This document shows positions 1-64,000 of a stretch of 64,000 nucleotides of DNA, piece by piece. The translations under genes were made by a program, and so were the position numbers. The first letter of the stretch is position 1. Every line of letters starts with the position of its first letter. This stretch comes from Nitrospirota bacterium (GTDB taxonomy: Bacteria > Nitrospirota > Thermodesulfovibrionia > Thermodesulfovibrionales > UBA6898). The notes below the pieces were generated by a model. That model was not told the origin of the DNA and did not search any database. It saw only the letters and a program-made list of their open reading frames with translations. The stretch covers positions 1 to 64,000 of the forward strand of contig JACRLQ010000024.1 of NCBI GenBank assembly GCA_016215155.1, in the 5' to 3' direction.

Positions 1-1950
1 CGTAGGTGTCAGGCTCATGAGCGCCGGACTTCCCATGCCGCCTATGTTGCCGTTTATCGCGCCTTGTATCTGTGCCGCCGTCTTGTTCAGCTTCGCCGAC
101 GTCGCCAGAGGACCGTGGCATCCTGAACAATAGGTCGTATATAACGTCGCCCCGTCCGTAGTGGTGGGCGGCGGTGGTGGCGGAGGAGGCGTCTGCCCCG
201 CAAGCACACCCGCTATCGCGTCAAATTGCGCGGTTGTAAGGCCCGCCAGCGCAGGACTTCCCATCCCCCCTATGTTGCCGCTTACCGCGGCCTGTATCTG
301 GCCTGAGGTCCTCCCCGATTTCGCGGATGTCTCCAGAGGCCCGTGGCATCCGGCGCAATAGGACGAGTACAGTGCCGCGCCGTCAGTGCCGGTGGGCGGT
401 GGCTGGAAAGCCGCGGCAATTGCATTCGCTATGGCTGATATCTGCTGGGCAATGAGACCCTGGAGCCCTTTCATCATGCCTATGGTGCTGACAGCGGTCT
501 TTATATCATTAGCGGTGCTGCCCCCCAGAGAGGACGCTGCAAGGCCCCCGTGGCATATGGAACAATTCTGGTTATAAAGTGAAACCCCGTCCATTGACCT
601 CGGCGCCGGAGCGAATGGGTCCATTGCGCCTGCCGGTCCGCCTTCCGCCTGGAACGCGGTGCCCCAGCGATAAAATCTGTCGGTCAGACCGGAGGGGAAT
701 GCCAGCATGAAGTAGCTGTAGGTGCCCGGGTTAACCGAAGTCTCCGGAACGTTATTCTGAATTATCTCGTTAATTACCCCTTTTGTATTTTTCTTCCATG
801 GCTCAAGGCCTGCAGGCAGGCCTCCGGCGGTCATGGCTTGCACGACTTCATTAAGTGTATAGGCCGTCACCGAATAATCCGGCCTCATGAAGTATATCTT
901 GTCGGGAGCCGCGGGGACGGAATATGCCATATAGAGGTCCATAGGGCTTATAAATTTCCCAACCCCGACCTGAAGGCTTACAACGGTCCCTCCATCAGCT
1001 ATGGGCCCCACTCCAATAGGTCTTGCCTTAAACGGGTCCTGGCTGATCACGGGATACACGGAAGGCCCGTACGGTATATCATATCTGGAGTCCGGTTTAC
1101 CCATCTGATCAGAGGCGCCCCCCCTGCCCGCAAGATCACTGACTTCCACAATATCTCCCCACAGATAATACCTGTCAAGAGATCCCGATGGAGACGCCAG
1201 CAGGTAGAACCCGTAAGTGCCGGTGATTATATCGGCAACGGGGATGCTATTGAGTATGATTTCATTTACAGGACCCGCGGACCCTTTTTTCCAGGGCTGG
1301 ACCCCGGCGGGAAACCTGTTGGATGCCATCGCCTGGATTACGTCCTGTACCCTGCTGACTGAAATGGAATTATCGGGATTCAAGAAATACAAGTTGTCCG
1401 TATCTCCGGGGAGTGTAATTACAAAATAGAGGTCAACAGCCCCGGCAAAGGCATTGAGCCCGACCTGAACGCTGAGATAATCTCCGCCCTCCGCGACAGG
1501 GCCTACTCCGATCGGCTTCGCATTTTCGGGCAGGGCGCTGATAAATGGAAAAATCCCGGCCTGAATATCAAATACGGACTGCGAACCCGGCATCGCCATT
1601 GTAGGTCCACCGGTGGGCGCGGGCGCCGGTCCGCCATTGACAGCAGGACGGTCTGACGCATTACCGGGGAACGTCACGGCATTGATTTCAGCGATATTTG
1701 AAAAGCCGTCCCCGTCTGAATCCATCGCCTCTATGGCCCCCAAATTATGCCCGTTCGCGGCAAAATCAGACCCGAAACCGTTCCTGGAATAATCAGGGTT
1801 GTGGCAGATATTACAGTTTTCCAGTTTGCTACCCGCTATATTCGGATATGCCGCCCTGACATTGTCCAGATACATCGAATATGCATCCGCGGAGCTGATT
1901 CCGCATAACACCAGAAACGTCACAACCAACAGATTTAAAAGGTTTTTCAT
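1..1950 (-). CDS. Secreted modular c-type cytochrome, 5' part (runs off left edge)
   Basis: An uninterrupted minus-strand frame of 650 codons begins at the ATG at 1948-1950, preceded by an AAGGAGG site, and is still open at base 1. Residues 1-24 form a signal peptide, so the product is periplasmic or surface-exposed. A heme-binding CNICH lies at 46-50, followed by an aspartate-rich Ca-binding-like stretch (DSDGDGFSN, 77-85). Two homologous modules of about 140 residues follow (roughly 127-270 and 285-430). Both contain IGVGP, a DLY segment and a PWKK motif. Three cytochrome c units then carry CxxCH at residues 463, 532 and 608, joined by Pro/Gly-rich linkers. The heme motifs are read directly; a role in extracellular or periplasmic electron transfer is inference. 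The unit spacing of 69-76 residues suggests more hemes may lie beyond the edge. Confidence 0.85.
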   Translation of the reverse strand, partial: MKNLLNLLVVTFLVLCGISSADAYSMYLDNVRAAYPNIAGSKLENCNICHNPDYSRNGFGSDFAANGHNLGAIEAMDSDGDGFSNIAEINAVTFPGNASDRPAVNGGPAPAPTGGPTMAMPGSQSVFDIQAGIFPFISALPENAKPIGVGPVAEGGDYLSVQVGLNAFAGAVDLYFVITLPGDTDNLYFLNPDNSISVSRVQDVIQAMASNRFPAGVQPWKKGSAGPVNEIILNSIPVADIITGTYGFYLLASPSGSLDRYYLWGDIVEVSDLAGRGGASDQMGKPDSRYDIPYGPSVYPVISQDPFKARPIGVGPIADGGTVVSLQVGVGKFISPMDLYMAYSVPAAPDKIYFMRPDYSVTAYTLNEVVQAMTAGGLPAGLEPWKKNTKGVINEIIQNNVPETSVNPGTYSYFMLAFPSGLTDRFYRWGTAFQAEGGPAGAMDPFAPAPRSMDGVSLYNQNCSICHGGLAASSLGGSTANDIKTAVSTIGMMKGLQGLIAQQISAIANAIAAAFQPPPTGTDGAALYSSYCAGCHGPLETSAKSGRTSGQIQAAVSGNIGGMGSPALAGLTTAQFDAIAGVLAGQTPPPPPPPPTTTDGATLYTTYCSGCHGPLATSAKLNKTAAQIQGAINGNIGGMGSPALMSLTPT

Positions 1951-2014
1951 AATCTGTCCTCCTTGTCTACTTTTATATTCGGCCTGAGCAATTAACATAG
2001 TATTTACTGTAATT

Positions 2015-2043
2015 AGTATACCCCTGTACCCCCCCACTGTCCA
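2015..2043 (-). promoter_or_regulatory. Sigma-70 type promoter for the cytochrome gene
   Basis: On the minus strand a TGGACA box (2038-2043) and a TATACT box (2015-2020) are separated by exactly 17 bases. They lie about 65 bases upstream of the cytochrome ATG. The spacer holds a run of seven G. The match is by eye only. Confidence 0.5.
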
Positions 2044-2132
2044 GTTAAGTTTTGTTCATTTTTCGTATGACTTAAGAAGATTGCGTGCTATATAATAGTC
2101 CTTACACCGCGGCTTGCCTGGAGGCGAAAAAA

Positions 2133-2696
2133 ATGAAAAAAAGACTTATTGAACTTGTCCTTGAAAAGGCCTTTAAATATAGTGAAGAACCGGTATTCAG
2201 GCTTGTCTCCGGGAGAATGAGCAATTACTACTTCAACTGTAAGGCGGTAACGCTCAATCCCGAAGGTATGCATCTTATAGGCAACATCATATTTGGCATG
2301 ATTGAGGGTTCGGGGGCCAAAGGGATAGGCGGCCTTACCCTCGGCGCCGACCCGATAGCGGATGCGGTCGCTTATACCTCATATCTCAAGAGTGCCCCGG
2401 TAGAGGCCTTTGTTGTCCGGAAGACGGCAAAGGCCCACGGCACGATGCAGTGGGTGGAGGGGAACGTCCAAAAGGGCGATGGGGTCGTAATCGTAGATGA
2501 CGTCATTACCACAGGCAAGTCAACGATCGAGGCGATCGAAAAGGCCCGGGAGGCCGGACTCGAAATAATCAGGGTCATAGCGCTTGTTGACAGGCAGGAA
2601 GGAGGCAGGGAAAATATCGAGACGCTTGGCTACAGGGTGGAACCCGTTATCACGAAGGATGAAGTAATGGGACTATACAGGGCTAAGGGTCTATAA
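2133..2696 (+). CDS. pyrE: Orotate phosphoribosyltransferase
   Basis: This 187-aa protein catalyses orotate + PRPP to orotidine 5'-phosphate in de novo pyrimidine synthesis. The PRPP-binding signature VDDVITTGKS is at residues 121-130. The flexible-loop region (VRKTAKAHGT, 95-104) and the N-terminal substrate region VSGRMSNYYFN are also present. Length is typical for the small PyrE family. The frame is open to an earlier ATG at 2085, but the ATG at 2133 has GGAGG about nine bases upstream and starts the family homology, so it is preferred. A TATAAT at 2091-2096 probably belongs to its promoter. The 3' end overlaps convergent glnE by 14 bases. Confidence 0.95.
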   Translation: MKKRLIELVLEKAFKYSEEPVFRLVSGRMSNYYFNCKAVTLNPEGMHLIGNIIFGMIEGSGAKGIGGLTLGADPIADAVAYTSYLKSAPVEAFVVRKTAKAHGTMQWVEGNVQKGDGVVIVDDVITTGKSTIEAIEKAREAGLEIIRVIALVDRQEGGRENIETLGYRVEPVITKDEVMGLYRAKGL

Positions 2697-5511
2697 GATA
2701 TTTCTCTCCCGCGGTCGTTACCGTCCGCCTGTAGCCTTCAATCTCAGTTACGAGCTCGTCAGGCCCTCCGAGCCCGGCGAACTCCGCCATATTTTTCAAC
2801 GAGATTTCGTCGCGTTTAAGCACGTCGTCTCCCTTTAGCCTGAGGAAGCTCTCAAGCGTGCGATAAAATATATAGGCCCGGGTCAGCCCCGTAGCATCAC
2901 CCTGACTGAGGATCCCGGAGGACTCAAGCCTGCCTATCGCCTTCGAGGTGTTTTGTACGAGTACATGCTCGTGCCTGGCGCAATGTTTAAGCTGCAGAAA
3001 CTGGACCGTAAATTCAAGTTCGCCAAGCCCCCCCGGACTCAGTTTTATATCATATCCCCTCCCCTCCCTTGACAACTCCCGTACGATCCTCTCCCTCATC
3101 TGCCTTATATCGTGGGCACGAACAGTCCTGCCCATGGTCATAAGGGTTTCCCTGGCCATATTCATAAAGAGGCGCCCTGCCGCCTGATTGCCGGCCACCG
3201 GGCGCGCCCTCAGCAGGGCCTGCAGCTCCCAATAAAGCGCGGGACCCGAATAATAACTCCTGAAGCCCTCGACTGAAGACACGAGCGGGCCCTTTGAACC
3301 CTCAGGTCTGAGCCTTGTATCGACCTTATAGGCCATCCCTTCCTTTGTATATGACACCAGCATCCTCACGAGCCTCTCAGCGGCCCTGGTGTCGGCTATA
3401 GAAACATCCTCCCCGGAGATAAAGACCAAATCCAGGTCAGACCCGAAGGTGATCTCGCGTCCTCCCAGTTTCCCCAACCCGATTATCGAGATGCCCCCCG
3501 CGTCCTGATTTATACTCTTCAGACAGACTGACAGTATCGCCTCCGCCACCTTGCTCAATCCCCTTATGACATCCTCAATCCCTATCTCCCCCTGCAGAAA
3601 AAGGAGTCCGAGCCTTATCTCTTCAGCCTGCTTTATAAAACGCACGGCTTCATTTATGGAGTGTCCCTCTGAAATGCCTGAATATATCTCCTCCCTGATC
3701 TTAAGAAGGCTCTTCCCCGGTCTCTCCTGCCAGCCTATCATCTCAAGGTATTGCGGACGTGAAATGAGGATCTTCGAAATATACGCGGTCTGGGCAAAGA
3801 CTGAGGTAAGCAGGTCCACCGTCCGCCTGTCACGGCTGAAAATCTCCAGGTATGATTCGTTGGCGCTCAGAAGCCCGGCGAACGCCTGGAGGTGGTTGAG
3901 AGCCTCATCGGGAGAAACCGTCTTAAGGGCGGAGTCCACGAAAACCGGCAGGACCTCTCCAAGCAGCCTCCTGCCTTTGAGTGTCTGGAATGTCAGGGTA
4001 CTGTCCTTTATAGACCTTAAGTTGCGGACGGCCCTGTTTATCTCTTTTAACCCCGTCCCCGCCAGACGCTCCCTCAATTCGGCATCAGTGAGCTCCTCGT
4101 CAAAAAAACCGCCGCCCGCATTATCACGGCCTTCCCCTGCTTTCCCAAAAAGCGAATCATAGATGCGCCGTACCGAGGACCTTCTTTTGTCCAGCTCCCG
4201 GACAAAAAGATTTCCTTTGCCGAACCCCAGCTTTTTGCCCAGGACCTCAAGGTCTCCGGAGCCCGACGGAAGTGTATGGGTCTGTAAATCATTGAGCTGC
4301 TGAAGCCGGTGCTCAAGAGTCCTTAAAAACCTGTAATTGTCAGAAAGGACGCTGTAGTCCTCCTGGCCGACAAGGGCCTTTTGCATAAGTCTGTGGAGGG
4401 TCTTAAGAGTGCTTCTTTCCCTCAGGAGGGGTTCTCTGCCGCCATAAATCAGCTGTAGCGCCTGGGTGAAAAACTCAATCTCCCGGATGCCGCCATAACC
4501 TCTTTTGATGTCACCTTTTTTGAATTTTGAATCTATCCTTGTCTTTAGGGCCTTTATCTCATCTATGGCGCTGAAATCCAGGTATTTCCTGTAAACAAAA
4601 GGCCGTATCATGCCCATAAAAGCGTCCCCGAGGGACTGGTCCCCGGCAACGGGCCTCGCGCGTATGAGCATCGCCCTCTCCCAGGCCCTTCCCCATGACT
4701 CGTAATAAATCTCATATCCCCTCAGCGACTGGGCTATCGCCCCCCTCTGCCCCTCGGGCCTGAGCCTCAGGTCAACCCTGTAAACCTGCCCCGCCTCAGT
4801 GTTAAGAGACAAAAAACGTCCGAGCGCCTCTCCGATTTTGCAATAATATTCATGGTTGCTGGTCCTGTTTTTTACCAGCCCGTGAGCGGACATGACCCCG
4901 GAGGTCTCGCCTTCTTCCGCTCCATAGACATACATAAGATCTATGTCAGAGCTGAAATTAAGCTCACCGGCCCCGAGCTTCCCCACCGCTATTACCGAAA
5001 ATTCGTCGTCAGCGGGAGAACCGTATATTTCATTCATATGGCCCCTTACAAGCCCGACGGAATTTTCCAAAATCACATCCGCGAGGGTGCTCAGCTCACC
5101 GAGAACATCGATCAGGTCACATCTGCCGAGGATGTCCCGCAGGGTTATCCTTAATATCTCTTCCAGCCTGAATTTTCTTACAAGACCCATATATGGATCG
5201 AGCGCTGACTGTAACGACATGTTTGACTCAGGGGCCAGTATGCTGATTTTGTATTTCAGGGAGGCGTTGAGGAGTTCCCGGTCAACAGGCGTTTCGATCG
5301 TCTTTAAGCGGTCGAAAAGACTCTCAGGATGGGACACGCAGTAATTCGCAAGGAACTGGCTGTGGCTGAAAAGGACCGAGATCTCCCTTATGTTGGCGAT
5401 GAGCTCATCGGTACGAGAAGGGTTCTCCTCTACAAAGGACATGAGGTTCTTCAGCGACCTGTCGGGGTCAGGGGTCGAGGCAGCGGCTTCCTTTAGAATT
5501 TTGTCGGTCAT
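2683..5511 (-). CDS. glnE: Bifunctional glutamine synthetase adenylyltransferase/adenylyl-removing enzyme
   Basis: This 942-aa protein would attach AMP to glutamine synthetase and remove it, tuning ammonia assimilation. It has the two-nucleotidyltransferase layout of GlnE. The first catalytic motif is GKLGAGELNFSSDIDL at residues 177-192, the adenylyl-removing half. The second, GKLGGREITFGSDLDL, is near residue 680, the adenylylating half. Both keep the G-S-D-x-D metal-binding pattern. GlnD-like helical regions follow each domain. Length equals the usual 930-950 aa. No glnA or PII gene lies next to it. It is convergent with pyrE. Confidence 0.96.
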   Translation of the reverse strand: MTDKILKEAAASTPDPDRSLKNLMSFVEENPSRTDELIANIREISVLFSHSQFLANYCVSHPESLFDRLKTIETPVDRELLNASLKYKISILAPESNMSLQSALDPYMGLVRKFRLEEILRITLRDILGRCDLIDVLGELSTLADVILENSVGLVRGHMNEIYGSPADDEFSVIAVGKLGAGELNFSSDIDLMYVYGAEEGETSGVMSAHGLVKNRTSNHEYYCKIGEALGRFLSLNTEAGQVYRVDLRLRPEGQRGAIAQSLRGYEIYYESWGRAWERAMLIRARPVAGDQSLGDAFMGMIRPFVYRKYLDFSAIDEIKALKTRIDSKFKKGDIKRGYGGIREIEFFTQALQLIYGGREPLLRERSTLKTLHRLMQKALVGQEDYSVLSDNYRFLRTLEHRLQQLNDLQTHTLPSGSGDLEVLGKKLGFGKGNLFVRELDKRRSSVRRIYDSLFGKAGEGRDNAGGGFFDEELTDAELRERLAGTGLKEINRAVRNLRSIKDSTLTFQTLKGRRLLGEVLPVFVDSALKTVSPDEALNHLQAFAGLLSANESYLEIFSRDRRTVDLLTSVFAQTAYISKILISRPQYLEMIGWQERPGKSLLKIREEIYSGISEGHSINEAVRFIKQAEEIRLGLLFLQGEIGIEDVIRGLSKVAEAILSVCLKSINQDAGGISIIGLGKLGGREITFGSDLDLVFISGEDVSIADTRAAERLVRMLVSYTKEGMAYKVDTRLRPEGSKGPLVSSVEGFRSYYSGPALYWELQALLRARPVAGNQAAGRLFMNMARETLMTMGRTVRAHDIRQMRERIVRELSREGRGYDIKLSPGGLGELEFTVQFLQLKHCARHEHVLVQNTSKAIGRLESSGILSQGDATGLTRAYIFYRTLESFLRLKGDDVLKRDEISLKNMAEFAGLGGPDELVTEIEGYRRTVTTAGEKYLIDP

Positions 5512-5726
5512 GCAGTCACTTAAGAAAGTTGTTTTCTCTGTGCTGGAGTTAATTCTATTCCATTTGAGATAAGGATGCCGCGCTCAGTGAGCTTAATGAT
5601 CGATAAAAGCAATATCGGCATATGCGGTGCAGATCCGCCGTGACTTCTGTCTATTCTTAATTGCACAAACTTATTGAGATAATAATCTATATTTTTTCAG
5701 TCATGCAAATTTAACAATGTGTCTTC

Positions 5727-5924
5727 TTATTTCACGTCTCCCTGTCTGTCCACAAATTCCTTCCACCGTCTGCGCTTTTCTTCCGGCACAAAGTCTGCAA
5801 CAAATTTGTTGGCGGCATCAAGCCAGTTCAGCTTCTCTTCGGCTGAAAGTCCACGGAATTCCCCTAACTTTTCCTTTGAAAGACGAAAAGCAAACGTACT
5901 TTTCTTTTCCTGATTATCCGTCAT
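5727..5924 (-). CDS. Small charged protein downstream of a nucleotidyltransferase
   Basis: This 65-aa, highly charged protein (many Lys/Glu/Arg, no membrane segment) starts at the ATG at 5922-5924, which follows a GGAGAAAGAAG site. An in-frame ATG 21 bases upstream is possible but has no better site. The start overlaps the end of the upstream nucleotidyltransferase by 11 bases, so the two are surely co-translated. I do not recognise a domain. The arrangement resembles small partner genes of MNT/AbiEii-type toxin-antitoxin or housekeeping pairs, which is inference. Confidence 0.6.
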   Translation of the reverse strand: MTDNQEKKSTFAFRLSKEKLGEFRGLSAEEKLNWLDAANKFVADFVPEEKRRRWKEFVDRQGDVK

Positions 5925-6408
5925 CTTCTTTCTCCAATTCTTCAAGGGCCTCTATATCAGCAAAATCCTGCGGTCTGCCTGCAATCCTTTTTAAGATTTT
6001 CAGATGAGACAAGGATACAACCGGGATAGCAACGTCCCTGGCAGTAATCCATACAAGCTCCTTTTCGAGGACATCAAATTTTACGGGTTCTTTAACAAAT
6101 ACATCCACCTGGTTGAGTCGCAGTTCAGGATGGTAAAAAGTAAAGACTCCCATTCCCTTTTCAACTATCCATTTCTCTCTCATCAGAGGGTCCGCTAAAT
6201 CCCCAGCCTCAACAGGATGCCTTGGTTTGTAACCTAAGTCATTCATAACAGAGATAAAATGCTCAAGATTGTGTGAAGACAAATCTACTATCAGGTCAAG
6301 ATCAGAGGTAAAGCGTACAGCGCCATGAAGAACAAGGGCAATTCCTCCGGCAACGGCATACCTGATTTTCTTTTCTCCTAGTTTTTTGAAAACTTCTTCA
6401 TAAAACAT
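5914..6408 (-). CDS. Nucleotidyltransferase-fold protein (AbiEii/DUF6036-like)
   Basis: This 164-aa protein carries the minimal nucleotidyltransferase signature: AGGIALVLHG at residues 20-29, followed by the acidic pair in SDLDLIVD (D36, D38) and a later strand VDVFV. Such small proteins transfer a nucleotide to a protein or RNA target, and in AbiEii/MNT systems act as toxins or toxin modifiers. The target here is unknown. It sits in front of a short charged gene with which it overlaps. It could equally be an orphan domestic enzyme. Confidence 0.7.
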   Translation of the reverse strand: MFYEEVFKKLGEKKIRYAVAGGIALVLHGAVRFTSDLDLIVDLSSHNLEHFISVMNDLGYKPRHPVEAGDLADPLMREKWIVEKGMGVFTFYHPELRLNQVDVFVKEPVKFDVLEKELVWITARDVAIPVVSLSHLKILKRIAGRPQDFADIEALEELEKEDDG

Positions 6409-6450
6409 TCGCGGCCCTCTGATATATCATAGCTTAATTGCACGCTTATA

Positions 6451-7320
6451 TTATTTCCTCTCAGTATCCCACAAACGAGGGTCTATGGAGTCCCTGATCC
6501 CCTCACCAAGAAGGTTGTAGCCAAGCACCGTAATTAATATGGCAAGCCCCGGGAAGACCGAAAGCCACCAGGCGATCTCTATATTGTCCTTTCCCAGCGT
6601 CAGGATATTGCCCCAGCTGGGGGTCGGAGGCTGAACCCCGATGCCAAGGAAGCTCAGGGCGGACTCCACAAGCACCGCGCCGGCAATACCGAGCACGGCC
6701 GAGACAAGCACTGGGGCCATGCTGTTTATAAGAATATGCCTGAATATTATTCTGAAGTCGCTTGCCCCGAGCGCACGGGCGGCAAGGACATATTCCCTCT
6801 CCTTCAATGACAAAAACTCGGCCCTCACAAGACGGGCGACCCCCATCCAGGAGGTCAGCCCTATCACGATCATGATGTTCCAGATGCTGGGCTCTATAAA
6901 GGCAATGACAGCAAGTATAAGGAAGAAGGTCGGGATGGTCAGCATGATGTCTATGAAGCGCATGATGATCCTTTCCGCCCAGCCTCCGTAATATCCGGCA
7001 AGCGCCCCGAAAAAAAGACCTATCGCAGTTGCGATGCCCACGGCAACAAAGCCGACCGCCAGGGATATCCGAGAGCCCCAGATCATCCTGCTCATCACAT
7101 CCCTTCCAAGGTCGTCTGTCCCCAGAGGATGCCGCATATCCGGCGGCACCAGGATGTGGGCCCTGTCGATATCACCCGGGTTATATGGGGCCAAAACAGG
7201 CGCGAATACAGCGGCAACAAATAGTATGCCGACGATAATTCCTCCCGCCACCGCGAGTTTGCTTTTTTTGAACCGCTTCCATATCAGGCTTCCGAGCGAG
7301 TATTTTCCCATGACCGTCAT
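6451..7320 (-). CDS. Peptide/nickel-type ABC transporter inner-membrane permease (OppC/DppC family)
   Basis: This 289-aa polytopic membrane protein has an N-terminal transmembrane helix after a basic cytoplasmic start. It then shows the [18 protein letters not shown] motif typical of OppC/DppC N-terminal regions. The EAA loop that contacts the ATPase is near residues 175-195 ([21 protein letters not shown]). It forms the channel with the permease encoded immediately upstream, whose stop it overlaps by four bases (ATGA). It is the last gene of a three-gene transcription unit. No ATPase genes (oppD/F) are adjacent, so energising subunits must be encoded elsewhere. Confidence 0.9.
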
Positions 7321-8315
7321 TTCGCCCGTATCCTTGGATCTGCAAGCATATACCCCAGGTCAGCCAATAGATTCCCCAGCAGCGTCAGCATGGCTCCGAT
7401 AGTCAGGATTCCCATAATCAGGGGATAATCCCTACCCATTACACCGTTAAAGAACAACTGCCCCATGCCGGGTATTCCGAAGATATTTTCGAAGATAACG
7501 CTTCCACCGATGAGACCAGGTATCGAGAGTCCAAGCAGGGTAATAAGAGGCAGCAGCGCGTTTCTGAAGGCGTGCCTGTATATGACCTTATTTTCCGGCA
7601 GGCCTTTGGCCCGTGCCACGGTCACATAATCCTGACGTATCACCTCGAGCATGCTGCTTCGCATATATCGTGAGAGCCCGGCAAGACCTCCGAAGGAGGC
7701 TACCGCCACCGGAAGCACCAGATGCCTGAGCCTGTCCATTATCTTCCCCGCCAAAGGAAGAGAATCATGGTTCAGGGACTTCAGCCCGGACACGGGCAGC
7801 CAGTCAAGATACACCCCGAAAAACATCATAAGCAGAAGGGCAAGCCAGAAGGAAGGGATCGCAAACCCGATAAACACCGAAACTGTTGTTATCCTGTCAT
7901 AAAGGGAATCCCGGTGCGTTGCCGAGAAAATGCCGATCGGGATGGCGATCAGAAATATTATTATCATCTCGATAAGGTTGAGCATAAAGGTGATGAACAG
8001 TTTTCTTTCGAGCAGGGGCTGTTTTGTGTCCCAGATCTTCTGCATCACCGGCCTTCTGTCCGTTGAAAAAGACTCTCCGAAATCGAACTTTACGACCCTC
8101 TTGAGCCAGAGGCCGTACTGGACGATGATCGGCTTGTCGAGACCATAGTATTTTTCGAGCCTTTCCCTCGCCTCGGGCGTTATCTTCGGGTTAAGCTCAG
8201 AGAACACATCAGTGGGCTTACCCGGCGCAAGATGGATGATAAAAAAGGAAATAAGGGTTATCCCGAGCAGCGTCGGAATCATCTCAAAAAACCTTTTGAC
8301 AAGATAGGTCAGCAT
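7317..8315 (-). CDS. Peptide/nickel-type ABC transporter permease (OppB/DppB family)
   Basis: This 332-aa permease shows the OppB/DppB N-terminus ([20 protein letters not shown]), a large periplasmic loop, and then five transmembrane helices. The EAA loop has [19 protein letters not shown] near residues 230-250. It pairs with the downstream OppC-like protein to form the membrane pore. Its ATG begins directly next to the stop of the binding-protein gene (no gap), showing a tight operon. Typical family length is about 305-340. Confidence 0.9.
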
Positions 8316-9953
8316 CTATGGCTCCATTGTGTGCCGCTGGAGTCTCTTGGGCACATACCATTTCGGAAGATTATAACTTATGCCGATAGGCGACGGCTTT
8401 ATCCCCTTGATCCGCGCGCTCACAATCGGCGTGGCATCAGGCACATATAAAAAGATATACGGCGCTTCTTCGGCGAGGATCTCCTGGATGCGGAAATAAG
8501 CCTTTTTTCTCTCTTCAATGCCGAACGTCCTTCTCCCTTTTTCAAGGAGCTCGTCAACCTCGGGATTGCTGTAGCTTATGAAATTCAGCTCCTTTTCCCT
8601 CGTCTTGGAAGAGTGCCATATGTCGTACTGGTCGGGGTCGAGGCTTATGCTCCAGCCAAGGAGCACCGCCTCGAACCGCTTTTTATCGATGAACTGATTA
8701 ATGAATGTGGACCACTCAAGTTTCCTGATCTCGACCTTTATGCCGATCTTCGCCAGCCTCCACTGGATAATGGTCGCGGTATTTTCCCTTAGTTTATTGC
8801 CCGTGTTCGTGAATATGGTAAACGAAAAAGGCCTGCCGTTTTTGTCGAGGAGACCGTCTCCGTCAGTGTCCTCCCAGCCAGCCTCTTTTAATAACTGTCT
8901 TGCCTTTTCCGGATTGTAGTCATATTTTTTTACGTCCGGATTATACGGCCAGGTATTTGGAACATAAGGCCCTGTGGCCGGGCTGCCCAGGCCGAACAGG
9001 ACCACATCCACCAGCTCGTTTTTATCGATGGCGTAGGCTATCGCCTGCCTTACAAGCTTGTCCTTAAAATAGGGATGCTTGAGATTAAAGGCCAGATGCG
9101 TATACTGAAATGCGGGGTAGCGGTACTTATTGAAGTTTTTCCTGAAATATTCGTTGTCCGTCTGCTTGGTGTACTGAAGCGGCGTCAGCGACATCGTGTC
9201 GATTTCGCCTGTCCTTAACATAAGGAACATGGTGGCGGGGTCAGGGATCCTTTTATAGATATACCTGTCGATATAAGGCCTTCCCTCAAAATAGTCTTTA
9301 TAGGACTCGAGTGCCAGTTCCTGGTCCGGCACCCATTTGTGCAACTTATATGGTCCAAGGCCCACCGGATTTCTCGCAAATTCAGTTTTTGTTATGTCCT
9401 TGCCCTCAAGCAGATGTTTAGGGAGGACCACCAGGCTGCCCCATGTCGTCAGGGCCGGGGCAAACGGCTTGTCATACGTGACCCTGAATGTATATTTATC
9501 CAGGACCTCCGCCTTTTTGACCTGAAGGTAATCCTCTTTATATGCCGTAGGGGTCTTTTCGTCGATGATGGTCTTATATCCGAACATCACGTCGTCCGCC
9601 GTGAACTCCACACCGTCGGCCCATTTAACGTCCTTCCTTAAGTGAAAGGTTATGGTAAGCCCGTCTTTGGAAATGTCCCATGACTGAGCAAGGTCGCCGA
9701 TGACGCTGAGGTCAGTATCGTATTTTACAAGCCCGTTAAAGATCATTCCCGAGACATTATGGGAAGCGGTGTCACTTGCCAGCATCGGAATAAGGATGCT
9801 CGGCTCTCCTATGGAGCCCTCCACAAGTGTGTCCCCATAATCCGGGCCGTCCGCGCCGTTACCATTACCGGCAACAGCCGTTAATTGGGGTTTGTCTTTA
9901 CATGCAGTCAGGGCAAAAACTGTAAGCATAAAAAAAATCAGGTATCTCTTCAT
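8316..9953 (-). CDS. Peptide-type ABC transporter substrate-binding lipoprotein (SBP family 5)
   Basis: This 545-aa protein has a lipoprotein signal peptide with the lipobox LTAC (Cys18), so it should be anchored at the membrane surface. The SBP_bac_5 fold signs include SWDISKDGLTITFHLRKDV, WADGVEFTADDV and a late RQAIAYAIDKN segment. It would capture oligopeptides or a related solute and deliver it to the permeases encoded just downstream. Substrate cannot be read from the sequence. It is the first gene of the transporter operon. Confidence 0.92.
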   Translation of the reverse strand: MKRYLIFFMLTVFALTACKDKPQLTAVAGNGNGADGPDYGDTLVEGSIGEPSILIPMLASDTASHNVSGMIFNGLVKYDTDLSVIGDLAQSWDISKDGLTITFHLRKDVKWADGVEFTADDVMFGYKTIIDEKTPTAYKEDYLQVKKAEVLDKYTFRVTYDKPFAPALTTWGSLVVLPKHLLEGKDITKTEFARNPVGLGPYKLHKWVPDQELALESYKDYFEGRPYIDRYIYKRIPDPATMFLMLRTGEIDTMSLTPLQYTKQTDNEYFRKNFNKYRYPAFQYTHLAFNLKHPYFKDKLVRQAIAYAIDKNELVDVVLFGLGSPATGPYVPNTWPYNPDVKKYDYNPEKARQLLKEAGWEDTDGDGLLDKNGRPFSFTIFTNTGNKLRENTATIIQWRLAKIGIKVEIRKLEWSTFINQFIDKKRFEAVLLGWSISLDPDQYDIWHSSKTREKELNFISYSNPEVDELLEKGRRTFGIEERKKAYFRIQEILAEEAPYIFLYVPDATPIVSARIKGIKPSPIGISYNLPKWYVPKRLQRHTMEP

Positions 9954-10151
9954 ATTTCGTTAAGAATACTGTAAATATCCCCATTTTTCAACCGTGCGTT
10001 GCATATTCCGGTGTTTTAGGACATCGGTTCCGCGATGGTCCGCCCACTCACTCCGGTTCATGCGGATGGCCCTGAAGACAGCGGAGAAACCGGGAGGAAC
10101 ATTGATCGTTCGGACCTCAACGTATATAACCTGATTATTTGGGGAGCTCCC

Positions 10152-10171
10152 GTCAAGCCTGACCCTTTTAG
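10152..10171 (+). repeat. 20-bp dispersed repeat, copy 1
   Basis: Twenty bases ending in CCTGACCCTTTTAG recur at 11928-11947 with one mismatch. Both copies are intergenic and lie on either side of ppsR and the repeat island. The family is unknown to me; it resembles the GGGTCAG-type ends of the palindrome at 11161-11407. The 270-base gap (9954-10225) that holds this copy shows nothing else clear. Confidence 0.5.
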
Positions 10172-10225
10172 TATGGGAAGTACGCCGGTTTTTAGGTTAC
10201 AGAATTGATTGAGGGCAGAGCAAAA

Positions 10226-11050
10226 TCAATTATATTCTTCATGGTGGTCTCCGAACACATGGTGGATGATTTCCCACGCGGTCTCTTCGATGGATTTGTT
10301 CGTAGTATCGACGACTTTCCAGGACCGGTGCTTCTTGCGGAGGTCCCTGACATACTCGACCTCGGCAAAGACCTTCTTGAATTCGCTATAGCTCGTCGGG
10401 AGCGAGGACTTTTCCTGGCGCACCCTCCTGATTTTCTGAAGGACCTCGGGATCGATTACCAGACAAACAATCTTTTGCTGATTGATTTTGAAAAGCTCTT
10501 CGGGCAGGGGGAGGCCCGGAACGATCGGGACATTGGCGACCTTGTAGCCCTCCTGGGCCAGAAAGATCGAGGTCGGAGTCTTGGACGTCCTAGAAAGGCC
10601 GACGATAACGATGTCCGCGCCATCGAGGTGCTCGGTGTCCCTGCCGTCGTCGTGTCCCAACGTATACTCGATCGCGTCGATGCGTTTGAAGTATCGTTCA
10701 TCGACCTTTCTGAGCAGGCTCGGAGTTTCGAGCGGCTCCAGTCGAAGATAGGCCGTAAGGTTGTTGATCAGCGGGCCCAGAATATCGAGATGGAAAATCT
10801 TGTTCTTCACGCAATAGGCGGTCGCATAGTCGCGCATCTCCTTTTTGACAAAGGTAAAAGCTATCAGGGCCTTGTCCGACTTGGCCTGGTCGAGGACCTT
10901 TTTGAGCGCGGCATTGGAGTCAATGTCGTGGAAAAGCATGATCTTGGGGTGTTTGTGTTCAAACTGCACAAGGGCCGCCCTCAGAATATGCAGGCCGCTC
11001 TGGCCCGTAGCGTCGGAAATAATGGCGATTTTTTTTGGAAACATGTTCAC
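10226..11050 (-). CDS. ppsR: PEP synthase / pyruvate phosphate dikinase regulatory protein (DUF299 kinase-phosphorylase)
   Basis: This 274-aa protein belongs to the bifunctional ADP-dependent kinase/Pi-dependent phosphorylase family. It inactivates and reactivates PEP synthase or PPDK by phosphorylating a Thr next to the catalytic His. The N-terminal motif ISDATGQSG (residues 11-19) and the phosphate loop GLSRTSKTP (151-159) are both present, as is the C-terminal DTTNKSIEE block. Length is usual. The target dikinase is not in this window. A tempting plus-strand frame opposite it is only a shadow. Confidence 0.95.
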   Translation of the reverse strand: MNMFPKKIAIISDATGQSGLHILRAALVQFEHKHPKIMLFHDIDSNAALKKVLDQAKSDKALIAFTFVKKEMRDYATAYCVKNKIFHLDILGPLINNLTAYLRLEPLETPSLLRKVDERYFKRIDAIEYTLGHDDGRDTEHLDGADIVIVGLSRTSKTPTSIFLAQEGYKVANVPIVPGLPLPEELFKINQQKIVCLVIDPEVLQKIRRVRQEKSSLPTSYSEFKKVFAEVEYVRDLRKKHRSWKVVDTTNKSIEETAWEIIHHVFGDHHEEYN

Positions 11051-11130
11051 CTCGATTCGATTGTAGTATACCCTAACCCCAACCGCGCCTCACAAGCACG
11101 ATGCCGCCCGCGGCGGATACAAGTAGCGCT

Positions 11131-11164
11131 GAGAACTAAATTGGGATCAAGAACTAAATTGGGG
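11131..11164 (+). repeat. Short tandem direct repeat (18-bp period)
   Basis: The 14-mer AGAACTAAATTGGG appears at 11132-11145 and again at 11151-11164 with slightly different flanks. It abuts the left end of the palindromic element that starts at 11161. It may be part of that element's outer end. Confidence 0.55.
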
Positions 11165-11407
11165 TCAGATCTTTGATATTTGAAAAATGACAGGATTGTA
11201 TTATGATAAAAACGATAATTCAAGATCAAACAGGCTGTTGAAAAACTCTTGTTTTGTCAGTTAAAGCCGTCATACTCGTGCTTAAGGCACCTACTGTTGG
11301 CGAAGGCGGGTATCCAATCTCCTTAAAAACAATGGATTCCCGTCTGCACGGGAATGACGAAAAACAGCTGAAAACACTTTTTCAACAGCCCGCAAAGACC
11401 TGACCCC
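11161..11407. repeat. Palindromic repeat element split by a MITE
   Basis: The left arm GGGGTCAGATCTTTGAT (from 11161) is matched in inverted orientation by the right arm, which ends CCTGACCCC at 11407. If the MITE at 11231-11392 and one copy of its CAAA duplication are removed, the right arm regains continuity (a GATCAAAGACCTGACCCC end) and the match extends to about 22 bases. The undisturbed element would be about 81 bp. It looks like a REP-type palindrome; no transposase is nearby. This explains the 380-base gap between ppsR and the antitoxin gene. Confidence 0.7.
11231..11392 (+). mobile_element. MITE copy 1 (162 bp, CAAA target duplication)
   Basis: It is bounded by inverted ends: CAGGCTGTTGAAAAA at the left and, reading the other strand at the right, CGGGCTGTTGAAAAA. 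It is flanked on both sides by the four bases CAAA (11227-11230 and 11393-11396). It encodes nothing. An internal hairpin built on ATTCCCGT...ACGGGAAT lies near 11335-11356. A second copy with about ten differences is at 31824-31986. It interrupts the palindromic element 11161-11407. Confidence 0.85.
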
Positions 11408-11431
11408 TCATCGTGACGTCGGAAATAATTA

Positions 11432-11695
11432 TTAAGCCACGCTTGCTATTTTTTCCTGCTTCACCCGTTCATGAAGCCAGATTTTTATTAACGCGCCCCT
11501 GTCCACGCCTATCTCCTTACGGATGTCGTCAATATCATTTACCAGCGATTCCGCTATATCAAGGGTAATTCTGACTTTTTTCCCGTGACGGATAACAGTA
11601 GCTTTGGACATATCTATAAGATTATGGATGTCCTCGCCTTCGTCAAAACGCTTGTCGAACTCCTCAGCGGTTTTAGCTGTTTTTTTTGTTGTCAT
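11432..11695 (-). CDS. BrnA/CopG-type antitoxin (ribbon-helix-helix)
   Basis: This 87-aa protein has an acidic, flexible N-terminus (EEFDKRFDEGEDIHNLIDM) and then a ribbon-helix-helix region. The strand is VRITLDI, followed by ESLVNDIDDIRKEIGVDRGALIKIWLHERV. This is the layout of BrnA-family antitoxins, which bind DNA and neutralise BrnT ribonuclease toxins. The start overlaps the end of a BrnT-like remnant, the normal BrnT-BrnA order. Because the toxin copy lacks its front half, this is probably an orphan antitoxin. Confidence 0.8.
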   Translation of the reverse strand: MTTKKTAKTAEEFDKRFDEGEDIHNLIDMSKATVIRHGKKVRITLDIAESLVNDIDDIRKEIGVDRGALIKIWLHERVKQEKIASVA

Positions 11696-11900
11696 ATAAC
11701 TGCACCTCCTTTTCCCTCGAACGTCTGACCGAAATCATGCGAATTTTAGCCCCTCTCATCGCATAAACCGCCGTCCAATGCTTGTTATTGAGTCTGCCGA
11801 ATATTATACACCTGCTGTACAGATTTACAACACTAGAATCATACCTGTCAAGAGCAATGCTCAGGATGCATGTCGGAGAGAAAATAACAGAGTATAAAGG
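11673..11900 (-). pseudogene. 5'-truncated BrnT-like toxin remnant
   Basis: Just upstream of and overlapping the antitoxin start (23 bases) there is a minus-strand frame ending with TAA at 11673-11675. It encodes the BrnT C-terminal signature: GRLNNKHWTAVYA, then RMISVRRSREKEVQLY. Upstream, the frame continues into unrelated sequence with no suitable start codon. The family N-terminus (the WD..K...N..KHG..FEEA region) is missing in all frames I checked. The 20-bp dispersed repeat at 11928-11947 lies just beyond, so a repeat-associated deletion may have removed the front half. Confidence 0.65.
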
Positions 11901-11927
11901 GAAACTAGCCTACGCGAAATGTCAATA

Positions 11928-11947
11928 GTCGAGCCTGACCCTTTTAG
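11928..11947 (+). repeat. 20-bp dispersed repeat, copy 2
   Basis: This copy matches 10152-10171 with a single mismatch and sits between the broken toxin remnant and the promoter of the NTPase operon. Confidence 0.5.
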
Positions 11948-12004
11948 CAAAACACATAGTGTTTGCTATAATTCGTAGCGTTGCAATATTTAACACGTTG
12001 CATA

Positions 12005-12033
12005 TTGACAAACGCTTTAGTTGTTTGATAAGA
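12005..12033 (+). promoter_or_regulatory. Promoter of the NTPase/TPR operon
   Basis: A perfect TTGACA (12005-12010) is followed after 16-17 bases by GATAAG/ATAAGA (12027-12033). This places transcription about 25 bases before a strong purine-rich ribosome site (GGAGGAGGGAGG) in front of the ATG at 12065. Confidence 0.5.
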
Positions 12034-12064
12034 TTCAAAAAAGAAGATAACCGGAGGAGGGAGG

Positions 12065-13291
12065 ATGGATAACATAACTGGAAAAGCAGTGGCAGACAAG
12101 AATTACTTAAGTTCTCGCTTATATCTCGTTGAAGAATTAAGAAGCCTTGTGAGGAAAACATCCGTTATTATCGATGCGCCGCGAAGATTCGGCAAGACCA
12201 GTGTGGTAAAAGAACTGATGTCAGAAGAAAATAAGAAGCCGGAAGAAAAAAAAGAGTTTAACATTCTGTTCTTTGAGTTGGAGGGAGAAGAGACAATAAA
12301 CGGCTTTTGCTTTACCTTTTTTAAGGAATTACTGAATCTGTACAGCATCAGAGGAAAGATCGACATGCTGAGTGAACTTTTGGGCGAACTGTGGAATGTG
12401 ATTGCGGCCCGAATAGGCAAAATAAAACTTTTCCAGTTCGAACTAGACCTCAGAGAAAAAACGCGGGCATACGATTTCCAACAATGGAAAGAAAAAATAG
12501 TTCCGATGATTCACGGCCTCAATTCCTTCGACAAAAAGACAATAATTGTCTTCGACGAGTTTCCAGATATGCTTATGAATTTCAGGAACAAAGGGGCTGA
12601 ATCATGTGGGTATATGCAGGCAACCGACAGAATAACTGCATGGCTGCGTGAACTTAGACAGAAGTCAGAAGAAGGAGTTAAATATCAATTCGTATTTTGC
12701 GGCTCCGTAAATCTGAGAAAAACTCTTCAGGAAATGGGTATTGGCAAACGCATTAATGATCTTGAGCCTCTTCGTATTCCGCCGATGAATCCGAAAGAAT
12801 CTCTTTTGCTGATTAAGAACCTAATGCAGAAGTACGATATTGAAATAGAGCAGGATGCGATTGACTTTATGGCCGCCAAGATTAATGACGGGTCGCCCTA
12901 TTACGGGCAGATACTTTTTAAGGCATTGAGAGACGTAAGAGAAAGAAGATTCTCCTTGGAACAAGTTAAGGGGGTATATGACACGATGCTGCGCGGCGGG
13001 GACCACGATCTCAATCATTTTCATTCCAGGCTTCAGGATTATCTTGCTACAGCAGTGGAAAGGGAATGTTCGGCAATCATATTGAAACACCTCTGCGCTG
13101 AACAGTTACAGGAAAAAATCTTATACGACGGATATCTGATCAATATCTGTTCTAACGAGGTTTTTCAGGCTGTCCTTAATAGGCTGATTTATGAAGGTTA
13201 TATTATGAGAGACATAAAGGATGAAGGCAAGGTGCGGTTTGTATCCCCGTTGCTTAAGGATTGGTGGGCGTGCAAGGAGGGATTACTGTAA
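12065..13291 (+). CDS. STAND/archaeal-type P-loop ATPase, first gene of two-gene operon
   Basis: This 408-aa protein has Walker A APRRFGKTS at residues 38-46, Walker B IIVFDEF at 160-166 and a sensor strand FVFCGSVNLR at 209-218. After about residue 240 it shows the helical lid and a winged-helix-like end (YEGYIMRDI...VRFVSPLLKDWW). This is the layout of the archaeal-type ATPases within the STAND/AAA+ group, without any obvious effector or sensor domain. An unusually strong ribosome site and a TTGACA promoter precede it. The sequence is more AT-rich than its neighbours, and it sits among repeats, so acquisition by transfer is likely. Function unknown; a conflict or surveillance role together with the next gene is inference. 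Confidence 0.8.
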   Translation: MDNITGKAVADKNYLSSRLYLVEELRSLVRKTSVIIDAPRRFGKTSVVKELMSEENKKPEEKKEFNILFFELEGEETINGFCFTFFKELLNLYSIRGKIDMLSELLGELWNVIAARIGKIKLFQFELDLREKTRAYDFQQWKEKIVPMIHGLNSFDKKTIIVFDEFPDMLMNFRNKGAESCGYMQATDRITAWLRELRQKSEEGVKYQFVFCGSVNLRKTLQEMGIGKRINDLEPLRIPPMNPKESLLLIKNLMQKYDIEIEQDAIDFMAAKINDGSPYYGQILFKALRDVRERRFSLEQVKGVYDTMLRGGDHDLNHFHSRLQDYLATAVERECSAIILKHLCAEQLQEKILYDGYLINICSNEVFQAVLNRLIYEGYIMRDIKDEGKVRFVSPLLKDWWACKEGLL

Positions 13292-16200
13292 TGAAGGCAA
13301 AAAGCTTTGCATATAATACGAGAAGGAAATCGCCGGCGCAGCTTGAGCAGGAGTTGGTAGGCGCGGAAAGATGGGACATATTAGATAGCATTTTGAAAGA
13401 ATTGGCCCTCGAAAAAAATGAGCCTCCCAAACAGCATTGGCTGATAACCGGACCTCGCGGTATCGGCAAATCTCACCTTCTGACCCTCCTTTATTACAAA
13501 GTGAAGAGCAATGATGGACTATCAAAACAATGGATTACAGTCCTGTTTCCTGAAGAGTTGAGGATGGCTAGTGACCTTGCCAAATTTCTTGAAAGGACGG
13601 TCAGTGAAATTCTGGTTGAACTCGAACGCGATCAAAATCCTTTTTCGGCTGAGTTGAAAAAAGAAATTATAAAAACAAGAGAAATACCGGCAGCCGAAAG
13701 AAGCGATTACCTATTCAATCTGCTTAATTGGATTCATCAGACGACAGGACGGTTCATTCTTTTGATAATCGAGAATCTTCAGCAACTGCTCGGAAAAAAA
13801 ATCAGCGAGATCGAACAAAAAAAATTGCGCGCGTTTCTGCAGACCCACGACAGCGTCCTCATGATAAGTTCGGCGACGTCGGTATTTAACATTCTCCACG
13901 ACCACAAGCAGCCCTTTTATCATTTTTTCCACATCAAAAGGTTAAATGATATGACTTTCGATGAGATGAAGAGCCTGATCGCTAATCTCATGGGCGAGAG
14001 TGGTAACGCTCAGGCAATGACATCGATTTCTACGAATGAGGCTCGGTTAAAGGCTATCCATTCCTTTACAGGCGGAAATCCACGCATGGCCGTTTTTCTT
14101 TCCGAAATGTTAAAGACCGATGTTCCGGATGAGATGCTTGATTTCATGGACCAGCTTCTTGACGAGTTGAATCCCTATTTTGAAGCGATACTTAACGACA
14201 CACCCGATTATATGGAAGAAGTTATGAACACACTCGCAATCTTCGAGCCGGCTCAAAGCCCGAAGGAGATAGCTGACCATCTCGAAGCAGAACAGTCAAC
14301 GATTAGGAATTATTTAAAGCAAATGAAAGATAGTGGCTATGTCCGTGTTGCCTTTTCCAAGGGAAATTCAAATTTTTACTGCCTTAATGAGTACTTGTAC
14401 CGTATCTGGTATCAGATGAGAGACAGCAGCCACAGGGAAGAGACAAGATGGATAATGGAATTATTAATGATGCTATATTCGCCAGCCGTAATTGCTGACG
14501 AGAAGATGAGAATGGAGAATTGTCTTCCCGGAATTATTAGCGTGCCTTATAAGGAGCTCATTTATAAGACTGTCGATTTTATGGACAAAAACCCCGATTA
14601 TTGCAGAATCATTGAATGGTGCGTTGAGGCTGCTTTAAAGAATGAACTTAGTGAAGACGATGAAAAGAAGAAAATCAAACTGGCCAAGAAAGCTAAGAAA
14701 TTTAAAGAGGGCGGAAAATATACAGAGGCAATTAATATTTACCAACAGATATTAAGACTCGATCCAAATGAAGAATCTGCATATGGCTTGTGGGGTTTAT
14801 TATTAGTTGAACAAGGCCTATATGAGGGAGCGATAGAAAAATTTAAGAAAGCAATAGAGATTAATCCTAACTCTGCCACAGCATACTGGTCGTGGGGTCA
14901 TTCCTTAAGAAGGTTAAAACAGTATGAAAATGCGATTGAGAAACTCAAAAAGGCATTGGAAATCAAGCCTAATTATGCTGCTGCTTATGGCGCATGGGGT
15001 GACTGCCTACGATATACAAAAAGGTTTTCGGAAGCAGAGGAGAAATATAGAAAAGCCTTAGAAATAAATCCAGAGTATGAAGATGCATATAGGGCTCTCG
15101 GACGAACCTTCTATGAACAGAAGAGATATGGCGAGGCAATTTTGATGTATAAAAAAGCGCTACAAATTAATCCGAAATCCGCTAATGCTTATTGGGGGTT
15201 GGGGGCCTGTTTAAGGAGCGAAAAACAATACAACGATGCTATCAATAATTTCAAAAAAGTCGTTGAAATCGATCCAAAAGACTCAGCTGGTTATGGCGCG
15301 TGGGGTGACTGTCTTCACCATATAGAGAGATATGATGAAGCAGAAGAAAAATACAATAAAGCTATCGAAGTAGACCCAAATTATGAAGATGCATATCTTA
15401 ACCTAAGTCAGTGTTTCGCAGAGCAAAAACGGTATAACGACGCAATTGAGACTCTTCAAAAACTCTTAAAAATCAACGGACAGTCAGTTAATGCCTATGG
15501 TTTGTGGGGTGCGTATTTAGGAAAACAAAAGCAATATGATAAAGCTGCTGAAAAATTCAAGAAAGCTTTAGACATAGATAGTGAATCAATTCGAGCTCTT
15601 TCAGGCTGGATTAGGGCACTAGTGGAGGGTGAGAGATATGATGAAGCAATAGCTCTGGTAGAGAAGCAGAATGAAATTAAAGATTGCCTCATTATTTTAT
15701 ATTATGGAACTTGTTTATTAAGAAAGGGACGTTACAATGAAGCCATAAGGCAATTTAATCAACTGCTGAATATTCATCATGACTGTGGGAAAGTCTATAT
15801 GCTACATGGAGAGGCATTGGAAAAATTGGGAAACAAAGAAAAAGCTCTTCTCTCATATCTTACTCATATTGGCCTTAGGTCCACAGGAACACATATTTAC
15901 GACGAGTTCCGTGATAATTATGACCAATATATTGCGCCAATACTTTCGACGTTAGAATCAGAAGGTTATATAAAGCACGTTTATTCACAGACGGACAATG
16001 TGAAACTTTCAATGCCACAAGTATGCACTTTGTTGCTTCTTATGGACAGGTTTGACATAGTCGCAGATCAATTGCAAAATATTTCCGATGAATTTATGGG
16101 TAAAGATGAAAAAGAGCGGGTCGATTTCGATGTCATGATCTTTTCGATCAAATTCAAAATCTGGCTGACACTGACTGAAGAAAAGATTTATGAATCACTG

Positions 16201-16521
16201 AAACTTGCCGAGCTTTTTTCGTCGTACGTCAAATTGTTGAAGACAGAAAAAGAAAAAGAAGACGCGGTGTCGGAATTCATTCTGGGCATATTCAAACTGC
16301 AAGCACATTTCAACATAAAAAAGGAATATACATTTAAAATACTTGAAACTCTTAAGAAGGCCGGGGTTCCTTTCAGCGAGATATTATTTAAAGTGTGGAA
16401 GTGTCTTAGCGAGCCTGATTCCGTTGATGCTCAGAGACATCTAGCCGATAAAGCTATTGCAAAATTGGTTGAGCAGATAAGGAACAAAGAGTCTGCAAGA
16501 GATTCGGTGTGCGGCATGTAA
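13291..16521 (+). CDS. P-loop NTPase with winged helix and TPR array, second gene of operon
   Basis: This 1076-aa protein starts at the ATG at 13291, which shares one base with the stop of the preceding gene (TAATG) and has AAGGAGG upstream. Residues 1-305 are an NTPase: Walker A GPRGIGKS (54-61), Walker B-like FILLIIENL (155-163, Glu in place of the usual Asp) and TGGNPR (260-265). A winged helix-turn-helix (about 310-375) ends in EYLYRIWYQMR. About eleven 34-residue TPRs follow (about 465-870), then a helical C-terminal domain of about 200 residues I do not recognise. TPRs repeat as a block of three: YGAWGDCL occurs at 566 and again at 668, 102 residues apart. The layout matches STAND signal-sensing NTPases, where TPRs hold the trigger. 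No nuclease, TIR or membrane effector is visible in either gene. Confidence 0.82.
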   Translation: MKAKSFAYNTRRKSPAQLEQELVGAERWDILDSILKELALEKNEPPKQHWLITGPRGIGKSHLLTLLYYKVKSNDGLSKQWITVLFPEELRMASDLAKFLERTVSEILVELERDQNPFSAELKKEIIKTREIPAAERSDYLFNLLNWIHQTTGRFILLIIENLQQLLGKKISEIEQKKLRAFLQTHDSVLMISSATSVFNILHDHKQPFYHFFHIKRLNDMTFDEMKSLIANLMGESGNAQAMTSISTNEARLKAIHSFTGGNPRMAVFLSEMLKTDVPDEMLDFMDQLLDELNPYFEAILNDTPDYMEEVMNTLAIFEPAQSPKEIADHLEAEQSTIRNYLKQMKDSGYVRVAFSKGNSNFYCLNEYLYRIWYQMRDSSHREETRWIMELLMMLYSPAVIADEKMRMENCLPGIISVPYKELIYKTVDFMDKNPDYCRIIEWCVEAALKNELSEDDEKKKIKLAKKAKKFKEGGKYTEAINIYQQILRLDPNEESAYGLWGLLLVEQGLYEGAIEKFKKAIEINPNSATAYWSWGHSLRRLKQYENAIEKLKKALEIKPNYAAAYGAWGDCLRYTKRFSEAEEKYRKALEINPEYEDAYRALGRTFYEQKRYGEAILMYKKALQINPKSANAYWGLGACLRSEKQYNDAINNFKKVVEIDPKDSAGYGAWGDCLHHIERYDEAEEKYNKAIEVDPNYEDAYLNLSQCFAEQKRYNDAIETLQKLLKINGQSVNAYGLWGAYLGKQKQYDKAAEKFKKALDIDSESIRALSGWIRALVEGERYDEAIALVEKQNEIKDCLIILYYGTCLLRKGRYNEAIRQFNQLLNIHHDCGKVYMLHGEALEKLGNKEKALLSYLTHIGLRSTGTHIYDEFRDNYDQYIAPILSTLESEGYIKHVYSQTDNVKLSMPQVCTLLLLMDRFDIVADQLQNISDEFMGKDEKERVDFDVMIFSIKFKIWLTLTEEKIYESLKLAELFSSYVKLLKTEKEKEDAVSEFILGIFKLQAHFNIKKEYTFKILETLKKAGVPFSEILFKVWKCLSEPDSVDAQRHLADKAIAKLVEQIRNKESARDSVCGM

Positions 16522-16776
16522 ATCCGGCAGGCAGTATATTGATGCTGTCCCTTTCATAGGCTGCCTGTTGGTTTCCCCGTGCGGTGCAGAAAAAAGGTTG
16601 CCTCATGCAGGCATTAGAGTGCCGTCGAGCAATAGCAGTGAATCAATGTTTCAACCGAAACTCTTGTAATAGGCGCTATTCACAATTCTGCGGGGTATCA
16701 GTCAAACTCCTCGTCCTCTCAGGACATATTCTTAACATTGCCCAAGCCGATTAAACGCCAAAAAAACACTCCCGGT

Positions 16777-18021
16777 CTAGCCCATCAGGTTCTGGACCGG
16801 CGCGCTCCCCACGAAATCTACATATTTTAGTCCTTCCTTCATCGCCTCGGCCTTGAGGCGGCCCAGAGGGACCCTGTTCTTAATCACATTGGTATAGACC
16901 CCCGCGTTGGCCACATCCCCGACAAGGACCGTCCCCACGAGCGTATCGCCCCTGAATACAAACTTCCGGTATCTGTCTATACCATCCTGGACAACGACCT
17001 CATATCCGCCGCCTTCAGGCTCGATAAGACCGACGGACACAACAGGGATCCCCAGAATATCCGTGGCGTTCATCACGGACAGAAACCCGGCGTACTTAAT
17101 GTTTCCGCCCGCCATATTCTTCCCGGCGAGCCTGCCCATCTCTTCGGCGTTGCCCCACAAGGCGCTCACGGCAGGCATACCGGTGATCAGGTCGGCATGC
17201 TCGACCACATCTCCGGCGGCGTAGATATCGGGGAAGTTGGTCTGGAGCATCTCGTTTATCAGCACCCCCCGTCCGGTCTTTATCCCTGAATTCCTCAATA
17301 CCCCGACATTCGGCCTTGAGCCGGCCGCGACTATGACCAGCCCGGCCTTGACGGTCCTGCCCGAGGAAAGCCTGACAGAGACCACCGCGCCTCCGTCCCG
17401 GATGACCTCAGAGATCAAGTCACCGGTGATGATCTCGATACCCGCGGCTCTCATCGCGTCAGCAACAATCGCCGAGCCCCTTGCGTCTAGCCTGCCGGGA
17501 AGTATCTGTCCCTGCTGCTCGATGATCGTGACCCCTAGGCCGAGATGCCTGAGGGCGATAGCGGCCTTAGTCCCCACAAATCCGCCGCCCAATATTACCG
17601 CATCCCCCTTCCCCTTTGCCGCCGCCTTTATCCCAAGCGCGTCTTCCCGTGTCCTCAGAGCAAAGACGCCGTCTCCGTCAAGTCCGGGTATAGCGGGGAT
17701 GACCGGGCCGCTTCCCGCGGCGATAAGAAGCCTGTCGTACCCGAGTTTGTCGCCGGAAGACAGGGCCACCTCTTTGGCCTCAGCGTCGATGCCGGTCGCC
17801 ATCTCAAAAATATTTTCAATGCCGTATTTTTTAGCGGGATCATCGGTAAAAGTTATATCGATGCCGTCTTTTTCGATGAGGTACGGGATCATCGGCCGGT
17901 AATACGCCCCGGGCTTCTCTTTGGAGACCATCGTGATCAGCGCCCCGGCGTCGCTCCTTCGTATCTCCATCGCCGCCGAGATGCCAGCGATGCTTCCGCC
18001 GATAATTATATGGCGCATCAT
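16777..18021 (-). CDS. FAD/NAD-dependent oxidoreductase of the CODH operon
   Basis: This 414-aa flavoprotein shows an N-terminal FAD dinucleotide fold (IIGGSIAGISAAMEI, residues 5-19) and a second NAD-binding fold (VILGGGFVGTKAAIAL, about 145-160). The C-terminal FAD motif YAAGDV is also present. It belongs to the NADH oxidase/nitrite reductase-like pyridine nucleotide-disulfide family without a redox CxxC pair near the first domain. It is the third gene after cooS and cooF, overlapping the latter by four bases. In comparable CooS-CooF-FNOR operons it is thought to pass electrons from CO oxidation to NAD(P). That role is inferred from context. Confidence 0.85.
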   Translation of the reverse strand: MMRHIIIGGSIAGISAAMEIRRSDAGALITMVSKEKPGAYYRPMIPYLIEKDGIDITFTDDPAKKYGIENIFEMATGIDAEAKEVALSSGDKLGYDRLLIAAGSGPVIPAIPGLDGDGVFALRTREDALGIKAAAKGKGDAVILGGGFVGTKAAIALRHLGLGVTIIEQQGQILPGRLDARGSAIVADAMRAAGIEIITGDLISEVIRDGGAVVSVRLSSGRTVKAGLVIVAAGSRPNVGVLRNSGIKTGRGVLINEMLQTNFPDIYAAGDVVEHADLITGMPAVSALWGNAEEMGRLAGKNMAGGNIKYAGFLSVMNATDILGIPVVSVGLIEPEGGGYEVVVQDGIDRYRKFVFRGDTLVGTVLVGDVANAGVYTNVIKNRVPLGRLKAEAMKEGLKYVDFVGSAPVQNLMG

Positions 18022-18509
18022 AGCACTTCCTTTGCGGCAGCGGAAATCAGCGACTGTCTTTTCTCCTTCGGCATATCGTCGATGTCCACAAATACCAGCG
18101 CGCCCGTCGGACAGGAGTTTACGCAGGCCGGAACGTCAAGCTTATGGCAGCGGTCGCATTTCACCGCTATATGCTTTTCCCTGTCCCTGGTGATCACGCC
18201 GAAGGGACAGGTCATCATGCAGGTCCAGCAGCCGATGCAGCGTTCCTTCTTTCTCCTTACGAGCCCCTTATCGTCCCTGAAGAGGCAGCCGCTGATGCAT
18301 GAGCGCAGGCAGGGCGCATCCTCGCAATGCCGGCAGATGACCGGCATTTTTATCTCGTCATTCGATTCCACAAAAAGCCTTTTCATGGGAGGCGGGGACT
18401 GGAGGACCGCCGAGAAAAGCGACTTCTCCTCTGAGTGCTGGACCGCGCAGCCGATTTCGCAGCTCCTGCACCCCATACATTGTTCAGGTCTCACATATAT
18501 CTGTTTCAT
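18018..18509 (-). CDS. cooF: CooF-type ferredoxin, electron acceptor of CO dehydrogenase
   Basis: This 163-aa iron-sulfur protein has four cysteine clusters: CMGCRSCEIGC near the start, CRHCEDAPCLRSCISGC, CIGCWTCMMTCPFG, and CDRCHKLDVPACVNSCP. These would bind four [4Fe-4S] centres, as in the DMSO-reductase-B/CooF family. It lies nine bases after cooS and overlaps the FAD oxidoreductase gene. It probably carries electrons from the CODH cluster D to that flavoprotein or to another acceptor. Start at MKQIYVRPEQCMGC matches the family. Confidence 0.92.
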   Translation of the reverse strand: MKQIYVRPEQCMGCRSCEIGCAVQHSEEKSLFSAVLQSPPPMKRLFVESNDEIKMPVICRHCEDAPCLRSCISGCLFRDDKGLVRRKKERCIGCWTCMMTCPFGVITRDREKHIAVKCDRCHKLDVPACVNSCPTGALVFVDIDDMPKEKRQSLISAAAKEVL

Positions 18510-18518
18510 GTCAGCCTC

Positions 18519-20426
18519 CTATGCCATAAGGCCGAGGCCTTTGCGCCTCTCGCCGATAACTGACAGGAGTTTTTCCGCCGCTTTCAGTGGATCGGGCTCC
18601 ACTATGAAATATCCTCCAAAAAGGTCCTTGACAGTCGATGTGAGGACTTCAGCGACGAGCTTGCTGCCTAATACCGGAGGGACGACTCCAAGGTGGGTCG
18701 GGAGCCCCGCCGCGACAGCCCACGTGCCTATGGCTACCGCCTTTTCAGTCACGGGCTCGGGAGCAGACGCCACGACAGGAAGCATGTGCAGGTCAACGCC
18801 GAGCTTGTTCGCCACCGCCACCGCAACATCCGCCGCCCTTGAGTTATCAACACACGAGCCCATGTGCAAAACGAGAGGCAGCGGTCCGCCCAGGCCGGCG
18901 GCCTGGCCCACTGCAGTAAGCACCGCTTTCAACCCTGGCCCTGCGTATTTCTCCGTCGCCTCGGGGGTCAGGAACCCGTGCCGGCCGAAGGCCCCTGAGG
19001 CGCATCCCGTGGCAAGTATAAGTACGTTATTTTTTGCCAGTTCTTTCACCATCGCGAAATAGTTCGCATCCTGTGTTACCTTGACGGTATTACAGCCTGC
19101 GAAAAGACAAACACCGTAAATATTTCCTGAGACGATGTTGTCTATCAGCGGCTTCAGCGGGTCCTCCTTATTCACAAGCGAGAGCGCCCCGATGATCGCC
19201 TCCGTGGAGAAACCGGCATAGGCCGTACTGGATATCTCGGGGATGTTCACCCTGTTTGGGTCTCTTTTTTGGAAGGCCTCGATGGCGGTCTCGATGATCT
19301 TCCGTGCGCTTTCCTTTGCACTGGATTCGTGAAACTCGATATGGATCGCCCCGGGTATTTTTGCAATGGGCATTGTGGTGATCAGCTTTGTATGGTAGCA
19401 CTCTGCAATGCCCGCAAGGGAGGGCATGATGCACTGGTAGTCAACGACCATGGCGTCAAGCGCGCCGGTGAGCACCGCGGTCTCCTGCGAAACAGAGCTT
19501 GTGGCCATAGGTATCTTATGCCTCATCATTATCTCGTTTCCGGTACAGCAGACCCCTACCACATTTATACCGTCGGAAGCTCCCGCGGCCTTTGCCCTGT
19601 CGTTCATCGCCTTCTCACCCGACACTTGGGCCACGATATCGCTCAGGAGGGGATTGTGGCCGTGCAGTGCTATGTTTACAGCTGTTTTTTTGAGCACCCC
19701 CAGGTTTGCCCTCGTTACCACAGGGGTCGGAGTGCCGAACAGGATATCGGCAATGTCCGTAGCCATATGACATGCCGCATAATCGGCAAGGGCGCACTTT
19801 ATCGCCCCAAGCAGGATATTCACCGGGTCTGAATCGACCCCGTAGGTTGTTCTGTGCATGGATTCTGAAACGGTGCTGTCGATGCCGGTGGGGACCACCC
19901 CAAACTTCAGAAACGTCTCCACCCGTCCCTTTGTGACCGTTGTGGCGGCCCAGGTGAGGGGCGACTCCTTCTCTGAAAAATCCTCCAGCGCTTTTCTGGC
20001 AACATCCAGTGCTATTGAATTTATATCCCGGTTGTCGATGCTCACCCCGATCCTGCCTGCCACGGTCTTTAACTTCGCCTCGTCCCTTATGGGATAATCG
20101 GCCGCCTCCCCTATGGCCGACTTCAAAAGGGTATGCGCCATATGCTTTGCATGCCCCCCGTGGGATGAAGTACCGGCCGCCACTGCCCTTGAAAGCCCCC
20201 TCGCTACCATGACGTCGGCATTGGCCCCGCAGACACCCTCCTTGGGCCCGTGTCCAAACGGACTTATTCTGCAGGGTCCCTGCAGGCAATGCCTGCAGCA
20301 AACGCCGGTTTCTCCGAAGCCACACTGGGGGCGCTGCGCAGCGTACCTGTCCCAGACTGTCCGAATTCCTGATTTTTCCCCATGCTCCAACGCCGAAAGT
20401 GTCGCCTTGTCAATTGATTTTTCCAT
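18519..20426 (-). CDS. cooS: Anaerobic (Ni-Fe) carbon monoxide dehydrogenase catalytic subunit
   Basis: This 635-aa enzyme interconverts CO and CO2 at a Ni-4Fe-4S C-cluster. The N-terminal cysteines (CGFGETGVCCRHCLQGPC, later GVCGA) match those of clusters D and B of the homodimeric type. Later Cys/His segments include GVCCTGNE, LFAGCNTVK, ATGCASGAFG and HMGSCVDNSRA, which fit C-cluster ligation. The ATG at 20426 follows a GGGAGGGG site; a TTG four codons earlier is less likely. No acetyl-CoA synthase, CooC, CooA or hydrogenase gene is adjacent. The operon therefore looks like the CooS-CooF-FAD oxidoreductase type for CO oxidation or ferredoxin/NAD reduction rather than the acetyl-CoA pathway itself. 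Confidence 0.95.
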   Translation of the reverse strand: MEKSIDKATLSALEHGEKSGIRTVWDRYAAQRPQCGFGETGVCCRHCLQGPCRISPFGHGPKEGVCGANADVMVARGLSRAVAAGTSSHGGHAKHMAHTLLKSAIGEAADYPIRDEAKLKTVAGRIGVSIDNRDINSIALDVARKALEDFSEKESPLTWAATTVTKGRVETFLKFGVVPTGIDSTVSESMHRTTYGVDSDPVNILLGAIKCALADYAACHMATDIADILFGTPTPVVTRANLGVLKKTAVNIALHGHNPLLSDIVAQVSGEKAMNDRAKAAGASDGINVVGVCCTGNEIMMRHKIPMATSSVSQETAVLTGALDAMVVDYQCIMPSLAGIAECYHTKLITTMPIAKIPGAIHIEFHESSAKESARKIIETAIEAFQKRDPNRVNIPEISSTAYAGFSTEAIIGALSLVNKEDPLKPLIDNIVSGNIYGVCLFAGCNTVKVTQDANYFAMVKELAKNNVLILATGCASGAFGRHGFLTPEATEKYAGPGLKAVLTAVGQAAGLGGPLPLVLHMGSCVDNSRAADVAVAVANKLGVDLHMLPVVASAPEPVTEKAVAIGTWAVAAGLPTHLGVVPPVLGSKLVAEVLTSTVKDLFGGYFIVEPDPLKAAEKLLSVIGERRKGLGLMA

Positions 20427-20686
20427 GTCCCCTCCCAAAAAAATGTGTGGATTAATTTACACCCGCGGATATATTGTTATTTTTTAGGCGGATTGTCAAC
20501 CTCAAATTATAAGTTTAAGATGCCTTGTCCAGCGTGCTCGCAAAAAATTACAGACCCTGCCGGTCGCCGTAATAATCCTTCAGATAACCTGTAGCTTCCT
20601 CCGTCCAGAAACCTCCTGAAAATGACAGGGCGGGCGTTTGCAAATTCTGTGGTAAGATGTAGGTATCACATGTCAAGGAGAATGCC

Positions 20687-22387
20687 ATGAAACTCATAAC
20701 CCGTATCAGTTTCCCTGTAATTATATGCGCCTCAATCCTGTTTCTTTTTGGGGGCCACTCTCCTTCAGCGTACGGCGACTCCGGGGCAAAGACGCTTAAG
20801 TCGGCAGTGTCCGCCGTCACTGTATATTCCGACAGGGCGCTCGTCACACGGACCGCGGCCGAAAAGCTGCAGGCCGGCGAACACCGCCTGGTCTTCGACA
20901 ACCTGCCCGCGGGGCTTGAACCTGCTAGCGTCCAGGTCAACGGGACGGGCAACGCCGTGTTGAACGACGTAAAAACAAGCATGGAGCGCTATGCCGAGAC
21001 CCCTGACAAAGACCGCAGGGCGCTTATCGATAAAAAACAGATGCTCGAAGACGAACTGGCCGTCCTCGACCTCAAGATGAAACAGATCCAGGGCGAAAAG
21101 AATTTCCTCGAAAATATAACGAAGAAGCTTACGGGCGTGACCGAAAAGACCCCTGCGGGGGAACTCGATCCCGAGCGGTGGGTCAAGATGGTCGATTTCT
21201 ACCGAAACCGCAATGAGGCCCTGGACAAGGACCTCCGGGACACCGAAATAACGCGGCGCGGGGCGAGGGCCAACCTCGACAAGGTCAATCGCCAGATCTC
21301 GGATCTGGGGCGCGCGGGGCAGAAGATAAAATATCAGGTCGAGGTACTCGTGCGCATGAAGGAGGCGGGGGAGCTTTCGCTGGGCCTGTCCTATGTCGTT
21401 TCCGGGCCGGGCTGGAAGCCGGTCTATGACCTCCGCGTCTCTACCCGTGAAAAGAAGATGAACCTCACCTATAACGCCGTCATCCGCCAGAATACGTCAG
21501 AGTCGTGGGACGACGCGGCCATCTTTCTTTCGACCGCCCAGCCGGGGATCGGGGGGGAACAGCCGGAACTCTCGCCCTGGCATATAGGTTTCCATGAGCC
21601 ACGGCCCGTTCTCGAAAAGAAGGCCTTGATGCGGGCTGCGCCTGCGCCGGCTGCGCAGATGATGCAGAGCGATCAGGCAGGCGCCCTCGGAAAGGCCGAA
21701 GAACCGCAGGCCCCGGAAGCGGCCATCGAAAAACCGGCGGCCGATGTCTCGACCTCGGCCACGTCCGTGGTCTTCGAGATAAAGGGCAGAAATACGATCG
21801 CAAGCGACAACCTCCCGCACAAGGTCACGGTCATGATACAGGATTTCCCTGCCGAGTTCCGTTACTCCGCCGTGCCGAAGCTGTCCCAGCATGCCTACCT
21901 GAAGACAAAGGTAAAGAATGCGACCGAGTTCCCGCTCCTGACCGGCAGCACCAACATCTTCCTCGACAATAATTTCGTGGCGAACGCCTCTTTATCTCAG
22001 GTGTCGCCGGGTGAGGAATTCTGGACCTTCCTCGGCGTTGACAACGCAATCAAGGTGGAGCGGAAGTTTGTAAGGAAGCACCAGAAGCAGGAAGGCGTCT
22101 TTTCGAAAAAGACCGCCCTTTCATACGAATATGTGACCGAGATAACCAACAACAAAAAGACCGAAGAAGAGCTCGTGGTCTGGGACCAGCTGCCGATAGC
22201 CTCGCACCAGGACATCACGGTCACGCTCGTTGAACCCCGTTACGAAAAAGACTCACCGGGCCTCAAGAAAAACGAGCTGAATTATTTCGAGTGGTTCTTC
22301 AGGATAAAGCCCGGGGAGAAGATCAGGATCCCCTTTGTCTTTGAAGTGGCGTATCCCCAGGACAAAAAGGTATCAGGACTGGAATAA
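20687..22387 (+). CDS. MuiA-like periplasmic protein (DUF4140/DUF4139)
   Basis: This 566-aa protein begins with a signal peptide (hydrophobic segment 9-24). The N-terminal domain (AVTVYSDRALVTR, DUF4140-like) is followed by a charged coiled-coil segment at roughly 105-215. The C-terminal DUF4139 beta domain begins with SLGLSYVVSGPGWKPVYDLR and ends at YPQDKKVSGLE. The family is called mucoidy inhibitor A; its biochemical role is not known. An Ala/Pro/Gln-rich insert occupies about 310-350. AAGGAG lies upstream of the ATG. It is divergent from cooS, and its 3' end overlaps uvrA on the other strand by 65 bases. Confidence 0.85.
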   Translation: MKLITRISFPVIICASILFLFGGHSPSAYGDSGAKTLKSAVSAVTVYSDRALVTRTAAEKLQAGEHRLVFDNLPAGLEPASVQVNGTGNAVLNDVKTSMERYAETPDKDRRALIDKKQMLEDELAVLDLKMKQIQGEKNFLENITKKLTGVTEKTPAGELDPERWVKMVDFYRNRNEALDKDLRDTEITRRGARANLDKVNRQISDLGRAGQKIKYQVEVLVRMKEAGELSLGLSYVVSGPGWKPVYDLRVSTREKKMNLTYNAVIRQNTSESWDDAAIFLSTAQPGIGGEQPELSPWHIGFHEPRPVLEKKALMRAAPAPAAQMMQSDQAGALGKAEEPQAPEAAIEKPAADVSTSATSVVFEIKGRNTIASDNLPHKVTVMIQDFPAEFRYSAVPKLSQHAYLKTKVKNATEFPLLTGSTNIFLDNNFVANASLSQVSPGEEFWTFLGVDNAIKVERKFVRKHQKQEGVFSKKTALSYEYVTEITNNKKTEEELVVWDQLPIASHQDITVTLVEPRYEKDSPGLKKNELNYFEWFFRIKPGEKIRIPFVFEVAYPQDKKVSGLE

Positions 22388-25109
22388 AAGGGCCGCCTTT
22401 ATCTGTAATAATCCCGAAGATACCGGCCGGTATGAGATTTATCGGTCTTGACGATCTGCCTTCGGGGCCAAGGTCCACGAGCCAATCGGCAGAGCGGATG
22501 ACATCAAGGTTATGTTCGATAACCAGGACGGTGTTGCCGGCTTCGACGAGCCTGTTGAGCACCTCAAGGAGGGCCTGAACATCCGCAAAGTGGAGACCTA
22601 CCGTCGGCTCGTCAAGGATGTAAAGGAGCCCCCGTCCGCCGTCTGATAAAGGCCGGGGCGACCCCATCTCAGCGCATATTTTAAGACGCTGGGCCTCGCC
22701 GCCAGAGAGCTTCGTCGCCGGCTGACCGAGCCTCAGATAGCCGAGTCCGGTGTCCAGCATAAGCCCCAGCTTTGAGGTGATCTTCGGATGGTCGTAAAAA
22801 AAAGTCATCCCTTCCTCAACTGTCATATTGAGGACATCGCTTATGTTTTTGTCCTTATATCTTATTCTTAAGGCCTCCGGGCTGTACCTCTTCCCTCCGC
22901 ATTTGTCGCAGACCACGTAGAGGTTCTCGAAAAAATACATCTCCATAAGTTCATAGCCCTCGCCCCTGCATGTCTCGCACCTTCCTCCCGGGACATTGAA
23001 AGAGAAAAACCCGGGGCCGTAGCCATACGCTTTTGCCTCCCTCTGTTCCGAGAAAAGCTTTCTGATATGGTCAAAGACCTTCAGATATGTGACAGGGTTC
23101 GAGCGGGGGCTCCTGCCTATCGGGGACTGGTCGATAAGCCTGACCCCCGCCAGCCGCTCGGCGCCTTCAAGTCTTTCAAACGGCAGGGTCTGGACATAGT
23201 CAGGCCTGAATCTGCCGGCCAGAGCGGAAAAGAGCGTGTCAACCACAAGACTGCTTTTGCCGGACCCGGAAACCCCCGTGACCACGGTAAGCCCGCCAAG
23301 CGGTATGTCAAGGGTCACGTCCCTGAGATTGTTTCCGCTCGCCCCGTGCAGGGCCAATCTTCCGGCGGAGGCTTTTCTATGTTTGAGGCTGAGGCCGACC
23401 TTCTCCTGACCCCTCAGATATCTTGCCGTCAACGTATCCGCCGCGGCAAATTCATCGGAGCTCCCTGAAAATATGACCTCCCCGCCCTTATGCCCCCCGC
23501 CCGGCCCGAGCTCGACAATCCAGTCGGACGATCTGATTATACCCATGTCATGTTCGACCACTATCACGGTATTACCCAGCCCCGCAAGCTGTTTCAATAT
23601 CCCTGCTATGCGGTCCGTGTCCCTCGGATGAAGGCCGACCGTCGGCTCATCGAGGACATACAACGTACCGGTAAGAAGCGAGGCCAGCTGATTGGAGAGA
23701 TTGATCCTCTGAAACTCTCCCCCTGAGAGTGTCTTCCCATATCGGTCGAGCGCCAGATAGTCAAGCCCGACATTTTTCAGAAATTCGAGTTTCATATTGA
23801 TCTGCCTCAGGATCTCCTTCGAAATGTCCCTTCTGAGTGGGGAAAGTTCGACGTCGGCGAAAAAACGGGAAATCCCCGATACGGACAGCCTGGTAAGGTC
23901 TGCGATATCGGACCCTGATATTTTGTAGGCAAGGGCCTCTTTCCTGAGCCTTTTGCCTCCGCAGGACGGACATATTGCCCCCCTTCTGTATCTTGAGAGA
24001 AACACCCTCACATGCATCTTGTATTTCTTCGACTCAAGCTCCGCAAAGAAATCGTCAATGCCATTAAATCCATTCGCCCCTTTAAAAAGGACCCTTTTTT
24101 CCTCATCGGAAAACCGTGAGTATGGTTTGCCCAGGTCGAGCCCGGCCTTTTTCCCGTGCGAAGCGAGGCGTCTCTTCCACCACCTTGCGGCAGGCTTGTT
24201 CCACGGCTCGACCGCCCCGGCGGAAAGAGAAAGGTTCTTGTCGGGAATGACCAGGTCTTCGTCATAGCGGAGTGTATTTCCGAAACCCTTGCATTCGGCA
24301 CAGGCCCCGATAGGGTGGTTGAAAGAAAAAAGCATGGCCGAGGGTTCAGGCAGCGCCGTGCCGCAGGAGTCACATACATTTTCTCCTGAAAAACTATACA
24401 CCTTATGCCGCAGGCCGCCCCCCGGATCAAATATGACAACCTTCATCCTGCCTCCGCCCTCCCGCCACGCCATCTCGACAGAGTCGGAAAGCCTGGGCTC
24501 ATCCCTTATGATCAGGCGGTCAAGCACGACATCGCGGGAGCCGGAAGCCGGACCGTCCGGCGCCTCCCCAATGTCCCTGATTTCCCCTTCAGACCATAGC
24601 CTGAGAAAACCTTTCTTTCTCAGCTCGCCTTCGGGCCCCCCGGATTCAAAAATGATGGCGGCCTTTTTGCCGGCATGGTCTTCGATAATATACTGCGCTA
24701 CCTGTGACGGGTCCCATCTCCTGACCTCGCCTCCGCAGTCAGGGCAGTAAGGAACGGACACCTTAAAATAGAGCAGCCTCAAAAGATCATACAGCTCGGT
24801 GAGTGTGCCGACGGTCGAACGCGAGCCCCTTACGGGATTGTTCTGTTCAAGCGCGATCGCCGGCCTGATATTAAGTATCGAGTCAACGTCCGGCCGGTCG
24901 AGTTTTTCGAGGAAGAGCCTGGCGTAGGTGGACAGGGACTCTATGAAACGCCACTGCCCTTCGGCGAAGATTGTGTCGAAGGCGAGAGAGGATTTACCGG
25001 AGCCTGAAACCCCGGTTATGGCTATGACGCAGTTTTGAGGCAGGGAAAGACTGATATTTTTGAGGTTGTTCTGCCTCGCCCCTTCGATGATAAGCTGCCT
25101 GGAGGACAT
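22323..25109 (-). CDS. uvrA: Excinuclease ABC subunit A (UvrA family) with atypical C-terminal tail
   Basis: This 928-aa ABC ATPase has a first Walker A GVSGSGKS (33-40) and a second after about 600. Both LSGGE signatures are present. Zinc modules CPDCGG, CPSCGG and CETCRG...CDKCGG are seen. It would recognise DNA lesions with UvrB. After DLGPEG the usual glycine-rich UvrA ending is replaced by about 45 unrelated residues (ending TPLQRQRGS) read through the hairpin at 22384-22402 and into the antisense of the MuiA-like gene. This suggests loss of the original 3' end. Sequence details (IALEQNNPVRGSRSTVGT) also differ from standard UvrA, so a paralogue is possible. Confidence 0.9.
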   Translation of the reverse strand: MSSRQLIIEGARQNNLKNISLSLPQNCVIAITGVSGSGKSSLAFDTIFAEGQWRFIESLSTYARLFLEKLDRPDVDSILNIRPAIALEQNNPVRGSRSTVGTLTELYDLLRLLYFKVSVPYCPDCGGEVRRWDPSQVAQYIIEDHAGKKAAIIFESGGPEGELRKKGFLRLWSEGEIRDIGEAPDGPASGSRDVVLDRLIIRDEPRLSDSVEMAWREGGGRMKVVIFDPGGGLRHKVYSFSGENVCDSCGTALPEPSAMLFSFNHPIGACAECKGFGNTLRYDEDLVIPDKNLSLSAGAVEPWNKPAARWWKRRLASHGKKAGLDLGKPYSRFSDEEKRVLFKGANGFNGIDDFFAELESKKYKMHVRVFLSRYRRGAICPSCGGKRLRKEALAYKISGSDIADLTRLSVSGISRFFADVELSPLRRDISKEILRQINMKLEFLKNVGLDYLALDRYGKTLSGGEFQRINLSNQLASLLTGTLYVLDEPTVGLHPRDTDRIAGILKQLAGLGNTVIVVEHDMGIIRSSDWIVELGPGGGHKGGEVIFSGSSDEFAAADTLTARYLRGQEKVGLSLKHRKASAGRLALHGASGNNLRDVTLDIPLGGLTVVTGVSGSGKSSLVVDTLFSALAGRFRPDYVQTLPFERLEGAERLAGVRLIDQSPIGRSPRSNPVTYLKVFDHIRKLFSEQREAKAYGYGPGFFSFNVPGGRCETCRGEGYELMEMYFFENLYVVCDKCGGKRYSPEALRIRYKDKNISDVLNMTVEEGMTFFYDHPKITSKLGLMLDTGLGYLRLGQPATKLSGGEAQRLKICAEMGSPRPLSDGGRGLLYILDEPTVGLHFADVQALLEVLNRLVEAGNTVLVIEHNLDVIRSADWLVDLGPEGRSSRPINLIPAGIFGIITDKGGPFIPVLIPFCPGDTPLQRQRGS
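22384..22402. terminator. Hairpin between convergent genes
   Basis: ATAAAAGG and CCTTTAT form a stem (one bulged A) around a GCCG loop, right after the MuiA-like stop. It is a plausible bidirectional terminator but lies inside the reading frame of the UvrA tail. Confidence 0.4.
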
Positions 25110-25147
25110 CCTGTTATTTTAACATAACGGGATGTCCTGGATTTCAG

Positions 25148-25175
25148 GGGGTTACGTCTTTGAACTTTTAACCCC
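25148..25175 (-). terminator. Hairpin downstream of pilin
   Basis: GGGGTTA (25148-25154) and TAACCCC (25169-25175) can pair three bases after the pilin stop on the minus strand. The T-tract is weak. Confidence 0.35.
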
Positions 25176-25177
25176 TG

Positions 25178-25663
25178 TCAGAAATTTCTGTTATTGTTGC
25201 AGTCGATGGCGTAAACATCGCCCGCAACCCTGGTGCCGGCCTTACCGGTGGCGGTAGCGATAAAACAAGGGGTTGTCGGAGGAACCAGGGCAGCTGTAGT
25301 ACCGGCATAAGGAGACGGAACAGGGGTCGGAAGGCCCACCCCGACAGCCGTAGTTATTGCATAATCATAACTCAACTCATCATAAAGACCACTGGCCTTG
25401 ACAGCGCCCGGCTGAAATCTGGGCAAATTGGTTTTAAGCGCAGTAACATTTGCAGCGCTGGTGGTACTGCCAGCCACAAAAACACCCCGGTCTGCAAAAA
25501 TCTGTTCCTCTATAAGTCTGATATTCATGAGATTCGTCGTTGCCGCGGTCCTGGCGGCCTTTTTGACCTGGCCTGTATACATCGGGATTGAAATGCCGGC
25601 CAGGATGCCGATAATTGCAACCACAATCAATAGTTCTATCAGGGTGAATCCCTTGTCTTTCAT
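25178..25663 (-). CDS. Type IVa pilin-like protein
   Basis: This 161-aa prepilin has a short leader (MKDKG), a prepilin peptidase site G/F and the hydrophobic N-terminal helix FTLIELLIVVAIIGILAG with Glu at mature position 5. The C-terminal globular region has two cysteines (near PTTPCFIAT and YAIDCNN) that can close a D-region disulfide loop. A GGGAGGAGG site precedes the start. It is not homologous outside the helix to the pilin at 45433-45951, so it may be a minor pilin or pseudopilin. It stands alone upstream of uvrA. Confidence 0.88.
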   Translation of the reverse strand: MKDKGFTLIELLIVVAIIGILAGISIPMYTGQVKKAARTAATTNLMNIRLIEEQIFADRGVFVAGSTTSAANVTALKTNLPRFQPGAVKASGLYDELSYDYAITTAVGVGLPTPVPSPYAGTTAALVPPTTPCFIATATGKAGTRVAGDVYAIDCNNNRNF

Positions 25664-25855
25664 CGTCTGCCTCCTCCCGGATTGATAATAGTTGTTCAGG
25701 CAGCATTAAACAACGGTCTGCATGCCTGGCTCTTTATTGTATAATATTTCATGATAAATTCCAGCTATTATTTTCCGGTCGTTATTTGATATATTTAAGA
25801 CAATGGACCTTATTGCCGCACTAGTATCTGAGAGCCTCCAACGGGAGAGTAAATA

Positions 25856-26629
25856 ATGAAAGTTGTCATACTTGCCGGAGGGCTCGGGACCAGACTTAGT
25901 GAGGAAACCGACCTGAGGCCCAAGCCGATGGTGGAGATAGGCGGCAGGCCTATTTTGTGGCATATCATGAAGATCTACTCCCATTATGGCTTTAATGATT
26001 TCATTATCTGCCTTGGGTATAAGGGGTATGTCATAAAAGAATATTTTGCAAACTATTTCCTGCATCAGTCTGATGTCACCATCGATCTCAAGGACAATAA
26101 AATAGAGGTCCATGACTGCAAGGCTGAGGCCTGGAGAATCACCCTGATAGATACAGGCTTAAAGACAATGACCGGCGGAAGGCTCAAGAGAGTGGCCCGC
26201 TATATAGGGGACAAGACTTTTATGCTGACCTATGGAGACGGGGTGAGTTCCGTAGATATCGCCGATCTTCTGAAATACCACAGGGGCCATGGAAAACTGG
26301 TAACGGTAACGGCCACGCAGCCTTCCGGACGCTTCGGGGCCCTTGATATTAACGCAGGCAACACTGTGACGGCATTTCGGGAAAAACCGGAGGGAGAAGG
26401 CTCAAGTATTAACGGCGGATTTTTTGTCGTCGAGCCGTCAGCCCTCGACAGAATCACAGGCGACGATATTCTGTTCGAAAAAGAACCCCTTGAAGGACTG
26501 GCTGCTGACATGGAACTGATGGCGTACAGGCACAGGGGGTTCTGGTATGCCATGGATACCTTGCGCGACAAAAACCACCTGGAGACACTTTGGCAGTCCG
26601 GAAAGGCGCCTTGGAAGGTATGGGAGTAA
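25856..26629 (+). CDS. rfbF: Glucose-1-phosphate cytidylyltransferase
   Basis: This 257-aa nucleotidyltransferase makes CDP-glucose from CTP and glucose-1-phosphate. The signature VVILAGGLGTRLSEETDLRPKPMVEIGG is visible at residues 3-30 in pieces such as AGGLGTRLSEET and RPKPM. FMLTYGDGVSS carries the metal-binding Asp. Length matches the RfbF/DdhA family. It opens the CDP-3,6-dideoxyhexose block, followed after 25 bases by rfbG. Confidence 0.95.
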   Translation: MKVVILAGGLGTRLSEETDLRPKPMVEIGGRPILWHIMKIYSHYGFNDFIICLGYKGYVIKEYFANYFLHQSDVTIDLKDNKIEVHDCKAEAWRITLIDTGLKTMTGGRLKRVARYIGDKTFMLTYGDGVSSVDIADLLKYHRGHGKLVTVTATQPSGRFGALDINAGNTVTAFREKPEGEGSSINGGFFVVEPSALDRITGDDILFEKEPLEGLAADMELMAYRHRGFWYAMDTLRDKNHLETLWQSGKAPWKVWE

Positions 26630-26654
26630 TCCGGACAGAGCTTCAGGCTAATTC

Positions 26655-27740
26655 ATGATCGATAAAGGCTTCTGGAAAAACAGGAAGGTCTTTCTGACAG
26701 GACATACAGGCTTCAAGGGTTCCTGGCTCTGCCTCTGGCTGAATTTACTCGGGGCAAAAGTTACGGGATATGCCCTCGACCCTCCCACAAAACCAAGCCT
26801 CTTCAAGCTAGGTAACATAGAAGACGTAATAAAATCTGTCATCTCGGATATTCGGGACAAAGAAACCCTTGCCCGGTGCATGTCTGAGACCGCGCCCGAG
26901 ATTGTCATTCATATGGCTGCACAGCCACTGGTGAGAGAATCATATAAACTCCCGTTCGAAACGTATGAGACAAACGTTATGGGTACGGTAAACGTGTTTG
27001 AGGCTGCAAGAAAATGCAGTACGGTAAGAGCCATTATAAACGTGACGTCGGACAAATGTTATGAGAATAAAGAGTGGGTCTGGGGCTACAGGGAAAATGA
27101 GCCTTTGGGAGGATATGATCCTTATTCCAGCAGTAAGGCCTGCTCGGAACTGGTGACCTCCGCCTATCGAAATTCTTTTTTTCATCCGGACAGGCACTCT
27201 GTTCATTGCGTTGGTGTGGCTTCGGCCAGGGCTGGCAATGTCATCGGCGGGGGTGACTGGGCCGCTGACAGGCTGTTACCTGATTGTATAAGGGCTCTCT
27301 TAAAGGGTGAGAAGATTCTGGTGAGAAATCCGCACTCGATCAGACCCTGGCAGCATGTGGTTGAGCCTCTATCGGGCTATCTGATGCTTGCGCAGAAACT
27401 ATACGAAGGCGGCCCGGATTTCTCCGGGCCATGGAACTTCGGCCCGAGTGAATCCGACTCTAAACAGGTCGAATGGCTTGTAAACCGACTCTGCGAGAGG
27501 TGGGGCGAAAATGCGTCATATGCGACCGATGAAAATAATGAACAGCCGCATGAGACGCATCACCTCAAACTTGACTGTTCCAAGGCCATGACCTGGCTGG
27601 GATGGCATCCGCGCTGGGACCTGGGAAGGGCGATAGACCGCACCGTCGAGTGGACCCGGGTCTATGCGCAGTCCGGCGATGTAATGGCAGTATGCCTGAA
27701 CCAGATCGAAGAATATTCTGAAGCAATTGCCGGGAGTTAG
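26655..27740 (+). CDS. rfbG: CDP-glucose 4,6-dehydratase
   Basis: This 361-aa short-chain dehydrogenase-fold enzyme converts CDP-glucose to CDP-4-keto-6-deoxyglucose with bound NAD. The Rossmann motif is VFLTGHTGFKGSW (residues 11-23), and the catalytic YxxxK is in YDPYSSSKACSE. A conserved RAGNVIGGGDWA segment marks the family. It lies between rfbF and rfbH, and its 3' end is close to or overlaps the rfbH start. Confidence 0.95.
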   Translation: MIDKGFWKNRKVFLTGHTGFKGSWLCLWLNLLGAKVTGYALDPPTKPSLFKLGNIEDVIKSVISDIRDKETLARCMSETAPEIVIHMAAQPLVRESYKLPFETYETNVMGTVNVFEAARKCSTVRAIINVTSDKCYENKEWVWGYRENEPLGGYDPYSSSKACSELVTSAYRNSFFHPDRHSVHCVGVASARAGNVIGGGDWAADRLLPDCIRALLKGEKILVRNPHSIRPWQHVVEPLSGYLMLAQKLYEGGPDFSGPWNFGPSESDSKQVEWLVNRLCERWGENASYATDENNEQPHETHHLKLDCSKAMTWLGWHPRWDLGRAIDRTVEWTRVYAQSGDVMAVCLNQIEEYSEAIAGS

Positions 27741-27744
27741 TATT

Positions 27745-29094
27745 TTGTCTTCTGACGATACAAAAACAAAACTAAGGGACGAAGCGATACAGGCCGCGGT
27801 GAGATATTACGAGGCCGCGTACCGCAATGGAAAAGTCTTTGCCGCGGGTGACCGCATCCCCTATGCCGGCAGGGTATTTGACGACAGGGAGATCGCGGCC
27901 CTCATTGATTCGTCACTCGATTTCTGGTTGACCGCAGGACGGTACGCGGACAGGTTCGAAAAAGATTTCGCAAGGTTCCTTGATATTGAATACTGCTGCC
28001 TGACAAATTCCGGATCGTCGGCGAACCTTCTTGCCTTTATGTCCCTCACATCCCCTAAACTCGGCGACAGGAGGATCAGAAAGGGCGACGAGGTTATTAC
28101 CGTTGCGGCGGCCTTCCCGACAACAGTGGCGCCGATAATCCAGTATGGGGCGGTGCCTGTGTTTGTCGATATCACGCTTCCCGGATATAATATCGACTGT
28201 TCTCTTATTGAGTCCGCGCTTTCTGAAAAGACGAAGGCGGTGATGCTGGCGCATACCCTCGGAAACCCTTTTGATCTCCAATACGTCAGGGATTTCTGCG
28301 ACAGGCATGGCCTTTGGCTTATTGAAGACAACTGCGATGCCCTTGGGTCTAAATATCTGTATAATGGCCGGTGGAAATACACCGGGACGATCGGACATAT
28401 CGGCACGTCAAGTTTTTACCCTCCCCACCACATGACGATGGGCGAAGGCGGCGCCGTGTATACGGATGACCCGCAACTCCGGAGACTGGTTGAGTCCTTC
28501 AGGGACTGGGGGCGGGATTGCTGGTGTCCCTCGGGAAGAGACAACACCTGTAAACATCGTTTTGACCAGCAGTTCGGCGAACTTCCAAAAGGGTATGACC
28601 ACAAGTATGTGTATTCCCATTTCGGTTACAACCTCAAGGTGACGGATATGCAGGCCGCTATAGGCTGCGCCCAGCTGAAAAAACTCCCGGCCTTCATCGT
28701 AGCCAGAAAGAATAACTGGGACTATTTAAGAAACGGGTTGAAAGACGCATCTGACAGGTTTGTCCTGCCCGAGGCCGCTCCGAATTCTGAACCAAGCTGG
28801 TTCGGTTTTATACTCACCGTGAAAAATGATGCCGGCTTTACAAGAGACGACGTAGTGACTCACCTTGAAATGAGCGGTATCCAGACCAGAATGCTGTTTG
28901 CAGGCAACCTGATAAAACACCCCTGTTTCGATGAGATGAGGAAGAATGGCGAAGGTTATCGAGTTGCCGGAGAACTCAAAAATACGGATATAATCATGAG
29001 CCGGTCTTTTTGGGTCGGTGTTTATCCCGGGATGATTGATGAAATGCTCGATTTCATAATCGGCTGTATCAGGAAATTTGCGCTCGAAAAGTGA
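27745..29094 (+). CDS. rfbH: CDP-4-keto-6-deoxyglucose 3-dehydratase (PMP-dependent)
   Basis: This roughly 449-aa aminotransferase-fold enzyme (E1) removes the C3 hydroxyl in CDP-3,6-dideoxyhexose synthesis, using pyridoxamine phosphate and a [2Fe-2S] centre. The segment TSSFYPPHHMTMGEGG carries the diagnostic His in place of the PLP lysine. Cysteines for the cluster lie in RDCWCPSGRDNTCKH. A TTG at 27745 with GGGAG eight bases before is my preferred start; another in-frame TTG is at 27727. A partner reductase (E3, DdhD) is not seen in the window. Confidence 0.93.
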   Translation: MSSDDTKTKLRDEAIQAAVRYYEAAYRNGKVFAAGDRIPYAGRVFDDREIAALIDSSLDFWLTAGRYADRFEKDFARFLDIEYCCLTNSGSSANLLAFMSLTSPKLGDRRIRKGDEVITVAAAFPTTVAPIIQYGAVPVFVDITLPGYNIDCSLIESALSEKTKAVMLAHTLGNPFDLQYVRDFCDRHGLWLIEDNCDALGSKYLYNGRWKYTGTIGHIGTSSFYPPHHMTMGEGGAVYTDDPQLRRLVESFRDWGRDCWCPSGRDNTCKHRFDQQFGELPKGYDHKYVYSHFGYNLKVTDMQAAIGCAQLKKLPAFIVARKNNWDYLRNGLKDASDRFVLPEAAPNSEPSWFGFILTVKNDAGFTRDDVVTHLEMSGIQTRMLFAGNLIKHPCFDEMRKNGEGYRVAGELKNTDIIMSRSFWVGVYPGMIDEMLDFIIGCIRKFALEK

Positions 29095-29172
29095 TAATAG
29101 CGACCTGATGGCAATGGGAAACCTTTAAAATTTATTATAATAGAGCGATTGTTGATCTAAGGGAGTTAAAAT

Positions 29173-30198
29173 ATGGAATTTACCGTAAGCGGAAAACTTA
29201 TTGGGCATGGCCATCCGGTTTTTATTATAGCGGAGGGTTGTGATAATCATTTGGGAAGTCTTGACGTTGCAAAAGAGATGGCAAGACGCGCAGCATTGGC
29301 GGGATGTGATGCAATAAAATTTCAACACCATATACCTGATGAAGAAATGCTTCCCGATGTTCCAATGTCTGATAATTTTGATACGCCGTTATATGAATTC
29401 CTGTTGAAGAATGCATTAAGTCTGAAACAGCACGAAGAATTAAAAGACTATTGTGAAAAGACAGGCATAATATACTTATGTACGCCGTTCAGCTGGAAAG
29501 CAGCGCAGGAAATTAACGAACTGGGCGTTCCTGTTTTTAAGATCGGCTCTGGTGAAATGACCGATATCCCGACTCTTGAAAGAATCGCAGGGTTCGGGAA
29601 ACCTATGATCGTCTCCACCGGAATGTGCACATTTGAAGAAATAGACCGGACCTACAAAGCGCTTGTTAATACGGGTGTTCCGTTGGCATTAACGAATTGC
29701 GTTTCCGAATATCCGCCGGTATATGAGGACATAAGCCTCGGTGTTCTGACAAAAATGATTACCAGGTATCCCAATGCCGTCATCGGCCATTCTGATCATA
29801 CGCCGGATTTGTATACTTCCTATGCCGCTGTCGCCATCGGGGCCAGGATCATAGAAAAACATGTCATTATTTCGAAGCAAACGCCGGGACCTGACCAGTC
29901 TGTTTCGATTGATTTCTTTGATCTTCACCAGTTGGTGGATGGCGTTCGCAAGACAGAAAAAGCGCTGGGAAACGAGAAATTTGTTCATAAAAAAGAAGAG
30001 AAAATAAGAGAGTGGGCTTTCAGAAGCATCGTGTCACTGCGGGACATAAAAAAAGGAGAAACTATTGACGGAGATATGATCTGGTCCAAAAGGCCAGGAA
30101 CGGGAATCCCCTCATATCAAAGAAATGCCGTTATTGGAAAGAAGGCAGCAAACAATATCAGGATTAATACGCTTGTCAAATGGGAAGACCTAGAATAA
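29173..30198 (+). CDS. NeuB-family nonulosonate synthase (sialic/legionaminic acid synthase-like)
   Basis: This 341-aa enzyme has a TIM-barrel synthase domain (AEGCDNHLGSLDVAKEM, DAIKFQHHIPDE, FKIGSGEMTD, IGHSDHT) and a C-terminal SAF (antifreeze-like) domain from about residue 285. It would condense PEP with a six-carbon amino sugar to a nine-carbon nonulosonate. GGGAG precedes the ATG. The next gene, a NeuC-like epimerase, overlaps it by 19 bases. Which nonulosonate is made cannot be told; no CMP-nonulosonate synthetase is in the window. Confidence 0.9.
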   Translation: MEFTVSGKLIGHGHPVFIIAEGCDNHLGSLDVAKEMARRAALAGCDAIKFQHHIPDEEMLPDVPMSDNFDTPLYEFLLKNALSLKQHEELKDYCEKTGIIYLCTPFSWKAAQEINELGVPVFKIGSGEMTDIPTLERIAGFGKPMIVSTGMCTFEEIDRTYKALVNTGVPLALTNCVSEYPPVYEDISLGVLTKMITRYPNAVIGHSDHTPDLYTSYAAVAIGARIIEKHVIISKQTPGPDQSVSIDFFDLHQLVDGVRKTEKALGNEKFVHKKEEKIREWAFRSIVSLRDIKKGETIDGDMIWSKRPGTGIPSYQRNAVIGKKAANNIRINTLVKWEDLE

Positions 30199-31352
30199 AA
30201 GCTATTAAAAAGAAAAAGATCCTGTTTGTCACAGGTTCCAGGGGCGAATGGGGGTATATACGGCCCATTCTGAAGCTCATTCAGAAAAGAGGCGACGTCG
30301 AATATGTACTGGTGGTTACCAATATGCACCTTCTCCCTTCATATGGTAATTCATACAGGGAGATAGAAAAAGATGGCTTTAAAATCCATTACAAGATAAA
30401 CATGTCTCTCGATGGATACACCCATTTTACCATGGCAAAATCGCTGGGTATTTTTATGACCTCGCTCCCGGACATAATTGAAAATGAAAAACCTGATTGG
30501 ATACTTTTGTCCGGAGACAGGGGAGAGCAACTGGTCGGTGCGATTATCGGAGGTTATACGTATACGCCTGTTGCGCACATTCAGGCCGGAGAGTTGTCGG
30601 GGAATATTGACGGTATGACGCGTCACGCGATCGGCAAATACGCTCATATACATCTCGCGGCCAATGAAGATGCAGAGAAGCGGCTCATCAAACTTGGCGA
30701 AGAACCCTTCCGGATCTTTAATGTCGGCGCTCCACAACTGGATGAGCTGGTAAGAGACCGTGTTTCGGAGGTTAGCGAACTTGAAATAAAATATTCCGTG
30801 CGCCTTTCAAAGGGGTGTCTCCTTGTGGTGATGCATCCGATTACCGAGGAATTTACAAAAATTGACAAACAGATACAGGTGGTGATCGAATCAATTAACA
30901 GTTTTGATCTGCCTAAAATACTCGTTATGCCGAATAATGACGCAGGAAGCATGGCGGTGAGAGATGGAATTAATAAATATAAATCCGGCGAATACCACAT
31001 TTTCACTAACCTGAGGCGCAAGGAATATTTGGGATTTCTGAAAAACGCCAGGTGTATCGTGGGCAATTCCAGCTCAGGCCTGCTGGAAGCGCCGACATTT
31101 AAAGTTCCTGCAGTCAACATCGGTCGCCTCCAGCACCAGCGTATGCGTGGCATTAATGTTATCGACGTTGGCTATGATTACAATGAAATTGTTAATGGAA
31201 TAAAGAAGGCAATGTCGAAAGACTTCCGCGCTTTGCTTGACAGAAAATGCGTCAATCCCTATGGTGATGGGCATTCATCCGAGCGGATTCTTAATATTTT
31301 ACTTTCTGCCAAAATTGATGATAAAATCTTGATTAAGAATATAACTTATTAA
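30180..31352 (+). CDS. Hydrolysing UDP-GlcNAc 2-epimerase (NeuC/LegG-like)
   Basis: This 390-aa protein shows the epimerase_2 fold: VTGSRGEWGYIRPILK at the start, SGDRGEQL, HIQAGELSGNIDGMTRHAIGKYAHIH and a later GNSSSGLLEAP. It releases UDP and yields ManNAc or a related sugar for the neighbouring NeuB-type synthase. The first ATG overlaps the upstream gene; a start a few codons later is possible. Together the two genes form a nonulosonate module without a cytidylyltransferase in view. Confidence 0.9.
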   Translation: MGRPRIKAIKKKKILFVTGSRGEWGYIRPILKLIQKRGDVEYVLVVTNMHLLPSYGNSYREIEKDGFKIHYKINMSLDGYTHFTMAKSLGIFMTSLPDIIENEKPDWILLSGDRGEQLVGAIIGGYTYTPVAHIQAGELSGNIDGMTRHAIGKYAHIHLAANEDAEKRLIKLGEEPFRIFNVGAPQLDELVRDRVSEVSELEIKYSVRLSKGCLLVVMHPITEEFTKIDKQIQVVIESINSFDLPKILVMPNNDAGSMAVRDGINKYKSGEYHIFTNLRRKEYLGFLKNARCIVGNSSSGLLEAPTFKVPAVNIGRLQHQRMRGINVIDVGYDYNEIVNGIKKAMSKDFRALLDRKCVNPYGDGHSSERILNILLSAKIDDKILIKNITY

Positions 31353-31364
31353 TACCATATAGTT

Positions 31365-31739
31365 ATGAACGAACAACTTGAAAAATACTGCATAAGTGGG
31401 TCGGAGACAATCCTCAGCGCGATTGAGCGTATTGAACAAAATAATATGAGAAGCGTTTTTGTGATTCAGGATGGCAGGGTGGTCGGCGTGGTGAGTCAGG
31501 GAGATATTCTGCGTGCGATTATTATGGGTTCCAACCTTTATACTCAGATAAATAAGATAATGACGACCTCCTTTATCTACTTGCGGAAAAAGGATATTAA
31601 AGAGGCAATCAGATTGTTTAAAACCTACTACTTTTCTCTTATTCCTGTGTTGACCGATGATTTTAAATTAAAGGACGTCATTCTGTTTACAGATTTGATA
31701 AATATGTTGGAACTGAATGAAAATGACCGAAGCCGCTGA
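31365..31739 (+). CDS. Stand-alone CBS-domain pair protein
   Basis: This 124-aa protein consists of two CBS motifs: ETILSAIERIEQNNMRSVFVIQ..VVGVVSQGDILRA, and a weaker second half with KEAIRLFKTYYFSLIPVL. CBS pairs bind adenine nucleotides. In nonulosonate clusters a CBS pair is often fused to a sugar-phosphate nucleotidyltransferase (PtmE-type); here that partner is absent. The MITE at 31824 begins 85 bases after the stop, so it may be a remnant of such a fusion, or a normal small regulator. Confidence 0.75.
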   Translation: MNEQLEKYCISGSETILSAIERIEQNNMRSVFVIQDGRVVGVVSQGDILRAIIMGSNLYTQINKIMTTSFIYLRKKDIKEAIRLFKTYYFSLIPVLTDDFKLKDVILFTDLINMLELNENDRSR

Positions 31740-31823
31740 TGTCCCGACATTAATTCATTAAGGCCGCCTTTCTGCGAAGGACCCGTCGTGAGAATGTTCA
31801 ACAATTTGGATTTCAGTCCTAAA

Positions 31824-31986
31824 CAGGCTGTTGAAAAACTCTTGTTTTGTCAGTCAGAGCCGTCATACTCGCGCTTAAGGCACCTACTGTTGGCGAAGGC
31901 GGGTATCCAAACTCCTTAAAACCAATGGATTCCCGTCTGCACGGGAATGACGCGAAAACATCTGAAAACACTTTTTCAACAGACTG
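31824..31986 (+). mobile_element. MITE copy 2 (163 bp, TAAA target duplication)
   Basis: It starts CAGGCTGTTGAAAAA and ends, on the other strand, CAGTCTGTTGAAAAA. TAAA flanks it on both sides (31820-31823 and 31987-31990). It is in the same orientation as the copy at 11231-11392 and differs from it at about ten positions by eye. The central ATTCCCGT/ACGGGAAT hairpin is kept. It fills most of the 330-base gap between the CBS gene and the ThDP enzyme. Confidence 0.85.
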
Positions 31987-32068
31987 TAAAATGTTAACAT
32001 ACTATAAAATATTGTATCTTCATGATGTTACACTGTTTGTATAAATCAGTCTTGGGACAAAATCAGGA

Positions 32069-33824
32069 ATGAAGAAGAAAACTGCAGATTATATCGCGGA
32101 TTTATTATCAGAACTCGGCGTGACAAACGTCTTTTCTGTTGTCGGCGGCGGAGCGATGCATTTAAATAACGCATTTGGTCGGCACAAACAAATTAAATGC
32201 ATCTATAACCATCATGAACAGGCAAGCGCCATTGCTGCCGAGAGCTTTGCGCGGGTAGATAACAGCATTGCGGTCGTATGCGTCACATCCGGACCAGGCG
32301 GAACAAATGCGGTTACAGGTGTTTTATGCGCTTATCTGGATAACATTCCGTTGCTGGTCATTTCCGGGCAAACACGATATGCAACGACTGTTGAAGGTTC
32401 AGGTTTGAACTTGAGGCAGTTCGGAGAGCAGGAATACAGGATCGTGGAATCAGTCAGGCCCATGACAAAGTATGCGGTTATGGTCAAAGATCCTCGGGAG
32501 ATAAGATATCACGTTGAGAGGGCAGTTTATGAAGCAACGACTGGCAGGAAAGGTCCCTGCTGGATTGATGTCCCGCTTGACGTGCAGGCTGCGATTATTG
32601 AAGACACGGAGCTTGCGGGTTTTGTTCCGGAGAAGAAAAAGCTATTCGATGATGCAATCTCCAGGCAAATTCTTGACCGATTACAGAGGGCGCAGCGTCC
32701 GGTAATAATAGCCGGTTCAGCGATCAGGCAGGCAGGATGGCTGGACGATTTTCACGTGTTGGCCGAAAAACTGAATATGCCTGTCCTTTGTCCTACCGCT
32801 GTTTCTGACTACTTTCATTACGACCATCATTTGTATTTCGGCAATTTCGGAGTATTCGGAGGACGTACTGGAAACTTCATAATACAAAATGCTGACTTGA
32901 TTCTCGCCCTTGGGGCGAGAATGTCTTTTAAACAAATCGGGTTCAATTATCAGGCGTTTGCACCGGGAGCTGAAAAGGTGGTTGTGGATATCGACAGTGA
33001 AGAGCTCTTTCCCCGTTCACGCTGATGTCGTTGACGTAATAGCATCGCTAAATAGATTGCTCCTTCATGAGCTGCCTGAAAGAAGCAACTGGCTGAAATA
33101 TTGTGATATGTTAAAAGAACGCTTTGAACGATTGCAAAAAAAACAAACGATAAGTCAATCAGTAAATCCCTATTTTTTTGCGAGCAGATTGCAGGATAAA
33201 CTGCCGAATGACGCCATCGTCGTTGTCGGGAACAGTTGCGCATGCGCAGCAGTGCAGCAATACGGCATATCAAAAAAGGGACAACGTCTTTATGCCAACA
33301 TAAATTGCGGCACCATGGGATATGACATCCCTGCTGCGATTGGCGCCGCCATGAGAAGTAAAAAGCCGGTAGTATGTCTTACGGGTGATGGAAGTTTTCA
33401 GATGAATATTCAGGAACTGCAGACAATCGTTCACAACAGATTACCCGTTAAATTGATAGTGTTTAACAATAACGGGTATCAGGCAATAGTGCATACGCAG
33501 ACCAATTTCTTTAATGGGGTATTGTCCGGGTGTACTGCTGAAAGTGGAATAAGCTTTCCTTCTTTCAGAAAGCTTGCAGGTGCGTACGAGATCCCGTATA
33601 AAAAAATTAAAACACATGTTTCTGTCGACCGCGGGATAGACTGGCTTTTATCTCTGGACTCCTATGGCTTATGTGAGGTCATGCAGGACAACGCACAGTC
33701 GATCGAACCGAGAGTGATAAGTAAAAAATTGGCTGATGGCACAATGGTTTCGCCGCCTATTGATGACCTGGCGCCTTTTCTCTCAAAAGAAGAATACGAT
33801 AAATATTCTCGATTCGCAGAATGA
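32069..33824 (+). pseudogene. Frameshifted ThDP-dependent enzyme (acetolactate synthase/YerE-like)
   Basis: Two overlapping frames together make one ThDP enzyme of about 585 residues. The first half (32069 to about 33010) holds the catalytic Glu region YNHHEQASAIAAESFAR and the central domain up to VVVDIDSEEL. It then runs into a stop. The second half (from about 33010, ending 33824) continues PVHADVVDVIASL and has the ThDP motif GDGSFQMN...FNNNGY. Family members have about eight more residues at the junction, so a small out-of-frame deletion near 33005-33015 is likely. After rfbFGH it may have been a YerE-like acetyl transferase for a branched sugar. Activity is doubtful unless the shift is a sequence error. 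Confidence 0.75.
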
Positions 33825-34711
33825 AGACAGCTATTGTAACAGGTGCGACGGGGTTTATAGGCCATTGGCTTTTGAAAGAGCTTGTTGAAAATGATGTTTT
33901 TGTGTATGCGATATGTCGCAGAAATTCAAGCCGGCTTTCAAGATTGGCAAATTTGCCGAATATTGAGATAATAGAACTTGACATGGAAGACATCGCCCAA
34001 CTGCCGGGATATTGCAGCCAGGCAGATACATTTTATCATTTAGCGTGGGAGGGAGGGCGCGAAGATTTCCTGGCGCAGATAAAAAATATTCACTGTGCGG
34101 CACTTGCGCTGCAGACAGCCAAAACCATCGGCGTGAAACACTTTATTATGACGGGTTCACAGGCAGAATACGGAATATGTTTCGACAGAGTCGATGAAAA
34201 TCATATTACAAATCCTATTACCGCTTACGGGGTCTGTAAGCTCTCGGCATATTGGACATTGAAAGTATTGGCAGAACAGATATCGGTTTTATTCACCTGG
34301 GTGCGGATTTTTAGTGTTTACGGCAACGACGACAGCAATAACAAATTATTGATTTCTTATCTTGTTGACTGCCTGCAGCAGAACAAAGAACCGGGATTAA
34401 CGGAATGCGGACAGTTATGGGATTTTCTCTATGCCAAGGATGCGGCGAATGCTTTGTATTTATTGGGCATTAAAGAGAAAACGGGTGTCTATAATTTGGC
34501 GTCCGGAGAAAGCAGAATCCTTAAAGATTTTCTTGTCGAAGCCCGAGACTTATTGAACCCCGATATCAAGCTTAACTTTGGAACTAACGGAAATTGCACT
34601 CAGGGCGCATTGAACGTAAATGTCGACAAAATTAAAATGGCGACCGGCTGGGCACCTAAAACAAGTTTTAGGGAAGGCATCCTGAAGTTCAAAAAGTCAC
34701 ATGCGCTATAG
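33821..34711 (+). CDS. NAD-dependent epimerase/dehydratase (SDR), sugar reductase
   Basis: This 296-aa extended SDR has the NAD motif VTGATGFIGHW at residues 5-15, the catalytic pair in YGVCKLS (YxxxK), and the family's LWDFLYAKDAANAL segment. It starts within the last four bases of the ThDP gene. In CDP-yersiniose synthesis the corresponding neighbour (YerF) reduces the branched ketosugar. A similar role here is inferred from order alone. The N-terminus and length are normal and the frame is intact. Confidence 0.85.
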   Translation: MKTAIVTGATGFIGHWLLKELVENDVFVYAICRRNSSRLSRLANLPNIEIIELDMEDIAQLPGYCSQADTFYHLAWEGGREDFLAQIKNIHCAALALQTAKTIGVKHFIMTGSQAEYGICFDRVDENHITNPITAYGVCKLSAYWTLKVLAEQISVLFTWVRIFSVYGNDDSNNKLLISYLVDCLQQNKEPGLTECGQLWDFLYAKDAANALYLLGIKEKTGVYNLASGESRILKDFLVEARDLLNPDIKLNFGTNGNCTQGALNVNVDKIKMATGWAPKTSFREGILKFKKSHAL

Positions 34712-34823
34712 AAGGTGCCATACGCCCTATGATCTTATTCCGGGGTTGAGAAAATAGCGGCCAGTTTTCTGGTCGGATAAGATGTTTAATGACAAATAAT
34801 ATTGGCTAAGAGGGAGAAGACAA

Positions 34824-35846
34824 GTGATCAGGGATAGGGAAAAAAGGACGGATTTAAGCAAGGCTATTCCCATCGCAACGCCGTTCGTGGTGCATATTGA
34901 CACCTGCAACGCCTGCAACTTCAGGTGCAAATTCTGTACGACCGGAGACCACGAGCTGCTCACGGCGTATAACCGGCCGAAGGGGTTCATGCGCTATGAA
35001 CTGTTCTGCAAGATTATAGACGACCTCAAGGGGTTCAAGACGAAGGTCAAGGATGTTATTTTCCATAAAAATGGAGAACCGCTGCTGCATGAAAGAATTG
35101 TGGACATGATGCGGTACGCGAAGCAGGCAGACATAGCAAACAGATTAATCCTCGTCACCAACGGCTCGATGCTGACTCCCAAATTGAGTCGTGACATCAT
35201 GAGCATTGGGATTGACTATATCCAGGTATCTTTGGAGGCCTTATCGAATGAGGGGTATAAAAACGTAGCCAGGGTCGATGTTGATTACGACAAGCTGGTC
35301 GGGAATGTGGCGTATCTTTATGCGCACAGGCACCCCGACAGCACCGTCAACGTGAAGCTTATGGACTGCGGCCTCACGGAAGACGAAAAACAGAAATTTA
35401 ACGACGATTTTGCCCGCATTTCAAGCACCCGTGGAATAGAGCACCCCATAAGTTACACCCAGCCCAGCGTGAAAGACACGTCTCTGGGAATAAAGAAAGG
35501 TACAACCCACGACATGTATGAGTCGACGTATAAGGACGTCTGCACCCTGCCCTTCTATACAATGAATATTAATTTTAATGGAAAGGTATCGGCATGCAGC
35601 TTCGACTGGAGGCATGGACATATCATGGGAGACGCGAACAATGAAAACCTTGTAAGCGTATGGCGGGGCGATAAATACAACGCATTCAGGATAATGCACC
35701 TGAAGAACCTGCGCCATGAGAATCCTTTATGCATGGGGTGCGAAGCAGTGTATAATCTGATCGATAACATCGACGGCAGCGCCGCCGAGATATTGAAACG
35801 CCTTGAGGATTCCATCCAGGCTCATGGCAAGGGCCCCATTTCATGA
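34824..35846 (+). CDS. Radical SAM/SPASM protein
   Basis: This 340-aa protein has the radical SAM cysteines in CNACNFRCKFC (near residues 28-38), and a C-terminal SPASM-type region with CTLPF...VSACSFDW...PLCMGCEAVY, where auxiliary Fe-S clusters would bind. A GTG start follows GAGGGAG. Such enzymes act on peptides or carbohydrates; the substrate here is unknown. Its place in a surface-sugar cluster suggests sugar modification, for example deoxygenation or epimerisation. Confidence 0.85.
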   Translation: MIRDREKRTDLSKAIPIATPFVVHIDTCNACNFRCKFCTTGDHELLTAYNRPKGFMRYELFCKIIDDLKGFKTKVKDVIFHKNGEPLLHERIVDMMRYAKQADIANRLILVTNGSMLTPKLSRDIMSIGIDYIQVSLEALSNEGYKNVARVDVDYDKLVGNVAYLYAHRHPDSTVNVKLMDCGLTEDEKQKFNDDFARISSTRGIEHPISYTQPSVKDTSLGIKKGTTHDMYESTYKDVCTLPFYTMNINFNGKVSACSFDWRHGHIMGDANNENLVSVWRGDKYNAFRIMHLKNLRHENPLCMGCEAVYNLIDNIDGSAAEILKRLEDSIQAHGKGPIS

Positions 35847-36025
35847 GGGACCCCTTCAGATTCCGGACTTGGCAGGCTGCGGGGTAAAGGCTCGCATTGA
35901 CGGGCCATCCCGCTCCGGCCTCATAATGATCACGCAATTGCACAGCAGCTTTTATGGAGACTTATGAATAAGGAAGTACCGATGATCCCTGAAAACTTAA
36001 GAGACAAATACACTATGAACGCAGA

Positions 36026-36265
36026 GTGCAGTTACATGAGAATTATCTGCCCATCGGGGATCCTCTTGACCCCGATGGCGACCTTAAGACAATGAAGACC
36101 CTTGCCGATAAACTGAAAACGGACAGTTTGTGCTTTCCGGCAGTGCCAATAGGAACCGATCGGATACTATGGAACGCGCACTGGGCATCTGGAAACATAC
36201 CTCACAGACCGGGTCTTTCCGGAGGCGAATATCAGCCGGTCTTCGTGCTTAGAAAATCAGGCTGA
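36026..36265 (+). pseudogene. DUF268-like remnant
   Basis: A short frame from a GTG encodes pieces of DUF268: GDPLDPDGDLKTMKTLADKL, then FPAVPIGTDRILWNAHW, then the terminal QPVFVLRKSG. Between these the family's middle segments are missing. In a second frame, an ATG at about 35964 gives MNKEVPMIPENLRDKY, which may be the old N-terminus. I read it as a decayed DUF268 gene. It could still make a 79-aa peptide. Confidence 0.55.
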
Positions 36266-36270
36266 ACCCT

Positions 36271-37512
36271 ATGACCGATCTCGACCATATACTTCTAAAG
36301 TGCCCGGCAGACGATGCTCAGCAGCAAAAAATGCTTGAGGAGAAATACGGGTTGAGAGGGGCAAAGGATGTTGACGGCGCGGTTATTTTCGGCGCGGCCA
36401 GGCTGGGCGCTCATCTCGCCGGTTTACTGGGGAATATGGGCGTCAGGGTAGCAGGATTTTCCGACAATGATCCGGCGCGGTGGTATAGCATATACTGCGG
36501 ACTGCCCGTACTGCCCCCAAAAAGCCTGGACCGGCATCAGCCGGTCATCATCGCGTCAAAGTTCGTAAAGGATATCTTCTCCGCACTTTTAAAGCAGGGG
36601 GCCAAGAGGCTGATCCCTCATTATATTCTGTCTGTCCTCTTCCCTGAAGATTTCTCCTCTGCCTTTCATCGTCTCTCCGCGGACACGGTCAGATCGGCAG
36701 AGAAAAGCATCAGGGAAGTCATGTTATTCCTCTCCGATCAACCCTCAAGAGATCTTTATCTTAGTATCCTGAAATTCAGGATTACCCTCGACCCGATGGA
36801 CCTTCCTGACCCGACCCCGGGACAATATTTCCCAGGCGATTTCTGGTCTCTTTCCGGGCAGGAAGTTTTTGTCGATGTGGGAGCCTGCACGGGCGATACC
36901 ATGACGGATTTCCTGCGCCATACAAAAGGAGCTTTCGCGAGGTACTTCGCTTTGGAACCTGACCCGAAAAACATGGTCGAACTCAAAAAAGCGGTACCGG
37001 AGGACCTCGAAAAGCAGATCGTGGCGTTACCTTATGGGGCCGGAGAGCGGAGGCATAAGGCTAACTTCATTGCGGACGCAGGAGGGGAATCAAGGATTTC
37101 CGAGGGCGGGGCGCTCAGCGTTGACATCGTCTCCCTCGATGAGCTTCTGAGGACAGAAGCTGTCAGCACAATAAAAATCGATGTTGAAGGATATGAAAAA
37201 GAGGTGCTTTCAGGAGCGAAAGGTATCATTGGTGAAAGAAGCCCTAAACTCGCGGTATCTGTCTACCACAAGCTCCAGGATATATGGGAGTTACCTATCT
37301 GGATCAGAGCATGTAACGGAGGGTACAGGTTTTATCTCCGTCATCACACTGAAGAAATATACGACACGGTACTTTACTGTGTGCCGGATACGGGATCTGA
37401 ATCTCAAAGAGATACGAAACGAACAAAAGAGAACACGTCGACCCCTTTTAATAAGGCTTCGGCAGGCCACCCCCCCCGGGCGTCAGCATCCTTTCTAAAG
37501 GCGCGCCTGTGA
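36271..37512 (+). CDS. FkbM-family methyltransferase with N-terminal Rossmann-like domain
   Basis: This 413-aa protein starts with a nucleotide-binding-like domain (AVIFGAARLGAHLAGLLGN, residues 37-55; VAGFSDNDPARW). This resembles the C-terminal domain of the next gene's product. The FkbM methyltransferase follows at about 190-350: VFVDVGACTGDTMTDFL is motif I, and IKIDVEGYEKEVLSGA is the family signature. It probably O-methylates a sugar in the surface polymer. The last 40 residues are Lys/Ser/Thr/Pro-rich and look like an unstructured tail. It overlaps the next gene by four bases. Confidence 0.88.
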   Translation: MTDLDHILLKCPADDAQQQKMLEEKYGLRGAKDVDGAVIFGAARLGAHLAGLLGNMGVRVAGFSDNDPARWYSIYCGLPVLPPKSLDRHQPVIIASKFVKDIFSALLKQGAKRLIPHYILSVLFPEDFSSAFHRLSADTVRSAEKSIREVMLFLSDQPSRDLYLSILKFRITLDPMDLPDPTPGQYFPGDFWSLSGQEVFVDVGACTGDTMTDFLRHTKGAFARYFALEPDPKNMVELKKAVPEDLEKQIVALPYGAGERRHKANFIADAGGESRISEGGALSVDIVSLDELLRTEAVSTIKIDVEGYEKEVLSGAKGIIGERSPKLAVSVYHKLQDIWELPIWIRACNGGYRFYLRHHTEEIYDTVLYCVPDTGSESQRDTKRTKENTSTPFNKASAGHPPRASASFLKARL

Positions 37513-38705
37513 TCCTCCATAAAGATCGCGACTGTCCGGTCTGCGGAAGTAAAAGGAAAGACATAATTTTTCATCAGGATTTTACAAATGTATCCGGAGG
37601 CACGCTTCTCACGGGCTACGACGTGGTCATATGTCTTGGTTGCGGGTTCGGTTACGCCGACGGCCTGCCGGAACAGGCTGAATTCGATTCATACTATGAA
37701 CAGATGTCAAAGTACGAATATGAATACCTGGATGGGGAACAGTCTGATTTCGATGCCAGGCGTTTTCCTGTTGCTGCTGATTTCATCAGGTCCCTCCTTC
37801 CGGATCTTCAGGCCAGGGTCCTGGATATCGGGTGTTCCAACGGGGGATTGCTTCATGCCTTGCAGCGGACGGGGTACACCAATATCATGGGGTTGGATCC
37901 CTCGCCTGTCTGTGTCCGGAATGTTGAGCGTCTGTACGGTATTCCGGTTACAGCCGGCACCCTGTCGCACCTTCCTCCTGAACTTGGACTTTTCGACTGC
38001 GTATTTCTAGGGGCCGTGCTTGAGCATGTCCGTGAACTTAAAACAGCGCTTGGTCAGACCAGGAGTCTCCTGAAACCCGGGGGTCTGCTCTATGTGGAAG
38101 TGCCGGATATCACCCGTTTCACCTGTTCCCCGGATGCTCCCTTTCAGGAGTTCAGCATCGAACATATCAATTACTTTTCCGTCGTATCCCTCAAGAACCT
38201 TTTGATATCAGAAGGGTTTGACATGATACGATCATCGCAGACCACAACAATGCTGGGCAACAACATTATTTCTCCTGAACTCAAGGCGATGTTCCGCATG
38301 GTTGACATTCCTTCATGCCCCACGATCACTCAGGATACCGAGACAAAACGCATATTGACGGAATACATCGGCAACTCACGCGGGGTCGAAACCCGCATCC
38401 ATATGGCCATCGCCCCCTGGGTCGAAAACCGGAAACCGATCATTGTCTGGGGCGTAGGCACTCATACACAGCGTCTACTGGCTACCAGCGGACTTGCCCA
38501 GGCCAGCATCCAGGCCTTCGTCGACTCTAATCCCCGTTACCAGGGCAAGCTCATTTACGGCCTGCCCATTCTGCCGCCTTTGGCCCTGAAGGAACGCGGC
38601 GAGCCAATTCTGATATCCAGCCGTTTTTTTCAAAAAGAGATAGAACATCAGATACGAGACGAACTGGGGCTCGGGAATGAGCTGATACTGCTTTATGATG
38701 TTTAG
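37509..38705 (+). CDS. SAM-dependent C-methyltransferase-like protein
   Basis: This 398-aa protein has an N-terminal zinc-ribbon-like start (DCPVCGSKRKD, and later CLGCGFGYAD), a class I SAM domain with VLDIGCSNGGLLHAL (about 97-111) and VFLGAVLEHV, and a C-terminal domain with IIVWGVGTHTQRLL and VDSNPRYQGK. This is the layout of sugar C-methyltransferases of the TylC3/NovU type. GTG start overlaps the preceding stop (GTGA). It probably methylates a keto-sugar nucleotide made by the locus. Confidence 0.85.
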   Translation: MILHKDRDCPVCGSKRKDIIFHQDFTNVSGGTLLTGYDVVICLGCGFGYADGLPEQAEFDSYYEQMSKYEYEYLDGEQSDFDARRFPVAADFIRSLLPDLQARVLDIGCSNGGLLHALQRTGYTNIMGLDPSPVCVRNVERLYGIPVTAGTLSHLPPELGLFDCVFLGAVLEHVRELKTALGQTRSLLKPGGLLYVEVPDITRFTCSPDAPFQEFSIEHINYFSVVSLKNLLISEGFDMIRSSQTTTMLGNNIISPELKAMFRMVDIPSCPTITQDTETKRILTEYIGNSRGVETRIHMAIAPWVENRKPIIVWGVGTHTQRLLATSGLAQASIQAFVDSNPRYQGKLIYGLPILPPLALKERGEPILISSRFFQKEIEHQIRDELGLGNELILLYDV

Positions 38706-38847
38706 CTTATGTCGTGCCGCAGGTCCGAAGAACCATGGCTACCTGCGCAATTGATTAATATGCACAGTGACATCAACGTTCAATAAATGAGATAATAATC
38801 GATAGATTTTATCGCTATTGAGAGCATATGAACCTGAGGGAGAAACC

Positions 38848-39786
38848 ATGAAACTTATAAGTATTTTGACCCCCTGCTACAATGAAGAAGACAACATACG
38901 CAATGTCTATACCAGGGTCAAAGAAATTATCTCCGGTCTCCGCAATTACCGCTATGAACATATTTTTATCGACAACTCATCCAGGGACAGGACTGTCCCG
39001 ATATTAAAAGAAATAGCGGCGCAAGATAAAAACGTGAAGGTCATTGTGAATATGAAGAATTTCGGCGTATACCGATCTCCTATTCACGGACTTTTTCAGA
39101 CGCGTGGTGATGCGGTTATTCCCCTGGCCGCGGACTTCCAGGACCCTCCGGAGCTGATCTCCGAGTTCGTTAAGAAATGGGAAGAGGGATATAAGATAGT
39201 TGCAGCCGTAAAGAGCCAGTCTTTGGAGTCCCCGATCATGAGGGGGCTGCGGAATATTTATTACAGGACTATATCCTACCTCTCGGAAGATTCGGAGCAG
39301 ATAAGAAATTTTACCGGCTACGGTCTTTATGACAGGGAGGTGATCGAACTAATAAAGAGCACCGGCGATCACTATCCATACGTTCGGGGACTGATCGGCG
39401 ATATGGGCTACGATGTTGCCCGCGTGGAATACACGCGCCCGGTCAGGAAGTTTGGATTATCGAAAAACAGTCTTTATGACCTTTATGGCCAGGCAATGAA
39501 CGGCATCACCCACCACTCGAAGATACCCCTGCGTCTGGCGACATTTGTCGGCTTTTTTATGTCTTTCATCAGCATGATGCTGGCATTTGCCTATGGAATC
39601 TATAAACTTATCTACTGGCAGAGTTTTACCCTGGGCCTGGCACCCCTTGTTATAGGACTCTTTTTCTTTGCCAGCGTCCAGTTGATATCCCTCGGCATCA
39701 TCGGTGAGTATATAGGGGCGATTTACAGTCGTCTCTTCCAGCGCTGGCTTGTAATCGAGAAAGAACGGATCAACTTTGATAAATGA
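38848..39786 (+). CDS. Glycosyltransferase family 2, GtrB/DPM1-like
   Basis: This 312-aa protein has the GT2 start SILTPCYNEEDNI, the DNSSRD segment and ADFQDPPELI (catalytic DxD-like). Two transmembrane helices follow near the C-terminus (about 228-300). This is the polyprenyl-phosphate sugar transferase (GtrB/ArnC) layout. The ATG at 38848 has GAGGGAG upstream and is preferred over one ten codons earlier. A GtrA-like gene overlaps the end, so the pair may make and flip a lipid-linked sugar used outside the cytoplasm. Confidence 0.9.
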   Translation: MKLISILTPCYNEEDNIRNVYTRVKEIISGLRNYRYEHIFIDNSSRDRTVPILKEIAAQDKNVKVIVNMKNFGVYRSPIHGLFQTRGDAVIPLAADFQDPPELISEFVKKWEEGYKIVAAVKSQSLESPIMRGLRNIYYRTISYLSEDSEQIRNFTGYGLYDREVIELIKSTGDHYPYVRGLIGDMGYDVARVEYTRPVRKFGLSKNSLYDLYGQAMNGITHHSKIPLRLATFVGFFMSFISMMLAFAYGIYKLIYWQSFTLGLAPLVIGLFFFASVQLISLGIIGEYIGAIYSRLFQRWLVIEKERINFDK

Positions 39787-40180
39787 CTCTCTCCTTAGGG
39801 CTTATAACAGCAGGCCCCTGCGTTTCCTGGTCACGGGAGGATGGAATACGGCATTTTCCTATATTTCAACGGCGGTCCTTTATTATTTTTTTTCAGATAA
39901 ATTTCATTATATGGTTATTGTTGTATTTTCATCGGTAATTAATATTACACAGGCCTATCTGACCCACAAATTTATCGTCTTCAAAACAAAGGGCAACTAT
40001 CTAAAGGAATATCTGAGATACTATGTCGTATACGCAGTCCCCATGGGATTGGGGTTCCTGTTTTTTCCGGTCTTTATCGATATATTTAAACTAAATTTTT
40101 ATGTTACCCAGGCAATATTGACCTTTATTACAGTTATCATAAGCTGGTTTGGGCATAAAAATGTGTCGTTCAGGACATAA
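39776..40180 (+). CDS. GtrA-family membrane protein
   Basis: This 134-aa protein has four predicted transmembrane helices. It begins with the GtrA signature RFLVTGGWNTAFSYI and ends KNVSFRT, typical of the family. GtrA proteins are thought to flip polyprenyl-linked sugars. It uses a TTG start inside the end of the GT2 gene, showing translational coupling. Confidence 0.88.
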   Translation: MINDSLLRAYNSRPLRFLVTGGWNTAFSYISTAVLYYFFSDKFHYMVIVVFSSVINITQAYLTHKFIVFKTKGNYLKEYLRYYVVYAVPMGLGFLFFPVFIDIFKLNFYVTQAILTFITVIISWFGHKNVSFRT

Positions 40181-40205
40181 CTTAATGGAAGCGGCGTTGT
40201 AGCAG

Positions 40206-40724
40206 ATGACCGACCTGGACGATGCAATCCAAAGACTTGAGTCCTTTATTCTGAACCCGGGGCAGGGACTTCCTCAAGAGGTTTTTTTGTTTGTTTCCCG
40301 CATCACGCCCATGATCAATGCAGACCTTCTGATAAAAGACGACCTAGGCAGGACATTGCTGACATGGAGAGATGACGGTTACTCCTCCCCGGGGTGGCAT
40401 ATCCCAGGCGGCATTATCAGATATAAGGAGAGTTTTGCCGGACGTGTTCAGAAAACGGCGATAAAGGAACTCGGGGTGGGGGTAGAGTTTAAGCCGACGC
40501 CTCTTGCTATAAATGAATTCATAACGCCTGAAATGAAAAACAGGGGGCACTTCATATCCCTGCTTTTCGACTGTGTCCTGACAGGACTTCCGGACGAAAA
40601 ATTAAAATGCGGGGGGGGCCTTCCCACCAGCGGACAGTGGATGTGGCATGAGCGATGTCCCGACAATATAATTGCGGTCCATGGTATTTACAAAACTTTT
40701 ATTGATGGAAAGAGTCCGGGATGA
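40206..40724 (+). CDS. Nudix-fold protein, GDP-mannose mannosyl hydrolase-like
   Basis: This 172-aa protein has the segment SPGWHIPGGIIRYKESFAGR and then a Nudix box whose central RE is replaced by KT (KTAIKELGV). The usual EExG glutamates are reduced to KELG. This modified box is the hallmark of GDP-mannose mannosyl hydrolases (Gmm), which act at the sugar carbon instead of the diphosphate. The substrate is probably an NDP-sugar of this cluster. It overlaps the next gene by four bases (ATGA). Confidence 0.82.
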   Translation: MTDLDDAIQRLESFILNPGQGLPQEVFLFVSRITPMINADLLIKDDLGRTLLTWRDDGYSSPGWHIPGGIIRYKESFAGRVQKTAIKELGVGVEFKPTPLAINEFITPEMKNRGHFISLLFDCVLTGLPDEKLKCGGGLPTSGQWMWHERCPDNIIAVHGIYKTFIDGKSPG

Positions 40725-42607
40725 ACTGGCGCTCAGTTGTCGGATCAAGAATTGTGAATGTCACCGCGCTGTCGTTTTTTTGTTCCATTTTCCTGTTGTT
40801 CATAATGCCTGTGTGGGACGTGGATTTCCCCTGGCACTTAAAGACAGGAGAATACATTGCACAACATCATGAGATCCCCAAGGCGGACCCTTTTACTTAC
40901 GCCTCAAACGGGAGTATAGTCGAAAAATTTATTCTCTCGAATTACTGGCTTGCCCAGGTATTTTTTTATTTCATATTCCTTAAAACGGGGCCATTGGGCA
41001 TTATAATTATGAGGGCATCCCTGCTTACGGCAATCATAATTATTTTATGGCGGTCGATGAAAGACGCGCCGCTTGTGCTGAAGACCGTGCTTCTTTATTT
41101 TACCGCGGTCCTGTTCCTCATGTATTCAGGGGAGCGGCCCCAGCTTTTTTCTTTTCTGTTTTCTTTGGTCACGATAGCGCTTCTCGAAAAATACAGGAAG
41201 AACAACTCTGTAAAATCCCTGTTTTTTGTTCCGCTTGTGATGCTCCTCTGGTCCAATACGCACGGCGGCTTCATTTTTGGGGACTTTCTCATCGTTGTTG
41301 TCTGTGTTTCAGAAACAATTAAATATTTTTTCCTGAAAAAATATACGGCATCGTTGACCCAACGACATATGCTGATGCTGCTTGGCGCCGGCCTTATTTC
41401 GATCGTAATATCGGGTCTTAACCCTAATGGCTATTACGCCCTCACGTTTGCCATAGATTCAGGCAGTCAAAATCATATGATCATCAGAGAGTACATTTCT
41501 CCTTTCGCAGAAACCCAGGGCAGCCTCGCCAATAGAAATAATTTTATATACTGGGCTGTTGTGGGGTACTGCCTCATCCTCCTTGCCCTTAATCTCAGGC
41601 GGATCGACCTTACTCATCTGGCTTTGGTCCTTTCCACCCTTGGTGTGTCTTTGACAGCGGTCAGATATGTTCCTTTTTTCATTATGACGGGGCTATTCAT
41701 AAGTGGCGACTACAGGTTCGGCATCGGAGATTTCCGTGGACTCGCCGTCTTAAAAAAAGCGGTCCCGGCGTTAAATATTGCGCTTCTCGCCGTTGTTGTC
41801 GTTTTCTGTGGGTACCGCATACATCTGCTGCCTGACAAATTGTCCCTCTCGGCCATGGGCGAATCGACACTGCACTGCGAAAAGGCCGCCGTATTCATTA
41901 AGGACGAGATCCGGGAAGGCAAAATCTTCAACTCCCCTTCCACAGGGGGTTACCTCATACTAAGTCTCTTTCCCCAATTCAAGGTTTTTACGGACACCAG
42001 AGCATATAATCCACAGAATCTGATCGAAACCGAGGCTGTCAGTGCCGCCTCTAGATGGGAAGGTGACAGGGCGGGCATATGGGAGACGTTCACCGGGCTA
42101 TTGCCCAAAACATACGGGACTTTGGTTGTCAAAACCGGTGCAAAACCTGGAAACCCTCGACAAAAAGAGCTATGGGCTGAAATCCTGGACAGGCATAAAA
42201 TTGATATTATTGTGCATGAGGCCTGTAGCCTGGTATCAGGTGATCTCTATCACCTGCCTCTTCGTCTCATCGCGTGTGATCAGTGGAAGCTCGTCTATCT
42301 CGATGGCCGGGTGCTGATATACGTAAGAAATGTGCCCAAATACAGGGAACTTATAGCTAAGTATCAACTCGATAAAAACAATGTTTATGACGAAATAGGT
42401 ATGGAGAGCATGAATGGACTCAATACCTCCCATTCATCGTTCTATTCTAACATCGCCTTTGCTCTTATGATGAAGGGAGGACCGGACGCTAGTGTGCAGG
42501 AATTTATCGATCATGCGCTTTATCTGAACCCCAAAGACGTAATGGCGTCATCCCTCACCGCCTTAATGCAGATCAAAGCCCGCGCGACTTCAAATCCATC
42601 AAGGTAA
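40721..42607 (+). CDS. Large polytopic membrane protein, GT-C-like (paralogue 1)
   Basis: This 628-aa protein has about ten to twelve transmembrane helices in residues 1-400 and a soluble C-terminal part. A conserved early motif, DVDFPWHLKTGEYIAQH..IPKADPF, resembles the first outer loop of GT-C glycosyltransferases using lipid-linked sugar donors. SNYWLAQVFFYF and MYSGERPQLFSF are also shared with the paralogue at 42847. A role as an outer-face glycosyltransferase fed by the GtrB/GtrA pair is inference. No database name is assigned. Confidence 0.75.
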   Translation: MNWRSVVGSRIVNVTALSFFCSIFLLFIMPVWDVDFPWHLKTGEYIAQHHEIPKADPFTYASNGSIVEKFILSNYWLAQVFFYFIFLKTGPLGIIIMRASLLTAIIIILWRSMKDAPLVLKTVLLYFTAVLFLMYSGERPQLFSFLFSLVTIALLEKYRKNNSVKSLFFVPLVMLLWSNTHGGFIFGDFLIVVVCVSETIKYFFLKKYTASLTQRHMLMLLGAGLISIVISGLNPNGYYALTFAIDSGSQNHMIIREYISPFAETQGSLANRNNFIYWAVVGYCLILLALNLRRIDLTHLALVLSTLGVSLTAVRYVPFFIMTGLFISGDYRFGIGDFRGLAVLKKAVPALNIALLAVVVVFCGYRIHLLPDKLSLSAMGESTLHCEKAAVFIKDEIREGKIFNSPSTGGYLILSLFPQFKVFTDTRAYNPQNLIETEAVSAASRWEGDRAGIWETFTGLLPKTYGTLVVKTGAKPGNPRQKELWAEILDRHKIDIIVHEACSLVSGDLYHLPLRLIACDQWKLVYLDGRVLIYVRNVPKYRELIAKYQLDKNNVYDEIGMESMNGLNTSHSSFYSNIAFALMMKGGPDASVQEFIDHALYLNPKDVMASSLTALMQIKARATSNPSR

Positions 42608-42671
42608 CGCGCAAATGCGATTTCGTAAATGTTTTTGCAGAACGGAAACTATTAACTCGGCGACTATACAA

Positions 42672-42743
42672 GTCATCCTGAACGAAGAGCAGGATCTCGT
42701 AACCGCATGAAAAGACGAGATTCTTCGCGTTGCTCAGAATGAC
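42672..42743. repeat. 72-bp imperfect palindrome between the paralogues
   Basis: It begins GTCATCCTGAACGAAGAGCA and ends with the near-inverse (...TTGCTCAGAATGAC). It would fold into a long hairpin. It is the kind of dispersed intergenic palindrome seen in many bacteria. It lies in the 240-base gap between the two paralogous membrane genes. Confidence 0.65.
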
Positions 42744-42846
42744 ATAATTGAGATGTTTGCCTGCCGGTTGAATAATATATAAACTGTACAATTCTGGTAT
42801 GTTCCAATAGTTGCCGCAGCCATAACCTAATGTGTTATTATGACCA

Positions 42847-44742
42847 ATGTCATCTAGATTGTCCAAGGTCATCGCCCTCTTTTTTATGTTTGCAGTGGCC
42901 CTCTCTTTCCTATGGCCGATATTCGACATTGATTTCCCATGGCACGTAAAAACCGGGGAATATATTTATACACATGGGGAGATCCCAAAGAGCGACCCCT
43001 TCACGATCGGGTCCAACGGAAGCCCTACTGAAAAATTCATCCTCTCTCAGTACTGGCTGGCCCAGGTCTTATTCTACATTCTTTTTAAAGCCTATGGTCC
43101 TATTGCGATCGTTTTGATAAAAAGTCTGATATTTACCTCATTAATTGCAATTCTTTGGGCTTCGATGAAAGAGACACCTGTTGTCATAACTGCAGCAGTT
43201 CTTTACGTAGCCGTGATGATCTTAATGAATTATACAGGTGAACGGCCCCAGCTTTTTTCATTTCTTTTTGCCCTGCTGACTATTGTCATACTGGAAAGAT
43301 ACCGGCTTGACGGCTCAAGAAGCGCCCTTTTTTTTCTTCCTATTGTAATGCTTATCTGGGCCAACTGCCATGGCGGCTTCATCCTTGGCAACGTCCTTAT
43401 AGCGCTCGCCTGCTCCTCCGAAACCATAAAGTATCTATTGTTCAGAAGATACACTAGCCCTCTAAATGACAAGCAGTTGATGCTCCTCCTGTTTACAGGC
43501 CTGTTTTCCATTCTCATATCGTACCTCAATCCGAATTCTCATTACGCTTACAGCTTCGCCATCGGAGGAATCGGCCCCGCGAGTCAGATAATGGAATATC
43601 AGACCCCGCTTGCCGAAACACTTGGGGCGTTTGCAAAAAACGCCAATTTTTTATACTGGTCTCTTATGGGGTACGTCCTTGTCATTTTGGCGCTCAATCT
43701 CAGAAAAACTGACATTACACACCTGGCACTGGTTTCCTTTACGTTAGCGCTCTCCTTGACTGCTGTGCGGTATGTTCCTTTTTTTGTACTTTGCGGGGTT
43801 ATTATCGCCGGTCGTTATACTTCAGGCATAGGAGCTTCTCTTCGTTACAGACACAAAGAAAAGGTCGTTTTGCTGCTCAACATCGCAGTGTTGATAGCGG
43901 TAATGATCTGGGCGGGAGGGAAAATCAAGAGCTGGCCCGGATTTAGCAACCTCTCAAAAATTGGGTGGGTAAGGTTTAATCCTCAGAGCGCAGCCGTGTT
44001 CATCAATCAAAACATCGAAAAGGCTAATATCTTCAATTCCCACAATACCGGAAGTTGGCTGATCTTCGGGCTTTACCCCAAATTCAGACTTTTTATGGAT
44101 ACCAGGGCATATAACTCCAAACTTTCCGCTCTGACCACTAATATTTCATTCGCGGTCGACGCAGAATATGATGCCACGAGCACAACGGATGCTCTTGGAG
44201 AACTTCTGCCCAAAGATTACGGGACTATAAAGATCGGTGTCGGACAACCCCCCGCATCCGGTAAAACCCCTATAAAACGGGGTGGACATACTCCTTTCTG
44301 GCGTGAACAGCTTTTAAAATACGATATAGACTTGATCATACATGAGGGGACGAACTATTTCACCGGTGAAATATACCCGCTTCCTCTGAGGCTCATCAAG
44401 GATGACGAATGGAAGCTTATTTACCTCGACGGCAGAGTCCTGATTTTTGTGCGTGATGTGCCACGGTTCAGGGACGTGATTGAACGCTTCAGTCTCGATA
44501 AATCCAAGGTCTACGACGAAATCGGAATGGAAAATAGCCCTAAACTTGGCAGCGCGCATGCGGGTGTTTATTCCAGCCTTGCCTTCGCACTTTTGATGAA
44601 AGGCACTTCTGATGACGCTACTGTAAGGAAGTACATCAAACAGGCGCTTTATCTTGACCCTAACCATCTGGTGGCCAACTACCTGCAGGGATTTATGGCC
44701 TTAAAGGACAAAAAATTAAATACCACGAAAGAAAACGAATAA
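42847..44742 (+). CDS. Large polytopic membrane protein, GT-C-like (paralogue 2)
   Basis: This 631-aa protein is colinear with the one at 40721-42607. Shared blocks include DIDFPWHVKTGEYI, SQYWLAQVLFYI, NYTGERPQLFSFLFALLT, TAVRYVPFF, DTRAYN and a C-terminal WKLIYLDGRVLIFVRDVP. A tandem duplication of an ancestral gene is clear; identity is moderate, so it is not recent. The C-terminal region contains a TPR-like end (AFALLMKG..., YIKQALYLDPNHLVANYLQG). Function as for paralogue 1. Confidence 0.75.
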   Translation: MSSRLSKVIALFFMFAVALSFLWPIFDIDFPWHVKTGEYIYTHGEIPKSDPFTIGSNGSPTEKFILSQYWLAQVLFYILFKAYGPIAIVLIKSLIFTSLIAILWASMKETPVVITAAVLYVAVMILMNYTGERPQLFSFLFALLTIVILERYRLDGSRSALFFLPIVMLIWANCHGGFILGNVLIALACSSETIKYLLFRRYTSPLNDKQLMLLLFTGLFSILISYLNPNSHYAYSFAIGGIGPASQIMEYQTPLAETLGAFAKNANFLYWSLMGYVLVILALNLRKTDITHLALVSFTLALSLTAVRYVPFFVLCGVIIAGRYTSGIGASLRYRHKEKVVLLLNIAVLIAVMIWAGGKIKSWPGFSNLSKIGWVRFNPQSAAVFINQNIEKANIFNSHNTGSWLIFGLYPKFRLFMDTRAYNSKLSALTTNISFAVDAEYDATSTTDALGELLPKDYGTIKIGVGQPPASGKTPIKRGGHTPFWREQLLKYDIDLIIHEGTNYFTGEIYPLPLRLIKDDEWKLIYLDGRVLIFVRDVPRFRDVIERFSLDKSKVYDEIGMENSPKLGSAHAGVYSSLAFALLMKGTSDDATVRKYIKQALYLDPNHLVANYLQGFMALKDKKLNTTKENE

Positions 44743-44761
44743 AAAGCCTGATAATTTCACC

Positions 44762-45300
44762 TTATCTCCGGCAGGGGTCCATCACAAGGGAAGAGAAAGT
44801 ACGATTCCGAATGGACCAAACGGACGATAACTCTTTTGGCGCAACAATAAAATGTTTTTGAGATGCGACGATCTTTGAATATATCACAGTGCCGGTACTA
44901 TTTACGGCAACAATCCCAACAGACTCAGCATTGCCATACATACCTTTCTGCCCACTTCCAGGGGCGGACGTATACGTCCACAGGTTCATGCACAGGTTCC
45001 ACGGCGATCTTTCGCGACGGGCGGTATTCTTATAGGCATTTGCACACCACTGACTTAATAGCGGCATTTGTGAGGTCGCCCTATCGACGACTCAGTTGAA
45101 GTTGGCATCGCATTCTATGGCGTCTTGATTTACGCTGCGCGCCCAAACAAGTCATGTCCGTATTTCGTAAGTGGCCGACCTTATCGGTGCGGCCTTTTTT
45201 GACCTTTCCTGCATGCCAATATACCCGGGGATGGCAACGACAATCAGAAGGTCTATAAGGGCAGGACCATTTCGATTACGTAAGGCGGATGTATAACCAT
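44762..45300 (-). pseudogene. Decayed type IV pilin gene
   Basis: On the minus strand, rc of about 45155-45270 encodes LIDLLIVVAI fused directly to PGYIGMQERSKKAAPIRSA, then a stop. Compared with the intact pilin at 45433, six to eight residues of the helix and the leader are lost. Farther on, in another frame (45067 to 44762), come SPWNLCMNLWTYTS and a GTVIYSKIVA segment that fit the intact pilin's C-terminal half (SPWNANSLLFTYS). The copy is broken by deletion and frame loss. It accounts for the 690-base gap before the intact gene. Confidence 0.7.
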
Positions 45301-45370
45301 GTTTGCAGGACGTTTTCCTTTGTCTAAAGTCTCTAGTGCCGGCCTGGTCCTTGATACTCCCTTATCGTAA

Positions 45371-45400
45371 GATGGGCGCGAAAATGTGTTCGCGCCCATC
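45371..45400 (-). terminator. Strong hairpin downstream of pilA
   Basis: A perfect 12-bp stem, GATGGGCGCGAA (45371-45382) with TTCGCGCCCATC (45389-45400), has a six-base loop. It lies about 30 bases after the pilA stop on the minus strand. The T-run after it is poor, so it may protect mRNA as much as end it. Confidence 0.6.
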
Positions 45401-45432
45401 CTCAAAACGACTACAGATCAGCGAACTAGACG

Positions 45433-45951
45433 CTAATCAGAACTGATGACCTTTTCCATCAGAGGAGACCCGCCGTCCATGGAAAACGCACTGATATAGA
45501 TAAGGTTAGAACCACTATCATAAACGTTGATCGTGCCGCTCACGGCTGTCGTAGAATACGTAAAAAGCAAGCTATTCGCATTCCAAGGACTTGCTTCTGC
45601 CTTGCCGGCTGCCGGACCTCTCTTGGCTGATACATATTTATTACCGGCCCCTATGCCAGCGAGGGCTGAATTGGTTAAATCACCTGAGTCGACTATGCCG
45701 TTCATGTTGGTGTCAACTTCTCTCGCGTCTGGTTGTGAACTCTTTGCAGACTGGAGCCAGCTCTGGAGTTCAGGGACAGAGGATGTGGCGGACCTGGTTA
45801 TCGCGCCTTTTTTCGACTTCTCCTGCATACCGATATAGCCCGGTATAGCGATAGCGGCAAGGATACCGATGATCGCAACAACTATCAGGAGTTCGATGAG
45901 GGTGAAGCCTCTTTCGTCCCTGACCTTCATTTTGTTAATTGCCTGAAACAT
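45433..45951 (-). CDS. pilA: Type IVa major pilin
   Basis: This 172-aa prepilin has a 15-residue leader (MFQAINKMKVRDERG), cleavage G/F, and the helix FTLIELLIVVAIIGILAAIA with Glu5. The mature protein is about 157 aa; no C-terminal cysteine pair is seen. The ATG at 45951 follows AAGGAGG at good spacing; an upstream in-frame ATG (46020) is less likely. A sigma-54-like promoter lies about 160 bases upstream and a long hairpin follows the stop. It is probably the main pilus subunit. A broken homologue is immediately downstream. Confidence 0.92.
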   Translation of the reverse strand: MFQAINKMKVRDERGFTLIELLIVVAIIGILAAIAIPGYIGMQEKSKKGAITRSATSSVPELQSWLQSAKSSQPDAREVDTNMNGIVDSGDLTNSALAGIGAGNKYVSAKRGPAAGKAEASPWNANSLLFTYSTTAVSGTINVYDSGSNLIYISAFSMDGGSPLMEKVISSD

Positions 45952-46110
45952 TTTTTCCTCCTTAATTACTTTACTCAATTCCGAATTTGTCTTCATTGGC
46001 AGGAATCCCGCCGTTTCCATACTATTACTTGATTTTTTCAGTTACTCGCACCGTTACTAGGGAAATCACCTCCTCAATTTCGTTGTAAACCGCTCTCTGC
46101 ACATTAACAT

Positions 46111-46126
46111 AGCAGATCCCGTGCCA
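46111..46126 (-). promoter_or_regulatory. Sigma-54 (RpoN) type promoter of pilA
   Basis: The minus strand reads TGGCACGGGATCTGCT: GG and GC are separated by exactly ten bases, with the conserved TGGCAC at -24 and TGCT at -12. PilA control by RpoN with the PilR activator is known in several groups. The leader to the ATG would be about 150 bases. Apart from this, the region 45952-46314 shows no gene. Confidence 0.65.
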
Positions 46127-46314
46127 GATATTAAAGAAAATTAATACTCTAACCAATTGTTATTGAAAGTTTCTTCAACTGTGATATAAATCTAAGATCC
46201 TTGTACACTGACAAATAATGTCAGCCACATACCTTCGGCGGCATGATCAAATAAAATAGTATATCCTATAAAAAATTTATGATATAATCAGACGCCACAC
46301 CTCATATAACAATT

Positions 46315-49300
46315 ATGGATATGGTAAATATAGGTCTAGATGCCGGGTCTGTCAGTGTAAAACTGGTCATTGTGGACAGTCACGGCAGCATAACCGGAGG
46401 CATCTATAAAAGGCACAAAGGCCAGCCCCTGGTTACCACGCTCGAACTTCTGCAGCCCTTGCTTGAAAGTCACGAATGCAACTCACTTTCAGTTACCGGT
46501 TCGTCCGGCAGGCTGATAGGCTCGGTCCTTGGGATCGAGCCGGTCAATGAGGTCGTGGCCCACGCATATGCGACGAAAAAACTTTATCCGACGGTACGGA
46601 CGATCATTGAACTCGGGGGGGAAGACTCCAAGCTTATCGTACTTGAACAGGACTCCGATACGATAAGGGACTTCTCGATGAATTCAGTCTGCGCCGCGGG
46701 CACGGGCTCGTTTCTTGATCAGCAGGCTGAAAGACTCCGGCTTACGATCGAAGAGTTCAGTTCCCTGAGCCTGAGATCGAAGAACCCTCCCAGGATAGCC
46801 GGCCGATGCAGCGTGTTCGCGAAATCCGACATGATACACCTCCAGCAGATCGCCACCCCGGTTGAAGACATTGTCGCGGGTCTCTGTTTCGCGGTCGCGA
46901 GAAATTTCAAGGGATCTATCGCGCGCGGCAGAAGCATTGCCGGGCCTGTGTCCTTCCAGGGAGGCGTAGCCGCCAATGCGGGCATGGAAAGGGCCTTTAA
47001 CGAGGTCTTCGGCCTTAAAGACCTGTTCGTTCCGAAAGAACATGCCTTCATGGGCGCCATAGGCGCCGCGCTCAAAGATATGGCGTCTAAAAAGACATAT
47101 TCCTGCAGTCCTGGTCAGCTCCAGGGGCTCTCTGATTTTATTTCCTCTTCCCGGCCTAACGAAAAAGGGCATCAACCTCTAATAAGGGAAGGCGACGGCT
47201 TTCAGAAAAGACATGTTTGTCCAGGGACCGGGGATCAGGGACCAGGGGGGACCGGCAAGCTCTCAGGGGATTCCGTCGTTACCGATCCCCGATACCCGGT
47301 CTCTGCCTTTTTAGGTGTCGATATCGGGTCTATAAGCACAAACCTCGCGGTCATCGACGGACAGTGTAACCTTCTCGCCAAACGCTACCTGATGACGGCA
47401 GGCAGACCTATCGAGGCGGTCAAAACAGGGCTCAGGGAAATAGCCGAGGAACTGGGCAGTTCGGTAGAAATCGTCGGGGTGGGAACAACAGGTTCCGGCA
47501 GGTATATGATCGCCGACTATATAGGGGCCGACATCGTTAAAAACGAGATCACCGCGCAGGCTACCGCTGCGGCATTCATAGACAAGGATGTCGACACCAT
47601 ATTCGAGATAGGGGGCCAGGACTCAAAGTATATTGACGTTGACACCATATTCGAGATCGGGGGCCAGGACTCAAAGTATATTTCCTTAAGGGATGGCGTG
47701 ATAGTGGACTTCGAGATGAACAAGGCCTGCGCTGCAGGGACAGGCTCGTTTCTTGAAGAACAGGCCGAAAAACTCAGCATTTCCGTGAAGGGCGATTTCG
47801 AGCGGTCGGCCTTTCTCTCGACAGACCCCTGCAGGCTCGGCGAACGCTGTACCGTATTCATGGAAAATTCGCTCATGGCGAATCTCCAGAGAGGGGCCGC
47901 TACCGAAGACCTGCTTGCCGGACTCTCATACTCGATCGTCCAGAACTACATAAACCGGGTGGTATGCAAACGGCCGGTAGGCAGAAAGGTCTTTTTCCAG
48001 GGAGGGGTAGCCTTCAACAAATCCGTTGTCGCGGCATTCGAAAAATACCTGGGGACCGAGATAATCGTCCCGCCGAACCACGACGTTACGGGCGCTATAG
48101 GGATGGCGCTTATCGCGATGAAACATATGGACAGCCTTAAATCAACCCCCCCTCCCCCCCTTATCAGGGGGGGGCAGGAAGGGTGTGAGCTTACCAAGGT
48201 GGCGCCGGGGGTAGGTGAACCCAAATCCAGATTCAAGGGGTTCGGCTTCGCGGAACGCCCGTATGAGATATCGTCCTTTGAGTGCAAAGGATGTCCCAAT
48301 GTCTGCGAGATCAACAGGATAAGGGTCGAGGGGGAGGACGGACACCTTTTTTACGGCGGAAGGTGCGAAAAGTATGATGTGCGGAAAAACAGGCCGCAAA
48401 ACGAACTCCCCGACCTCTTCAGGTTCAGGGAAGAAAAGCTTTGGGAAACACATCTAAGATACAGCGAAAAATTAAAAGTAAAAAGTAAAAATACACCCCC
48501 CTCTCCTCTTTCCTCTCCCTCCAGGGGCGGGGATGTGTTAAATAGTTCCCCTCCCTTGAGGGGAGGGGATAAAGGGGAGGGTGACGGCCCTATCAGCAAA
48601 AAGTCACGCCCCAAAATAGGCATACCCTATGTCTTTTATTTCCAGGATTATCTTCCGTTTTGGTCAACATTATTATGGGAACTCGGCTTCGACGTTATCG
48701 TATCTCCTCCGACGGACAGAAAAATCATCGACCTTGGGCTCGAAAATATCCTTGCCGAGACCTGTTTCCCTGTAAAGACGGCCGCCGGGCATATCAGGCA
48801 CCTGATAGACAGCGGGGTCGATACCATATTTATTCCTAGCTTTGTGGAACTCAACACTGAAAATGACATATTCAAAAAGGGAGTGGCCTGCCCATATACC
48901 CAGACCATGCCATACTCGGCAAGGATGGCCTTCAGGCAGACCCGGTTTCTTACTCCAATCGTGTCCCTGCATCGCGGGGACGACTTTCTAAGAAAGCAGC
49001 TTATCGGGGCGCTCAGGGGATATCGGCTGAAATCACGCGCCGTAACAGAGGCAATTAAAACAGCATGGCGGGCGCAGGCGGATTTTATAAGCGCCATAAA
49101 GGCGGAGGGCGGCAAGGTGCTTTCAGGACTCAGGGAAAGGGCCGTAGTCATTGTGGGCAGGTCATACAATTCGTTCGACAGGGGCATGAACCTCAATATC
49201 CCAAAAAAGCTTGCTGACCTTGGGGTAATCTCAATACCTATGGACTTTTTACCGATCGAGGAAGAGGACATCTCCGCCGAATGGCCGGACATGTACTGGC

Positions 49301-50802
49301 GCGCCGGACAACGGATATTGAGCGCGGCCAGAATAATAAGGCGACACCCCCTTCTCCATGCGGTCTATATCGGAAGTTTTTCTTGTGGGCCTGACTCATT
49401 CATCATTAAATTCTTCGAGGAGGAACTCGCGGGCAGACCCTACCTGCACCTTGAGATCGATGCGCACAGCGCCGATGCGGGGGCAATCACGAGGTGTGAG
49501 GCCTTCATGGACAGCGTAAGCAATAATGAAGGCGCAAAGCTCAGGGAACCAGCGGCAAACAGTAGGAAACCCGGGTCAAACGGAAGGCACAAAGATAAAA
49601 GAACGGTCTTTATCCCCAGGATGTCCGACCATACCCTGGCAGTTGCAGCCGCATTTCAGTATTGCGGCACTGAGGCCCTGGTCCTCCCCGAGCCGTCCAG
49701 GGACTCTGTTGACCTGGGCAGGAAATTTGTCTCAGGGAAGGAGTGTTATCCCTGTGCCGTCACGACCGGAGATATGGCAAAGAAGATAGCCGAGCCGGGT
49801 TTTGATCCTGACAGGGCAGCATTTTTCATGCCCTCCGGCTCAGGGCCCTGCAGATTCGGTCAGTATAATATATTTCAGAGAATGGTGATCAGGGACCTCG
49901 GGCTCGATAATACACCTGTGCTGTCCCCTGTCCAGAATGAGGATTTCTATAAGCATCTGGGTAATCTCGGCAAGAATTTTACTATGAGGGCATGGGAAGG
50001 GATCATCGCCATCGAACTGCTCACTAAATGCCTGCATGAAACCAGACCGTATGAGAAGGAAAAAGGCGCGTCCGACGCGGTATATACGGATTACCTGGAT
50101 AGAATATGCAGAACCATGAAGACCTCCCGGCCCGATACGGAAAACATACTTGGGGCGGCGCTTGGAGCGTTCAAGGGCGTTCCGGCGGACCACGAGATGA
50201 GACCGCTCATAGGGATAGTAGGGGAGATATTCGTTCGCTCGAATAAATTCTCCAACGAGGACCTTGTGCGCAGGGTAGAGTCCCTCGGGGGCGAGGCATA
50301 CCTTGCTCCGGTCGAAGAATGGCTGTACTACGTAAACTATACAGGCCGCAGGGCGGCCATGGTTAAAAAAGACTTTGTGACGGCCGCCGGACTTTTCATA
50401 AAAAATTACTTTCAGAAAAAGGCCGAACACAGGTTGGCGGCGCGCTTTCACGGACACCTCAAGGCCGTCCCTGAACCTAAGACCGAAGATATAATAAAAC
50501 TGGCCTCACCCTATGTACATCACTCGTTCGAGGGTGAAACGATCCTCAGTATCGGAAAAAGCATCGATATGGTCAGCCGCCTGGGCGCCCGCGGGATTAT
50601 TAGCGCCATGCCCTTTGGGTGCATGCCCGGCACGATCGTAAGCGGACTTATGAGGGGACTGACCTCGGACCTGGGGATGCCGTGCCTGAGCATCCCCTAT
50701 GACGGCACTGAATCCTCCTCGACAACTATCCAGCTGGAGGCCTTTATGGACCAGGCAAGGGAGTCCATGTCAAAAAAACAGGGCACATGCCGGAGAGTTT
50801 GA
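46315..50802 (+). CDS. Giant acyl-CoA dehydratase activase-like protein (two ASKHA domains + DUF2229)
   Basis: This 1495-aa protein carries two BadF/BcrA-type ASKHA ATPase domains. Domain 1 (about 3-265) has GLDAGSVSVKLV, ELGGEDSKLI and the [4Fe-4S] cysteine in CAAGTGSF. Domain 2 (about 330-610) has GVDIGSISTNLA, IGGQDSKYI and CAAGTGSF. The rest holds cysteine-rich CKGCPNVCEI and a DUF2229-like domain starting near GIPYVFYFQDYLPFW (about 770), then a long C-terminal region with FGCMPGT. Such activases drive ATP-dependent one-electron reduction of 2-hydroxyacyl-CoA dehydratases or unknown partners. No dehydratase genes adjoin. Odd points: a 16-residue tandem duplication at 425-456 and two repeat-derived linkers (about 611-623 and 727-757). 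Confidence 0.88.
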   Translation: MDMVNIGLDAGSVSVKLVIVDSHGSITGGIYKRHKGQPLVTTLELLQPLLESHECNSLSVTGSSGRLIGSVLGIEPVNEVVAHAYATKKLYPTVRTIIELGGEDSKLIVLEQDSDTIRDFSMNSVCAAGTGSFLDQQAERLRLTIEEFSSLSLRSKNPPRIAGRCSVFAKSDMIHLQQIATPVEDIVAGLCFAVARNFKGSIARGRSIAGPVSFQGGVAANAGMERAFNEVFGLKDLFVPKEHAFMGAIGAALKDMASKKTYSCSPGQLQGLSDFISSSRPNEKGHQPLIREGDGFQKRHVCPGTGDQGPGGTGKLSGDSVVTDPRYPVSAFLGVDIGSISTNLAVIDGQCNLLAKRYLMTAGRPIEAVKTGLREIAEELGSSVEIVGVGTTGSGRYMIADYIGADIVKNEITAQATAAAFIDKDVDTIFEIGGQDSKYIDVDTIFEIGGQDSKYISLRDGVIVDFEMNKACAAGTGSFLEEQAEKLSISVKGDFERSAFLSTDPCRLGERCTVFMENSLMANLQRGAATEDLLAGLSYSIVQNYINRVVCKRPVGRKVFFQGGVAFNKSVVAAFEKYLGTEIIVPPNHDVTGAIGMALIAMKHMDSLKSTPPPPLIRGGQEGCELTKVAPGVGEPKSRFKGFGFAERPYEISSFECKGCPNVCEINRIRVEGEDGHLFYGGRCEKYDVRKNRPQNELPDLFRFREEKLWETHLRYSEKLKVKSKNTPPSPLSSPSRGGDVLNSSPPLRGGDKGEGDGPISKKSRPKIGIPYVFYFQDYLPFWSTLLWELGFDVIVSPPTDRKIIDLGLENILAETCFPVKTAAGHIRHLIDSGVDTIFIPSFVELNTENDIFKKGVACPYTQTMPYSARMAFRQTRFLTPIVSLHRGDDFLRKQLIGALRGYRLKSRAVTEAIKTAWRAQADFISAIKAEGGKVLSGLRERAVVIVGRSYNSFDRGMNLNIPKKLADLGVISIPMDFLPIEEEDISAEWPDMYWRAGQRILSAARIIRRHPLLHAVYIGSFSCGPDSFIIKFFEEELAGRPYLHLEIDAHSADAGAITRCEAFMDSVSNNEGAKLREPAANSRKPGSNGRHKDKRTVFIPRMSDHTLAVAAAFQYCGTEALVLPEPSRDSVDLGRKFVSGKECYPCAVTTGDMAKKIAEPGFDPDRAAFFMPSGSGPCRFGQYNIFQRMVIRDLGLDNTPVLSPVQNEDFYKHLGNLGKNFTMRAWEGIIAIELLTKCLHETRPYEKEKGASDAVYTDYLDRICRTMKTSRPDTENILGAALGAFKGVPADHEMRPLIGIVGEIFVRSNKFSNEDLVRRVESLGGEAYLAPVEEWLYYVNYTGRRAAMVKKDFVTAAGLFIKNYFQKKAEHRLAARFHGHLKAVPEPKTEDIIKLASPYVHHSFEGETILSIGKSIDMVSRLGARGIISAMPFGCMPGTIVSGLMRGLTSDLGMPCLSIPYDGTESSSTTIQLEAFMDQARESMSKKQGTCRRV
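47587..47682 (+). repeat. Tandem 48-bp duplication within the activase gene
   Basis: Unit 1 is 47587-47634, unit 2 is 47635-47682. Both encode DVDTIFEIGGQDSKYI. The only differences are three synonymous changes (GAT/GAC, GTC/GTT, ATA/ATC). The duplicated peptide contains the nucleotide-binding IGGQDSK motif. Confidence 0.95.
48146..48183. repeat. C/G-run palindrome inside coding sequence
   Basis: A poly-C stretch CCCCCCCTCCCCCCC and a poly-G stretch AGGGGGGGGC separated by TTATC would form a hairpin. It is read in frame as STPPPPLIRGGQEG within the activase, at about residues 611-623. Confidence 0.7.
48493..48583. repeat. Dispersed-repeat-like palindromic sequence inside coding sequence
   Basis: The segment CCCTTGAGGGGAGGGGATAA and AGGGGAGGG at its right half, with CTCTCCTCTTTCCTCTCCCT at its left, form a CT-rich/GA-rich inverted pair. 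Intergenic repeats of this kind are common in related genomes. Here it is translated as a Pro/Ser/Gly-rich linker (about residues 727-757) without breaking the frame. Confidence 0.65.
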
Positions 50803-50864
50803 AACTTTCCGCTGTTTAGTCTATACTTAATATCTTATTATTATGATCACAAGGAGGTGAGTCT

Positions 50865-50963
50865 GTGGGTAATGTTGTAAAATGGCGCAAGAAGAAGATG
50901 AGCAAACACAAGCATAAAAAACTGCTTAAAAAGACTAAACACCAAAGAAGAAGGAATAAATAA
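50865..50963 (+). CDS. AURKAIP1/COX24-type small basic ribosome-associated protein
   Basis: A 32-codon gene starts with GTG at 50865 after a perfect AAGGAGGTGA site at 50851-50860 and encodes a protein of Lys/Arg-rich composition (MGNVVKWRKKKMSKHKHKK, ending QRRRNK). The pattern K(R)KKM.KHKHKK.LK.T..QRR is that of the AURKAIP1/COX24 domain, bacterial relatives of the mitochondrial ribosome protein mS38. It would sit on the small ribosomal subunit. It stands alone after the activase gene. Too short for most ORF cut-offs. Confidence 0.85.
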   Translation: MGNVVKWRKKKMSKHKHKKLLKKTKHQRRRNK

Positions 50964-51114
50964 TATATTTACCTGCCTTTTATCAGTGAGTCCATGAGTA
51001 ATACCGGAGGGCCCGTTATTCCGGCCTCTGCTGGGCAGGCTGATTCCAACCCTTCCGGCTGAAACGGGAGAAGGCACGTGTCCTTGCCGATGATCACATT
51101 TATCATAGATGAAG

Positions 51115-51867
51115 TTACTCGGGCATCAGGTTGTCCTTGTCGACCCTGGTTGCCCTGATCCCGATAAAAGGCATGGTCTTCAGGTAATCCGCAAACAGGA
51201 CCTTTTTCACCTGCCCTCCTTTATTCTTCAGTCCGCCCGCGTGGATGAGAAATACGGCCTCCTTTTCCTTCGTGATTATCCCGATATGCCCGATGACCTC
51301 GTCCGCTTTTCTTTTGAGCGGGCTGCGGACGAAAAAGATTATGTCGCCGTTTCTCAGGATGTCCATATTCTTTAGCGCGCTACCGGCCGGTACATAGGTG
51401 ACCCTCTCTCTTTCCCCCGGGCCTCTGATTACCTCTGTTTTCCCGAATTCCCCGGTGATCTCCCTCCCCCACTTTCCGCTGTCGATCATGTCCTCCCCAT
51501 AGGCGAACCTGTCTTCATAATTTAATACCCTGCCCTCCTCCAGAGCCCCTCTTCCCATGAATCTCTTTTCGAGCGCGACTTCGACCGCCCCGGGCGGGGT
51601 GGACGAGAGAGCGAGTTCCAGGACCCTGAAGGTCAGATACATGCAGTCTACCTTCTCGTCAGACACGATGGTTTTTTCCCGGACATAAACTCCCAGAGGG
51701 TCAGGGTCGTACGGAGTGTCGAGGAACTGCTCGGCCCAGAAAGCGATGCGGTCTCCTACAGGCCATCCCCCGACCACACGCTGATAGACGGCGATGCTGT
51801 CCTCCGTCATGAAGGCAGCAGCTATGCATGGCATCAGGATCATAACAATTGTCAGGATTCTTGTCAT
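51115..51867 (-). CDS. DUF1460 N-acetylmuramoyl-L-alanine amidase-like protein
   Basis: This 250-aa protein has a signal peptide (MTRILTIVMILMPCIAAAF). An NlpC/P60-like layout follows: catalytic Cys in VDCMYLTFRVLELAL (about residue 75), and His in HIGIITKEKEAVFLIHA with NGDIIFF before it. The start of the mature part (RIAFWAEQFLDTPY) fits DUF1460. It would act on peptidoglycan in the periplasm. It is oriented opposite to its neighbours and stands alone. Confidence 0.82.
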   Translation of the reverse strand: MTRILTIVMILMPCIAAAFMTEDSIAVYQRVVGGWPVGDRIAFWAEQFLDTPYDPDPLGVYVREKTIVSDEKVDCMYLTFRVLELALSSTPPGAVEVALEKRFMGRGALEEGRVLNYEDRFAYGEDMIDSGKWGREITGEFGKTEVIRGPGERERVTYVPAGSALKNMDILRNGDIIFFVRSPLKRKADEVIGHIGIITKEKEAVFLIHAGGLKNKGGQVKKVLFADYLKTMPFIGIRATRVDKDNLMPE

Positions 51868-51924
51868 AGTATATTCTAACGTGTCGCCATGTTATTTCAT
51901 AACCGGCATAGTTGAAACCAAAGA

Positions 51925-52039
51925 ATATTTCTCTCGCAAAGCCGCAAAGCTCGCAAAGGAAAAAACAACCCCCGATGATTTCGGATATAATTATCTAAGC
52001 AGACCCTTATTCCTTTCTTTGCGTCTTTGCGCAAAATAT
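51925..52039. repeat. Imperfect inverted-repeat element
   Basis: The left end ATATTTCTCTCGCAAAGC is matched in inverse by the right end (TTTGCGTCTTTGCGCAAAATAT). The GCAAAG unit repeats three times on the left. It fills the gap between the DUF1460 gene and the MetE-like gene. It is a REP/MITE-like palindrome of unknown origin. Confidence 0.55.
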
Positions 52040-52099
52040 CTTCTTTACATATCGAATAATTTCTTTGAAACTGCGGAGGATAATAGGGTATCATTTTAG

Positions 52100-53104
52100 A
52101 TGATCAAACCATTGTCGACCACAGGAATCGGAAGCCTGCCCCACAGAAGCGCGGAGGACGCCTGCAGGCTTATTTTTGAGACATTCGACATACCTTTCTG
52201 GCCGCAGCTGCCGGGGATGTCCTTCAAGGAGTTCATGATCCCACAGTACTCGGAAGGCATGCCCTGTTTCAGGATAGACCCCGAGAGGCAGACCTTCTGG
52301 ATAGAAAAAAAACCGTCCGACGAGCTCGACAGGTTCTATGAAAGCTGCACCGAGGACAGCCGGATAGCGATCTCGGAAGACTACGGACGCGGCCTGCACC
52401 GGTTCATCCAGTTGATAAAGGACAGGCGTTACAATGCCCTCAAGGGGCATATCACAGGGCCCGTCACCTTTACTTTGGGCCTCAAAGACGAAAGCGGCAG
52501 ACCGGTTTATTTCGATGAGGAGTTCCGCGAGATATCCCTTATGCTCCTTAAGGCCAAGGTCAGATGGCAGATGGACATATTAAAGGCCTCTGCCGAAAAA
52601 GTTGTAATTTTCATAGACGAACCGATCCTTTCAGCCCTTGGAAGCTCCAGTTATCTGGGTGTAAACTCCGAAGAGACCCTGAGGCTCCTAAGGGAGATAA
52701 TCCTTACTGTCAAGACTGAGGGGGGGCTGGCCGGAATCCACTGCTGCGGCAACGCCGACTGGCAGTTCGTTATTCAGACCGGAGCTGACATTATAAATTT
52801 TGACGCCTATGAATATACAGACACGATCTCTTTGTATCCCGAACATTTCCGGAGATTTCTCGAAGCAGGAGGCCTGCTCGCATGGGGGGCCGTCCCCACC
52901 TCCGACGCCATCACCACCTCGGACCCTGAGTCCGTCAGGAAAAGGTTCATCGACGGTCTGACGAAATTGTCCCGTTCAATCCCTGAAGATCTCCTCAGGA
53001 AAAATATCCTGCTTACACCCTCATGCGGGACGGGCTCCAGGTCCAAAGAGGAGACGATCAAGATATTCCAGCTCCTGATGAGATTAAAAGAGGACGTATC
53101 ATGA
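52100..53104 (+). CDS. MetE C-terminal/UROD-like superfamily protein (core-MetE-like)
   Basis: This 334-aa protein has the TIM-barrel features of cobalamin-independent methionine synthase C-terminal domains: TTGIGSLPHRSAEDACRLIF at the start, GHITGPVTFTLGL, IDEPILSALG, and zinc-ligand-like HCCGNADW and SCGTGSR. It is too short to be full MetE and lacks the N-terminal half. Relatives are called core-MetE or methyltransferases and may use a corrinoid protein as methyl donor. It opens an operon with tmk, whose start overlaps its stop by four bases. Confidence 0.8.
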   Translation: MIKPLSTTGIGSLPHRSAEDACRLIFETFDIPFWPQLPGMSFKEFMIPQYSEGMPCFRIDPERQTFWIEKKPSDELDRFYESCTEDSRIAISEDYGRGLHRFIQLIKDRRYNALKGHITGPVTFTLGLKDESGRPVYFDEEFREISLMLLKAKVRWQMDILKASAEKVVIFIDEPILSALGSSSYLGVNSEETLRLLREIILTVKTEGGLAGIHCCGNADWQFVIQTGADIINFDAYEYTDTISLYPEHFRRFLEAGGLLAWGAVPTSDAITTSDPESVRKRFIDGLTKLSRSIPEDLLRKNILLTPSCGTGSRSKEETIKIFQLLMRLKEDVS

Positions 53105-53733
53105 AGGGGGTATTCATATCTCTTGAGGGCATAGAGGGGACCGGCAAATCCACGCAGTCCCGCCTCCTTGCCTCTGCCCTGAGGGCCCTTGGGCGTCCGG
53201 TTACCGAAACTGCGGAACCGGGAGGGACCCCGATAAGCCTTCGTATAAGGGAGATACTCCTTTCCACGGACAGTCTCGGCATGATACCACTGACAGAACT
53301 GCTTCTTTACAACGCCGCCCGGGTCCAGCATATCGAAGAAGTCATCGCCCCGGCGCTCACAAGAGGGGAGATCGTAATCACCGACAGGTTCAGCGATTCC
53401 ACGGTCGCATATCAGGGTTATGGGAGGGACATCGACCTGAAACTGATAGACTCTCTGGATGCCGTATCAACCAACAGGCTCAGACCGGACCTCACAGTTC
53501 TCCTCGACCTGGACGCGGAGACCGGACTCCGGAGAAATAAAGAGATAAACAAGGACGACCGGCTCGAACGTGAAGACATATCTTTTCACGAAAAGGTCAG
53601 GAGGGGTTTCATCAGTATAGCGGCAAAAGAGAGCGACCGGGTGAGGATTATTGACTGCTCCGAAGGCATCGGGGAAGTCCATAAGAAGATAGTCGCGATG
53701 GTCACGGATTTCCTCGGGTCCCACGCTTCATAG
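53101..53733 (+). CDS. tmk: Thymidylate kinase
   Basis: This 210-aa kinase phosphorylates dTMP. The P-loop is FISLEGIEGTGKSTQ near the start, the DRF/SDS block is ITDRFSDSTVAYQGYGR, and the lid is RLEREDISFHEKVRRG. The ATG at 53101 overlaps the previous stop (ATGA); an upstream in-frame ATG would add 26 residues outside the family. It precedes holB, the usual tmk-holB order. Confidence 0.95.
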   Translation: MKGVFISLEGIEGTGKSTQSRLLASALRALGRPVTETAEPGGTPISLRIREILLSTDSLGMIPLTELLLYNAARVQHIEEVIAPALTRGEIVITDRFSDSTVAYQGYGRDIDLKLIDSLDAVSTNRLRPDLTVLLDLDAETGLRRNKEINKDDRLEREDISFHEKVRRGFISIAAKESDRVRIIDCSEGIGEVHKKIVAMVTDFLGSHAS

Positions 53734-53788
53734 ATGACAACATTACGCCCAGCCTTCCATGGCAGCCTTCAGACAATAACCTTCCGCC

Positions 53789-54769
53789 ATGTCTCTTAAC
53801 AATATAATAGGCCAGGAAAAAGCGGTCGAGATGCTCCTTGGCACGATAGGCAGGGACCGGATCTCTTCGTCATATATATTCTGCGGAGAACCCGGGATCG
53901 GCAAAAAAATGGCTGCGGTAAATTTCGCCAAGGCGCTCAACTGCCTTGCTCCCGTCTTATCGACCGGGGATGCCTGTGACGCCTGCAGTTCATGCTCCAA
54001 AATTGACTCCGGGAGTCATCCTGATATTGTTGAGATCTCTCCCGATGATTCCGACGACGACAAGAAAAAAAGCAGGATCATAAAGATAGAGGACATAAGG
54101 GCGATCGGTGAGGCGCTTTCCTATAAGCCGTTTGAGGCCAGACAGAAGGTGGTTATTGTCGATGAGGCCGAGACGATGAATCTGTCCGCCGCCAACGCTT
54201 TTTTGAAAACCCTCGAGGAACCCCCGGAAAAAAGCGTCATCATACTTGTGACTTCAAGGCCGGACATGCTTCCCGCCACCGTACTGTCGAGGTGCTGCAG
54301 AATAAGCTTTTTCCCTCTGTCCGAAAAGGCGTCAAAACAGGTGCTCGCCGGCAGATTCAGCGGGGCGCCGCTTGAGGCGCTTCACAGGCTCTCGATGGGG
54401 AGACCGGGAGAGGCCTTCTCGTCAGACCTGCTGGAAGAAAGGGACTGGTTCGTTGAGATGCTCGATAGTATGCTCAAGGCCGGAAAGGACGCCTGGGTCT
54501 CCCGGGAGGACATGGACAAATGGTTCGGGCAGGCCCTTATAGTCATGCGCGACATAGCGGTGCTTAAGATAACCGGAGACCCCGGCCTCATGGTCAACGC
54601 CGACCTTAAGGACTACCTGGCGGGACTAAGCAAATCTGTTGATCTAAAAGTTATACTATACCTGTATAATGAGCTGGCCTTTTTGAAGGGGCAGCTTATA
54701 TTTAACCTGAACAAGTCCATTACATGGAACTACACTGCTTCGATGTTGAGAAAGGAACTTCTTATATAA
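53789..54769 (+). CDS. holB: DNA polymerase III delta prime subunit
   Basis: This 326-aa clamp-loader subunit has IIGQEKAVEMLLGTI at the N-terminus, Walker A-like FCGEPGIGKKMAA, a zinc module CDACSSCSKIDSGSHPD, VVIVDEAETMN and the SRC motif in VLSRCCRISFF. Length is typical. It stands between tmk and ricT with a 55-base gap after tmk. Confidence 0.93.
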   Translation: MSLNNIIGQEKAVEMLLGTIGRDRISSSYIFCGEPGIGKKMAAVNFAKALNCLAPVLSTGDACDACSSCSKIDSGSHPDIVEISPDDSDDDKKKSRIIKIEDIRAIGEALSYKPFEARQKVVIVDEAETMNLSAANAFLKTLEEPPEKSVIILVTSRPDMLPATVLSRCCRISFFPLSEKASKQVLAGRFSGAPLEALHRLSMGRPGEAFSSDLLEERDWFVEMLDSMLKAGKDAWVSREDMDKWFGQALIVMRDIAVLKITGDPGLMVNADLKDYLAGLSKSVDLKVILYLYNELAFLKGQLIFNLNKSITWNYTASMLRKELLI

Positions 54770-54773
54770 AAGT

Positions 54774-55643
54774 ATGCCCCAAATCATCGGAATAAGATTT
54801 AAAAACTGCGGCAAGGTCTATGATTTCGACTCGGCCGGCATCGAAATAAGCAGGGGCCAAAACGTGATCGTGGAATCCGAATTCGGCCTGAGCATCGGGA
54901 ATGTAGTCAGGGGGACCCATGAAGTGGACAAGACGACCAAGGAACTGAAGAAGGTCGTCAGGGTCGCAACCGCCGAAGACCTCAGGCAGAAAAAGGCCAA
55001 CGAGGACTTCGAACGGGAGGCCAAGGTCTTCTGCACCGAGAGGATATTGTCCCGGGGCATTTCGATGAAGCTGGTATGTTCCGAGGTCACCCTCGACAGG
55101 AAAAGGATCGTTTTTTACTTTACGGCGGACGGCAGGATAGATTTCAGGGAACTCGTCAAGGACCTTGCCGCTAAATTCAAGACAAGGATAGAGATGAGGC
55201 AGATCGGGGTGCGTGATAAGGCCAAACTGGTAGGCGGACTCGGCATCTGCGGAAAAGAACTCTGCTGCCGGCAGTTCCTTACGTCCTTTGAACCGATCTC
55301 GATAAAAATGGCAAAACAGCAGGACCTCACCCTTAATACAGGGAAACTCTCCGGAATATGCGGCAGGCTCATGTGCTGCCTGGGGTATGAATATAGCAGC
55401 GACTATCCCGAGACCCCGCATTCAAGAAACAAAAAACCGGTCGGACCGGTTGAGTCTGCCGAAATTACGGAGGAAACTCCCGGTCCGGCGGCCGAAATCC
55501 CCTGTTGTGCCCCTGAATTGGCGGTGGAAACCGAAACCCCGGGTGGACAGGTCCAGCCAGAGGTCAAAAAAGAAGACGAACCGGGTCAGAAGAAAAAACG
55601 CAGAAGAAGATTCAGAAGGAAGTTCCCTAAAAAAAATGAGTAG
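54774..55643 (+). CDS. ricT: RicT/YaaT-like PSP1-domain protein
   Basis: This 289-aa protein has the PSP1 C-terminal domain (residues about 60-145, ERILSRGISMKLVCSEV). After it come CGKELCCRQFL and CGRLMCCLGYE, the cysteine motifs of RicT that bind an Fe-S cluster in the RicAFT complex. After about residue 220 the tail is acidic, then strongly basic (KKKRRRRFRRKFPKK). holB and metG flank it as in many bacteria; the metG start overlaps its last codons. Confidence 0.9.
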   Translation: MPQIIGIRFKNCGKVYDFDSAGIEISRGQNVIVESEFGLSIGNVVRGTHEVDKTTKELKKVVRVATAEDLRQKKANEDFEREAKVFCTERILSRGISMKLVCSEVTLDRKRIVFYFTADGRIDFRELVKDLAAKFKTRIEMRQIGVRDKAKLVGGLGICGKELCCRQFLTSFEPISIKMAKQQDLTLNTGKLSGICGRLMCCLGYEYSSDYPETPHSRNKKPVGPVESAEITEETPGPAAEIPCCAPELAVETETPGGQVQPEVKKEDEPGQKKKRRRRFRRKFPKKNE

Positions 55644-57609
55644 AAGATATTATGTAACGACCCCCATTTACTACGTAAACGACATCCCCCATATAGGCCA
55701 CGCCTATACGACTATTGCCGCCGACATCCTGGCCAGGAGAAACAGACTTCTGGGCAAAGAGGTTTTTTTCCTTACAGGAACTGACGAGCACGGCCAGAAG
55801 GTGGAAAAGGCTGCCGCTGAAAGGGGACGTTCCCCAAAAGAGCATGCGGACCTTATGGTGACGAATTTCATGGAGGTCTGGAAGAAGCTGGGGATATCCA
55901 TCGACGCGTTCATCAGGACTACCGACGATGAACATGTAAGGACCGTGCAGGGACTTTTACAGATGCTATGGGACCGGGGGGAGATAGAAAAGAGGCAGTA
56001 CACCGGATGGTACTGCACCCCGGACGAACGTTTCTGGACGGAGAAGGACCTTGTAGATAACAAATGTCCGGACTGCGGCAGGGCGGTCGAACAGATAAAA
56101 GAAGAAAATTATTTTTTCCTGATGTCGAAATATCAGGAAAAACTTGTATCGCACATAGCCGCCAACCCTTCCTATATAATGCCTGAGTCCCGAAAAAACG
56201 AGGTCCTTGGGTTCCTTCGGGCCAATGACCTGGGCGACCTCTGCGTATCCCGGCCTAAAAGCAGGCTCAAATGGGGAATATCTCTGCCTTTTGACGACGG
56301 TTTTGTCACCTACGTATGGTTTGACGCCCTGGTGAACTATTTTTCGGCCACCAGATACCTGGCCCCATGTTCCGCGTCCGCGCCGAAAGGGGGTTTCTGG
56401 TGGCCTGCTTCCCTTCATCTTGTAGGCAAGGACATCCTCACGACTCACGCGGTCTACTGGTCCACCATGCTCATGGCCCTTAATCTGCCCCTGCCGGAGA
56501 AGATATTCGCTCACGGATGGTGGACGGTCGAGGGGCGGAAGATGTCAAAATCCCTCGGCAACGTATTTGACCCCCACGCGATGGTGGACAAATACGGACT
56601 GGACGCCTTCAGATATTTCCTGTTCCGGGAGGTCCCTTTCGGAGCTGACGGGGATTTTTCCGAAGAGGCGGTGATAAACAGGATAAACATTGATCTGGCC
56701 AACGACCTCGGCAATCTGCTGAGCAGATTTTCGACCATGGCGGAAAAATATACTTCAGGGACGATCGACGTCCGGCCGAACACCCCTCCTGCCGTGCATC
56801 AGGCCACCTCAGAGCTCGCCGGCACGTCATTAGCGGTCATCGACGAACTCCTCGCGGATACATACTGGGACTCGCTGCGCTTCAATATTATCCTTGAAAG
56901 GCTATGGGACATTGTAAGGGCCGCCAATAACTATATCGCACGGACAGAACCCTGGAAACTCGCAAAAAATGACATGGAGTCCGTAACATGCGTTTTATTT
57001 AACATCTGGAATGCACTGAGGGTGACCTCACTTCTGGTGCGACCGTTCATGCCCGAGACATCCGGGAAGATATCGACGCAGCTTGGGCTTGACCGGAAGT
57101 CGGAAGAAGATTTTACAGACGCAGTGAAGTGGGACTGGCGGCCTGACTACCCGATAAAAGTTGCCAAAGGCGAACAGCTCTTCCCGAGGATAGAAAAAAT
57201 TACTGAGAGGACAGACAAGATGACTGAAGATACAACCGCCGCAGGCGCCGCACCCGTTGCACCTATTGCGCCCATTGAACAGACGAATCTGATATCGATA
57301 CAGGATGTTATGAAGGTCGAACTGAAGGTAGGGAAGGTGATCGAGGCAGAACGCGTTAAGAAATCCGACAAGCTTATCCGCCTTCAGGTCAATACCGGCG
57401 AGATGAGGCAGATTGTGGCCGGAATCGGCAAGGCATATACGCCGGAGGACCTTGTCGGCAGAAATATCGTCGTTGTCTCAAACCTCCAGCCCGCAAAGCT
57501 TATGGGGGTCGAATCACAGGGCATGCTGCTTGCGGCTACCGGTTCGGACGGGGTACCTATAATTATCACCCCTGAAAAGGACGCCGAACCCGGCTCAAGA
57601 GTTAAATAA
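55636..57609 (+). CDS. metG: Methionyl-tRNA synthetase with C-terminal tRNA-binding domain
   Basis: This 657-aa class I synthetase charges tRNA-Met. The HIGH motif is PHIGHAY near residue 15, the zinc/knuckle segment is CTPDERFWTEKDLVDNKCPDCG, and the KMSKS motif is GRKMSKSLGN. The C-terminal Trbp111/EMAP-type OB domain begins near residue 555 (VMKVELKVGKVIEAERVKKS). A Pro/Ala-rich linker precedes it. The ATG at 55636 overlaps the ricT stop (eight bases). A hairpin terminator follows. Confidence 0.96.
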   Translation: MSRRYYVTTPIYYVNDIPHIGHAYTTIAADILARRNRLLGKEVFFLTGTDEHGQKVEKAAAERGRSPKEHADLMVTNFMEVWKKLGISIDAFIRTTDDEHVRTVQGLLQMLWDRGEIEKRQYTGWYCTPDERFWTEKDLVDNKCPDCGRAVEQIKEENYFFLMSKYQEKLVSHIAANPSYIMPESRKNEVLGFLRANDLGDLCVSRPKSRLKWGISLPFDDGFVTYVWFDALVNYFSATRYLAPCSASAPKGGFWWPASLHLVGKDILTTHAVYWSTMLMALNLPLPEKIFAHGWWTVEGRKMSKSLGNVFDPHAMVDKYGLDAFRYFLFREVPFGADGDFSEEAVINRINIDLANDLGNLLSRFSTMAEKYTSGTIDVRPNTPPAVHQATSELAGTSLAVIDELLADTYWDSLRFNIILERLWDIVRAANNYIARTEPWKLAKNDMESVTCVLFNIWNALRVTSLLVRPFMPETSGKISTQLGLDRKSEEDFTDAVKWDWRPDYPIKVAKGEQLFPRIEKITERTDKMTEDTTAAGAAPVAPIAPIEQTNLISIQDVMKVELKVGKVIEAERVKKSDKLIRLQVNTGEMRQIVAGIGKAYTPEDLVGRNIVVVSNLQPAKLMGVESQGMLLAATGSDGVPIIITPEKDAEPGSRVK

Positions 57610-57633
57610 AAAGGGCCTCGACTGAGGCCCTTT
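57610..57633. terminator. Bidirectional terminator between metG and rnfB
   Basis: AAAGGGCCTC pairs perfectly with GAGGCCCTTT around the loop GACT. A-rich flanks on the left and T-rich on the right allow it to serve both convergent operons. Confidence 0.85.
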
Positions 57634-57656
57634 CAGTAAATTTTCTTTCTGATCTC

Positions 57657-58823
57657 TTACGCAGCTTCCGTCTTTTTTGCCTTTTTGGCCGCGGCCGCCG
57701 CGAACACTTCCATGGCATTAAAGGTGCCGTCAATGGCCTGGACAGGGCATTTGGCGGTGCAGATCCCGCAGCCTATGCACCGGTCTTTGTTGATCTCATG
57801 CTTTTTCTTCTGCTCGCCCGAAGGCGCGTCAACAGGACAGACCTTTGCGCAGATCTGACAGCCTATGCAATTGTCCATAATAAAGGCCTTTGACCTGACA
57901 GGCACGAAATCTCTTATGGCCTTGGTCGGGCATTTTGTGACGCAGAGCCCGCAGACCTTACACTTATTTATATCTATCCTGGAGAGATTATTGGTAACTG
58001 ACGGCGCGTCAAACGGGCAGACCTTGACGCATATGCCGCAGGCGATGCAGCCGATCTCGCAGTTTTTGCGGGTGTCTCCCCCCTTGTCCTTTGAATGACA
58101 GGTGACAAGCACCTGTTTCGATGCCGGCAGCACTTCTATGACCTTCGTAGGGCAGGCCTGCTCGCACTTCCTGCAGCCGGTGCATTTTGCTATATCGACA
58201 AACGGGAGGTTATCTTCGGTCATCGTGATCGCCCCGAAAGGACAGACCCTCGAACAGGTCCCGTAGCCCAGACATCCATACCGGCAGGCCTTGTCGCCGC
58301 CTCCGGCGAGTATGGCCGCACGGCAGTCCTGCACACCCTCATACTTAAATCTCTTGACAGACTTCGAACAACCGCCCTGGCACATGATCCTCGCGAACTG
58401 CTGTTCCATTATCTCGGCCTTTTTCCCGGTGATCAAGGCCACTGCTTCCGCCGCCCTTGCGCCGGCAGGGATACAGAGATTCGGGGGGACATCCGGGTTC
58501 TTCACAACCGCCTCGGCATACTGCTCGCAGCCTGCATATCCACAGGCCCCGCAATGTGCATGCGCAAGCTGGTCTTTGACTTTTTCGACCCTCGGGTCGA
58601 TCTCGACCGCAAATCTTTTTGCAGCCATAGCGATCCCGATCCCAAATACCGTGCCGAGGCCGGCCAAAAAGACCAGGGTCCAAGTTACAAGCGGTACGAT
58701 ATCGACCTTCTCCTTGCCCTCGACCCCGCCGCCAACGCCCGCGTAGACAATACAGACGGACGCAAGAAGCAGAACTGCGGCTATTATGGAAATCTTTAAA
58801 GACTTTTTATTTGTCATGGTCAC
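57657..58823 (-). CDS. rnfB: Rnf complex subunit RnfB, with extra iron-sulfur clusters
   Basis: This 388-aa protein has an N-terminal membrane segment, a second at about 40-65, and the RnfB Fe-S domain (CGACGYAGCEQYAEAVV, then NLCIPAG). At least four ferredoxin-type CxxCxxC repeats follow (CTGCRKCEQAC, CIACGICVKVC, CKVCGLCVTKC, CIGCQICAKVC, CIGCGICTAKC). It is larger than many RnfB. RnfB takes electrons from reduced ferredoxin. It ends the operon and has an Ala/Lys-rich tail. The GTG at 58823 has GGAG close by; an ATG six bases on is the alternative. Confidence 0.93.
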   Translation of the reverse strand: MTMTNKKSLKISIIAAVLLLASVCIVYAGVGGGVEGKEKVDIVPLVTWTLVFLAGLGTVFGIGIAMAAKRFAVEIDPRVEKVKDQLAHAHCGACGYAGCEQYAEAVVKNPDVPPNLCIPAGARAAEAVALITGKKAEIMEQQFARIMCQGGCSKSVKRFKYEGVQDCRAAILAGGGDKACRYGCLGYGTCSRVCPFGAITMTEDNLPFVDIAKCTGCRKCEQACPTKVIEVLPASKQVLVTCHSKDKGGDTRKNCEIGCIACGICVKVCPFDAPSVTNNLSRIDINKCKVCGLCVTKCPTKAIRDFVPVRSKAFIMDNCIGCQICAKVCPVDAPSGEQKKKHEINKDRCIGCGICTAKCPVQAIDGTFNAMEVFAAAAAKKAKKTEAA

Positions 58824-58876
58824 GATTACTCCTTTTACTTTTTACACTTCACATTTCACGTTTTACGATTAACGTA

Positions 58877-59470
58877 CTACAGCGTTATCAGTCCTGAAAA
58901 GCCGGTGAAGGCAAGCGCTATCAGGCCTGTTATAACAAACGCCATCGGCAGCCCCTTAAAGGGCGCCGGGACATCCGCCAGTTCGAGTTTTTCACGTATG
59001 CTCGCCATTATGACAAGTGCCAGCCCAAAGCCAAGGCCTGAACCGAGCCCAAAGGCAAGACTCTGGATGAATGAATATTTCTCTCCCGCGTTAATCAACG
59101 GCACGGCCAGGATGATGCAGTTGGTTGATATAAGGGCAAGGTAGATACCGAGTTTGTAATAGAGACCCGGGGAGACCTTTCTCATTATGGTATCAGACAC
59201 CTGCACCAGTCCCGCGATGATGCCGATGAAGACGATGATCTCTAAAAAAGTGATATCCAGAGGCACCAGTATCTGGGTAAAGACAACCCAGCTGAGCGCC
59301 GCGCTCACCATCATGACCGCGGTGAAGGTGATGCTCATGCCGACCGCGGTCTCCATCTTTTTGGAGACCCCGAAAAAGATGCAGAGGCCCAGAAACCTTG
59401 TAAAGACAAAATTATTTATAAGAGACGCTGATATGATGATTTCAAGAAGTTTTGTAAATTCGCTGTTCAT
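58877..59470 (-). CDS. rnfA: Rnf complex subunit RnfA
   Basis: This 197-aa protein has six transmembrane helices and the RnfA/E family pattern: NNFVFTRFLGLCIFFGVSKK near the start and VSDTIMRKVSPGLYYKLGIYL. RnfA and RnfE form the antiparallel membrane core with a [2Fe-2S] at the interface in the studied complexes. It sits between rnfE and rnfB. Confidence 0.94.
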   Translation of the reverse strand: MNSEFTKLLEIIISASLINNFVFTRFLGLCIFFGVSKKMETAVGMSITFTAVMMVSAALSWVVFTQILVPLDITFLEIIVFIGIIAGLVQVSDTIMRKVSPGLYYKLGIYLALISTNCIILAVPLINAGEKYSFIQSLAFGLGSGLGFGLALVIMASIREKLELADVPAPFKGLPMAFVITGLIALAFTGFSGLITL

Positions 59471-59483
59471 TTATAATCCTCCT

Positions 59484-60140
59484 TTAATGCGACGCATGCG
59501 CAGACTTTGCCGCATATCTGGCGTTTATCCAGTTAAAAAGGGCCATAAGTATGCCCACGGCGAGGAATCCGCCGGCAGGCAGAATCATGATCAGAAGAGG
59601 CTTTGTATTAATAAATGTGAAGACGTGCTGGGTCGACAGACCCGTAGGCACCGTCAGTGAGCCCTTACCCACCAATTCTCTAAAGAAGCTTATCGTCGTC
59701 AGCGCGAATAAAAACCCTATCCCCATGCCCAGGCCGTCGGCCATCGAGGGGATGATGCTGTTTTTGCTGGCGAACATCTCAGCCCTGGCTAAAATGGAGG
59801 CAAACGCAACGATCAGCGCGATATAGAGACCGACTTTCGCATAGACGTCCGGAACGAAGGCCGCCATCATGAGCTGCGTAACCGTGACCCATCCGGATAT
59901 CACCAGCATGAATATCGGGAGCCTCACCTTGGGATGGATGATGTTTCTCATCAGGGAGATGGTAAGGTTTACCATGACCTGGACAAACAGGACCGCAATG
60001 CCCATATATATACCGTTTTTCAGGCTGTTCGTGACGGCAATTGACGGACAGAGGCTCAGGGCGAGCTTGAAGATTGTATTTTCTTTGACAATACCGTTTA
60101 ATATCAGGTCCTTGAGATTAGTGCTGCTCGTGCTTGACAT
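59484..60140 (-). CDS. rnfE: Rnf complex subunit RnfE
   Basis: This 218-aa protein has six transmembrane helices and the segment GIVKENTIFKLALSLCPSIAVTN, typical of RnfE/NqrD. The ATG at 60140 follows GGAGG and overlaps the rnfG end by 23 bases. A longer frame from 60185 lacks support. Partner of RnfA. Confidence 0.93.
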   Translation of the reverse strand: MSSTSSTNLKDLILNGIVKENTIFKLALSLCPSIAVTNSLKNGIYMGIAVLFVQVMVNLTISLMRNIIHPKVRLPIFMLVISGWVTVTQLMMAAFVPDVYAKVGLYIALIVAFASILARAEMFASKNSIIPSMADGLGMGIGFLFALTTISFFRELVGKGSLTVPTGLSTQHVFTFINTKPLLIMILPAGGFLAVGILMALFNWINARYAAKSAHASH

Positions 60141-60708
60141 CCGCATTGCCTCCTTCCTTGACTGTCTTAATGAGAAACGCGACACCGTTTTTTACCGCGT
60201 CTTCCGCAACCGCACGGCTTGATATGGTTGCTCCGGATATGGCCTGTATGTCCTCTTTGGTCTCTCCCTTGATGACCTTGAGATGATCGACGCCCTTATT
60301 CTTGAACTGGTCTCTGAACCAGTCGGTTTCGATCTCGTCCCCCAGTCCCGGCGTCTCGCCGTGTCCGAGTATATTTATCTTCTGGACTACAAAGTCTTTG
60401 TCGGTCGCGATAAACGTATTGATATAGCTGGAGTATCCTTTCCCGAAAGACTGGATGACATAACCGATCGTATCGCTGCCCTTTTTCATGATAAAATACT
60501 TGGCATGCTTATCGTGGATGGTCCAGTCATGTTTTTCATTGGTATCCGCGTCCGGTACAAGCTCCTTTAGCGCCTTTTTTTCAGCCTCTTCGTTGTTCTT
60601 GAAGACCTTGGGAGAGGCGTTCGCATATACAAACGCGAGGATAAGGCCGCCGACCAGATAAATAATCACCAGGTTTAAGGTTATCTTTAAGATGTCTTTG
60701 CCCGTCAT
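60118..60708 (-). CDS. rnfG: Rnf complex subunit RnfG (FMN-binding)
   Basis: This 196-aa protein has one N-terminal membrane helix and an FMN_bind domain. The covalent FMN site is SGAT in DIQAISGATISSRAV near residue 160. It hangs in the periplasm. Overlaps with rnfD (one base) and rnfE show tight coupling. Confidence 0.93.
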   Translation of the reverse strand: MTGKDILKITLNLVIIYLVGGLILAFVYANASPKVFKNNEEAEKKALKELVPDADTNEKHDWTIHDKHAKYFIMKKGSDTIGYVIQSFGKGYSSYINTFIATDKDFVVQKINILGHGETPGLGDEIETDWFRDQFKNKGVDHLKVIKGETKEDIQAISGATISSRAVAEDAVKNGVAFLIKTVKEGGNADVKHEQH

Positions 60709-61742
60709 TATTTCGCCTCCTTCGGCTTGCTCTGGCTGACGACGCCGAACACCTTCGACCTGAAGCTCCGGTCAATGAGCGGCGACAGACAGTTCATAAT
60801 GAGAATAGCGAACATGACCCCTTCAGGAAAGCCGCCTTTAAGCCTTATAAGCATCGTAAGAAATCCGCAGCCGGCGCCGAAAAGAAGCTGTCCTTTTTTG
60901 ATGGTGGGTGATGTCACATAATCGGTCGCCATAAACCACGCGCCGAGCATCATGCCACCGCTTATGAGGTGGACAATGGGGTCCCCGGTAAAGAGCGCGC
61001 CCTTCCCGCCGAAGATCCATGCCATCAAAGCGGCGGTCCCCAGAAACGATACAGGTATATGCCATGAGATATATCTTTTCGCAAGCAGGAAGATCCCGCC
61101 GATGAGAAGCGCTATCGCCGAGGTCTCGCCTATCGATCCCGCCCTGTTGCCGGTGAGCAGATGCTGGTAGAGGCTCACTTTGTCCCCGAATATCTCAAGG
61201 AGCTTCGCAATGCCTTCTTCTTTCAGCACCCCAAGGGGGGTGGCAGATGTCTTTGCGTCCATGGCAAGGAAAGCGGCCGTGGGCTCATTCCAGACCGTCA
61301 TGGCCTTGGGCCACGATATCAGGGCAAAGGCCCTGCCTATCAGAGCGGGATTAAACACATTGAACCCCAGTCCCCCGAAGAGCTGCTTCGTAATGACTAT
61401 CGCGACAAAAGACGCGACGACAGGGACATGGGCGGTGAAAGGAGAGAACGACCATAGAGAAGACGGCATATTCATGCCAAGGAGAAGCCCGGTCAGAAAC
61501 GCGCTCCCATCGCCGACAGGCGATTTTTTGTCGACGATCTTCATATAGAGCTGTTCAAAGCCTATAGAACTTACGATGCATAACAGTGTAATGAAAAGGG
61601 CCTTCGGCCCGAAGAAATAAAGTCCTGACAGCATCGCCGGCATAAGGGCCAGGCTGACCGTCCACATGATGCGGCTCGTCGTCTCGTCACTTTTAATGTG
61701 AGGGCTGACGGATACTATTAACTGTTCTTTCTTTGCCTCCAT
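60708..61742 (-). CDS. rnfD: Rnf complex subunit RnfD
   Basis: This 344-aa protein has about nine transmembrane helices and family motifs GDGSAFLTGLLLGMNMP, FGGLGFNVFNPALIGRAF and the covalent-flavin segment KTSATPLGVL. A late ATDYVTSPTIKKGQLLFGAGCGFLT fits RnfD/NqrB. It follows rnfC and is the main membrane path for ions. Confidence 0.94.
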   Translation of the reverse strand: MEAKKEQLIVSVSPHIKSDETTSRIMWTVSLALMPAMLSGLYFFGPKALFITLLCIVSSIGFEQLYMKIVDKKSPVGDGSAFLTGLLLGMNMPSSLWSFSPFTAHVPVVASFVAIVITKQLFGGLGFNVFNPALIGRAFALISWPKAMTVWNEPTAAFLAMDAKTSATPLGVLKEEGIAKLLEIFGDKVSLYQHLLTGNRAGSIGETSAIALLIGGIFLLAKRYISWHIPVSFLGTAALMAWIFGGKGALFTGDPIVHLISGGMMLGAWFMATDYVTSPTIKKGQLLFGAGCGFLTMLIRLKGGFPEGVMFAILIMNCLSPLIDRSFRSKVFGVVSQSKPKEAK

Positions 61743-61753
61743 CTCGTATCTCC

Positions 61754-63061
61754 TTAAGGCTTAACCATTGATTTCGATAATCTCACAAGCTGGACGATAG
61801 GCCTTTTCGCCGGACATACGTAGGTGCAGGCCCCGCATTCAAAGCAGTCAAAAAGATTGTACTCCTTGGCCTCTTCATAACGGCCTATCTCGGACAATAT
61901 GCTGAGCATAAAGGGCATAAGACCCATCGCACAGGCATCCACACACCTTCCGCACCGCATGCAGGGACCAAATTCTTCGGCATGCGTTATCTCAGCCTCA
62001 GTCATGACCAGAATTCCCGAGGTGCCTTTTGTCACCGGGATATCGAGGGTAGAGACCGCAAAGCCCATCATCGGGCCTCCGGCGACCACCTTGGCCGCCC
62101 CATCTTTGAGGCCGCCGGATGCCTCTATAAGATCAGACAGCTTAGAACCTACCCGCGCCATGAGGTTCTTAGGGTCTTTAATCCCCTCACCTGTAACGGT
62201 AACGACCCTTTCTATCAGCGGCTTGCCGTATCTTGCCGCCTCGAAGACAGCCAACGCGGTGCCCACATTCTGGACTACCACGCCGACATCCATCGGCAGG
62301 CCCCTCGGAGGGACCTCGCGGCCGAGCACGGCCTTTATCAGCATTTTTTCAGCGCCCTGGGGATATTTGACCTCACAGGCGATGACCTCTATCCCCTTTT
62401 CACCTTCCGCGGCCTCTTTCATCTTTGCGACCGCGTCGGGCTTATTGTTCTCTATTCCTATTATCCCCCTGCTTACATTCAGCGCCTTCATAAGTATCTT
62501 GAGGCCTTCGACAATCTCACTGGGCTTCTCGAGCATGAGGCGGTAGTCGGCGGTCAGGTAGGGCTCGCACTCGGCGCCGTTTATCACAACGGCATCTATA
62601 GGCTTTTCCTTCGGCGGGGAGAGTTTTACGGAGGTGGGAAACGCAGCGCCTCCCATGCCTACAATTCCGGCGGCTTTTATCTTCTCTTTCAACTCATCTG
62701 AGGACAGGCCCATATAATCCGGGTTGTCTTTTAATGCCGTCCATTCCTCTTTAAAGTCATTTTCTATCACAACGGAGTTTACCATGCGGCCCATCGCGTT
62801 GGGGAACTCGGCTATGGCTATGACCTTGCCGGATACAGACGCATGCACAGGGGCCGAGACAAACCCGCCTGGCTCGCCTATTATCTCACCCTTTTTGACC
62901 TCCTGGCCGATCGAAACGACCGGCTTGCACGGCGCTCCGGCATGCTGACTGAGAGGGATGACTATGATTTTGGAAGGCTTTACTTCTGTAATAGGACTGC
63001 TTGCAGCCAGTGTTTTTTTGTCCGGCGGATGTATTCCGCGCACGAATGTTGCTAAACCCAT
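61754..63061 (-). CDS. rnfC: Rnf complex subunit RnfC
   Basis: This 435-aa soluble subunit carries the NADH/FMN-binding region with GMGGAAFPTSVKLS near residue 135, a SLBB-like domain around 320-340, and two CxxCxxC...C [4Fe-4S] motifs (CMRCGRCVDAC and CFECGACTYVCP). It would exchange electrons with NAD. First gene of the rnfCDGEAB operon; AGGAGG precedes the ATG. The complex couples ferredoxin/NAD exchange to Na or H ion transport. Confidence 0.95.
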   Translation of the reverse strand: MGLATFVRGIHPPDKKTLAASSPITEVKPSKIIVIPLSQHAGAPCKPVVSIGQEVKKGEIIGEPGGFVSAPVHASVSGKVIAIAEFPNAMGRMVNSVVIENDFKEEWTALKDNPDYMGLSSDELKEKIKAAGIVGMGGAAFPTSVKLSPPKEKPIDAVVINGAECEPYLTADYRLMLEKPSEIVEGLKILMKALNVSRGIIGIENNKPDAVAKMKEAAEGEKGIEVIACEVKYPQGAEKMLIKAVLGREVPPRGLPMDVGVVVQNVGTALAVFEAARYGKPLIERVVTVTGEGIKDPKNLMARVGSKLSDLIEASGGLKDGAAKVVAGGPMMGFAVSTLDIPVTKGTSGILVMTEAEITHAEEFGPCMRCGRCVDACAMGLMPFMLSILSEIGRYEEAKEYNLFDCFECGACTYVCPAKRPIVQLVRLSKSMVKP

Positions 63062-63111
63062 TTAAAAGATTTCCTCCTCTACAATATGGGAGACCTAAAA
63101 AAGGCCGTTAT

Positions 63112-63141
63112 TTAATAACATGAGGGTACTTGGTATGTCAA
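63112..63141 (-). promoter_or_regulatory. Promoter of the rnf operon
   Basis: The minus strand has a perfect TTGACA (63136-63141) and TATTAA (63112-63117) with 18 bases between, about 50 bases upstream of the rnfC ATG. The remaining 63142-63354 shows no gene I can support. Confidence 0.45.
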
Positions 63142-63354
63142 GCGACTATCAAAAATACTAATGGGATCATTAGGAAGACCTTATAGGAAGCGCCGCTTTC
63201 AACCGGCATTTACAAAGACTGCGCTGCCCGAAGTTTTCACACAATCTCCTGTCTTTGATGTGGTACACTATTTTGGGGGAAGGCCGGTAACCCTTTACCA
63301 CATCTATAACAAAATGCAGATACCGACAAACAAAACCTGTTAAAGAGAAAGCTG

Positions 63355-63972
63355 ATGAATAAGCAATCCGCTTTACCGGCAGAACCTACAACAATGCGAA
63401 TACCAAGCATTGATTATTTGCGTTCTTTCGCAATCTTCTCAGTAATACTTCTGCACACCATCCCCATCAGAGATTCGTTTGACAGCTATCTTGACGGTAG
63501 CGGCGCGTCTATTTTTGAAGGGGTAATTAAGTTGATTCTTGGTCGCCTGGGTACATGTGCAATTCCTTTTTTCTTTGTTACGGCGGGATATTTTTTTAGA
63601 AAAAAAATCCTGTCGGGAGATTCTCCTATTTGGACTCTAGGATCTTATTCAAGGAGATTGTTGATAATTTGGATTTTCTGGTTCATGATCTATATACTGT
63701 TGCCGCCGCCGCTCACGATTAATACAATCGTTCAACCCTATGGTTACTTCAAGTATTTATATATGCAAACTTGTTATGGGCTAAGCGATCCCTTAGCTTT
63801 GATGATCAGAGGGAGTGCCACCCATTTATGGTTTTTACCCGCCTTGATAATTGCGCTATGCGCTAATACGATGTTATCGATGCTGATCAATAGAAAGATC
63901 ATCCTTCCCTTTGCACTGGGACTTTACTGCATTCTATTAATTCAAACGTCATATTTAACCTCGCGCCATTAG
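63355..63972 (+). CDS. Acyltransferase 3 family membrane protein, interrupted N-terminal part
   Basis: This frame of 205 codons begins as an acyltransferase-3: IPSIDYLRSFAIFSVILLHT holds the early R/H motif of the family, and several transmembrane helices follow (AIPFFFVTAGYFF, LLIIWIFWFMIYI, HLWFLPALIIALCAN). The family is 330-380 aa, but the frame stops at 63972. Just before, another frame continues sensibly (NLAPLGTYVNSSFF) to the window edge. A one-base indel near 63945 is likely, so it is a frameshifted or misassembled gene, partial at the right edge. It would acylate a sugar or lipid. Confidence 0.7.
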   Translation: MNKQSALPAEPTTMRIPSIDYLRSFAIFSVILLHTIPIRDSFDSYLDGSGASIFEGVIKLILGRLGTCAIPFFFVTAGYFFRKKILSGDSPIWTLGSYSRRLLIIWIFWFMIYILLPPPLTINTIVQPYGYFKYLYMQTCYGLSDPLALMIRGSATHLWFLPALIIALCANTMLSMLINRKIILPFALGLYCILLIQTSYLTSRH

Positions 63973-64000
63973 GAACTTATGTTAACAGCAGTTTTTTTAT

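Follow-up and report, generated by a model that had tools for sequence, protein, structure and literature searches.

A MITE family with copy-specific 4-bp target duplications and a nested 22-bp repeat in a Nitrospirota genome

Several described groups of mobile elements and repeats resemble parts of the element studied here. In the ISAzs10 group of the IS5 family, copies from Azospirillum and Skermanella have CAGG ends, and their target duplications are exact YTAR in three cases (TTAG, CTAA, CTAG) and match it at 3 of 4 positions in two, with just one end recognisable in one copy. IS1182-family elements with CAGGCTGTTGAAAAAC-like ends occur in MAGs of Nitrospirae and other bacteria, and IS1272, of the same family, replaces palindromes without duplicating any target sequence (PMC5678879). 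IS110 elements that target palindromic repeats are known (PMC1525189), and REPs tagged with CGTC have been described (PMC3733652).

We analyzed a 64-kb window (the whole stretch of DNA under study) from a Nitrospirota bacterium, in which a first-pass annotation had placed two near-identical MITE copies with shared ends and a different 4-base direct repeat around each. These placements were correct (Table 1); the copies are ~95% identical and have 15-bp CAGGCTGTTGAAAAA ends in common. The motif CTGTTGAAAAA has 4 exact sites in the window and 9 sites with at most one mismatch, against 1.6 expected.

Table 1 Features of the two MITE copies in the window (strand as reported; "." where none applies).
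Feature	Position	Strand	Length	Sequence
MITE copy 2	31824..31986	+	163 bp	
Copy 2, left target-site duplication	31820..31823	.		TAAA
Copy 2, right target-site duplication	31987..31990	.		TAAA
Copy 2, left terminal inverted repeat	31824..31838	+		CAGGCTGTTGAAAAA
Copy 2, right terminal inverted repeat (1 mismatch)	31972..31986	-		CAGTCTGTTGAAAAA
Copy 2, first REP-like palindrome, split by the 22-mer	31861..31908	+		CGTCATACTCG..CGAAGGCGGGTATCC
Copy 2, 22-bp dispersed repeat (1 mismatch to consensus)	31872..31893	+		CGCTTAAGGCACCTACTGTTGG
Copy 2, second palindrome	31929..31948	.		ATTCCCGTCTGCACGGGAAT
MITE copy 1	11231..11392	+	162 bp	
Copy 1, left target-site duplication	11227..11230	.		CAAA
Copy 1, right target-site duplication	11393..11396	.		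CAAA
Copy 1, 22-bp dispersed repeat (exact consensus)	11279..11300	+		TGCTTAAGGCACCTACTGTTGG

Copy 2 has a CBS-domain ORF (31365-31739) on one side and a TPP-enzyme ORF (32069-33025) on the other, and its surroundings (27727-34711) form a nonulosonic-acid-type sugar cluster with genes for a DegT aminotransferase, NeuB, a UDP-GlcNAc 2-epimerase, the CBS protein, the TPP enzyme and an epimerase. The TPP-dependent enzyme downstream of the copy, of the acetolactate synthase type, is divided over two overlapping frames (32069-33025, with the N-terminal and central domains, and 32910-33824, with the C-terminal domain), so the split within 32069-33824 is a frameshift or a sequencing error. No Rfam match in the window reached the gathering threshold, and no promoter was seen inside or near copy 2, at which the same scan marked one terminator-like hairpin. 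Elsewhere in the window, a 1495-aa BadF/CoA-activase-like ORF (46315-50802) reads a stretch of palindromic repeats, CCCCTCCCTTGAGGGGAGGGG and its neighbours, in frame around 48440-48600.

The annotation had described a two-copy family, which holds within the window only. BLAST against the own genome, a fragmented MAG of 3.43 Mb in 101 contigs, returned 75 places, reduced by hand to ~40 MITE loci (intact, truncated or interrupted), 24 of which have both ends. The copies measure 119-186 bp, save one of 44 bp, and are non-coding and mostly intergenic, at unrelated loci. Directly outside the ends, exact 4-bp duplications are present in 16 of the 24 complete copies; when left and right flanks were re-paired among copies in 20,000 trials, the count averaged 1.76 and never exceeded 8. 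Duplications of 3 bp or 5 bp fit no copy, nor did ends shifted by 1-5 bases, and most of the eight complete copies without a perfect duplication agree at 2 or 3 of the 4 positions. The duplicated sequence is the same within a copy and varies between copies; it takes 11 different values and is therefore not part of the element, contrary to the outcome that the annotation had named as fatal to its reading. The consensus is YTAR, matched exactly by six of the perfect duplications, the other ten being AT-rich near-matches; copies in the same-genus genome G003 have CTAG and TTAG.

These observations support the assignment of the family as a MITE: non-coding and bounded by terminal inverted repeats, it lies at many unrelated loci with a 4-bp duplication specific to each copy. 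Dispersal by segmental duplication, or by recombination between repeats, is very improbable. Some exchange among copies is plausible, because the palindromes inside the element have relatives among other dispersed palindromes, and one copy (L003) appears mosaic; as the main route, however, such dispersal is refuted by the duplications exactly at the ends and by the flanks, of which no sequence is common to the copies. The spread of the copies is transposition, as the annotation had proposed.

At four loci (L010, L011, L019 and L067) the MITE starts 1-2 bp past the stop codon of an ORF, with the stop codon within the duplicated target. In copies directly after stop codons, a YTAR or TGAA duplication preserves the stop. 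The G004 region syntenic to L019 lacks the element, and its intergenic DNA is too diverged for the duplication to be read; for copy 2 a base-resolved empty site was not found, as no relative retains the flanks.

Between the ends, the MITE core of ~140 bp consists of two REP-like palindromes in opposite orientation, which start with CGTC and read ATTCCC-N8-GGGAAT. The core folds into a single long hairpin (z -3.95 as RNA and z -6.56 as DNA), and the two inner palindromes would form this long hairpin if the element were transcribed.

The annotation had seen no mobilising transposase in the window, and this extends, as far as searched, to the assembled genome: no transposase with the MITE ends was found in either, and an IS5-type query had no match in the own genome. 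The sole DDE_Tnp_1/IS1182 gene of the genome (C15; ends CCCTTCAGAAGCTGTGAAAAAATT, 27% identity) was rejected as a partner. Fragmented MAG assemblies such as the present one often lack IS copies or merge them into one, so the missing partner is to be read as absent from this assembly. An IS with matching ends and 4-bp duplications, which the annotation had proposed to look for, was found in relatives, though not in the own genome.

Two kinds of coding elements with such ends were identified. The first is an IS5-family element (L129) in G018, a genome of the same family and another genus, which has ends CAGGCTGTTGAAA, a TTAG duplication and a transposase (NF033581) with 58% identity to ISAzs10; it is the single such element, and its end is shared with the MITE over only 13 bp. 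The second kind belongs to the IS1182 family: in the same-family genome G006 its left end equals the MITE left end over 20 bp (CAGGCTGTTGAAAAACTCTT), and in the same-genus genome G004 an end of this kind is multi-copy. At all three loci of this family at which both ends are clearly read (L190, L191 and L192), the duplication is TTGA. Ends of the IS1182 type at L171, L172, L173 and L175 (G004), L191 and L192 adjoin GGGGTCAG..CTTGA-like sequences, which are a repeated target of these ends, unlike that of the MITE. At another IS1182-family locus (L195), the left TTCA and the right TGAA (flanks TCAGGTCTTCA / TGAAGACCTGA) form an inverted and not a direct repeat, a pattern that would fit an element inserted into a palindrome or substituted for one, by analogy with IS1272.

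Judging from these ends and duplications, the MITE is very probably a non-autonomous derivative of a DDE transposon, moved in trans by a transposase of the IS5/IS1182 group. Such a transposase, from a coding element of the kind found in relatives, would recognise the CAGGCTGTTGAAAAA ends and stagger its cut by 4 bp at YTAR-like sites, giving the 4-bp duplications. Because it too makes YTAR duplications, an ISAzs10-like IS5-family element is somewhat the likelier source; it would since have been lost from the genome. The short shared end, its occurrence in another genus and the longer match of the IS1182 ends speak against this choice. A possible, though less probable, source is the IS1182-family element that is multi-copy in G004, from which the MITE would derive by internal deletion or end capture. 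The length of the shared left end, its presence in the same genus and the 4-bp length of the duplications agree with such an origin. However, TTGA is found in none of the 16 exact MITE duplications and at no MITE copy, the G004 end copies lie mostly within the GGGGTCAG..CTTGA-like sequence, and YTAR duplications belong to L129 and the ISAzs10 group.

The MITE copies fall into two main length classes 22 bp apart, and this difference is an extra TGCTTAARGCACCTACTGTTGG. The 22-mer is found at three positions in the family, namely in the first palindrome in either orientation and, in L006, in the second; at each of them in the MITE alignment, and in other palindromes, occupied and empty sites differ by exactly 22 bp. 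It seems to have entered the MITE separately. The 22-mer is also a dispersed repeat, with 40 copies in the own genome, 17-28 in G004, G007, G008 and G024, and none in the same-genus genomes G001-G003; in viral contigs, one match was seen. It is often inside palindromes, and tandem 22-bp units occur in places. For several unrelated palindromes there are empty-like sites whose junction agrees fully or almost so, at 0-2 mismatches in 22; these sites are paralogous sequences without the insert and not orthologous empty alleles. Positions 1 and 11 partly covary (T-A 64, T-G 8, C-G 7 and G-C 1 of 83). At L183 (G017:C49), a palindrome of the ATTCCCG type holds another short palindromic insert, CCTGCCTGCCGGCAGGCAGG, in its loop.

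A perfect stem of at least 5 bp is present in 8 of 31 flank clusters of the 22-mer, against a null mean of 2.5 and maximum of 8, with both the test and its thresholds set after the contexts had been inspected; an earlier per-copy test gave a larger excess, but one inflated by related copies. A preference of the 22-mer for palindromes is likely, though not universal. Its host palindromes include some without shared sequence (CCCCTCT..AGAGGGG, ACCCCCGC..GCGGGGGT and CCTCCCT..AGGGAGG).

An IS110-like element was observed at seven loci (L021, L026, L027, L029, L039, L040 and L084), each time in the 22-mer within a MITE palindrome. Contig ends cut it off at most of these loci, and all that is visible of it lies at such ends or is a remnant; it comprises an N-terminus with weak IS110 profile matches below the cut-off and subterminal repeats TGTATTAAACCTGTC. 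A search for the IS110 C-terminal domain gave no match, owing to the truncation of the element at contig ends.

We give about even chances to the 22-mer being a mobile unit in its own right, with a small, partly covarying stem NGCT-TAA-AGCN'. Such a unit would insert as a precise 22 bp into unrelated palindromes of this Nitrospirota family, in their loops or arms, leave the target unduplicated and serve as a landing site for the IS110-like element. Somewhat short of even, but a serious alternative, is that the 22-mer is not itself mobile and either was copied between palindromic repeats by gene conversion or is a scar of the IS110-like element. Many of its hosts are CGTCATTCCCG-type palindromes, which could convert one another, and every IS110-like end seen lies exactly inside the 22-mer (CCAACAGTAG / AGGTGCTTTAAGCA), the two ends abutting its two halves. 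Against conversion or a scar stand the tandem units and the occurrence in palindromes without common sequence. Precise excision is the generally accepted behaviour of IS110 elements; it would restore the target and leave no end sequences, which argues against a scar. If mobile, the 22-mer would rank among the smallest known mobile units, and the question would arise of which enzyme moves it.

Neither the MITE end sequence nor the 22-mer motif was found in the literature searched, and this Nitrospirota family, for which the transposase group is clear, is apparently previously unreported. The MITE itself is an ordinary kind of element; the nested 22-bp repeat is less ordinary. The many MITE copies act as a natural recorder, as their comparison shows the repeat entering the same element at three positions.

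Among known systems, the ISAzs10 group of Azospirillum resembles the MITE in its CAGG ends with a GAAAAA block and in its 4-bp YTAR duplications, but it encodes a transposase, is ~1.3 kb long and ends in CAGGCCGCGGAAAAA, whereas the MITE ends in CAGGCTGTTGAAAAA. The IS1182-family elements of Nitrospirae (L190-L192) have in common with it the CAGGCTGTTGAAAAAC ends and the 4-bp length of the duplication, and ISPsp5 and ISGdi16, further off, have TGTTGAAAAA in their ends; members of this family differ from the MITE in their length of ~1.6 kb, their ~500-aa transposase and their TTGA duplication. IS1272 differs again, as it replaces palindromes without a duplication whereas the MITE makes duplications. 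For the 22-mer, a comparison is offered by the SDRs of cyanobacteria, which are 20-odd bp long. Elhai et al. reportedly described these in 2008 as very small mobile repeated elements; like the 22-mer they are small dispersed repeats, although from another phylum and of another sequence. The inner palindromes of the MITE recall CGTC-tagged REPs in their CGTC start and the dRS3-type repeats of Neisseria in their ATTCCC-N8-GGGAAT pattern, both as a resemblance only: here, the palindromes are the cargo of a MITE with ends of its own.

Follow-up and report, generated by a model that had tools for sequence, protein, structure and literature searches.

Dispersed palindromic repeats lie in frame within two loops of a Nitrospirota acyl-CoA dehydratase activase

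A gene for a fused acyl-CoA dehydratase activase in a Nitrospirota bacterium carries two GC-run repeats, E1 and E2, which are dispersed beyond this gene, lie within its reading frame, form clean insertions when compared with close relatives and recur both in unrelated genes and at the same loops. We consider it highly probable that E1 and E2 are palindromic triplex-type repeats in frame in pre-existing loops of the activase, and that their translation yields disordered segments rich in Pro, Gly and Ser. The window analyzed here is a stretch of 64,000 nucleotides (G000:C97:1-64000) from a genome of 3.43 Mb in 101 contigs (G000), hereafter referred to as the own genome.

The host protein comprises two BcrAD_BadFG/TIGR00241 domains, DUF2229 and an HGD-D-like C-terminal part (Pfam, NCBIfam), the HGD-D match being weak and slightly below the curated cut-off. 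Activase homologues were present in 27 of 27 family genomes; the relatives that carry them are nearly all Nitrospirota metagenome assemblies, and all counts given here rest on assembled contigs. An earlier note on this DNA had described two GC-run palindromes inside the activase frame, without stop or shift, that give Pro/Gly/Ser-rich segments. Position, open frame and composition were all confirmed, both sites being part of one single frame (Table 1). The description as palindromes was valid for the two GC-run sites but not for the build of E2, which consists of two inverted copies of one unit, and the range first assigned to E1 proved too narrow, as its conserved tails reach beyond it.

Table 1. 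Positions in the window of the activase gene and of the repeats within it.
Feature	Position	Strand	Description
Host activase gene	46315..50802	+	One open frame, 1495 aa
Possible third repeat, GGGATCAGGGACCAGG type	47222..47250	+	First interdomain linker; weakly supported
48-bp direct tandem duplication	47587..47682	+	Copies 94% identical; doubles the VDTIFEIGGQDSKYI segment
E1, GC-run hairpin with tails	about 48140..48190 (earlier note: 48146-48183)	+	Core CCCCCCTTATCAGGGGGG; codons about 611-623
A-rich repeat AAAAGTAAAAAGT adjoining E2	48466..48490	+	Contributes to the net 41-codon gain vs. G001
E2, two inverted GC-run units	48493..48583	+	Codons 727-757; TPPSPLSSPSRGGDVLNSSPPLRGGDKGEGD region

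E1 encodes the peptide TPPPPLIRGGQEG and is located in the loop that leads from the second BcrAD_BadFG domain to the conserved FKGF motif. E2, with a minus-strand unit at about 48493-48535 and a plus-strand unit at 48545-48583, occupies the loop preceding DUF2229, and the tryptic peptides NTPPSPLSSPSR and GGDVLNSSPPLR are predicted from its frame. The adjoining A-rich repeat has a weak inverted partner at 58833-58857. At the threshold used (perfect stem of at least 7, arm GC of at least 0.8), E1 was the sole perfect C/G-run hairpin in the 64-kb window. The folding energies were weak on their own, with z values of -1.83 for E1 and -1.76 for E2 vs. shuffles, because shuffled C and G runs fold too.

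The repeats had also been claimed to be of the intergenic type, which agrees with their recurrence in the own genome, mostly outside long frames. Allowing up to three mismatches, the E1 core yielded 17 + 16 matches on the two strands of the own genome vs. 1 + 5 for the reversed control; 21 places were read, four of them were dropped as they had no two complementary arms, and the remaining 17 hairpins grouped into 11 loci. Judged by long open frames, three of these loci, namely E1 and a pair in an MmeI-like gene, were internal to such frames, one, at C78, made up the C-terminal tail of a frame of 412 aa, and seven were outside long frames or ambiguous. At the same stringency, 93 copies of the 34-mer E2 core were found in 11 of the 27 family genomes, with G007 alone accounting for 66, while reversed controls gave none. 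The own genome contained two copies (controls, 0), namely E2 and C23:30354, the latter with no spanning frame of more than 66 aa. Over the phylum, the E2 core was detected in 31 of 198 sampled genomes, with up to 26 + 24 matches in one of them (G028). An Rfam search returned just microRNA models, far below gathering scores.

These families bear on the idea that local slippage built the C/G runs in place and that no repeat family was inserted. Homopolymer runs are slippage-prone and the same gene holds a 48-bp tandem duplication; however, beyond the runs, the sequence is specific to each family and recurs in copies elsewhere (a TTATCA loop plus tails in the E1 family, TTGAGGGGAGGGGATRAAGGGGAGGGTG in the E2 family), and we regard slippage as an exceedingly improbable origin.

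In line with what had been proposed for homologue alignments, both segments behaved as insertions against the activase of the same-genus genome G001. The GMAL-to-FKGF loop, which contains E1, had 48 residues here vs. 24 in G001, and the EEKLW-to-IGIPY loop, which contains E2, had 67 vs. 26, the G001 protein being shorter by 24 and 41 residues, respectively. Among 86 homologues (activase genes in one frame of 1300 aa or more), the loop at the E1 site already had a median length of 13 residues and that at the E2 site one of 18, and therefore the repeats lengthened existing linkers. Thus, the earlier view of repeat DNA turned into linkers near domain borders holds in that these are insertions in interdomain loops, but the loops pre-existed and the domain borders were not created by the repeats. 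In this context, the linker at E1 and E2 is a predicted disordered loop: an AlphaFold2 model of residues 330-1000, based on 49 sequences (the one in the window and 48 out of 83 usable homologue fragments; mean pLDDT 79.7), showed pLDDT values below 50 in four segments, i.e., 425-439, a 3-residue one, 614-632 (E1) and 728-761 (E2), the low values at E1 and E2 being partly expected because few alignment rows cover the inserts.

Both loops vary freely in the family alignment, and relatives carry other repeat-like peptides there. The activases of G009 and G010 have a PLLKRGG/PILKGG peptide at the E2 site, while at the E1 site that of G007 has an E2-type repeat read on its opposite strand. Further, GC-run stems of at least 8 were concentrated in the linkers of the 86 activase genes, with 14 in 31.1 kb of linker vs. 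6 in 340 kb of core, where 0.55 would be expected in the linkers at the core rate. They were present in 10 of the 86 genes and in three of the four linkers, and one activase (L105) had such a stem in each of three linkers. The contrast was weaker in a test for any hairpin (28 of 341 linker windows vs. 101 of 3410 core windows). As a separate observation, the activase of a sister species (L042, in G003) contains other simple repeats, GGGGCTAGGGGCTAGGGGC and GCTGCAAGCTGTAAGCTGCAGGCTGCAGGC, in the two loops. In G002, the homologue is split by a contig end (C33 end/C12 start) exactly in the E2 loop, which suggests that a repeat is situated there too.

That contig break, the use of metagenome assemblies and N runs in some of the G007 repeats might be taken to mean that repeats mis-joined contigs and fused unrelated sequence. 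Such an artefact is most improbable given that both flanks of the insert came from the same gene in the checked cases and that many independent assemblies agree, including those behind the 10 activase genes with linker stems. Whether the inserts are useful is a different matter: their position at domain borders and the refilling of the same loops in several lineages would fit linkers kept by positive selection, e.g., as a longer interdomain tether. Against this, the same insert was kept by no aligned homologue, and in particular no aligned family homologue carried the same peptide at the E2 site; of the two outcomes named beforehand as refuting the repeat reading, a shared peptide and repeats confined to this gene, neither was observed. 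Moreover, loop lengths of 6-79 (E1 site) and 7-59 residues (E2 site) in the 86 genes look like a lack of constraint, and unrelated repeats were accepted equally. Positive selection thus seems to us improbable, and selection would merely tolerate the insert.

The E2-type repeat was not confined to activases. Among its 93 copies, 62 were in no long frame and 31 were flanked on each side by at least 18 aa within an open frame of 250 aa or more; nine of these 31 were terminal or had no Pfam hit. The other 22 were gene-internal, that is, inside or between Pfam matches, separated by at least 100 residues from each end of a Pfam-bearing frame, or so placed by homologue alignment, and they were distributed over 21 genes, 20 in relatives plus the activase of the window. 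Host gene names beyond the Pfam names are our own reading. In G007, the hosts were ferrochelatase, HypF, an AsmA-like protein (two copies), an O-antigen ligase/TPR protein, an HrpB-like helicase, an ABC-F-like ATPase, an SNF2-type helicase, RlmN, a radical SAM protein (Pfam score slightly below the curated cut-off), Mfd and the activase; elsewhere, they were Fmt and TrpE (G012), LpxK and a SpoU methylase (G024), Mfd (G023), a CobB-like protein, a TPR/glycosyltransferase and a DNA methylase (G026), and a DNA methylase (G017).

The G007 ferrochelatase, in which 344 residues span 314 profile positions, has an insert of 22-30 residues directly ahead of the conserved SAHS motif; it is missing in 22 of 23 aligned homologues, and G011 has another segment there, which contains PRGG. 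In the Fmt C-domain, 134 residues span 98 profile positions. Mfd of G023 is longer by about 40 residues, with a net gain of 120 nt vs. G024, while Mfd of the same-genus genomes G024 and G025 is without the insert and the flanking DNA is 82-88% identical. Mfd of G007 carries an independent, longer insert in the same loop, oriented the opposite way, and the remaining 12 aligned homologues lack any; the Mfd loop was filled independently in two genera. With regard to E1-type hairpins, the MmeI-like restriction-modification gene of the own genome (G000:C66:13316-16450) has two in frame, one within MmeI_N with no net length gain vs. the profile and the other between MmeI_TRD and MmeI_C.

Since in some cases the copy splits a single catalytic domain, as in ferrochelatase and Fmt, and strong mRNA hairpins could permit bypassing, the repeat might be removed before or during translation, by RNA processing or ribosome bypassing, leaving a protein without it. 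Removal, however, would not need an open frame and multiples of three, and the gene-internal copies have both. Further, nine of the 62 non-genic copies had long frames on both flanks, on one strand and in different phases, and in the five of these nine pairs that were tested no frame-broken gene was found: none represented the halves of a broken gene, and all were separate genes. We therefore judge removal to be very unlikely, and the protein with the insert is presumably made, as far as the genes indicate.

On its own strand, the E2 core is readable in essentially one frame, which gives SPPLRGGDEGEGD. Over the 92-nt element, and for 92 copies (one of the 93 being too close to a contig end), frame +0 was open in 55, -2 in 50, -1 in 39, -0 in 35, +2 in 5 and +1 in none. 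Of the 22 gene-internal copies, 18 used frame +0, three -2 and one -0, a bias (P 7e-7 vs. the six-frame make-up; P = 0.004 vs. the single competing frame -2) which, like the length in threes, is partly circular because only internal copies with an open frame are recognized.

The fullest copies, found in relatives, have 20-bp terminal inverted repeats, ACTAAGGAGTTCATAAGTAA and TTTACTAATGACCGCATTAGTAA, around the core. At least one terminal repeat was present in 40 of the 93 E2-type copies, and both were present in 21. Omitting eight copies with the right repeat alone, the distance from the left repeat to the core was divisible by three in 14 of 14 internal copies vs. 11 of 18 others. E2 itself has no such shell; it shares with the fullest G007 copies the core and not the outer terminal repeats, and so its link to them rests on the core. 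Terminal repeats were also found to enclose unrelated palindromes, e.g., CATTCCCG...CGGGAATG (L392, L403, L394 and L408; G024 and G012), and from its sequence the E2-type element looks modular or nested. A search for a longer autonomous element by its terminal repeat led to 13 listed loci of about 220 nt apiece, which contained further small palindromes and, in one case (L397), a terminal repeat on its own.

Taken as dispersed repeats, copies would land in frame in the two length-variable loops of the activase. A copy would survive in a gene if it brought no stop, if its length was a multiple of three and if the loop tolerated extra residues, and it would then be read through as disordered Pro/Gly/Ser-rich protein. 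The copies have probably spread by a mobile process, i.e., transposition, or else by template switching at sites where the DNA forms triplexes or hairpins.

A three-block triplex-compatible motif was searched for as a pyrimidine arm, a complementary purine arm and a mirror third arm (7-nt arms, one mismatch, loops of up to 8). In the window, it occurred at E1 (minus strand) and E2 (plus strand) only, and it was absent from 20 mononucleotide-shuffled windows; it was present at 78 of the 93 E2-family copies. This layout of pyrimidine, purine and mirror blocks, with its potential for triplex formation, is shared with the potential intrastrand triplex (PIT/TM) motifs of Escherichia coli, for which tandem inverted pairs resembling the E2 pair have been described too, as has a link to genomic instability in E. 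coli strains (PMC4666352). In contrast to E1 and E2, which are within a coding frame, the PIT/TM motifs of E. coli MG1655 are always intergenic according to the available text of Holder et al. 2015 (PMC4666352). The published E. coli PIT consensus, CCCTCNCCCN3-6GGGNGAGGGN3GGGNGAGGG, was fitted by none of the 93 E2-family copies.

Rickettsia and Wolbachia provide the best-known cases of in-frame palindromes, to which scattered intragenic REPs can be added. Rickettsia palindromic elements (RPEs) and Wolbachia palindromic elements are palindromes of about 100-150 bp, intergenic as well as in frame in unrelated protein genes, and a solvent-exposed placement has been described for RPEs (PMC10969869, PMC3767692). 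E1/E2-type repeats are likewise palindromic, genome-dispersed and in frame in unrelated genes (22 copies, 21 genes); going by RPE descriptions, they differ in phylum, in the GC-run triplex layout and in having bare-core copies. RPE-bearing proteins have been reported as expressed (PMC3733652); for the Nitrospirota inserts, translation is presumed from the genes. REPs tagged by GTAG/CGTC also occur within ORFs in several genera, single or dimeric, with dimers or groups encoding 20-30 aa and, in one instance, with relatives sharing approximately the same site (PMC3733652); E1 and E2 are similarly palindromic, one single and one paired, but have no GTAG or CGTC tag. REPs mobilized by RAYT flank a tyrosine transposase, while GC-run hairpins were found within about 1.5 kb of none of the seven PF01797 loci in the own genome, and a Y1/RAYT transposase was discarded as the mobilizer. 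In-frame fusions of prokaryotic MITEs have been reviewed (PMC10969869). Terminal inverted repeats around a core, as in the fullest copies of relatives, would be MITE-like, but E2 itself is not among the copies that have them; the same terminal repeats also enclose unrelated palindromes, and the E2-type element is at present a candidate.

For three Nitrospirota, the available text of PMC12306157 gives REP counts with no coding cases among them, and we found no report in the open-access literature of in-frame palindromic copies in Nitrospirota or of coding PIT motifs. The outcome is the same as for RPEs and intragenic REPs, here in environmental Nitrospirota and with a motif class described as always intergenic in E. 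coli. A more far-reaching proposal, which we put forward as speculative and on balance doubtful, is that Nitrospirota carry a mobile triplex-type repeat adapted to genes, with a terminal-repeat shell, exchangeable GC palindromes and a disordered peptide readable in one frame, that repeatedly enlarges the same loops of essential enzymes. If true, free-living bacteria would possess a linker module that is mobile and keeps generating new segments of protein. Natural replicates are at hand, as two genera filled the same loop independently and close relatives still show the empty site, and with them the conversion of repeat DNA into protein can be tested directly. For annotators, there is also a warning that SPPLRGGDEGEG-type peptides reflect repeats and not homology.

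Other repeats were noted in the window. The 48-bp duplication sits in the second activase domain, where it doubles the conserved IGGQDSKYI motif; its first copy corresponds to the low-pLDDT segment 425-439, and it is unique to the own genome, being missing in all homologues that cover the place in the family alignment. The possible third repeat had 11 + 5 matches in the own genome at up to three mismatches vs. 3 + 0 for controls, with just two other places at two mismatches. Lastly, a 137-nt direct repeat, 95% identical and unrelated to E1/E2, was present at 11228-11364 and 31821-31957, 20.6 kb apart.
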